Origin: an uncultured Prochlorococcus sp.
GTDB lineage: Bacteria > Cyanobacteriota > Cyanobacteriia > PCC-6307 > Cyanobiaceae
Assembly (NCBI GenBank): GCA_902535185.1
Contig: CACAST010000008.1
Coordinates: forward strand, 1 to 40,189
DNA length: 40,189 nucleotides
Direction: 5' to 3'
Shown here piece by piece: positions 1 through 40,189 of the stretch; position 1 is the stretch's first letter, and each line of letters begins with the position of its first letter. The position numbers and the translations under genes were made by a program. Under the pieces are notes generated by a model, which saw only the letters and a program-made list of their open reading frames with translations, had not been told where the DNA came from and searched no databases.

Positions 1-936
1 TATTGAAGAAAATAATGCTTGGAAAATTATTGCCGATTAATGATGACCGATTTAAGTTTAATTCAAAATTTATAACAAAAGGATAAGGGTGTTTTTTCAT
101 GAAATTTTTGCTTACCAGATAATCAAATGAGTCTTTAGATATCATCTTTTTTATTAAATTTGCCTTGAATAATTCTTGGTTAATATTATATGAAAGATTC
201 AAAAGTAAATTTTCCAATGAATTGTCTATAAAATCAAAATTAGTAAGAATCTGACTTTTTGGTAAATTATCAATTTGATTGATATTTTCTTTTTCTTGAT
301 GTCTTGGTATTTCCACCTTTTCTTCTCCTATTAATTCAAGTAAGGAGGAAATAAATTGTTTTTCAACTCCTAAATTTTCAAAAATATTGTTTTTAGATAA
401 ATATTTATTATGGTCGTTATTATCTAAATCAAGAGATCCGAATTTCTCATAATTATTGACTTGATAATATTCAGAAGTATTTGAAAAGTCTTCGGTAATC
501 TCGAACTGAGTGAGTTCTTTTAATTGCAAACCATCTTCAAATTGAAATTTTTCTTTTTGATAATCCTTTTTTTTTGTGGAACTATCAAAAATAGTAAAAT
601 TAATTTCTTTATTTATATTTTTTTCAATTTCATTTATCTTTAATTGTTCTACTGTTAAAAAGGGCAAATTCGTGGATAGTAATTTACTTATTTTTTTTTC
701 AAAAAGACTATAGAATTCATTATCATTTGAGAAATTATCATTAATTGTTGGATAACTATATATTTGATTAAGGCCCTTTTCTACAGAGATGAAAAGTAGA
801 TTTCTTACTAGATTAAGATAAAGTTCATATTCCTTATAGATATTTCTAGTTAATATTCTTTTTTGTATGTCTGCTCTCTCTAATTGAGAATTAATTTTAT
901 CTATATCTATGTGATTATTGAAATTATTCAAATCAT
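1..936 (-). CDS. conserved hypothetical protein, partial (runs off left edge)
   Basis: Open reading frame on the minus strand from an ATG at 934-936 (MNDLNNFNNHIDIDKINSQLERADIQKRIL...) with no stop to base 1; directly downstream of tsf. Not in the supplied ORF track. Confidence 0.75.
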
Positions 937-944
937 TCAAGTGA

Positions 945-1601
945 CTAGTTTGTTTGCATTGATGCGACCTCTTCAGCAAAGTCCATCTGATTTTTTTCGA
1001 TACCTTCACCCAATGTATATCTTGTAAAGCGTCTTACTTTGATATTTTCCCCAATTTTTGCAGCTGCTTGTTTTACAAGATCCTCAACTGTTAAAGAACT
1101 ATCTTTAATGTAGGGTTGTGAAAGCAAAACAAGCTCATTAAGTCTTTTTGCTATTCTCCCTTCAACTATTTTTTCTTTAATTTGTTCGGGTTTTCCAGAT
1201 AAATCATCCCTCCCCATTTCAATCTGCTTTTCTTTTTCCACAACATCTTCTGGTATTTCATCAATTGATACATACTCAACATTTGGGCATGCTGCCACTT
1301 GCATTGAGACATCCTTCAAAAGAGATTGAAAAATATCACCTCTAGCAACAAAATCAGTTTCACAATTTAACTCTAGTAAAACTCCTACTCTTGATCCAGT
1401 ATGTATATAACTACCAATTGAACCTTCGGCCGCTACTCTTCCCGATTTCTTTTCAGCACTAGCTATGCCTTTCTTTCTTAACCATTCCAAAGCTTTATCT
1501 ATATTTCCATCAGTTTCGTTAAGTGCTTTTTTGCAGTCCATCATTCCTGCGCCAGTTTTGTCTCTAAGATCTTTTACAAGTTTTGCCGTAATGTTTCCCA
1601 T
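945..1601 (-). CDS. tsf: translation elongation factor Ts
   Basis: [27 protein letters not shown]...; classic EF-Ts N-terminus; adjacent to rpsB. Confidence 0.98.
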
Positions 1602-1646
1602 TTGAAGTAATAAAAAAATAGTGAATAATAAGTTTTAAATTAGAGT

Positions 1647-2351
1647 TTAATTTTTTCTTTCGGCATTAGAGCCCTTTCTACCCTCATTTATGGCATCTGC
1701 AAGTCTTCCTAAAATAAGTTGCACAGATCTAACGGCATCATCGTTACATGGAATTGGAACTTCACACAAATCCGGATCGCAATTTGTATCCAACATTGAA
1801 ACTAATGAGATATCTAATTTTCTAGCTTCTAAGACTGCATTAGATTCTCTTCTCTGATCAACCAATACAACTACATCTGGTAATCTTCTCATACCCTTAA
1901 GTCCACCTAAGTATTTTTGTAATCTTTCAAGTTCTCTCCTTAATACTGCAGCTTCTTTTTTAGGCCTCATTGCTATTGAACCACTACTTTCCATTCTTTC
2001 TAGATCCTTTAATCTTTCAATTCTGGCTTTCATTGTTGTCCAGTTAGTCAACATCCCTCCAAGCCATCTTTGATTTACATATGCAGCTCCACAGCGTGTA
2101 GCTTCCTGCGCTACTACATCTGATGCTTGTTTTTTTGTGCCGACGAATAGGAAACGTTTACCGCTTTTTGCAGCATTTCTTGTCCATTTATAAGCATTGT
2201 TCATACATAATGCTGTTTTTACAAGATCAATAATATGAACTCCATTTCTCGCGCAATATATATACCTAGACATCTTGGGATTCCAACGTCTAGTTTGGTG
2301 CCCGAAATGAGCACCAGCTTCCATCATTTCTGATAGTGATACAACAGCCAT
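1647..2351 (-). CDS. rpsB: 30S ribosomal protein S2
   Basis: [27 protein letters not shown]...; S2 signature. Confidence 0.98.
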
Positions 2352-2363
2352 AATTTAAAAAGG

Positions 2364-2426
2364 GTTTCGGGTTAGCCTCCATCTGACGGGGAATTAAATT
2401 AATAATTCACCCGAAACTGTCAGATG
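2364..2426 (-). promoter_or_regulatory. candidate structured rpsB mRNA leader (pseudoknot)
   Basis: Two interleaved perfect inverted repeats: 2364-2372 GTTTCGGGT with 2409-2417 ACCCGAAAC, and 2380-2387 CATCTGAC with 2419-2426 GTCAGATG; small GAATTA/TAATTC hairpin between (2391-2408). Confidence 0.7.
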
Positions 2427-2479
2427 TGTGAAATTTATTTCTATTATCCTAGCAAGTGATGTGTATTTCTAAAAGTTTT

Positions 2480-3391
2480 TTATCTTGATTTAGTTAATTG
2501 TTTAATGTAAATCATATTTAGAGGGATCCTAAGTATCTCTAGTGCAAGTCTATTTCTTCTTTTATTTACTAGGAATCTCAATAAAGGAAGAATTCTATCA
2601 ACACTGATTAGTCCTCCCAAGCAAAGAATTTGCCAAAGAAAATTATGGAGAGGAGTTAATTGAATCATAAATCTAACCCTTAAATTTGGGTGTTTCTTAT
2701 AAAACACTAAAGCCATTTTTGCTCTCTCTTTTTCTTGAGCTATTAAAGAATCTATTTGTTTGCAATTAAATGGCGGATGCCAATGAAAGCCTACTGCATT
2801 TGGACATTTAATTAATTTTGTCCCAATTTTTTTTAATCTTTCTCCAAGTTCTAAATCCTCCCAACCGTAAAGACTAAAAGAAGTATCAAATAATCCCACA
2901 CTCAAAATCAATTCTTTTGATATCGCTACATTCCCAGTAGCAAAGTAGGCAAAAGAAGTATCCATTATTTTATGTTTTTCACTCTGAGGATTTAGAAAAT
3001 TAGAAGTGTTGACTACCGAGCCATAGGTAAAACATTTTTTATCATTTCTTTTCCAAGAGGCAAGTAGTTTTTCTACGTGGCAATTTATAAAATTGTCTAA
3101 AACAATAAGATCACTATCAATGAATATTATAATTTCATATTTCGATTTAATTACTCCCAGATTTCTTCCAAGTGCAGGCCCTCCATGTTCTTGCTGGAAT
3201 AGAATAACATGGGGGAGATTAGCTTTGTTTTTATTTATCCATGAAGTTGTCCCATCAGTTGATCCATCATCAATTACTATTACTTCATAATTACTGATAT
3301 TTGTATTTAATTTTTGATTCTCAAGCGCAAAAAGACATTTCTCTAGTATAGGTAATCTATTGTAAGTCGGTATAACAATACTTACATTCAT
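2480..3391 (-). CDS. family 2 glycosyltransferase
   Basis: MNVSIVIPTYNRLPILEKCL...VIDDGSTDGT...FIDSDLIV: GT-A/GT2 fold motifs. Confidence 0.9.
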   Translation of the reverse strand: MNVSIVIPTYNRLPILEKCLFALENQKLNTNISNYEVIVIDDGSTDGTTSWINKNKANLPHVILFQQEHGGPALGRNLGVIKSKYEIIIFIDSDLIVLDNFINCHVEKLLASWKRNDKKCFTYGSVVNTSNFLNPQSEKHKIMDTSFAYFATGNVAISKELILSVGLFDTSFSLYGWEDLELGERLKKIGTKLIKCPNAVGFHWHPPFNCKQIDSLIAQEKERAKMALVFYKKHPNLRVRFMIQLTPLHNFLWQILCLGGLISVDRILPLLRFLVNKRRNRLALEILRIPLNMIYIKQLTKSR

Positions 3392-3452
3392 GATTATGTC
3401 TTAAATATGCATAATATGTTGAACTCCAAAAGATAAAAATAAAAGATATTCC

Positions 3453-3602
3453 TTAATCAGCTGCACCGCCATTATTTGCTGTGCCTGTAACGTTTCCACC
3501 GTCAGGTCTTCCATCAGTTCTTAATTTCCTTTTTTTGAATTTTCTAGCATAGGCTCTATTACGTTCCTGCTTTTCTTTTTTTAGATTCCTTCTCTTAGAC
3601 AT
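3453..3602 (-). CDS. small basic conserved protein (49 aa)
   Basis: Unlisted small ORF: MSKRRNLKKEKQERNRAYARKFKKRKLRTDGRPDGGNVTGTANNGGAAD; strongly basic N-terminal half. Confidence 0.7.
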   Translation of the reverse strand: MSKRRNLKKEKQERNRAYARKFKKRKLRTDGRPDGGNVTGTANNGGAAD

Positions 3603-3620
3603 AAAATTTTCAACTTTTAA

Positions 3621-4349
3621 TTATATTAGCTCACTATGAGCACTATATATTTTACCATCTTCCATACTTAATATCCTATCAGCCATATCAGAAATTCTTG
3701 GATCATGGGTCACCATAAGTACAGAACAATTTTGCTCTTTTGCTAGTTTCCTTAAAAGGGTTACTATTTCTCTTCCTGTGACGCTATCTAATGCAGAAGT
3801 GGGTTCATCAGCTAATAACAGTTTTGGGTTAGCAGATAAAGCTCGAGCAATTGCTACTCTCTGTTTCTGCCCACCAGATAAGTCATTTGGTAATTTTTTA
3901 TGATGTTCTTCTAATCCTACTGCAGACAACCAATTCCGTGCTATCTCACGTCTTTGCAAATATGTTAAACCTTTTATTAAATCGGCGCCCATCTGGACAT
4001 TTTGTTCTGCGGTTAAACATCTAAGAAGATTGTGACCTTGAAAAATCATTCCAATACTTCTTCTAAGAATCTGACGAGTTTTCCTTGATGCTCCATTTAA
4101 CTGATTATTTAATACAGTTAAATCTCCACTTTGACAGGTTCTCAAGGCACCAATTAATGTTAAAAGGGTCGTTTTACCACATCCAGAAGGTCCTTTCAAA
4201 AGAACCAACTCTCCTTTATCAATATTTAGATTAACGTCATTAAGAACTTGTTTTTTATTCTCATTTTTTCCATAAAAGTGACTCAAATTATTTATTGAAA
4301 CTGTTTTAAGGTTTTTGACATTATTTTTTAATTTATTAGCTTTAACCAT
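3621..4349 (-). CDS. ABC exporter ATP-binding protein (DevA-like)
   Basis: Walker A GPSGCGKTTLL, signature LSGGQKQRVAIARAL, Walker B LLLADEPTSALD; operon with permease and membrane fusion protein. Confidence 0.92.
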   Translation of the reverse strand: MVKANKLKNNVKNLKTVSINNLSHFYGKNENKKQVLNDVNLNIDKGELVLLKGPSGCGKTTLLTLIGALRTCQSGDLTVLNNQLNGASRKTRQILRRSIGMIFQGHNLLRCLTAEQNVQMGADLIKGLTYLQRREIARNWLSAVGLEEHHKKLPNDLSGGQKQRVAIARALSANPKLLLADEPTSALDSVTGREIVTLLRKLAKEQNCSVLMVTHDPRISDMADRILSMEDGKIYSAHSELI

Positions 4350-4362
4350 TTTTATTCAATTG

Positions 4363-5535
4363 TTAAAAAATTTCGGCAGGATCAGCGTCAACTAATTTGC
4401 GCATCGCTAAAGCGGCGGACCCCATACACATAACTAAAACTAATACGAAAATTAAAACAGTTTTATCTGCATCCATTATTATTGGAAGTTTAGTAGAACT
4501 TCTTATAACTGAGTAAAGTATTTGGCCAGAGAAATAAGCAGGTAAATAACCAAATAATGCCAACAAAAACCCCTCTCTAGCTACAACAAAGAAAAGGGAC
4601 TTGAGTCTATACCCCATTGCCAATAAAGTGGCGTACTCTGGGAGGTGATCTGTAACGTCACTATAAAGAATTTGATAAACAACCACGCACCCTACAACGA
4701 AACCCATCAATGCTCCCAAACTAAATATAAAACCTATTGCAGTACTATTTTTCCAATAATTCTTCTCAAATTCTATAAATTGATTTTTTGTTAGAACTCT
4801 AACATCATTTGGGAGTGAGTTATTTAATATCATTGAAATCAATTCAGGATCAGATCCCTTTTTTAGCTTTACCAAACCAATTTCTATACTGCCAGGAGGA
4901 TTAGCAGGAAAAAGTCTTAAGAAGGTTTCTCGACTAGTTATCAAATTACCATCTGCACCAAAAGATGGTCCCAACTCCACAAGGCCCTCAACAATTACCC
5001 TTTTTCCAGCAACCTCAGTCTCAACTTTTTTTTCAGATAAAAACCATTCTTCAATCGGTCCAAATTCAGGTCTAGATAGTTTGTCAAAAAGAACTCTTGA
5101 TGGATTTCTCAATTTATAAGCTTTCTTTGAGAATCCCTCATCTAAAAGAAGTGAATCAGACGGATTAAAACCTAATGCAAGTATTGATCTAGTTTTAAGA
5201 TTATCTGGATTTCTCCAAAGTAAATAATTTAAATTTACGGGAGCAGTTTTTTCAACATCATCTAGTGCGAGAGTTTGAATTAATCTTCTTTTTGGGAATC
5301 CACTCATGCTTATAGAACTTTTTGATCTGGGACTTATCAAAACAAGATCTGCATCTAGAAGTTTATGAATAGTTACGCTCGTATCAAATAAACCATCCCT
5401 AAAACCTAATTGCATAAACATCAAAATCCCTGCAAAACTGATTCCAGCTATGGCAACTGCTAGCCTTAATGGTTGCCTAGTTAATAACAACCAAGCTAAC
5501 GGTATTTTTCTAAATTTTAAAAAAGAAAAATTCAT
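4363..5535 (-). CDS. ABC exporter permease (DevC-like)
   Basis: MNFSFLKFRKIPLAWLLLTRQPLRLAVAIAGISFAGILMFMQLGFRDGLFD...; DevC-type permease upstream of the ATPase. Confidence 0.88.
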   Translation of the reverse strand: MNFSFLKFRKIPLAWLLLTRQPLRLAVAIAGISFAGILMFMQLGFRDGLFDTSVTIHKLLDADLVLISPRSKSSISMSGFPKRRLIQTLALDDVEKTAPVNLNYLLWRNPDNLKTRSILALGFNPSDSLLLDEGFSKKAYKLRNPSRVLFDKLSRPEFGPIEEWFLSEKKVETEVAGKRVIVEGLVELGPSFGADGNLITSRETFLRLFPANPPGSIEIGLVKLKKGSDPELISMILNNSLPNDVRVLTKNQFIEFEKNYWKNSTAIGFIFSLGALMGFVVGCVVVYQILYSDVTDHLPEYATLLAMGYRLKSLFFVVAREGFLLALFGYLPAYFSGQILYSVIRSSTKLPIIMDADKTVLIFVLVLVMCMGSAALAMRKLVDADPAEIF

Positions 5536-6448
5536 TAGGGAATAAATTTTGCAATCACTTTCATTCCTGCATAGTTTTGAACGATATCTATAGAATCTTG
5601 ATCTAGTTTTACTAGTACCTCGATAATTCTTGAATCGGCATCCCCTGTCGGATCAGTGGATAGAACTTTTCTTTGTTTTACCTGAGGACTAATCCTAATC
5701 ACCTTTCCCTTAAGATTTTTTTGGAAACCTCCATTCTCACTGCTCAATTCAACATTTTGAGAGATAAAGACTCTATCGATGTCAGATTCATAAACCTCTA
5801 TCAAAGCTTCCATCTTTTGACTAGAACCAATATCCAAAATTCCCTCATTTTGTGGCCTTTCACCAACTCTCGTGTTTATTCCAAGGATAAAACCATCGAT
5901 TGGACTCCTTAGTTTTGAATTAAATAGATCTATCTTGATATTTTTTTGATCTCCGATAAGGTTTATTTTCTGTTTTTCCAATTTTAATAATTCATCTTTT
6001 CTCTGGGAAAACTCTACAAAAGAATATACATCTTTGCTCAAAGCTAACTCATACCTTTGGATTTGATCTTTCTTTAAGGTAATTTCTTCGTTAATTATAT
6101 TAATTAGATTTTCGTTTCTTTCAAGATCAGCAATTAATTTTTCTTCATTTTCAAAGATTGCGAGAATATTACCCTTTTTTACAAAATCTCCCTCATTTAC
6201 TAAAATTTTGACAATTCGGGGGGAAGAGCCGAACTGACTTAGAGGAGCTGCCAGTTGTCTAATCTCTCCCGAAGGAGAAAGTTGACCAAGTGCGGCAACA
6301 GCTGTAATGGGAGTTATGAAATCTGAAGTTATTTCCTCTTTAAATTTTGAACTAGATTTATTATTTCCAGAACAAGAAATAATCCCAAGAGATATTGGTG
6401 TAAATAATAAAAAATAAATAAATAAATTTTTAAATATTTTTAATTTCA

Positions 6449-6449
<1 letters not shown>
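5535..6449 (-). CDS. HlyD/DevB-like membrane fusion protein
   Basis: N-terminal lipoprotein-like signal (LGIISCSGN), biotinyl-lipoyl-like motif VNEGDFVKKGNILAIFENEE, coiled coil; operon context. Confidence 0.88.
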
Positions 6450-7198
<749 letters not shown>

Positions 7199-7215
7199 TT
7201 AAATAGAGAACCTAA

Positions 7216-8466
7216 ATGAACGTAGGAGACGTTAACTACTACACCCATTCAAGCAAAACTAGATGTGTGTTTGTGGATAATAAAGAATTGCCGCTTATAA
7301 GCATTGATATTTGGTGCAAAGCAGGTTCTTCATTTGAGGATGTTGATAAAAACGGTACCGCTCATTTTCTAGAACATATGATTTTTAAAGGATCTAATAA
7401 AATAATGCCAGGTGAGTTTGACCATAAAATTGAATCACTAGGAGGATTAAGTAACGCTTCAACTGGTTATGATGATGTACATTACCATGTCTTAGTTCCA
7501 CCAATTAACTTTAAAGAATCACTTGCTCTTTTGACAAATATTGTCGTTGCTCCAGATTTTAATCCTGATGAATTTATAAAAGAAAAAGGGGTAGTTATTG
7601 ATGAAATAAAACAACAAAATGATCAACCTGAAGAAAGACTATTTAATTATTTTTTGAAAAGGGTTTGGTTAAGTCCGAATTATGCCAATTCGATTCTGGG
7701 AACTGAACATAGTATCAAAAACTTGGAGATAAATGACCTTGTGAAATTTCATAGAAAACATTACACTCCCGAAAAAATTTGTGTTGCGATTGCGGGGAAT
7801 CTCTCTGAAGAAATTTATAAAATTTTTGAAAAAAGTGATCTATCTGGCATAAAAGAAAGTCCAAATTTAATAAGTCTAAAAAATAAACCTTCTTTAAAAA
7901 TAAGGAATGGTAGAGAGTCTGTTAAGTTTGATAATTTAGAGTTTTCAAGAATATTTATGGCTTGGTTTATCCCAAACCTAAATGATCAAAAAAATATTAT
8001 TGGACTTGAAATATTAGCATCAATACTCTCTGTTGGAAGAAACAGCAGATTAGTTAAAATTTTAAAAGAAGATAGTAATCTTGTTGAATCGGTATATGTA
8101 GATGTTAATGCTGGAGAATTAGGAGGATTATTTATAATGGAAGCAAGTTGTGAGTCCAAAGATATCGATTTAGTAGAAAAGCAAATTAATAAAACAATAG
8201 ATGAGATCTCAAATTGTAAATCCTTGGCTTTAGATGAAATAAAAAAAGCAATAAATATTGTGAAAAGCAATTATATCTTTAATTTAGAGACATCTACACA
8301 ACTCTCGTCATTCTTTGGAAATGAACTTCTTTGGGGGAGAAAATCTTCCATAAATAATTTAGAGAGTCATTTAAAATATTGGAATGACTTGGATAACTTC
8401 AAAGAGATTACAGAATATATTCGTGGAGAGAAATTCACTTTAGTTGCATCCCCTGCTAAATGTTAA
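7216..8466 (+). CDS. M16 family zinc peptidase
   Basis: HFLEHMIFKG (HxxEH) zinc motif with downstream E (VVIDEIKQQNDQPEE). Confidence 0.94.
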   Translation: MNVGDVNYYTHSSKTRCVFVDNKELPLISIDIWCKAGSSFEDVDKNGTAHFLEHMIFKGSNKIMPGEFDHKIESLGGLSNASTGYDDVHYHVLVPPINFKESLALLTNIVVAPDFNPDEFIKEKGVVIDEIKQQNDQPEERLFNYFLKRVWLSPNYANSILGTEHSIKNLEINDLVKFHRKHYTPEKICVAIAGNLSEEIYKIFEKSDLSGIKESPNLISLKNKPSLKIRNGRESVKFDNLEFSRIFMAWFIPNLNDQKNIIGLEILASILSVGRNSRLVKILKEDSNLVESVYVDVNAGELGGLFIMEASCESKDIDLVEKQINKTIDEISNCKSLALDEIKKAINIVKSNYIFNLETSTQLSSFFGNELLWGRKSSINNLESHLKYWNDLDNFKEITEYIRGEKFTLVASPAKC

Positions 8467-9677
8467 AAAGATATTTTTTAAATAATAAAAAAAGAAATTT
8501 TTCAACTGCTTCAATTTGGATTAAAGGGGGAAGCGATATGGATAGTATTGGAAAAAAAGGGATAAACAAGATCCTTTGTTCATTACTTACCAGGGGATGT
8601 GAAGGTTTTAACAATTTCACTCTCTCTCAGTATATTGAGTCCTATGGGGCAGAATTAAATCAAGAAATATTTGAAGATGGTATTTCAATAAGTATTAAAT
8701 CCCTAAATGAACATTTCGGAAAATTATTTCCTTTATTGGATTTAATAATTAATAAACCAACTCTCTCAGAAATTGAATTTCAAAAAGTAAAAAAATCTTC
8801 TATTGATTTTTTGAAAAAAGATAAAGAGAATCCATTTAATATTTGTTTTGAAAAATGGAGAAAAATTGTTTACTCAAAACATCCTTATGCCTTTAATACA
8901 AATGGCAATGCAAATGATGTCTCAAAGATTACCTATGAAGATGTTTTGCTTGAGTTTAAAAATTTCAAAAATAGAGATATGTATTTAATTTCAAATAATT
9001 TTGAAATAAATGGAGTAAGTATTGAAACATTAGAAAAAAACTCCTTACAACAAAAATCAAAACATATAAATCACGATATAACTCCTGAAAATAGATTTGA
9101 TTCGTATAACAATGATTCAAATCAAACAATAATAATGTTGGGTAACCAAACTTGCTCCCGTAGATGTAGTGAATATTTTCCTCTTAAAGTTTTGGAGGCA
9201 TATTTATCTTATGGAATGAGCGCTGCTTTATTTAAACTCTTTAGGGAAAAAAATGGTATCACTTACGATTTAGGAGTTTATTATCCAGTTAGGAGTGGGA
9301 ATGCTCCATTTTTAGTTTATTTATCAGTATCAAATAAAAAAGCCCTTTTTGCATTTGAGCTTTTATCAACTTTATGGAAAGATTTACTTTTAAATCCTTT
9401 GATTGATACTGAAATATTATTGGCTAAAGAAAAACTAAAAGGTTCTTTTCTATTGGGAAATCAATCAGTAGATGAAATTTTACAGCGAAAGATACAATTA
9501 ATTAGTTATGGTATTTCCTCAATTTCTGAGCATAATTTAAATTCTAAAATAGACGAAATATCTTCATTAGATATTCTTAAATTAACTAAAAAGTATTTTT
9601 CAAAACCTTTTTTAAGTATTACTGGCAAAAGAGATATATGTTTTGAAATTTCTAAAAGGTGGAAGCAGAACTTTTAA
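8460..9677 (+). CDS. M16 family peptidase-like (inactive partner subunit)
   Basis: M16-like sequence lacking HxxEH at the expected position, overlapping the preceding M16 gene by 7 nt. Confidence 0.88.
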   Translation: MLKRYFLNNKKRNFSTASIWIKGGSDMDSIGKKGINKILCSLLTRGCEGFNNFTLSQYIESYGAELNQEIFEDGISISIKSLNEHFGKLFPLLDLIINKPTLSEIEFQKVKKSSIDFLKKDKENPFNICFEKWRKIVYSKHPYAFNTNGNANDVSKITYEDVLLEFKNFKNRDMYLISNNFEINGVSIETLEKNSLQQKSKHINHDITPENRFDSYNNDSNQTIIMLGNQTCSRRCSEYFPLKVLEAYLSYGMSAALFKLFREKNGITYDLGVYYPVRSGNAPFLVYLSVSNKKALFAFELLSTLWKDLLLNPLIDTEILLAKEKLKGSFLLGNQSVDEILQRKIQLISYGISSISEHNLNSKIDEISSLDILKLTKKYFSKPFLSITGKRDICFEISKRWKQNF

Positions 9678-9678
9678 G

Positions 9679-9888
9679 TTAGTTTTTCTCTAGATTATTA
9701 ATATCGATCAAAAAAGAACCTCTTCTAAACCTTACTTCAACAGTATCTGGAGATTTGATTGATAGAATTTCTCCTATTTCATCAATTGCCACTAGATCAG
9801 GCGGTCTTAACATCGGCATATTATCTGAAGTCTTCAAGTAAGAGACTGGAGCAATCAATTTAACTTTATCCTTGACCTCAAATTTCAT
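9679..9888 (-). CDS. sipA: SipA-like regulatory protein (DUF3148)
   Basis: MKFEVKDKVKLIAPVSYLKTSDNMPMLRPPDLVAIDEIGEI...VRFRRGSFLID matches the NblS-interacting SipA family. Confidence 0.8.
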   Translation of the reverse strand: MKFEVKDKVKLIAPVSYLKTSDNMPMLRPPDLVAIDEIGEILSIKSPDTVEVRFRRGSFLIDINNLEKN

Positions 9889-9995
9889 TTATAAATTGGA
9901 TAAACACAAAACTAATATAAGCATAAAGTTAAAGAAAATATCAACGAAATGAACTGATTCAGTCTAGAATCTTAAAATCAATTTTCAACAAATTA

Positions 9996-11909
9996 ATGAA
10001 TCAGAAACTTAAAACATTAATTTTATGGGCTTTACCTATACTTTTAGTAATTGCACTTTCCTACCAATTTTTATCTTCTAGCAATGTTGATTCACTAAAA
10101 TCTAATGGAACTACTGTTGCACCAAGAAATTCTGCGGTAGCAAGAGTTAGTTACGGCAGATTTCTAGATTATATTAATTCAGGTAGAGTTACGTCTGTTG
10201 ATATTTTTGAGGGAGGCAGAAATGCAGTTATAGAGACAATAGATTCTGATTTAGATAATAAAGTTCAAAGATTGCGTGTTGATCTTCCAGGCTTAACACC
10301 AGAACTTATAAACATTTTAAAAACTGAAGGAATCAGTTTTGATGTGCATCCAGTTAAAACAGCTCCTCCTGCGTTGGGAATTTTGGGTAATCTACTTTTC
10401 CCAGCTATTTTAATTGGTGGTTTAATTTTGTTAGCTAGAAGGTCGAATGGTATGCCTGGAGGCCCTGGGCAAGCAATGCAATTTGGAAAAACAAAGGCAA
10501 GATTTGCAATGGAAGCTGAAACGGGAGTTGTTTTCGATGATGTTGCAGGAGTTAATGAAGCTAAACAGGATTTACAAGAAGTAGTCACTTTTCTGAAAAA
10601 ACCAGAGAAATTTACTTCTGTAGGTGCAAGGATACCTAAAGGTGTTCTATTGGTAGGACCTCCTGGCACTGGTAAAACCCTCTTAGCAAAAGCAATCGCA
10701 GGAGAAGCAGGTGTACCATTTTTCTCATTATCAGGTTCTGAATTTGTTGAAATGTTTGTTGGTGTTGGTGCTAGTAGAGTCAGAGACCTTTTCAAAAAAG
10801 CTAAAGAGAATAGTCCATGTCTAATCTTTATTGATGAAATTGATGCTGTTGGAAGGCAAAGAGGTGCTGGTATTGGTGGTGGTAATGATGAAAGAGAACA
10901 AACTCTCAATCAATTACTTACTGAAATGGATGGCTTTGAAGGTAATAGTGGAATAATAATAATTGCAGCCACAAACAGGCCCGATGTTCTAGATTCAGCT
11001 TTAATGAGGCCCGGCAGATTTGATAGACAAGTAACTGTAGACGCCCCTGATATCAAGGGAAGACTATCAATACTTGAAGTTCATGCTAGGAATAAGAAAC
11101 TTCAAGAAGATTTAACACTTGAAAGCATTGCGAGAAGAACACCGGGATTTACTGGAGCAGATTTAGCAAATTTATTAAATGAGGCTGCCATATTAACCGC
11201 AAGGAGGAGAAAAGACTCTATCAGTATTTTAGAAATTGACGATTCTGTAGATAGGATTGTCGCAGGAATGGAAGGCTCTCCATTAACAGACGGTAGAAGT
11301 AAGAGATTAATTGCTTATCATGAAGTAGGTCATGCCCTAATAGGTTCACTTGTAAAAGCTCACGATCCTGTTCAAAAAGTGACAGTTATTCCAAGAGGTC
11401 AAGCTAAAGGATTAACTTGGTTTACCCCTGACGATGAACAAACCCTTGTTAGCAGGGCTCAACTAAAGGCGAGGATAATGGGTGCTTTAGGTGGAAGAGC
11501 GGCTGAAGATGTGGTTTTTGGAAAAGGTGAGATTACAACAGGAGCGGGAGGTGATTTCCAACAAGTTGCTTCTATGGCCCGCCAAATGGTTACAAGATTT
11601 GGAATGAGTAATTTAGGTCCGATAGCTTTAGAAAGTGGTAATCAAGAAGTATTTGTTGGAAGGGATTTAATGACTAGAAGTGAAGTTTCTGATTCAATCT
11701 CTAAACAAATAGACGAAAGTGTAAGAGTAATGGTCAAGGAATGTTATAAAGAAACTTACGATTTAGTAAACAAAAATAGAGAAGCTATGGACAAGATAGT
11801 TGACTTATTAATCGAAAAAGAAACATTAGATGGTGAAGAATTTGTAAATATTCTCTCTAAATTCACCAAAATTCCTGAGAAAGATAGAACACCCCAATTA
11901 TTAAGCTAG
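9996..11909 (+). CDS. ftsH: ATP-dependent zinc metalloprotease FtsH
   Basis: [26 protein letters not shown] motif, HEVGHAL zinc site. Confidence 0.98.
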
Positions 11910-12493
11910 ACTTTAATAGGTTTCTTATCTAAAACCATATCTATTAAACCGTACTCAACTGCTTCGTTTGGGGACATATAAAAATCTCTATCAGTGTCCT
12001 CTTTGATAGTGTCATAATCTTTTCCAGTTCTCTCTGATAACTCAGTATTAAGGCGCTCTTTTAAAAACAGAATTTCATCCGCTTGAATTCTTATGTCACT
12101 GGCCTGCCCTCTAGCACCTCCAAGTGGTTGATGAATCATTATTCTTGAATGTCTGAGGCTGCTTCTTTTACCTTGAGTACCTGCCGCAAGTAAAAATGCA
12201 CCCATACTAGCTGCTAAGCCTACACAAACTGTGTGTATATCAGGCTTAACATGTTGCATTGTGTCAAAGATACCCAATCCATCATAGACGGATCCGCCTG
12301 GAGAATTTATATACATATAAATGTCTTTTTCTGGATCCTCTGCTTCAAGAAACAATAATTGAGCAACAATTCTATTGGCAGTTTCACTAGTAACTTGTTC
12401 TCCCAAAAAGATTATTCTCTCTCTTAATAATCTCGAATAGATATCAAAGACTCTTTCACTACCGCCAGATTCTTCTAATACTAAAGGGATCAT
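11906..12493 (-). CDS. clpP: ATP-dependent Clp protease proteolytic subunit
   Basis: [14 protein letters not shown] (Ser), [11 protein letters not shown] (His): ClpP active-site motifs. Confidence 0.97.
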
Positions 12494-12528
12494 AATAATA
12501 TTTATTTGTTTATTAGATATTAACTATA

Positions 12529-13185
12529 TTGAGTCAACATACGCTAACCTTATTAAGGTTTACATATAAAAAATTGAAAGAAAAATTGACTGTTTCAGAT
12601 AGCAAAAGGTTATTCCATGAAAAATTTCCTTACGTAATTCCAGGTTTATATAAAAGAATAGTTGATGAAATACTTGTCGAACTTAATCTACTAAACCATC
12701 AAAATGAATTTACACAAGAGTATCTCTTTTGTATCGGTCTCACTGAAACATTCAAAGAATTAATGAAAGGCTATCAACCTAAAAAACACTTGGATCTACT
12801 TTTTGAATCTTTATGCAGTTCTACAAATTTTGAAGCTAAGGACATTAATGAAACATCTCAAAAATCTCAAAAGGAATTCAAAAATAAAACATATAATGAT
12901 ATTTTGAAATTATTAAAAGAAAAAAGCAATTCTAAACTTTATCCCTCAAGGATTTTGAACTTAGCGATATATATATTAATTTCAAACTCCCAAGATCTCA
13001 TAGAGAAAGAAGAATCAGGAAGAAATAAGATGATTTCTGATGTTTTTGAAAAATTAAACTTATCTGCTAATAAAGCAGAGAAAGATATTGGAATTTATAA
13101 AAGCAGCATATCAAAAATGGAACAGGCAAAAGAATTAATTGAAGAGCTCAGGACTAAAGACAAGAAAAAAGAACAAAAAAAATAA
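12529..13185 (+). CDS. thf1: Thf1/Psb29 family protein
   Basis: KEKLTVSDSKRLFHEKFPYVIPGLYKRIVDEILVELNLL...FKELMKGYQP fits Thf1/Psb29. Start is TTG at 12529 or an internal in-frame TTG (MKEKLTV...). Confidence 0.85.
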   Translation: MSQHTLTLLRFTYKKLKEKLTVSDSKRLFHEKFPYVIPGLYKRIVDEILVELNLLNHQNEFTQEYLFCIGLTETFKELMKGYQPKKHLDLLFESLCSSTNFEAKDINETSQKSQKEFKNKTYNDILKLLKEKSNSKLYPSRILNLAIYILISNSQDLIEKEESGRNKMISDVFEKLNLSANKAEKDIGIYKSSISKMEQAKELIEELRTKDKKKEQKK

Positions 13186-13188
13186 TAT

Positions 13189-13329
13189 TTATTTTTTTAA
13201 TCTTTTTTTATCTTTCCAAGAAATATAGGATATGTAAATTACAGCGAGAGTTATAAATATGAGTAAAACAAACGATGTTAGTATAAGAAATTTACTTAAA
13301 TAGACTTCATTTGTTAAAAATGAAATCAT
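13189..13329 (-). CDS. small single-span membrane protein (46 aa)
   Basis: Unlisted small [52 protein letters not shown] overlaps the petN TGA (ATGA). Confidence 0.6.
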
Positions 13330-13427
13330 ATATCAATGGAACCATCACCATTTCTTCCCCAAACAACCATGGCAATTGAAAAAGTAAAAATTGCAGCCAA
13401 TGCTGCCCAACCTATTTGAAAGATCAT
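13326..13427 (-). CDS. petN: cytochrome b6-f complex subunit PetN (33 aa)
   Basis: [33 protein letters not shown]; conserved [11 protein letters not shown] end. Too short for the ORF track. Confidence 0.92.
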
Positions 13428-13543
13428 TAAATTTAATTCTCTAATATAAATATAACAGAACTTCAAAATTTTTTATTCATTTTTAAGCTAAAGTTAATTT
13501 CTCAGAAACAAAATTTTCTCAATAGAATAGAGATAAACCAAAA

Positions 13544-13816
13544 TTGGGAAGATTAGTTTTAAATCATAGTTCAAATATAGAAGGCCTAATTCCAATACTC
13601 CAAAAGTTAGCACTGGATATTAATATCAAGACAATAACTCCAGCTGCTATTTCAAGAGCCAGAGGAAGATCTTCTAAATTGATAATAAGATTATCAGTGA
13701 AAACGATTAACGGATATAAAGCAATAGCAAGAAAGGGTAAAACAGCCCAAGAAGTTTTTATTTCAACAGACTTAAGTAAAGATGAATTAAAACAAATTTT
13801 AGATTTTTACATATAG
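13544..13816 (+). CDS. DUF2103 family protein
   Basis: MGRLVLNHSSNIEGLIPILQKLA...TPAAISRARGRSSKLIIRLS...GYKAIARKGKTAQEVFI; TTG start. Confidence 0.75.
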   Translation: MGRLVLNHSSNIEGLIPILQKLALDINIKTITPAAISRARGRSSKLIIRLSVKTINGYKAIARKGKTAQEVFISTDLSKDELKQILDFYI

Positions 13817-13863
13817 AAAGTAATTAAACTTAAGATAATTAAAAAATACCCTTGAGAAAATAA

Positions 13864-14070
13864 ATGAAATTGTTATTAGATTTTTCTACATTTTTATTGG
13901 TCTTTTTTTCATTTAGTAATGAATCATTCTCACTTTCTGACTTTCAAATAAAAAGATTTTGTGCAAAAGAGAAAAGGGTATCTTTATGTATAAAAAATCT
14001 ACAAGATAAAAGATCTGATCTCCAAAAAGGAAAACTTATTGAAATACCTGTAAAACCTTACAAACGGTAA
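13864..14070 (+). CDS. small secreted hypothetical protein
   Basis: Hydrophobic N-terminal signal-like segment, two Cys; 68 aa. Confidence 0.6.
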   Translation: MKLLLDFSTFLLVFFSFSNESFSLSDFQIKRFCAKEKRVSLCIKNLQDKRSDLQKGKLIEIPVKPYKR

Positions 14071-14083
14071 TTGTAAATTGAAT

Positions 14084-14353
14084 TTAAATTTCAAATTCTG
14101 ATTCGAAAAGATTAAAAGCATTTTTATAGTTTGTAAGAAGTTCTTCTGAATTATCAGTGAATCCTTTTCGTTCATAATCTTCTTTTAATTCATCATATAA
14201 GTAGACCACTTTATTAAAAGCACTCATATATTCTTTTTGTATGTCTTCATCATCGATATCATAGATTTTCGCCAATACTAATTCGACATTTTTTTTTGAT
14301 GAATATATTTTTCTCTCAAAAGCTTTATTTAACTTCCTTCTTTTTTTTGTCAT
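14084..14353 (-). CDS. hypothetical protein (89 aa)
   Basis: ORF with acidic/basic helical composition; no family recognised. Confidence 0.6.
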   Translation of the reverse strand: MTKKRRKLNKAFERKIYSSKKNVELVLAKIYDIDDEDIQKEYMSAFNKVVYLYDELKEDYERKGFTDNSEELLTNYKNAFNLFESEFEI

Positions 14354-14481
14354 TTGAAGTTTTTAAATACAGATTAACAATACTCAAATTCATAGATAAA
14401 TTAAATTAAAACTTATAAAATAAAAATATAGTTTCCAAATCAAAATAAAACCCCTACATTCCATAAAAATCATTCGATGAT

Positions 14482-14919
14482 ATGAGTAAAAAAGAAACAA
14501 CTAATCCTAAAGAAATTAGAAAGCAAAATTATGAGGCTCAAAAAATGAATACTTCCAAAAACGTTAATAAAAAGACAGATAAGAATCTTCCATGGTGGGT
14601 AGAGTTATTATTTGTTCAAATAGGATTGCCAGATAAATTACTAATAAAAATTTTAAAAGCCAAAAAAAATTCTAAAGAATTTATTAAAAATGATAAAAAA
14701 TCATTAATAACATTTTTGTTTGTAATTACTACATTTGCATATTTTTATCCGGTTATTAAACATACAAATAACAAATTAGATTGTGAAGCTATTGCCAAAA
14801 ATTATATTATTAAAAATAAAAATACAACTGGAATTAATAGTAAGGAAATAAAAATGTTATCTACAAATTTTTGTTATGGTGGCGAAGAAATTTATGAAAT
14901 AGAAAATTTAAAAAATTAA
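14482..14919 (+). CDS. hypothetical protein with one membrane span
   Basis: 145 aa; TM segment SLITFLFVITTFAYFYPVI followed by a short two-Cys domain. Confidence 0.65.
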   Translation: MSKKETTNPKEIRKQNYEAQKMNTSKNVNKKTDKNLPWWVELLFVQIGLPDKLLIKILKAKKNSKEFIKNDKKSLITFLFVITTFAYFYPVIKHTNNKLDCEAIAKNYIIKNKNTTGINSKEIKMLSTNFCYGGEEIYEIENLKN

Positions 14920-15000
14920 ATCCTAAATTATTTTCTATTAATAACCATCCCAATATTATGATGGTAACTTAAAGTTTAATAACGATTAAATTTTAATCCT

Positions 15001-15177
15001 ATGACTGATACAAAACAAAAAAAGGAAAACGTAAAAATGCATTTAAAAGATTTGAGGCAAAACTTAAAGAAAATGCATTTGGAAGTTACAGAGGAATTAA
15101 TACTACCGAATCCAGAGGATGTGAAATTATTGATGAATAAAATGGAAAAACTACTAAAATTAATAGAATCAAAATAA
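15001..15177 (+). CDS. small hypothetical protein (58 aa)
   Basis: Unlisted ORF MTDTKQKKENVKMHLKDLRQNLKKMHLEVTEELILPNPEDVKLLMNKMEKLLKLIESK; plausible helical protein, opposite the listed antisense ORF. Confidence 0.55.
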   Translation: MTDTKQKKENVKMHLKDLRQNLKKMHLEVTEELILPNPEDVKLLMNKMEKLLKLIESK

Positions 15178-15217
15178 ACTATAATTTGGATAATTGGAAT
15201 TATCAAAAGTTAAAGAA

Positions 15218-15568
15218 ATGAACTTAATTAAACAATTTTTAAAAATAATTCTAATTGCAACTTTCTTAAGTTCTTGTAGGACATCAATAAATAAAGAGAA
15301 TCAAGGAGAAATTTTTGAAAAAAATATTAATGAGATTTCTAGTTCAGAAAAGAAAAGAATGGAAATAAAGTTTTCTTGTGGAGAAGATGGTATTTCAGAA
15401 TACATAGATGATGGATGGAATATTTTAAAAGAAGATTCCCAAGAAAAAATTTGCACTTGGAAATCTGTTCCTGCCACAAAAGATTGTAATATGGAAAAAG
15501 ATAAAGGATGTAAAATAACAAAGCCAGATAAAATAGGTATAGAGAAAATATATTTATTAGAAAAATAA
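15218..15568 (+). CDS. small putative lipoprotein
   Basis: ATG at 15218 gives MNLIKQFLKIILIATFLSSCRTS..., signal peptide plus lipobox-like LSSC; preferable to the listed start at 15194. Confidence 0.65.
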   Translation: MNLIKQFLKIILIATFLSSCRTSINKENQGEIFEKNINEISSSEKKRMEIKFSCGEDGISEYIDDGWNILKEDSQEKICTWKSVPATKDCNMEKDKGCKITKPDKIGIEKIYLLEK

Positions 15569-15577
15569 ATTTAATAT

Positions 15578-15706
15578 ATGACTCCAAAATCAGAACATTT
15601 AGTTGATTTAATTTTTGATAAATTTAAAAACTATAAAAGAAAAAAAATATTTCTAGAGAGAAAAAATTTTCATAAATTTATTCTTTCTCTTCTCAAAGAG
15701 GATTAA
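15578..15706 (+). CDS. small basic hypothetical protein (42 aa)
   Basis: Unlisted ORF MTPKSEHLVDLIFDKFKNYKRKKIFLERKNFHKFILSLLKED. Confidence 0.4.
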   Translation: MTPKSEHLVDLIFDKFKNYKRKKIFLERKNFHKFILSLLKED

Positions 15707-15760
15707 ATTTAAGATCTACTTAACTATACTGCTATAGTAAAATTAAAAATTAATTAATGT

Positions 15761-15856
15761 ATGGATAATTTTTCTTCATTAACTATTATTTTAGCAATAA
15801 TTTTTATAGTAAGTCTTTATTTTTTATTTAGGGTTACCTCGAGTACTAAGAATTAG
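15761..15856 (+). CDS. single-span membrane peptide (31 aa)
   Basis: Unlisted ORF MDNFSSLTIILAIIFIVSLYFLFRVTSSTKN. Confidence 0.4.
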   Translation: MDNFSSLTIILAIIFIVSLYFLFRVTSSTKN

Positions 15857-15875
15857 AAATTATTTTTAAATCATT

Positions 15876-16058
15876 TTATATAATCGGATCATCTCTCAAT
15901 AGTAAAACTGTATTTTTATTTAAATCATCATTAAGCCATTCCCTATATTCTTCCATAAGGCACTTTTTATTGGAATCTTCTAGTAAATTAATTCTTTTTT
16001 TTGCATTATCTAAAGTCAACCTAATAAAGAATTCATAATCATTGGTGTTTTCTTGCAT
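15876..16058 (-). CDS. hypothetical protein (60 aa)
   Basis: ORF only. Confidence 0.45.
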   Translation of the reverse strand: MQENTNDYEFFIRLTLDNAKKRINLLEDSNKKCLMEEYREWLNDDLNKNTVLLLRDDPII

Positions 16059-16201
16059 GAGTTTTTATTAAATATTAGTAAAATTAATCACTTGTTCTGT
16101 ATTGAGAATTACAATAATAAGCGTTGATTTGATAAGGGTATCAAGCAATACGGAAGAATTTTTAATATATTTGAGATAATTTATTTTTTATTATTAATCT
16201 T

Positions 16202-16396
16202 ATGTCTTACGAAGCAGGCAGTAAAGAATGTAGACATTTAATTGAAGCCAAGGAAAGTCTTCTATCCGCATTAGATGCCCTAAGCAATATTAATTCAACT
16301 GATCTAATACAAATCCAAATCAAAGAAATTTACAATAAATTAGAAAAAATGCACGATAATCGTAAAAAAATAGAATCAGCTACAAATTACCTTTAA
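16202..16396 (+). CDS. hypothetical helical protein (64 aa)
   Basis: ORF with regular helical composition, no competing ORF. Confidence 0.5.
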   Translation: MSYEAGSKECRHLIEAKESLLSALDALSNINSTDLIQIQIKEIYNKLEKMHDNRKKIESATNYL

Positions 16397-16417
16397 ACTT
16401 ATTAAATAATAATAATT

Positions 16418-16615
16418 TTAAAATTGGCTTTTAATCTTCTTTACTTTTTTTTCTGACAACAAATTCAATAAAGCATCAAGTTGTGCATGTACTTCCTTTG
16501 CTTCATTAAGATCTGGAATTAAATCTTCTTTGATAAGCATTTGATGCATCTCTCTAAGCTCTAACCTTATATATCGTAGGTGAGAACATACTTCCTCTCT
16601 CTTAGTTGCACTCAT
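16418..16615 (-). CDS. hypothetical helical protein (65 aa)
   Basis: ORF with regular helical composition. Confidence 0.5.
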   Translation of the reverse strand: MSATKREEVCSHLRYIRLELREMHQMLIKEDLIPDLNEAKEVHAQLDALLNLLSEKKVKKIKSQF

Positions 16616-16751
16616 ATTTGCTTTATAGTCTTTGTATTATACAACACCGTCTTTTTGTGATTCCAGTTTAATTTTATTAAATTGAAAAATTATTTCGAAC
16701 TTTATAATAAATCAAAATCTTTTAAAGTTGCTTTGTAGTAATATACAATTC

Positions 16752-16925
16752 ATGAAAAAGAAAAAATCAAAAAAAATTCAAACTAATTCAAATTTTAAAG
16801 ATCAAAAATTAGGTCAAACAAAAAATTCTGCAAAATTAGTACTTTTTGTTTTTGGGATAGGTCCAATTATTGGCATAATAATATTTTTATTCAGTAAAGG
16901 ATTTTTTAATTCACCAACTATTTAA
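16752..16925 (+). CDS. small membrane protein
   Basis: Likely ATG at 16752: MKKKKSKKIQTNSNFKDQKLGQTKNSAKLVLFVFGIGPIIGIIIFLFSKGFFNSPTI; Lys-rich N-terminus and one TM. Confidence 0.55.
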   Translation: MKKKKSKKIQTNSNFKDQKLGQTKNSAKLVLFVFGIGPIIGIIIFLFSKGFFNSPTI

Positions 16926-16981
16926 ATCTTCTAAAATTAAGGTTATTTTAAAAAATTTATTTTAATAAAATTTAAAAATAA

Positions 16982-17185
16982 TTATTGAAATTTTTTTAAT
17001 GAAAATATCCTAAATTCAGCCATTTTTCTTGCATTTTCTGGATTAGACATCAAAAAAGGGTGCTCTGATAAAAGTGCAAATACCTTATCTATCTTTAAAG
17101 TTATATCATCGCAATCAATATTTTCCCATTCCTCATCAAATGACATTGCAAAGCTATCAGCATTATCATATAGTTTATCTTTCAT
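16982..17185 (-). CDS. hypothetical protein (67 aa)
   Basis: ORF with acidic composition. Confidence 0.5.
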   Translation of the reverse strand: MKDKLYDNADSFAMSFDEEWENIDCDDITLKIDKVFALLSEHPFLMSNPENARKMAEFRIFSLKKFQ

Positions 17186-17412
17186 GATATTTGGAATTAA
17201 ATTAAGAAAATTTCAGAAATCCGAGCCTGTCTGAATGAGTATTTAGAAAAATCATATAAAGCTATCCTCATGACTATTTGAGAAATAACTTTCTATAAGA
17301 ATTCTTTAAAATTATACTTTAATCTCTTAGTTAAATTTATACATAAGTGCTATTATTCAAAATTTGAATTAATTTGACAGAAGTGTTACAATATTGACAT
17401 ATGTAAAGACTT

Positions 17413-17781
17413 ATGGAAAATAAAGTCAAAAGAATAGGATATCTCCCTAGAAAAAGAGTACTTGAAATTATTGATGAAATATCCAAGAGCGAATCTATAA
17501 GTAGATCTAAAGTAGTTGGAATATTAGTTGAGGAAGCATTAGATGCCAGGGGAATTGCGAATTTTGGATATAGTAATGTCAGTAAGTCAAATATATATAA
17601 GTCGGATAATTTTAAAGATCTCCATAATGAGAATGCTCACTTAAAAGATACTGAAGACGAATTTGTTGATGATAGTGGATACACAGTTTCAACTCACAAA
17701 ACTTTAGACCGCTCTATATCTTCTGCAGATATTGAATTAGCAAATAAAATAAATATTCTTAAGGAATCAGGATTAATATAA
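17413..17781 (+). CDS. ribbon-helix-helix (CopG-like) DNA-binding protein
   Basis: N-terminus VKRIGYLPRKRVLEIIDEISKSESISRSKVVGILVEEAL fits an RHH fold; hydrophilic C-terminal tail. Confidence 0.65.
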   Translation: MENKVKRIGYLPRKRVLEIIDEISKSESISRSKVVGILVEEALDARGIANFGYSNVSKSNIYKSDNFKDLHNENAHLKDTEDEFVDDSGYTVSTHKTLDRSISSADIELANKINILKESGLI

Positions 17782-17832
17782 CTTTTATTGGGTAATTAAT
17801 TTATTTTTTAATGCATAATATTGAATCATTGT

Positions 17833-17852
17833 TTATTCTTAGTCAAGAATAA
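17833..17852 (+). terminator. possible hairpin terminator downstream of the RHH gene
   Basis: TTATTCTT-AGTC-AAGAATAA perfect 8-bp stem, then a T-rich stretch (TATTCTTTTT). Confidence 0.4.
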
Positions 17853-17912
17853 TATTCTTTTTACATAATCCGAATATTAAATCCTTTCTAATATTGACTT
17901 TGTAACTAAAAA

Positions 17913-19232
17913 ATGAAAGATATTAAATGTCCTTCATGCGGCAAAACATTCCGAATTGATCCCAGCAGCTTTGAAGAAATACTTCTTCAGATAAAAGACG
18001 AGGAATTTAATAAACAAATAAAAGAAAGACTTATCTTGGTTGAAGAAGATAATAAAAAAGCTTTAGAAATTTTAAAAAGAGAGTTAAAAATACAGTTAAT
18101 AGAGCAAAATCGCATTAAAGAGTCTGAGATCCAAACTCTCGAATCTAAATTAAAAATAGCTGAAGAAAAGAAAACAAATGCTCTTAATGATTTAAAAAAT
18201 CAAGCAACAAATAAAATTAATTCACTGAATAATGAATTAATCAGTTTAAAGGATGAAATCAAAAACCAGTCTTTAATTTCAGAATTATCATTAAAAAACA
18301 AAGTTAATGAAGCTGTTACTAATTTAGAAAAAGAGAACTTATCATTAACAAATTCCATTGAAAAGATGAGGCTTGAAAATTCAATTAATGAAAAATTAAT
18401 TGCAGAGAAGTATAAAACCAAAATTAGTGAAAGAGACCTGACTATAAGGGAGTTAAGAGAAATGAAATCTAAATTATCTACAAAGATGGTAGGAGAAACA
18501 TTAGAAATCCATTGCGAAACCCAATTTAATCTTAATCGTGCTTCTGCGTTTAAAAACTCATATTTCGAAAAGGATAATGATGCTACTTCTGGAAGTAAAG
18601 GCGACTATATATTTAGAGAGATTGATGAAAATCATACTGAAGTTGTATCTATAATGTTTGAGATGAAGAATGAAAGTTTAAATGGTACTAATAAAAGAAA
18701 AAACGAAGATTTCTTAAAAGAATTAGATAAAGATAGAAGGCAAAAATCTTGTGAATATGCAGTACTCGTATCGCTTTTAGAACCAGATAGTGAACTATAT
18801 AATGCAGGGATAGTAGATGTTTCTCATAGATTCCCAAAAATGTATGTCATAAGACCGCAATTTTTCTTGCCCATTATTTCTCTGCTAAGAAATGCATCTA
18901 TGGAAACCTTAAAATACAAATCACAAATTGATTTAATGAAACGTGAGAATTTTGACATAACTAATTTTGAAAGTACTCTTGAGCAATTCAAAAATGCAGT
19001 TGGTAAAAATGTTTCACTTGCCCAGGATAGATTTAATGATGCAATTTCAGAAATTGATAAATCAATAATCCATTTACAAAAAACTAAAGAGGCTTTAGTT
19101 CTCTCAAAAAAACATCTTTTATCTGCTGACAGCAAATCTCAAGATTTGACAGTTAAAAAATTAACTAGAAATAATCCAACCATGAAGAAGAAGTTTAATG
19201 ATTTAAATAATTTTGAAGATGAAGTAGCCTAA
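17913..19232 (+). CDS. DUF2130 family protein
   Basis: N-terminal IKCPSCGKTF zinc-knuckle-like motif, long coiled coil, then GSKGDYIFREIDENHTEVVSIMFEMKNE and later domain typical of DUF2130. Confidence 0.8.
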   Translation: MKDIKCPSCGKTFRIDPSSFEEILLQIKDEEFNKQIKERLILVEEDNKKALEILKRELKIQLIEQNRIKESEIQTLESKLKIAEEKKTNALNDLKNQATNKINSLNNELISLKDEIKNQSLISELSLKNKVNEAVTNLEKENLSLTNSIEKMRLENSINEKLIAEKYKTKISERDLTIRELREMKSKLSTKMVGETLEIHCETQFNLNRASAFKNSYFEKDNDATSGSKGDYIFREIDENHTEVVSIMFEMKNESLNGTNKRKNEDFLKELDKDRRQKSCEYAVLVSLLEPDSELYNAGIVDVSHRFPKMYVIRPQFFLPIISLLRNASMETLKYKSQIDLMKRENFDITNFESTLEQFKNAVGKNVSLAQDRFNDAISEIDKSIIHLQKTKEALVLSKKHLLSADSKSQDLTVKKLTRNNPTMKKKFNDLNNFEDEVA

Positions 19233-19329
19233 TTAAAAAAAGTTTTTAAAATTAATAATAATTAAAAATATATTTAATTTATAAGTTATAAATATACTAT
19301 AAACAATAAATTTCATAGTAAAGAAAATA

Positions 19330-19611
19330 ATGTCTATCAACACTCCTATTTTCAGTATTGCCAAAGATCTTAATGTCGAAAGTAATAGAATATTATTAGC
19401 CTGCAAGAAACTTGGAATCAATGCAAAAGGTGCAACAAAAAGATTAAATAAAGAAGAATTAGAAAAAATTAAAAGTTATTTTGAAACGGGCAAAAATGTG
19501 TCAGATGAAGTGATCAATTTAAATAAAGTTAAAACTAAAAGCAGTTCTAAAAAAAATGTAGAAAAGGTAAAGATAAAATATTTTGCTAACAGACTTATTC
19601 GTAAATCTTAA
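19330..19611 (+). CDS. stand-alone IF2_N-domain-like small protein
   Basis: FSIAKDLNVESNRILLACKKLGINAKGATKRLNKEELEKIKSYF resembles the repeat at the N-terminus of translation initiation factor IF-2; no GTPase domain. Confidence 0.65.
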   Translation: MSINTPIFSIAKDLNVESNRILLACKKLGINAKGATKRLNKEELEKIKSYFETGKNVSDEVINLNKVKTKSSSKKNVEKVKIKYFANRLIRKS

Positions 19612-19694
19612 ATAAAAATAATTTTTTTAATTACTTAAAGGAATAAGCCACAGAAGAAAAAAATAATAATTTATCATAAGTAAAAATACTTAAA

Positions 19695-20108
19695 ATGAGC
19701 ATAAGCAGAATTTTAAATTCTCTTGAAAAATCCTGGGAAAGAGATGACATTCTTTTAAATATAAAGAAGGGGTTAGGGACAGATGAGATAGTTAATGAAT
19801 TTCTTATGAAAAATGAAAGACAAATTAAAGAATTAAATTCTTTATTAAGGCCAGAAGATATTGAATTATTAAATCAAGTAGAAAAACTCTCAACTTGCGA
19901 ATCTAAATTAATAAATGAGATTAAAAATTTAAATTACTTAGAAAATAATGAAAATCATCATATTATGAATAAAAAAGAGATTGTGCCATCAAATAGAGTT
20001 CCTTTCAACAAAATCAGTTCATTCATGATTAATTGGAGTAACAAATTTGTAGTTATTGCTTTACTAACAATTTCAGCTATAGCTTTAACAAAACAAGCGT
20101 GGGCATAA
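19695..20108 (+). CDS. hypothetical protein with C-terminal membrane anchor
   Basis: 137 aa; C-terminal hydrophobic segment FVVIALLTISAIALTKQAWA. Confidence 0.6.
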   Translation: MSISRILNSLEKSWERDDILLNIKKGLGTDEIVNEFLMKNERQIKELNSLLRPEDIELLNQVEKLSTCESKLINEIKNLNYLENNENHHIMNKKEIVPSNRVPFNKISSFMINWSNKFVVIALLTISAIALTKQAWA

Positions 20109-20143
20109 TTAGCTAAATTAACTTCATTGTAAGAGATGTAGTT

Positions 20144-21130
20144 TTGAGAACTAAACAAGAATATTTAATAAGATATAAAGATGGAAATCTTTATTGTGAA
20201 CTTGCTGATATTTGGATTGATCCAAGCAAGCCAGTAAAAAAGGCATTAATAACTCATGCTCATTTTGATCACTTTACATTTGGCTGTGAAGAATACATTT
20301 CTACTAAGGAAACTGCGATGCTTCTTAAAGAAAGAGTTGGAGATAATATCAAAATTAAGACTTTTGAATATGGAGAAGAATTTAAGATAAATGGCATTAA
20401 TATTTCTTTTCATCCATCCGGTCACATCCTTGGATCTAGTCAAATAAGGTTTATTTTTGCTGAAGAAAAATGGCTAATTTCAGGTGACTTTAAGCTTCAA
20501 AAAGATCAGACTTGTAAACAATATGAAATAGTAAAAACTGATTATTTAATAAGCGAATGTACTTTTGGATTGCCAATATTTAAGTGGGATGAATCAAATA
20601 AAATAGCAAATGATATTTCAAAATGGATAACCAATTCACCAGAAAAAACTTCTTTACTTTTCTGCTATTCACTTGGAAAAGCTCAGAGATTGTTAAACGA
20701 AATTGGTCAAACAAATTTTAAAGGCAATATTTTTTCCCATGGCAGTATTCACAAAATGAACAATAGTTATAGGGAACTTGGAATTGATATTAAAGATACT
20801 ATAAAAATTGAAAATAAAAAAAAGATAGATGAACTTAAAGGAAGTCTAATATTATTACCGCCATCTTTAAGTAAGGGTTATTATTTAAAAAATTTCAAAA
20901 ACATTCAAACAGCTTTCGCGAGTGGATGGATGTCAATAAGAGCTCTAAGAAAAAGATCAGGATATGATAAAGGATTTGCAATCTCTGATCATGCGGATTG
21001 GGATGGAATTCTGGAAGTAGTAAAAAAGTCTGAAGCAAAAAATGTATTTTTTCATCATGGAGATAGTGAAGCCTTAAGTAAATATTTAGTTGAAAAGGAA
21101 TCAATAAATGTCCTTTTATTCGGTAAATAA
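20144..21130 (+). CDS. ligase-associated beta-CASP/MBL-fold DNA exonuclease
   Basis: HAHFDHFTFG (HxHxDH), SGDFKLQ, HPSGHILGS; TTG start; immediately upstream of the DNA ligase. Confidence 0.88.
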   Translation: MRTKQEYLIRYKDGNLYCELADIWIDPSKPVKKALITHAHFDHFTFGCEEYISTKETAMLLKERVGDNIKIKTFEYGEEFKINGINISFHPSGHILGSSQIRFIFAEEKWLISGDFKLQKDQTCKQYEIVKTDYLISECTFGLPIFKWDESNKIANDISKWITNSPEKTSLLFCYSLGKAQRLLNEIGQTNFKGNIFSHGSIHKMNNSYRELGIDIKDTIKIENKKKIDELKGSLILLPPSLSKGYYLKNFKNIQTAFASGWMSIRALRKRSGYDKGFAISDHADWDGILEVVKKSEAKNVFFHHGDSEALSKYLVEKESINVLLFGK

Positions 21131-21132
21131 AT

Positions 21133-22773
21133 ATGAGCTTAAAAAAGTTTTCAGAATTATTTGGCGATCTAGATTCAATTAATAGTACAAATAATAAAAT
21201 TGAAGTTTTAAAGAATTATTTTTTATCTAATGATCCAATAGATAATTCATGGGCAATATATTTACTAACTGGAAAAAGTAATAAGAGATTTATTAGTGGA
21301 AGATATTTAAAAAATATTTTTTCTCAAATATATGAATATCCTCAATGGTTAATTGATACATGTTATTTAAAAGTTGGTGATTCTGCTGAGTTAATAACGT
21401 TGTTACTTAAAAATAAAACTAATTCTAGAAAAAAGAAATTATCAAATATAAGTCTCAATGAATTACTAAGCGAGACAATACCTGCATTATCAAAACTTAA
21501 TGAGGAGGAGAAAAATTCAGAAATTAAAAATCTTTGGGAAACATTACCAGAAGATAACCATCTAATTTTTAATAAAATTCTTACAGGAACTTTTAGAGTA
21601 GGAGTCTCTATCGGATTAATCACAAAATCAATATCAAAACTAATTAATATTGAGGAAGAGATTATTTCTCATAGGTTGATGGGTGATTTTAAACCTTCAA
21701 TTGATTCATATGAATTTTTAATTAACAAGAATATCAATCTTCAAGAGTTAAATTCCAAACCATTTCCATTTCTTCTAGCAAATACTATTGAAGATAAAAT
21801 CTTCAAAAATTCAATAAATGATTTTCAATTTGAATGGAAATACGACGGTATAAGGTTGCAATTAATTAAAAGATCAGGCAATGTTTCGTTATGGACAAGA
21901 GGGCAAGAATTAGTAAATGAATCTTTCCCAGAATTAGTAGAGAAAATGTCGCATATAAAAGATGATTTTGTTCTTGATGGGGAATTATTAGTTTGGAATT
22001 TTAAAGAACAAATTGCCTTTGATTTTTCTTTACTTCAAAAAAGAATAAATAGAAATTCTCCAACTAGATCAATCCAAATAAAATATCCAATTATTTTTAT
22101 TGCTTATGATCTTTTAGAGATTAATGGGAGAGATATAAGAGAAATTAAATTAGAAAATAGAAGAATTGAGTTAGAAAAATATTTTTCAAAATGGCAAATT
22201 AAAACTGAGAATAATATCTCTAATATTTTCAAAATATGTGATTTAATCTTTCCTAAAGATTGGCCTGATGCTTTAAATTATAAAGAAAAATCTCGAGAAA
22301 ATAATACTGAAGGATTAATAATTAAGAAAAAGACTTCTATATACTCCTCTGGAAGAAAGAAGGGTATTTGGTGGAAATATAAAGTTGATCCTATGCAACT
22401 GGATGCTGTTCTAATTTACGCTAAGGGCGGTAGCGGTAGAAGAGCGGGTCTGTATACAGATTACAGTTTTGCATTATGGAAAGATAAAGAATTAATTAAA
22501 TTTGCAAGTGCGTATTCTGGTTTAACGAATATTGAGATTAAAGAGCTAGATAAATGGATAAGAAAAAATACTATTGAAAAATTTGGTCCTGTTCGATCGT
22601 TAAAACCAGAAATGGTATTCGAAATATCTTTTGAGAAAATACAAATTTCTAAACGTCATAAGTCAGGAATAGCAGTACGATTTCCAAGGATAACAAAATG
22701 GAGAAAAGATAAAAAAATTCATGATGCAAATAGCCTAGAGAATGCTTATGAACTAATGAAAAAAATATCATGA
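21133..22773 (+). CDS. ATP-dependent DNA ligase (bacterial repair type)
   Basis: Motif I FEWKYDGIRLQL (KxDG), DGELLVW, EGLIIKKKTSIY, WWKYKVDPMQLDAVLIYA. Confidence 0.94.
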   Translation: MSLKKFSELFGDLDSINSTNNKIEVLKNYFLSNDPIDNSWAIYLLTGKSNKRFISGRYLKNIFSQIYEYPQWLIDTCYLKVGDSAELITLLLKNKTNSRKKKLSNISLNELLSETIPALSKLNEEEKNSEIKNLWETLPEDNHLIFNKILTGTFRVGVSIGLITKSISKLINIEEEIISHRLMGDFKPSIDSYEFLINKNINLQELNSKPFPFLLANTIEDKIFKNSINDFQFEWKYDGIRLQLIKRSGNVSLWTRGQELVNESFPELVEKMSHIKDDFVLDGELLVWNFKEQIAFDFSLLQKRINRNSPTRSIQIKYPIIFIAYDLLEINGRDIREIKLENRRIELEKYFSKWQIKTENNISNIFKICDLIFPKDWPDALNYKEKSRENNTEGLIIKKKTSIYSSGRKKGIWWKYKVDPMQLDAVLIYAKGGSGRRAGLYTDYSFALWKDKELIKFASAYSGLTNIEIKELDKWIRKNTIEKFGPVRSLKPEMVFEISFEKIQISKRHKSGIAVRFPRITKWRKDKKIHDANSLENAYELMKKIS

Positions 22774-25256
22774 AAAATATTACGAAAAATAATAAGCAAA
22801 ATAATTTAATTTCTAAAATTAAACAGTTTTTCTCCACAAATGGATGGGAGCCACTACCCTATCAGATCGAATCTTGGGAAGCATTTATAAATGGAGAGAG
22901 TGGAATAATACAAGTTCCTACTGGATGCGGCAAAACTTATGCTGCATTAATGGGACCTCTTTCAAAGGTAGAAGATCCCAAAAATAATAAAAGTGTAAAT
23001 ATATTATTAATAACCCCTTTAAAAGCACTAAGTAGAGATCTAAAAAATTCCATACAATTAGCAGCTTTGCATTTTAATAAAGAAATCACTGTTGAAATAA
23101 GGAACGGGGATACAACCCCATATGAAAAGAAAAAGCAACTAGCTAAACCACCTAATATTCTTATTACCACTCCAGAGTCTTTATCTCTTTTACTTTCTAA
23201 TAAAGAATCTAATAATCTGTTCAAGGAGTTGTCATCAATAATTATTGATGAATGGCATGAATTGATGGGTAGTAAAAGAGGAAACCAGTGCGAGTTATCT
23301 TTAAGTTGGCTAAGAGGCAATATAAAAAATTTACAAATTTGGGCAATGTCTGCAACTATTGGAAATATTGAAGAAGCAGCAAGAGCAATAGTTGGGATGA
23401 GCGCTATTAAACCCAAAATTATAAGTACAAATATTCAAAAAGAGATAGAAATTATAAGCGTTTTGCCAGAGAAGGAAACAACCTTTCCATGGAGTGGTCA
23501 TCTAGGAATCAGAAGTCATTCTTCACTTTTAAAAATCCTAGATAAAAATAAAAGCACCTTATTGTTCACCAATACAAGAAACCAATCTGAAAGATGGTAT
23601 CAATGTCTTAAATTTTTTCTGCCAGAGATGGAAGACAAAATCGCACTTCATCACGGCTCCCTCGATAAAGAAGATAGAAAAAGAGTTGAAGAAGGAGTTA
23701 AAGACGGATTAATTAAATGGGTAGTCTGCACAAGCTCGTTAGATTTGGGAGTTGACTTTCAACCTGTAGATCAAATAGTTCAAATTGGTAGTGCAAAGAA
23801 TTTAGCTAGACTTATCCAAAGAGCTGGAAGAAGTGCTCATAGACCAGGCGGGAAATCAAAAATAATTTTTATGCCTACTAATTCTCTGGAGTTATTTGAG
23901 ATTAGTGCAATGAGAAGAATAATAAAAAGTGGTATAACTGAGGAAATTAGACTTCCTGAATTATCTTATGATGTACTTCTTCAACATCTAATAAGTTTGG
24001 CATGCGGAAATGGCTTTGATCCGAAAATTGAGAAAGAAAGAATTAAAAGTTGTTGGAGTTATAGAAACTTAAAAGATCAAGATTGGAATTGGTGTCTTGA
24101 CTTTTTAGAATATGGAGGAAAATGTCTTAAAGCTTACCCAAAATATAAAAAGATAGTTAAAGAAGAATCACAAAATAATAATAAAAACTTTAAATACTTT
24201 GTAAAAGACAAATCTTTAATAAGAATGCATAAGTTCAATATTGGGACAATTACAAGTGACAAATTTGTGAATGTCAAATATATGAAAGGTAAATCTTTAG
24301 GTAATTTAGAGGAGAATTTTGCTTCAAAATTAAATCCCGGTGATACATTTTACTTTGCTGGCAAAATGCTTCAATTTGTAAGAATAAGAGATATGATTTT
24401 GTATGTTAAAAAATCAACAAAAAAAAGTTCTCTAATTCCTGCATGGGTTGGAGGTCAAATGGCAATTTCTGATCTACTCTGTGAGAGTTTGAGAAAAGAA
24501 ATAGATATTTGCAACGAACTAGAAAATTATGATTGCTTAAATCCTGAACTAAATTCATTACGCCCAATATTGAAAAAACAAAAAGTTCTTTCAAATATTC
24601 CAAAGAAAGATGAATTCCTTATAGAAATCTATAAAACCAAGGATTTATCAAATCTTTTTGTTTTTACACTTGATGGCAAATTTGTAAATGAAGGAATTGC
24701 ATTTTTATGGGCTTTGAGATTGGCAAAATTAAAACAATCTACATTTAGCATTACTGCTAATGATTTTGGATTCAGCTTAACTACTGCAGAAGATTATGAT
24801 TTTTCCATAATAAAAAAAGAAGCTGATTACTTTTTGAATAACAAAAAATTGGAAGAAGATCTAGAAAATGCAATTAATTTTTCAGAATTAACAAAACGTA
24901 GATTTAAAAATATTGCCCAAATAAGTGGACTAGTAAATCAAAATAATCCAACCAAAACAAAAACTTCTTCCCAACTTCAAATAAGTTCAAGTCTTTTCTA
25001 CGATGTCTTTACTAAATATGAAGAAGACCATCTTTTGATAAAACAATCGCATCAAGAAGTTAAAGAATATCAATTAGAAAATAAAAGAATATCTAGATCA
25101 TTAGAAAGATTAAAAAATTTAAAAATGCTACTAAACGAGATAAAAACTCCAACTCCTTTTGCTTTCCCTTTACTAGTTGAAAGACTTAAAAATACTTTAA
25201 GCAATGAGTCAATAGAAAAAAGAGTAGAAAAACTTATAAAAAAATATAGTGATTAA
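22770..25256 (+). CDS. ligase-associated DEXH-box helicase (Lhr-like)
   Basis: VPTGCGKTYAAL, DEWHEL, SATIGN, RAGRSAHRPGG; ATGA overlap with ligase. Confidence 0.93.
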   Translation: MKNITKNNKQNNLISKIKQFFSTNGWEPLPYQIESWEAFINGESGIIQVPTGCGKTYAALMGPLSKVEDPKNNKSVNILLITPLKALSRDLKNSIQLAALHFNKEITVEIRNGDTTPYEKKKQLAKPPNILITTPESLSLLLSNKESNNLFKELSSIIIDEWHELMGSKRGNQCELSLSWLRGNIKNLQIWAMSATIGNIEEAARAIVGMSAIKPKIISTNIQKEIEIISVLPEKETTFPWSGHLGIRSHSSLLKILDKNKSTLLFTNTRNQSERWYQCLKFFLPEMEDKIALHHGSLDKEDRKRVEEGVKDGLIKWVVCTSSLDLGVDFQPVDQIVQIGSAKNLARLIQRAGRSAHRPGGKSKIIFMPTNSLELFEISAMRRIIKSGITEEIRLPELSYDVLLQHLISLACGNGFDPKIEKERIKSCWSYRNLKDQDWNWCLDFLEYGGKCLKAYPKYKKIVKEESQNNNKNFKYFVKDKSLIRMHKFNIGTITSDKFVNVKYMKGKSLGNLEENFASKLNPGDTFYFAGKMLQFVRIRDMILYVKKSTKKSSLIPAWVGGQMAISDLLCESLRKEIDICNELENYDCLNPELNSLRPILKKQKVLSNIPKKDEFLIEIYKTKDLSNLFVFTLDGKFVNEGIAFLWALRLAKLKQSTFSITANDFGFSLTTAEDYDFSIIKKEADYFLNNKKLEEDLENAINFSELTKRRFKNIAQISGLVNQNNPTKTKTSSQLQISSSLFYDVFTKYEEDHLLIKQSHQEVKEYQLENKRISRSLERLKNLKMLLNEIKTPTPFAFPLLVERLKNTLSNESIEKRVEKLIKKYSD

Positions 25257-25907
25257 ATGAAAAAAAGTTCTTTTAAATTTTGTTGGGAAGATACATTGTT
25301 AGAGATGCTTCCTTCAAGAGCATTATTTCTACCGGAAGCAAAAGAGTTGTTAATATGCGATATTCATCTTGGGAAAGCTGAGTATTTTCAGCAAAATGGT
25401 ATACCTCTTACTAATAATTCAGATAAAAACAATTTTGAAAGAATAAAAAAAATAGTAAAAAAATATAGTCCTGAAAAGTTAATAATATTAGGAGATTTAT
25501 TCCACAGCAAATATTCAATAGATAAAACTCTTCAAAAAAAAGTTGAGGATCTTCCTGCACTGCTAAAAACTAATGTTGAACTAGTCCTAGGAAATCACGA
25601 TGTAGGTTGCAATATTAAAAATATTAAAATTTTTGATATTAGAAAAACTAAAAATATTACTTTTAGTCATGAACCAGTAAATTTAGAAAACAATAAAACC
25701 TTGAATATTTGTGGACATTATCATCCAAAAATCTATATAAAAAACAATGGAGATAAATTATCATTTAGGTGCTTTGCAATGGATAAGAATAAAAATACTT
25801 TATTTTTACCTGCATTTGGAGACCTAACAGGAGGATATCCCTGCAAAAAGTCATTTAAAAAATGGGCAATTGTTTCTGAAGAAGAAATTATCGAAATAAA
25901 ATCTTAA
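25257..25907 (+). CDS. pdeM: ligase-associated metallophosphoesterase
   Basis: DIHLGKAEYFQ, GDLFHS, GNHDVG, CGHYHP: calcineurin-like phosphoesterase motifs; ATG abuts helicase stop. Confidence 0.9.
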   Translation: MKKSSFKFCWEDTLLEMLPSRALFLPEAKELLICDIHLGKAEYFQQNGIPLTNNSDKNNFERIKKIVKKYSPEKLIILGDLFHSKYSIDKTLQKKVEDLPALLKTNVELVLGNHDVGCNIKNIKIFDIRKTKNITFSHEPVNLENNKTLNICGHYHPKIYIKNNGDKLSFRCFAMDKNKNTLFLPAFGDLTGGYPCKKSFKKWAIVSEEEIIEIKS

Positions 25908-26045
25908 AAAACCCTATTGAAGTGACTTAAATTTTTCATTTAGATATACCAATTTATACTTAAAAGTCTCGTTTATTTTATTTATCTATTATTTTAAATC
26001 TATTAATCAATTTCTACTAGTAGAAGTAGATAATAAAAAATTTAT

Positions 26046-26072
26046 ACAGCTAATGACCCTTTTCTTAGCTGT
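26046..26072. other. intergenic hairpin
   Basis: ACAGCTAA (26046-26053) and TTAGCTGT (26065-26072), perfect 8-bp inverted repeat with 11-nt loop, no T tract. Confidence 0.5.
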
Positions 26073-26111
26073 CAATCCACGTTATAAAAAAAATAAACAC
26101 ATTTTATAGAA

Positions 26112-26414
26112 ATGAAAAAATTAATAGCATTGATTTTATTTCCATTTCTTTTCATGCCATTTGAGGCAAAAGCAAATGATAATTTTTCCGTTGAAATTGA
26201 AGCGGTTACATTAGTAATGGAGCAATATAAGGTAGAAACTGAATCAAGTGTTGAATTAGATATTGAAGAGATAAAGCCAAGTTATATGGCTCTTAAACAA
26301 GACGAATGTAATGCTACTGTTGAAGTTACAGAGAAAACAGGATTAGAGATTGTAAATACTGAATCTTTCGATGTAAATGTCTGCTTGAAGGAAATCTATA
26401 AAGTAATCAACTAA
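26112..26414 (+). CDS. small secreted hypothetical protein
   Basis: MKKLIALILFPFLFMPFEAKA signal peptide; mature domain with two Cys. Confidence 0.7.
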   Translation: MKKLIALILFPFLFMPFEAKANDNFSVEIEAVTLVMEQYKVETESSVELDIEEIKPSYMALKQDECNATVEVTEKTGLEIVNTESFDVNVCLKEIYKVIN

Positions 26415-26598
26415 ATAAGTAGGTTATAAAAATATAATAAAAACATACAAATTAAAGAGATCTTTTACTTAAAGAAGGTAAGACCTCGAGACCTAACAGA
26501 AAACTTTGGAACGGGTTCTGCATAACCAATTAATAACTACAATGGATTTGTAGAGGTGTAGTTAAAAGTACAAAACCTAAAATTATTTTTTTAAATAA

Positions 26599-26745
26599 TT
26601 ACTTCTTCTTAGATAATGTTTGTGATTCTTCTCTCGACATTAAAGCTTCGATTTGAGCAAGAACTTTTTGAAGTTCATCCGTTTTTGTAAGAGATGCTTC
26701 TGCTACTTCTCTTAATTTTTCTAACTGTTCTTTAGTTTTATCCAT
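26599..26745 (-). CDS. small helical protein (48 aa)
   Basis: Unlisted ORF MDKTKEQLEKLREVAEASLTKTDELQKVLAQIEALMSREESQTLSKKK. Confidence 0.6.
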   Translation of the reverse strand: MDKTKEQLEKLREVAEASLTKTDELQKVLAQIEALMSREESQTLSKKK

Positions 26746-26755
26746 GATAAATAAA

Positions 26756-26911
26756 TTAGAAATTAACCACTTTTAAAAATGGCTTTAATACAGATTTTTC
26801 ACTCCCACACAGATTCATATTCTCTCTTTTTTTAATAAAGTCAAATAAATTTCCCTTTATTAAGGTTTTATGAGGACTTCCAATTAATTCTTTATTTAAT
26901 ATTGAAAGCAT
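26756..26911 (-). CDS. possible small protein (51 aa)
   Basis: Unlisted ORF MLSILNKELIGSPHKTLIKGNLFDFIKKRENMNLCGSEKSVLKPFLKVVNF; no other support. Confidence 0.3.
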   Translation of the reverse strand: MLSILNKELIGSPHKTLIKGNLFDFIKKRENMNLCGSEKSVLKPFLKVVNF

Positions 26912-26941
26912 AAGATTACCTGAAATAGAAATACTCTTAAA

Positions 26942-27031
26942 TTATGAAGTAAATACGGGTAATCCTATTGTTGCAGTTGTTATGAGAGCCCCTGCAAAAA
27001 TCAAGAAAGGTAGAAAAGGGTAGTTTTTCAA
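26942..27031 (-). CDS. possible single-span membrane peptide (29 aa, TTG start)
   Basis: MKNYPFLPFLIFAGALITTATIGLPVFTS; membrane-like composition but non-ATG start. Confidence 0.35.
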   Translation of the reverse strand: MKNYPFLPFLIFAGALITTATIGLPVFTS

Positions 27032-27139
27032 AGATAAACTTACTAATTCGACATAACTATATAGGTATTTATACTGTTTGTCTACCCCTTGCCTTTCTTA
27101 AAGGTAAAAATTTTTCTTTTTAAAGGTAAAAATTTAACG

Positions 27140-27949
27140 TCAACCAAATTTACCTGATATGTATTCCTGAGTAGTTTTTTCTTTGGGAGAATTAAAAATT
27201 TTCTTAGTGGAATTAAATTCTGCAAGATAACCAACTTTCCCTCCATCACCATCTTCATACTCAATTGCATTGAAAAATGCAGTCATATCACTGACCCTCA
27301 AAGCCTGCTGCATATTATGAGTAACGATTATTATTGTGTAATTCTTCTTAAGTTCGTGCATCGTCTCTTCTATTTTCAAAGTAGAAATTGGATCTAACGC
27401 TGAGCATGGCTCATCCATGAGAATTATTTCAGGCTCAATAGCAATAGTTCTAGCGATACATAATCTTTGTTGCTGCCCACCAGATAATGAGTAACCACTA
27501 TCATTTAATTTATCCTTACATTCATCCCATAAAGCAGCTTTTCTTAGTGAACTCTCGACTAATTCATCCATATCTCCCGTAAAGCCATTAATTCTTGCTC
27601 CAAATGCGATATTTTCGTAGATAGATTTAGGAAAAGGATTAGGCTGTTGAAAAACCATTCCAATTCTTCTTCTCACTTCAACTGGATCTACTCTTTTATC
27701 GTAGATATTAGTTCCATCAAACAGGACAGTCCCTTTTAACGAACAATTAGGAATTAAATCGTTCATCCTATTTAAAGATCTAAGAACAGTAGATTTACCA
27801 CATCCTGAAGGTCCAATAAGGGAGGTTATATTTCCTTTTTTAAAATTACAAAAAACATTTCTTACTGCTTCAAAAGTTCCATAACTAATAGAAACATTCT
27901 CAAGAGATAAAATGATATTCTTTGGTATTTTTTTATTAGTTTTAATCAT
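27140..27949 (-). CDS. pstB: phosphate ABC transporter ATP-binding protein
   Basis: [65 protein letters not shown]. Confidence 0.97.
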
Positions 27950-28843
27950 TTATACTCTCTTGGTTTTCTCAGTAAAAGCAGCCAATATCCTTGAAAATAT
28001 ATTTACTGATAGTATCGACAAAACAAGAATAAAGGAAGCTGCCCAGGCAAGTTTATTCTGTGCATCGTATGGTTCTAGAGCAAAGTTGTATATCAATACG
28101 GCCAAGGAGCCCATCTCATAAAACAAGTCGCCAAAGCCTGTTATGTAGTAGTAAGAGAATAAAGCCGTAAATATCAAAGGGGCTGTTTCACCTGCAGCTC
28201 TTGCGATTCCAAGTACAACGCCAGTAGCAATAGACCTAAAGGCAGAAGGCAAAGTAACTTTCAATATAGTTGTATACATACTTGCTCCAACACCAAGAGA
28301 GGCATATCTTAATTCGTTCGGGACTAACTTTAAACCTTCATCAGTCGTCTTTATCACAGTAGGTAACATCAATATTGAAAGAGCCATACCTCCTGCCAAA
28401 CCGCTATACATACTTCCAAATAAGATCTTTGTTGAAACGATTAAGGCATAAATAAATACACCTGCAATTATTGAAGGGACTCCCGCTAAAACATTTACCC
28501 CAAATCTAATAAATCTTGAAAAAGCACCACCTTTAGAGTATTCCGCCAGATATATGCCACCGCCAACACCTACTGGTATGGCGATAATTGAAGCAATAGT
28601 AGTTATTATTAGTGTGCCTATTAATGCAGGATTAATACCTCCTGCATCTAAATCATCTCCAGGAGGATTTGGTTCTAAAGTAAATAGTTCTGGTGTAATT
28701 TGAGATCCACCTTTGATAAGAATATAAGTTACCAGAAAAATCAAGGGAAGTATTGCAATCAATGCACAAATTACTGATAAAGAAGTAAAGAATTTATCTC
28801 CTATATTTCTGGATAATCTTTTCTGGTAATAAAGTGAATTCAT
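27950..28843 (-). CDS. pstA: phosphate ABC transporter permease PstA
   Basis: PstA-type permease (GGGIYLAEYSKGG...AGVPSIIAGVF...RAAGETAPLIFTA) in a pstCAB operon. Confidence 0.96.
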   Translation of the reverse strand: MNSLYYQKRLSRNIGDKFFTSLSVICALIAILPLIFLVTYILIKGGSQITPELFTLEPNPPGDDLDAGGINPALIGTLIITTIASIIAIPVGVGGGIYLAEYSKGGAFSRFIRFGVNVLAGVPSIIAGVFIYALIVSTKILFGSMYSGLAGGMALSILMLPTVIKTTDEGLKLVPNELRYASLGVGASMYTTILKVTLPSAFRSIATGVVLGIARAAGETAPLIFTALFSYYYITGFGDLFYEMGSLAVLIYNFALEPYDAQNKLAWAASFILVLSILSVNIFSRILAAFTEKTKRV

Positions 28844-28849
28844 AATTAT

Positions 28850-29797
28850 CTAATATTTGAGACTAAATTTCTTGACTAGCCACTGCGCAAAGATATTTAC
28901 TACCAAAGAAAGGATCATAAGTACAAAAGCCGCATAAAAGAGTGATGAAACCTGACTTCCATCAGCTTCACCAAACTGGTTTGCAAGCATGGAAGAAATG
29001 GTATAACCAGGAGATAATAGAGACCAACTAAATGCATTTGAATTACCAATAATCATAGTGACAGCCATTGTTTCTCCCATTGCCCTGCCTAAAGCCAATA
29101 GAACACCTGCCATAATTCCTGATAACGCTGCTGGCAAGATTACTGAAAATATTGTTTTCCATCTACTTGCTCCAATTCCATATGCTGCATTTCTTAGCTT
29201 TTTAGGAACCTGATTAAGTGAATCCCTTGCAATGGAGGTCACTATTGGCAAAAGCATTACTACTAAAATCAATATTGCTAACAAAGAATTCCTGCCTGTA
29301 GGTTCTGTACTGAATAAAGGAATCCAACCAAAGAAATTATGTAAAAAGACAAAAAAGGCTCTAAAAAAAGGTTCCATTACAAATATTGCCCAAAGTCCCA
29401 ATACAACTGATGGAATAGCTGCTAATAATTCAACAAAAGAACCTATTATTTCTCTAAAAACTTTCGGTACAAAGTCCTCGGTAATAAATATTGCAGTTCC
29501 AACGCCCAAAGGGATAGTTATTAATAACGAAAGAAATGAAGTTACTAATGTGCCATATATTGCAGTAAAAGCTCCATATTCATCTTTTACTGGATTCCAT
29601 TCAGAGGTTACTAAAAACTTCAAGCCATACCTTGAAAAGGATTCAAATGATTGGGAAAAGACTACTAAAATAATTCCTAAAAGTATTATTGCTACGAAAC
29701 TAGACAAGACTAGAGCAGTATTCTTGAAGATAATATCTATATTTTTTTCGATACCGAATCTTTTACGATTCTTGAAAAGAGTTAATTTCTCTTCCAT
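28850..29797 (-). CDS. pstC: phosphate ABC transporter permease PstC
   Basis: LLAAIPSVVLGLWAIFV, ALGRAMGETMAVTMIIGN: PstC signatures. Confidence 0.96.
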   Translation of the reverse strand: MEEKLTLFKNRKRFGIEKNIDIIFKNTALVLSSFVAIILLGIILVVFSQSFESFSRYGLKFLVTSEWNPVKDEYGAFTAIYGTLVTSFLSLLITIPLGVGTAIFITEDFVPKVFREIIGSFVELLAAIPSVVLGLWAIFVMEPFFRAFFVFLHNFFGWIPLFSTEPTGRNSLLAILILVVMLLPIVTSIARDSLNQVPKKLRNAAYGIGASRWKTIFSVILPAALSGIMAGVLLALGRAMGETMAVTMIIGNSNAFSWSLLSPGYTISSMLANQFGEADGSQVSSLFYAAFVLMILSLVVNIFAQWLVKKFSLKY

Positions 29798-29897
29798 TAA
29801 AAAAAGAATATCTCTATAAATCTACTACTAAATGTTGTAAAAGACTTTAAGAGGGGTTAAAGCTACAAGAAAGTCATGAAAAGTAAACATCCTTAAA

Positions 29898-29938
29898 CTT
29901 AATTTCTTCACAATTTTTTCTTTAACTTTACTTAACCA
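29898..29938 (+). promoter_or_regulatory. possible degenerate Pho box
   Basis: 8+3 periodic CTTAATTT-CTT-CACAATTT-TTT-CTTTAACT-TTA-CTTAACCA, then TATTAT at 29947-29952. Confidence 0.4.
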
Positions 29939-29974
29939 TAGGTGAATATTATTAACTGAATAGAAACTGAGGGG

Positions 29975-30184
29975 ATGTTTAAATACAAGGAATTCATTGC
30001 TCAAATCAAATATAAAGAAGTAATATCTTCCCCTGTATATTTTATTCCTGTTTTACTTCTATCCATAATGATTATTATTGAAGGTTTTCACATCTTTAAT
30101 CACAAACAAAATTGCAAAACTAAAGCTGAGTGGATGGAACAATCGGGAATGATTTATGACAGGGAATCAGAAGTTAATTATTAA
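29975..30184 (+). CDS. small membrane hypothetical protein (69 aa)
   Basis: One TM segment VYFIPVLLLSIMIIIEGFHIF; between pst and ars genes. Confidence 0.6.
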   Translation: MFKYKEFIAQIKYKEVISSPVYFIPVLLLSIMIIIEGFHIFNHKQNCKTKAEWMEQSGMIYDRESEVNY

Positions 30185-30198
30185 ATCTAAAATATAAT

Positions 30199-30519
30199 TT
30201 ATTCGCAGCAACGTTTTCTTTTTGAGGAATAATCTGTCAAAGAAGTTATCCATTCCTTGATCAAAAAAAGAGATTCTTTATTTAAACTGTAATAGACCCA
30301 TCTACCTTCTTGTCTGTCTGAGATAAGACCAGCTTCCTTCAAAATTTTTATGTGGTATGAAATTCTTGATTGAGATAAATTAGTTAATTTCATAATATCG
30401 CAAACACAAACTTCTCCATCCATCATTAGGTCAATTATTTCTAGCCTAAAAGGATCAGAAAATGAAACCATCAACTTAGATATATTTTCTTTTTTTACTT
30501 TGCTACTCTCCTTTAACAC
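30199..30519 (-). CDS. arsR: ArsR family transcriptional regulator
   Basis: DPFRLEIIDLMMDGEVCVCDIMKLTNLSQSRISYHIKILKEAGLISDRQEGRWVYYSL with ELxVCxC-like metal site (VCVCDI) and C-terminal RKRCCE. Confidence 0.93.
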   Translation of the reverse strand: MLKESSKVKKENISKLMVSFSDPFRLEIIDLMMDGEVCVCDIMKLTNLSQSRISYHIKILKEAGLISDRQEGRWVYYSLNKESLFLIKEWITSLTDYSSKRKRCCE

Positions 30520-30583
30520 TTTTAAGGATATTAAATTCTCCTTAATATAGCTTAAATAAAAAAGATTTCATAAAGAAAAATTC

Positions 30584-30613
30584 TTGATACATCAAAATAT
30601 TTTGATGTATAAT
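30584..30613 (+). promoter_or_regulatory. promoter with embedded 24-bp palindrome (candidate ArsR operator)
   Basis: ATACATCAAAAT/ATTTTGATGTAT perfect palindrome at 30587-30610; TTGATA (30584-30589), 18-bp spacer, TATAAT (30608-30613); gap ATG at 30636. Confidence 0.8.
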
Positions 30614-30635
30614 TTCAATAGGAATTTTCGTGGTT

Positions 30636-31658
30636 ATGAAAATTGGAATTAATGGTTTTGGAAGAATTGGCAGATTAGTTTTAAGAGCATTATGGGATAG
30701 AGCTGATATAGAAATAACTCACATTAATGAGATAGCAGGAGATTCGAATGCCGCTGCGCATTTACTCGAATTCGATTCGGTCCATGGAAGATGGGGGAAA
30801 GATATAGAGGTCAAAGAAGAAGAAATAATAATTGATGGAAAGAAATTAGCTTACACATCTTTTAAAAATTACCTTGATGTTCCTTGGGAAAAATCTTCTG
30901 TAGATATTATTTTGGAATGTACAGGAAAGAATAAAAAGCCAGACAAACTAAATCCCTATTTTGATTCTCTTGAGATGAAAAGAGTAATAGTAGCTTGTCC
31001 AGTAAAGGGAATTGTAGCTGGAGAGGAATCACTTAATATTGTTTACGGTATAAATCAAAGTCTTTATGACCCTTCCAAACATAAATTAGTAACTGCAGCT
31101 TCCTGCACTACAAATTGTTTAGCTCCGATAGTAAAGGTAATTAATGAAAATTTCTCAATTAAACATGGCGCTATTACAACTATTCACGATGTCACGAACA
31201 CTCAAGTTCCTGTAGATTTTTATAAAAGTGATTTAAGAAGAGCAAGAGGATGTATGCAAAGTTTAATACCTACTACCACTGGATCTGCTAAAGCTATCGC
31301 TGAGATCTTTCCAGAATTAAAAGGAAAATTAAATGGTCATGCAGTAAGAGTTCCTCTACTTAATGGTTCTTTAACTGATGCAGTTTTTGAACTAAATAAT
31401 GAAGTGACAACTGAACAAGTAAATATGGCACTAAAGGAAGCTTCAAAAACTTATTTAAAAGGAATTCTTGGCTACGAAGAAAGACCTTTAGTTTCTGCAG
31501 ATTATGTAAATGACTCTAGAAGTTCAATAGTTGATAGTTTATCAACGATGGTTGTTAATTCAAATTTATTAAAGATATACGCTTGGTATGACAACGAGTG
31601 GGGTTACAGCTGCAGACTTGCAGATCTTACTGAATATGTAATCAAAAAAGAGATTTAA
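30636..31658 (+). CDS. gap3: glyceraldehyde-3-phosphate dehydrogenase (arsenate-associated)
   Basis: [18 protein letters not shown], catalytic [10 protein letters not shown]; paired with arsJ. ATG at 30636 preferred over GTG at 30630. Confidence 0.93.
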
Positions 31659-31669
31659 TTTATGTCTTT

Positions 31670-32929
31670 ATGAAGTTATCTAATATTCAACAATATAGTG
31701 TTGTAACAGCAAACTATTGGGCGTTCACGCTTACTGACGGCGCACTAAGATTATTAGTTGTTGGTCACTTTCATGAGCTAGGTTACACAACTCTACAAAT
31801 TGCTTTACTTTTCCTTTTTTATGAGTTTTTTGGAATAATTACTAATCTTTATGGTGGCTGGATAGGAGCAAGATATGGATTAAGGCTTACTTTATGGATT
31901 GGGACTATCCTGCAAATCATCGCTCTTTTTATGCTTATTCCAGTTAAGGAAGATTGGCCAGTAATTTTTAGTGTTGCATATGTTATGGTTGCTCAAGCAG
32001 TTAGTGGGATAGCAAAAGATTTAAACAAAATGAGTGCTAAAAGTGCTGTTAAGACAGTATTTCCAGAGACAAATGATGACAATGATACTGGCCAAAAACA
32101 ACTTTTTAAATGGGTTGCTATTTTAACTGGATCCAAAAATGCTCTTAAGGGAGTTGGCTTTTTCTTGGGTGGACTTTTATATAAGTTATTTGGATTCAAT
32201 AATGCTGTAGGAATTATGGGTTTTGGTCTCTGCTTAGCCTTTTTATTGACATTAATTTTGCCTGGAGAAATTGGCAAGATGAAAACCAAACCAGCTTTTA
32301 ATGATCTTTTTTCAAAATCAAATGCAATAAATATTCTTTCAGTAGCAAGATTCTTTCTTTTTGGAGCAAGAGATGTTTGGTTTGTTGTAGCTCTTCCAGT
32401 ATTCCTAGATATGGCATTTGGTTGGGGCTACATGGAGATAGGATTATTTCTTGGGGCATGGGTAATAGGTTATGGAATTGTTCAGGCTTCGGCCCCAGGA
32501 ATTAGAAAGATGTGGGGCCAGAAAGAAAGTCCAGATCGTAAAGCTATCCAATTTTGGAGTGCCGTATTAATGGTCATACCATCACTGATAGGAGTCGCAT
32601 TATGGAGAGAAAGTTCTCCATCGATAGCAATAATTTTAGGACTTACTATTTTTGGATTTGTTTTTGCAATGAATTCCTCCACACATTCTTATATGATTTT
32701 GGCCTACTCTGATAATGAAAAAGTCAGTTTAAATGTTGGCTTCTATTACATGGCAAATGCTGCTGGAAGACTAGTTGGAACATTACTATCTGGCTTACTA
32801 TTTATGATTGGGAGAAATCCGAGTATTGGCCTTCAATATTGTCTTTATTTTTCATCACTTCTAATATTATTATCTTGGATTTCGAGTCTTAAATTACCAT
32901 CAATCAAACAAAGCTTATCATCACTATAA
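31670..32929 (+). CDS. arsJ: MFS transporter ArsJ (organoarsenical efflux)
   Basis: YWAFTLTDGALRLLVVGHFHELGYTTLQIALLFLFYEFFGIITNLYGGWIGARYGL: ArsJ-like; directly after GAPDH gene. Confidence 0.88.
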   Translation: MKLSNIQQYSVVTANYWAFTLTDGALRLLVVGHFHELGYTTLQIALLFLFYEFFGIITNLYGGWIGARYGLRLTLWIGTILQIIALFMLIPVKEDWPVIFSVAYVMVAQAVSGIAKDLNKMSAKSAVKTVFPETNDDNDTGQKQLFKWVAILTGSKNALKGVGFFLGGLLYKLFGFNNAVGIMGFGLCLAFLLTLILPGEIGKMKTKPAFNDLFSKSNAINILSVARFFLFGARDVWFVVALPVFLDMAFGWGYMEIGLFLGAWVIGYGIVQASAPGIRKMWGQKESPDRKAIQFWSAVLMVIPSLIGVALWRESSPSIAIILGLTIFGFVFAMNSSTHSYMILAYSDNEKVSLNVGFYYMANAAGRLVGTLLSGLLFMIGRNPSIGLQYCLYFSSLLILLSWISSLKLPSIKQSLSSL

Positions 32930-32959
32930 AAACTAATTTTTAGAAATTAGAATATTTAA

Positions 32960-34186
32960 ATGGCAAAAATATCCTTAATTGAACTTGCAAAAATTTTTCT
33001 AAAAATTGGTATTTTCAGTTTTGGAGGACCATATGCTCATATTTCTTTATTCGAAGATGAACTTATAAATAATAAAAAATTAATCTCAACACAATCTTTT
33101 GAAAAAGGTATTGGTTTATGTCAATTGCTTCCAGGGCCAATATCCACTCAATTAGCAATATATATAGGCCTTAAAATTAATGGTTATCTTGGTGGATTGA
33201 TATCCGGTATATGTTTCATTATCCCAGGATTCATTTCGGTATTAGTTCTTAGCTTTTTTTGGCAAATTTATTCAGGATCAGAATTTCTAAATGATTTAAT
33301 TTATTTTAATCCTCCTATTATTGCAGGAATAATTTTTTCATTTTCATTAGTTCTTTTAAAAAAAAGATTAAAGTTAGATCGAGTATTATTCTCTAGCTCA
33401 ATCTTATTTCTACTTATATTTGCAAAATATAATAGTATCCAATTTCCTCTCATAACAATTCTTACTATTGCAGGTTTGATAAATATTTTCTTACAGAAAT
33501 GGAAAAATATTTTTTATAGCTTGGTTCCTTTATCTATATTTTCAACAACCTCATTTTTAACTAGCTCAATCTTTTTGTATATTGCCAATTTTTATGATTT
33601 TTTAGAGCACTCTACAAACTCAAAGTTTTTAATAAATTATCTTAATCTGTTTTTTTTCTTCTTCAAATCGGGACTTTTTATTTTTGGAGGGGGACTAGTA
33701 ATCATTCCTCTAATGAGTGATTATGTTGTCTCACAAGGATGGTTAACAAATAATGAATTTATAGATGGGATAATGATTGGCCAGATAACACCTGGTCCTG
33801 TCTTATTAACTACAAGTTTTATTGGATACAAAGCTGGGTTTTCGGTCGGAGGAATAAATGAAGCTTTAAAGTATTCATTTATATCAACTTTTGCAATTTT
33901 TTTACCAAGTTTTTTATTGATTTTTGTTTTTGGAAAAGGCTTCATAAAAAACAGAATTAAATCGATTAATTACTTTATCGAAGGAGTAATCAATACAATT
34001 CCAGGAGCAGTTATTTTCTCTGGCTTTAATTTAATTGAATATAGTTTTTCATCAAAATTCTTTTTAATTAGCTCTATTTTTATAGTTTTAATCTCCACAC
34101 TATTATCTTTTTTTAAAATAATTCCAACCTACATACTTATTCTTTTTTCTTTAATATTAGGTTTATCAAAATATTTGTTTGCATAA
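32960..34186 (+). CDS. chrA: ChrA family chromate transporter
   Basis: Duplicated domains with [17 protein letters not shown] and [17 protein letters not shown], and [10 protein letters not shown] / [14 protein letters not shown] motifs. Confidence 0.92.
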
Positions 34187-34187
34187 A

Positions 34188-34214
34188 AAAAGGAGGAAAT
34201 AAATTCCTCCTTTT
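34188..34214. terminator. bidirectional intrinsic terminator between chrA and pstS
   Basis: AAAAGGAGGAA-ATAAA-TTCCTCCTTTT, 11-bp perfect stem between convergent genes. Confidence 0.85.
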
Positions 34215-34232
34215 AAATATTTGTCTTACGGT

Positions 34233-35207
34233 TTATTTACCGATTCTTTTTACAGCAGCTCTTGACTTTTCAAGAATTTCACCTTTTAAGGGGACAAAAC
34301 CAAGTGATGGAGCTTTATCTTGATACTCATCACTTAATAATGTATTAAATGCTTGTTTGATTGCTTTAGTGTTTTTACCATTACCTTCTTCATAGGCAAG
34401 TATCCATGTCAATGAAGCGATAGGGTAAGCTCCGCTAGCTGTAGGATTTGGATTCTTACCAGCAAGATTTTCATCTAAAGTAATACCATTGAGAGCCTTA
34501 GCTCCTGCTTCTACAGATGGTTTTAGAAACTGGCCTGAGAGATTTTGAAGTGCAGCAGCTTTAACATTACCCTTAATGTAGGACTGGTTAACATAACCAA
34601 TTGCGCCATAAGTGTTTTGAATAACACCTGCTACTCCAGAATTACCTTTAGCCCCAACACCAGCAGGCCATTTTACAGACTTACCTGTGCCTAATGTCCA
34701 AGTTTTCGAAAACGCTTCCATGGAGTTTGTAAAAGCTTTAGTTGTACCTGATCCATCAGAACGATGAGTCCAAGTCAATTTTCCAGGAGCGCATCCAACT
34801 TCCTGCCAATCGCTTATCATACCCATTGCGACTTGAACTGCCTGCTCTTGAGTAAGTTTCAAGTCGCAATCGTAGTTATAACCAAAAGCGATAGTTCCAC
34901 CAACCATAGGGATCTGAACTAAACCTCTAGTGACTTTTGCTATGTCCTTGTCTTTCATAGGATCGTCAGAAGCACCAAAGTTTACAGTCTCATCAATAAA
35001 TGCTTTTCTTCCAGAACCAGAACCAACAGCTTGATAATTTACTTTTGGACCTCCATCATTTGATAAATCTTTGAACCATCTAGTATAAATCTTGGCAGGG
35101 AAAGATGCTCCTGCTCCACTTAACCTCACTGAAGAAGTAGAGGTTCCGCAAGAAGCAACTAGAGTCATTGTTGAAGCTAATAAAAGAGCTTTTTTAGCTA
35201 ATTTCAT
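34233..35207 (-). CDS. pstS: phosphate-binding periplasmic protein
   Basis: GAGASFPAKIYTRWF...GSGSGRKAFIDETVNFGASDDPM...RSDGSGTTKAFT; lipoprotein signal LVASCGTS. Start at 35207 (MKLAKKALLLAS) fits a signal peptide better than the listed 35276. Confidence 0.96.
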   Translation of the reverse strand: MKLAKKALLLASTMTLVASCGTSTSSVRLSGAGASFPAKIYTRWFKDLSNDGGPKVNYQAVGSGSGRKAFIDETVNFGASDDPMKDKDIAKVTRGLVQIPMVGGTIAFGYNYDCDLKLTQEQAVQVAMGMISDWQEVGCAPGKLTWTHRSDGSGTTKAFTNSMEAFSKTWTLGTGKSVKWPAGVGAKGNSGVAGVIQNTYGAIGYVNQSYIKGNVKAAALQNLSGQFLKPSVEAGAKALNGITLDENLAGKNPNPTASGAYPIASLTWILAYEEGNGKNTKAIKQAFNTLLSDEYQDKAPSLGFVPLKGEILEKSRAAVKRIGK

Positions 35208-35434
35208 TGTTGAAATGATCAAATAATAGACTCCATCTTTATAGCATTTAATTTGGAAGCCAATGCTCTTTAACATTAAATTTATCTTTTAATTAATTAG
35301 TTCTTAATCCTCTCTTAAACTAAATCCTGATCAGAGCCTTTTTCGTTTGGTTTTAAAAATATTGAAATAAAAACTTAAAAAAATTTTTTACTTTGATTGA
35401 TAATAATTTTGAAATTTGTCGAAAATTCTCTTTT

Positions 35435-35464
35435 AATTTAAGAAGAGTTTAAGGTTTGTTTAAG
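35435..35464 (-). promoter_or_regulatory. Pho box (three 11-bp-spaced half sites)
   Basis: AATTTAAG-AAG-AGTTTAAG-GTT-TGTTTAAG on +, i.e. CTTAAACA-AAC-CTTAAACT-CTT-CTTAAATT reading towards pstS. Confidence 0.75.
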
Positions 35465-35484
35465 TTTTTTTTTTGAGCTTAATC

Positions 35485-35522
35485 CTTACTCATTTCTTAA
35501 CCTTAATTAGTTTTCCTATAAA
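35485..35522 (+). promoter_or_regulatory. possible porin promoter with Pho-box-like repeats
   Basis: CTTACTCA-TTT-CTTAACCT-TAA-TTAGTTTT followed by TATAAA at 35517-35522, about 35 nt before porin ATG. Confidence 0.4.
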
Positions 35523-35555
35523 AGGATATATATCCATTTTTACGTGTTGAGGTTC

Positions 35556-36704
35556 ATGAAACTTTTTAAAAGCTTGCTTGTAGCTCCTGCAACATTAGGT
35601 CTTTTAGCACCTATGTCTGCTACAGCAAATGAAGTCACTATTAGTGACTTTACACCTGCAGAACAACTTGCCATTACTAACAGTCGTATAGACGGTTTAG
35701 AGGCAAGATTCAATAATATTGAAGCTGGTAGTTTTTCAGAGACTACTACTGCATCATTTAAGGCTATTATGGCAATTGGTGCTGTAGATGGTAAAGGTGT
35801 TACTACATCAGTAACTGGAAGTTCCACCACAAGAAATGACGATATCGATTTCGCATACAGTTTCCAAACCAAACTAAAAACTAGTTTTTCTGGTGATGAC
35901 AGCTTAAGTGTTGCTATTGATTCTGGTAATGCAGCTAAAAACGCTGATTTTGCAGTTGGTGAATTTGCTGGCATTGATCAAACAGGGGACCAATTAAAAA
36001 TTGATGGTGTTGCATACAAATTCCCCTTAGGTGATAACATCACTGTTCTGGTTGGTGACGGCCTTGACGCCAGCAAGCAGTTCACAACAGCTTGTGTTTA
36101 CGGTGGCCCAAGTGACACTCTAGATGATTGCGGTAATGTAAATGCCAATGTTGACGAGGGTGGTGCACACCTAAGTTTTGAGTATGATTTTGGCAACGGC
36201 TTTACTGCTGCTTTAGGTTATGCGGGTGATGAAACTGGGCTTGGTACTAAGGAGAATGTTGATGGTTACGCCGCTAACGTCGCATACACAGCTGACAGCT
36301 ACGGTCTTTCTTTAACTTACGGAAATGTTGAAGATGGTATCGACAATGATACATACACAGCATTAAACGGTTACTATTCGTTTGATAATGGTATAAACGT
36401 CAGTGCTGGTTATGAATTCGGCTCTCTTGATAATGCGACATCAGATGCTGACGAAACAGAGGCATTCTTCATTGGAATCAATGGTGAAGTTGGAGCAGGC
36501 GAATTAGGTGCTGCTGTAGGTACTTATGGATCAATGACAGAAGCCTCAAGCGTAATGCCTGAAAGGTTAATGTATGAAGCATATTATTCATACCCAGTAA
36601 ATGATGGAATGACAATCACTCCACTTATTTACACTGTTGAAGCAAAAGATGCTACTGATTTGGATGAAACTGGAATCATGGTTAAAACATCATTCAGCTT
36701 CTAA
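35556..36704 (+). CDS. outer membrane porin (phosphate-cluster porin)
   Basis: MKLFKSLLVAPATLGLLAPMSATANE signal, coil-like LAITNSRIDGLEARFNNIEAG, Gly/Asp-rich beta strands, C-terminal MVKTSFSF. Confidence 0.85.
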   Translation: MKLFKSLLVAPATLGLLAPMSATANEVTISDFTPAEQLAITNSRIDGLEARFNNIEAGSFSETTTASFKAIMAIGAVDGKGVTTSVTGSSTTRNDDIDFAYSFQTKLKTSFSGDDSLSVAIDSGNAAKNADFAVGEFAGIDQTGDQLKIDGVAYKFPLGDNITVLVGDGLDASKQFTTACVYGGPSDTLDDCGNVNANVDEGGAHLSFEYDFGNGFTAALGYAGDETGLGTKENVDGYAANVAYTADSYGLSLTYGNVEDGIDNDTYTALNGYYSFDNGINVSAGYEFGSLDNATSDADETEAFFIGINGEVGAGELGAAVGTYGSMTEASSVMPERLMYEAYYSYPVNDGMTITPLIYTVEAKDATDLDETGIMVKTSFSF

Positions 36705-36740
36705 GTCTAAATTTAATTTAGAAATCTTACACACATTAAA

Positions 36741-36767
36741 AGACCTGCAATTAGCAGGTCTTTTTTT
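36741..36767 (+). terminator. intrinsic terminator of porin
   Basis: AGACCTGC-AATTA-GCAGGTCT followed by T tract. Confidence 0.92.
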
Positions 36768-36907
36768 GCTTTGGTTAGCCATTGAGGAAAGGGATACTTA
36801 TTGGGCAGATGACCTAAAAAAGGCAGTATTCTTTTTGCAAGAGAGGGGTTTTGAATTTAAAAAAATTTTTACAGAAAAATATTGTCCTAATATTTTTTAA
36901 ATTTTTC

Positions 36908-38064
36908 CTATAAATCTGTATTAAGACAAGGAAAGATAGTTTCAAAAATTGCTCCACCATCCTTATGATTAAAAGCCTTTATAAAACCTTTATTGTTATT
37001 GATTATTTTTTTTGTTATTGAAAGACCTAAACCACTTCCACTTTTCTTGAATTTAGTCCTTGATGGATCACCTCTATAAAAACGAGAAAAAATATCATTA
37101 AATTCATTTTCTTCTAATCCAATCCCTTTATCTCTAACTCTCATAACAACCGAGCTATCTCTTTTAAAAATTTCAATTTGAATTTCTTCATTAGCAGGGG
37201 AATAACGAATAGCATTATCCAAAATATTTATAAAAGCTCTTTTTAAATTTTCAATATCTGCAGATATAAAATATTTTGTTGGTATCAGTAGATTTATTTT
37301 TATATCTTTTTTTCTGCAAGTGGTTTTAAGGTTTGCCAAGATTCCATCACTAAATCTGAAATAGATATTTTTTTATTTCTATTAAAAGCCTCGCTACTTT
37401 CTAGCTTAGAAAGTTCTAAAGTTTCTTCGACCATTTTTCTTAGTCTTTTAGATTCTTTCTTAAGTCTTTTAACAAGATATTTATCTTTCTTTGATACTAC
37501 TGCTTCCAATCTTTCGCCTATCAAAATAAGAGATGTAAGAGGTGTTTTCAGTTCATGAGACACATCATTGATTAATTGATTCTGTCTTTTTTTTATGGAT
37601 TCAATTGATAATTTACTATCCAACAATATTAAATAATTTTTTTTCCTTGCTCTAACAATATTTACAGAAATGGGTTCCCCCGAAATGGTGCAATCTAGGC
37701 TGATTGGGAAATCTTTTTTTCTTGAATATAAAATCTTATTTCTTAGTACTTCGAGCTCATTAATATCATTAATTGCTTTTCCAATAACATCTTTATATTT
37801 AATAAACTTAATGAGAGATAAACCTTTCTGATTGATAAATTTTATTGTTAGATCAGATGACAAAATCATCCATCCTTGAGATGAATAATCTAACCAAGAT
37901 AAAAGTTGCTGTGGTTTAACTTTATCAAATGGAAAATCAAAAATTTGTTGGTTCTTATTTTTAGTTAATTCAATATTTTTATTATTTTTTGAAAATCCTT
38001 TAACCTTGGTTTTCCATTTCTCATAAAAGAAAGTTAATACTTCTTGTAGTGTTTTCATTTTCAT
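36908..38064 (-). CDS. phoR: PhoR phosphate sensor histidine kinase, split by a -1 frame change (N-terminal part 37300-38064; C-terminal ATPase part from 36908)
   Basis: N-terminal frame has PAS and HisKA (NDVSHELKTPLTSLILIGERLEAV) ending ...LKPLAEKKI*; C-terminal frame has DIKINLLIPTKYF...FINILDNAIRYSP...GIGLEENE...GSGLGLSITKKII (HATPase). Junction at G-A7-G (37306-37314). Confidence 0.85.
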
Positions 38065-38789
38065 CCAAACTTATAGCCAAAACCTCTAACAGTTTTAAGA
38101 AACTTTGGAGCAGAGGGATCTTCTTCTAATTTCTCTCTGAGCCATCTAACATGAACATCTACCGTTTTAGTATCACCAATAAAGTCAATTTCCCATATTT
38201 TTTCAAGTATTAAATCCCTTGACCATACTCTTTTTGGATTTTTCAAAAATAATTCTAATAGTTTAAATTCTTTGGGAGATAATGTTATTTCTTTATCAAA
38301 AGAAGTTACCCTGCATTCTTCCAAAAACATTTTTATATGATTAAACTCAATGATAGTTTGTGTTTTGTCTATATATTTCTTATTACGTTTAGATCTTCTT
38401 ATTAATGCTCTTGATCTGGCAATTAATTCATTTAAACCAAAAGGTTTTGTTAAATAATCATCAGCACCAACCTCTAATCCAAGAACCCGGTCTGATTCAT
38501 TATCTTTAGCACTCAAAATTAATATAGGTGTATAATTTTCTTCATTTCTTATTTTTCTGCATAACTCTAATCCATTAAGACCCGGCAACATCAAGTCAAG
38601 AATTATAAGGTCTATATCATTTTTATTATTATCGCCAATAAAATCTGAGGCACTTAAACCATCTTTAAAAGTTAACACTTGAAAACCTTCGCCTTTCAAT
38701 GATTCACTTACTGTCAGCCTAATACTCTTATCATCCTCTACAAGAAGAATTTTTGAGCCCTGCAAACTTTTATGATCTTTAGTAGCCAT
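38061..38789 (-). CDS. phoB: PhoB-type response regulator
   Basis: Receiver domain (LLVEDDKSIRLTV...LIILDLMLPGLNGLEL...ILSAKDNE...GADDYLTKPF) and winged-helix DNA-binding domain; overlaps phoR by ATGA. Confidence 0.95.
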   Translation of the reverse strand: MATKDHKSLQGSKILLVEDDKSIRLTVSESLKGEGFQVLTFKDGLSASDFIGDNNKNDIDLIILDLMLPGLNGLELCRKIRNEENYTPILILSAKDNESDRVLGLEVGADDYLTKPFGLNELIARSRALIRRSKRNKKYIDKTQTIIEFNHIKMFLEECRVTSFDKEITLSPKEFKLLELFLKNPKRVWSRDLILEKIWEIDFIGDTKTVDVHVRWLREKLEEDPSAPKFLKTVRGFGYKFG

Positions 38790-38980
38790 TTAAAGTTCCA
38801 TCAATTTTATTTTATATAATCAAATTTATTTGATGTAATTATTTCATATTTACTTTACATTCAATGTTTTTTTATCTGGTCTTATTAGCTTTTTAATTTT
38901 TCCTTAAACCTGTTTATTTAATATAAAAATGCTTCTTTAATTTTCCTCACACGAACATATTAAAGGAGCAAACTTTTCAT

Positions 38981-39334
38981 CTACTCCCAGCCTTTTTGTG
39001 CATTTTGAATAATCCATTGTGAAAGAACCTTATCCTCTCCTTCCTTCAATTTATTTTTATAACCCTTCATAAAACCAATCCCATCATTAGCAATTTTTGA
39101 TATTGAATATATATCTGCAATTCCTCTTTTTTCAAGGTCGGAAAGTTTTAATGATTTGGATCCTTTTAGAACGACTGATCCACCTCTTACATGACAGCCC
39201 GCACAAACATTTTTAAAAATTGTTTCTCCATCTCTAATATCAGAAGCCATTAGAAATCTATTTTGCAAAGAGGTTTGAAAGATAATTATTAAAGTTATTA
39301 CAGGAATTACGAATAGGAATTTAAATATTTTCAT
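38981..39334 (-). CDS. cytochrome c6-like protein
   Basis: Signal peptide; CAGCH heme motif (VCAGCHVRGG), GIGFMKGYKNKL axial Met region; start at 39334 (MKIFKFLF) likely. Confidence 0.85.
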   Translation of the reverse strand: MKIFKFLFVIPVITLIIIFQTSLQNRFLMASDIRDGETIFKNVCAGCHVRGGSVVLKGSKSLKLSDLEKRGIADIYSISKIANDGIGFMKGYKNKLKEGEDKVLSQWIIQNAQKGWE

Positions 39335-39388
39335 TAGATTTATTCCACCCACAATCAATTTAGCAATTAATTCCGAACCTCAATCAAT

Positions 39389-40189
39389 CTATTTTAATAA
39401 CTCTACTGCTACGACAAGATTACCTAATAATCCGTTCAAAATATTTAGTTGTTCTTTACTGCCAAATGCTATTAACACTTGACCTGGCTGAAGTATGAAA
39501 TTACCTCCAGGATTGGTAAACAACTTTTCATTTTCTTTAATGGCTAATATTTTTGCACCACTTTTTTTTCCTATTCCTAGTTCAGAAAGTGATCTTTTCT
39601 CTGCTGTTTCAAAAAGACTAATATCATTACTTAATTCAAATTCTTCAATCTCACATTCACTTCCTGCAAGCAGATCAAGAAAGTCAATAGCAATAGGTCT
39701 TAAAGCCATTGATGCCATTGCTCTTCCTGCTGCGATATAAGGGCTTACAACTATACTTGCTCCAGCTAATCTCAATTTACTTGCGGCCTCTTCAGTTCCT
39801 GCTCTTGCAATTACTCTTATAGAGCTTCTTATACCTTTAGCACTTAAAACAACATATAAATTCGCAGCGTCATTAGGTAAGGTAACAACCAAGCTTTTAC
39901 ATTTTTCTAATCCTGCTAGTTTTAAAGTCTCATCAAGAGTTGCATCAGCACAAAGCACTTCTAAACCATTTTCTTCAGCAATCTTTTTTCTATCTTCATC
40001 GCTCTCAACAACGATAATTGGGATATTTTGCGTTTTTATCTGATTAGATATTTCCTGACCTACCCTCCCATATCCGCACAAAATTACATGATTTTCCATT
40101 TTTCTAAGAAGTCTTTTAAAACGTAATTCGTTTACTCTTTGAAAATAGCCGGATTCGAATAATCTAACAGCTTTTTGAAAGGTAAATTG
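39389..40189 (-). CDS. TrkA-N/Kch-type potassium channel regulatory protein, partial (runs off right edge)
   Basis: HVILCGYGRVGQEISNQ Rossmann motif, TrkA-C-like end; the frame stays open upstream of the listed start (QFTFQKAVRLFESGYFQRVNELRFKRLLRKMENHV...). Confidence 0.85.
   Translation of the reverse strand, partial: QFTFQKAVRLFESGYFQRVNELRFKRLLRKMENHVILCGYGRVGQEISNQIKTQNIPIIVVESDEDRKKIAEENGLEVLCADATLDETLKLAGLEKCKSLVVTLPNDAANLYVVLSAKGIRSSIRVIARAGTEEAASKLRLAGASIVVSPYIAAGRAMASMALRPIAIDFLDLLAGSECEIEEFELSNDISLFETAEKRSLSELGIGKKSGAKILAIKENEKLFTNPGGNFILQPGQVLIAFGSKEQLNILNGLLGNLVVAVELLK

Follow-up and report, generated by a model that had tools for sequence, protein, structure and literature searches.

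The rpsB gene in the window (the whole analysed stretch of 40,189 nucleotides from an uncultured Prochlorococcus sp.) is preceded by a structured leader, which represents the known rpsB motif in its picocyanobacterial form. As a class, the element is thus not new, and the motif had already been reported from the group in which it occurs. Strong covariation in a large sample confirms this element, which is present in each of the 120 photosynthetic cyanobacterial leaders analysed and is not recovered there by Rfam. Taken as a whole, it is best explained as a folded leader of the rpsB motif type through which ribosomal protein S2 would exert feedback on rpsB-tsf, a reading that we consider probable.

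Ahead of rpsB, the minus strand contains the pairs CATCTGAC/GTCAGATG and GTTTCGGGT/ACCCGAAAC, whose interleaving gives an H-type pseudoknot. Two perfect inverted repeats are involved, one of 9 bp (2364-2372 with 2409-2417) and one of 8 bp (2380-2387 with 2419-2426), and the leader reads CAUCUGAC-A-GUUUCGGGU-(21 nt with a hairpin)-GUCAGAUG-GAGGCUA-ACCCGAAAC-(12 nt)-AUG (Table 1). The preliminary description of this region had reported two such repeats in the order A-B-A'-B' on the transcript with a GAATTA/TAATTC hairpin inside, and both repeats as well as the hairpin (2403-2408 with 2391-2396) lie where it had placed them. The closeness to rpsB was also correctly seen; the distance has to be amended from 13 to 12 nt, counted from the pseudoknot to the ATG at 2351. 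The next gene upstream is oriented like rpsB, from which it is separated by 128 nt. The encoded RpsB is 94-100% identical to RpsB of 120 other genomes in the genus. Elsewhere in the window, the minus strand contains a 49-codon open frame (3456-3602) for a very basic small protein (MSKRRNLKKEKQERNRAYARKFKKRKLRTDGRPDGGNVTGTANNGGAAD), which is below the 50-aa limit of the ORF list and sits between a glycosyltransferase-like ORF and an ABC-transporter ATPase-like ORF.

Table 1. Features of the rpsB leader and its operon in the window.
Feature	Positions	Strand	Basis
Predicted extended -10 element, TTGCTAGGAT	2446-2455	minus	TGnTAnnnT at conserved spacing
P1 5' strand, CAUCUGAC	2419-2426	minus	inverted repeat; P1 covariation
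Pseudoknot 5' strand, GUUUCGGGU	2409-2417	minus	inverted repeat; pseudoknot-only covariation
P3 hairpin, GAAUUA UUAAUU UAAUUC	2391-2408	minus	inverted repeat; P3 pairs covary
CCC able to pair locally with the GGG in the pseudoknot 5' strand (competing nested fold)	2388-2390	minus	MFE fold
P1 3' strand, GUCAGAUG	2380-2387	minus	inverted repeat; P1 covariation
Conserved linker GAGGCUA from P1 to the pseudoknot 3' strand, part of UGGAGGNNAACCC	2373-2379	minus	leader comparison
Pseudoknot 3' strand, ACCCGAAAC, 12 nt before the start codon	2364-2372	minus	inverted repeat; covariation
rpsB (ribosomal protein S2), 234 aa	1647-2351	minus	
tsf (elongation factor Ts), second gene of the operon	945-1601	minus	translation recognised by eye

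The stems had been regarded as unlikely by chance, and this judgement holds. Motif-blind searching for H-type pseudoknots gave a stacking energy of -32.5 kcal/mol for the window compared to -25.6 kcal/mol for the best of 400 dinucleotide shuffles, none of which (0/400) reached the value of the window. Nested folding alone was unremarkable (z = -1.4). It is thus the pseudoknot that stands out. When the 128-nt intergenic region was shuffled, perfect interleaved helices of at least 8 and at least 9 bp did arise occasionally (4 of 4000 shuffles), so that the repeats might in principle be a coincidence. Their conservation, their compensatory changes and their fixed position in 120 leaders leave this explanation with a negligible probability, and covariation already refutes it.

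rpsB leaders were taken from the genus and from 33 families of the photosynthetic cyanobacterial class. Using an anchored parser, P1 and the pseudoknot were found before rpsB in 120/120 leaders of this class. GGGU/ACCC anchors were used for the counts because an unconstrained search for the best pseudoknot chose other helices in about a dozen leaders; anchored counts are biased towards structure, and shuffled and slid controls offset this bias in part. A first alignment on fixed-length segments was discarded, as it had shifted P1 by one column between groups. The preliminary description had suggested a covariation analysis, and both stems passed it: Among 69 distinct sequences, P1 and the pseudoknot together comprised 164 doubly changed cells compared to 47 in shuffles, and the pseudoknot alone comprised 27 compared to 6.8 with no shuffle as high, all these counts ignoring kinship. 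When the partner strand was slid by one column, most of the signal for P1 plus pseudoknot was lost. In P1, 96.9% of the cells are paired and six of seven pairs are doubly changed. The pairs of the inner hairpin P3 covary, too. The P3 length varies among cyanobacteria, in which the pseudoknot strand and P1 are separated by about 9 to 118 nt. RNAalifold alone, a method that cannot show pseudoknots, recovered P1.

The core of the pseudoknot, CGGGU/ACCCG, is near-invariant and surrounded by compensatory changes in several families: UACGGGU/ACCCGUA is present in leaders L098, L102, L104, L106 and L114, AUCGGGU/ACCCGAU in L072, L113 and L119, and in L103 and L107 a U-A pair replaces C-G (UGGGU/ACCCA). 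In two rpsB leaders, L105 (71-173, minus strand) and L113 (67-168, minus strand), an inserted stretch separates P1 from the pseudoknot and takes the position that P2 occupies in other phyla. These two were parsed with weak choices for P1; the covariance model shows a regular P1, CAUCC.GG/CC.GGAUG.

A covariance model built from 30 cyanobacterial leaders was used to determine the specificity of the element. With a single exception, each genome searched in the photosynthetic class yielded one strong match and no further match at E <= 1e-3, and wherever the position of rpsB is known, the match is located just upstream of it. In genome G172, the one listed miss, the element is present with a long P3 and scored 54 bits in a direct search of the locus. 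In named genomes, all 119 of the 119 exact matches to the picocyanobacterial pattern, among the matches listed, precede rpsB, one of them being cut by the contig end just past the start. The named genomes with this pattern, again among the matches listed, belong to Prochlorococcus, marine Synechococcus, Cyanobium and a few otherwise-named picocyanobacteria. In a search of phages, no copy of the element was found. The same covariance model yielded no confident genome-wide match in the non-photosynthetic classes of the phylum, where leader L154 reached 23 bits. Several of the leaders L154, L155, L156, L159, L161 and L163 from these classes contain CACACGC...GGCGGAG-like sequences that remain below the cyanobacterial model; by eye, those of L154, L159, L161 and L163 resemble shortened and diverged versions of this motif. 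In one non-photosynthetic family, L157 and L162 have a different conserved segment, AGCCCGTAGTA, ahead of rpsB. Automatic picking of the best pseudoknot was unreliable on E. coli and the sister classes and was excluded from the results.

In 111 of 118 leaders, a predicted extended -10 element (TGnTAnnnT) precedes P1 by 18-32 nt, compared to about 2 in shuffles. Transcription would start near 2439, and in this case the whole element is predicted to be transcribed. A start inside the element, which had been named beforehand as an objection to it, is not indicated: The conserved box places the likely start just upstream. The transcribed leader might, in theory, act by attenuation, with pairing of GUUUCGGGU and ACCCGAAAC followed by CCUUUUU serving as a terminator within the leader. 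A U run does follow the pseudoknot in the window and in many close relatives, and a terminator-like pattern was detected at 2426-2408. However, the U run is not conserved: The stem is followed by CCUAAAAAA or CUUAUUUAAAC in other leaders of the genus and by a Shine-Dalgarno sequence in other cyanobacteria. The terminator-like match relies on another stem, whose loop measures 5 nt, and its tail AATTATTAAT falls inside P3. The terminator reading was rejected owing to the non-conserved U run, and attenuation is considered very unlikely.

Two properties distinguish the picocyanobacterial leaders. First, the pseudoknot comprises 9 bp in 58 of 60 of them. Second, no Shine-Dalgarno sequence was detected between knot and start in any of these 60 leaders nor in any of the 118 rpsB-anchored pattern matches, among those listed. 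By contrast, a Shine-Dalgarno-like sequence, e.g. ACCCGAAAGGAG, follows right after the knot in 60/60 leaders of other cyanobacteria, for which the search range was 4 nt longer. Correspondingly, the pseudoknot strand ends 7-15 nt before the start codon in picocyanobacteria and adjoins the Shine-Dalgarno sequence elsewhere. Only 3 of the 28 ORFs of the window have a Shine-Dalgarno sequence. Therefore, its absence at rpsB is partly a genome-wide habit.

The element might also be constitutive, i.e. stabilize the mRNA or serve as a ribosome-standby site that places the 30S subunit on a leader devoid of a Shine-Dalgarno sequence, without being a feedback operator. This would be in accordance with the 0/60 picocyanobacterial leaders mentioned above, the retained UGGAGG in the linker and a sequence that is nearly invariant within the genus. 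We regard it as unlikely: There is one element per genome, it is located at rpsB and it is shared with the S2-regulated leader of E. coli. Furthermore, it is kept where an ordinary Shine-Dalgarno sequence exists and is, thus, no replacement for the latter.

Feedback by S2 remains the preferred reading. In E. coli, S2 present in excess represses translation of rpsB-tsf through the leader with the aid of S1, and the S2 operator does not include the ribosome-binding site (PMC10931766). Therefore, occlusion of this site may not be the repressing step. By analogy to E. coli, autogenous translational repression of rpsB-tsf by S2 is the most likely function of the element in the window. The following course of events can be envisaged: Transcription would begin just upstream of P1 and yield a leader of roughly 88 nt, whose folding into P1, P3 and the pseudoknot is supported by covariation. 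S2 in excess over 30S subunits would bind to the folded leader, probably with the help of S1 as in E. coli, and stabilize the pseudoknot. The 3' strand of the latter is located at -21 to -13, within the 30S initiation footprint and near enough to the start codon to hinder 30S loading. Translation of rpsB would fall and that of tsf, too, by coupling.

Additionally, a local GGG-CCC pairing competes with the knot in 51 of 54 leaders of the genus compared to 23 of 60 elsewhere. By a rough calculation, the pseudoknot is ~10.6 kcal/mol below the nested fold before the knot penalty, which was assumed to be ~9 kcal/mol, so that both folds might have similar energies. Judged from the energies, the local hairpin that the genus forms on the same GGG might represent an open state, and S2 could shift the balance between the two folds. 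A more far-reaching proposal would be that the picocyanobacterial operator has been rebuilt as a two-state switch, in which the knot, lengthened to 9 bp, occupies the place of the lost Shine-Dalgarno sequence, the GGG hairpin is translation-competent and S2 chooses between nearly equal folds. This model is tentative and, in our opinion, rather doubtful. In any case, the picocyanobacterial form provides a simple test case for S2 repression on an mRNA without a Shine-Dalgarno sequence, and bears on the mechanism in E. coli.

Meyer et al. describe the rpsB motif as composed of P1, P2, P3 and a pseudoknot that is found across all taxa, and they list among its hosts the Cyanobacteria, in which P2 is lacking or very short (Meyer et al., 2009; PMC2704228). 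The window shares with this motif P1, an optional P2 plus P3, and the pairing of the junction with sequence 3' of P1. The element is located upstream of rpsB (the motif precedes rpsB or tsf), has a long P1 stem (8 bp, covarying) and forms a pseudoknot between junction J2-3 and the 3' extension of P1 (9 bp, covarying across cyanobacteria). P2 and P3, which are variable in the motif, are represented by a covarying P3, and P2 is lacking save for the insertion in L105 and L113. Hence, the preliminary description was right in proposing an S2-type rpsB leader; the leader is no cyanobacterial novelty, as Meyer et al. had reported the motif from Cyanobacteria with this topology. Differences concern the number of pseudoknot pairs, which is given there as five outside the Firmicutes compared to nine in picocyanobacteria and mostly seven to eight in other cyanobacteria. 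Loss of the Shine-Dalgarno sequence and the competing hairpin do not appear in the accessible text of Meyer et al. (2009; PMC2704228).

At the gathering threshold, Rfam yielded no match in the window. In a permissive search, the whole t44 model (RF00127) could be aligned with the window and scored 27 bits (E = 0.0011 for 401 nt). The search for known rpsB leader families that had been suggested at the outset gave an end-to-end alignment that remains below the gathering cut-off of 44 bits. Other weak Rfam matches (SNORD12, snoZ168, HYMAI) were dismissed as chance. In none of 97 cyanobacterial genomes (0/97) was t44 above the cut-off. Rfam has a gap here: Cyanobacterial rpsB leaders are not recovered by t44. 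Among 14 control genomes, Thermotoga maritima displayed a t44 match below the cut-off.

The t44 RNA, the rpsB leader of E. coli and gammaproteobacteria, shares with the window CACAC before P1, GGGUG and UGGAGGC.UAACCC. The E. coli leader reads CACACACGUAUC...GAUACGUGGAGGCAUAACCCC, in which GGGGU is complementary to ACCCC, and has UGGAGGCAUAACCC where the window has UGGAGGNNAACCC. It differs by a longer helical arm above P1, the 5-bp GGGGU/ACCCC pairing and a Shine-Dalgarno sequence downstream of the knot. Conversely, the cyanobacterial model R1 located the leader of rpsB in E. coli correctly (18.6 bits, E = 0.0028). The S15 operator and the S4 operator of the alpha operon in E. coli also use a pseudoknot close to the start codon for autogenous translational control. 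Set beside them by description, the leader in the window is alike in its proposed autogenous control through a pseudoknot and differs in protein, gene and sequence.
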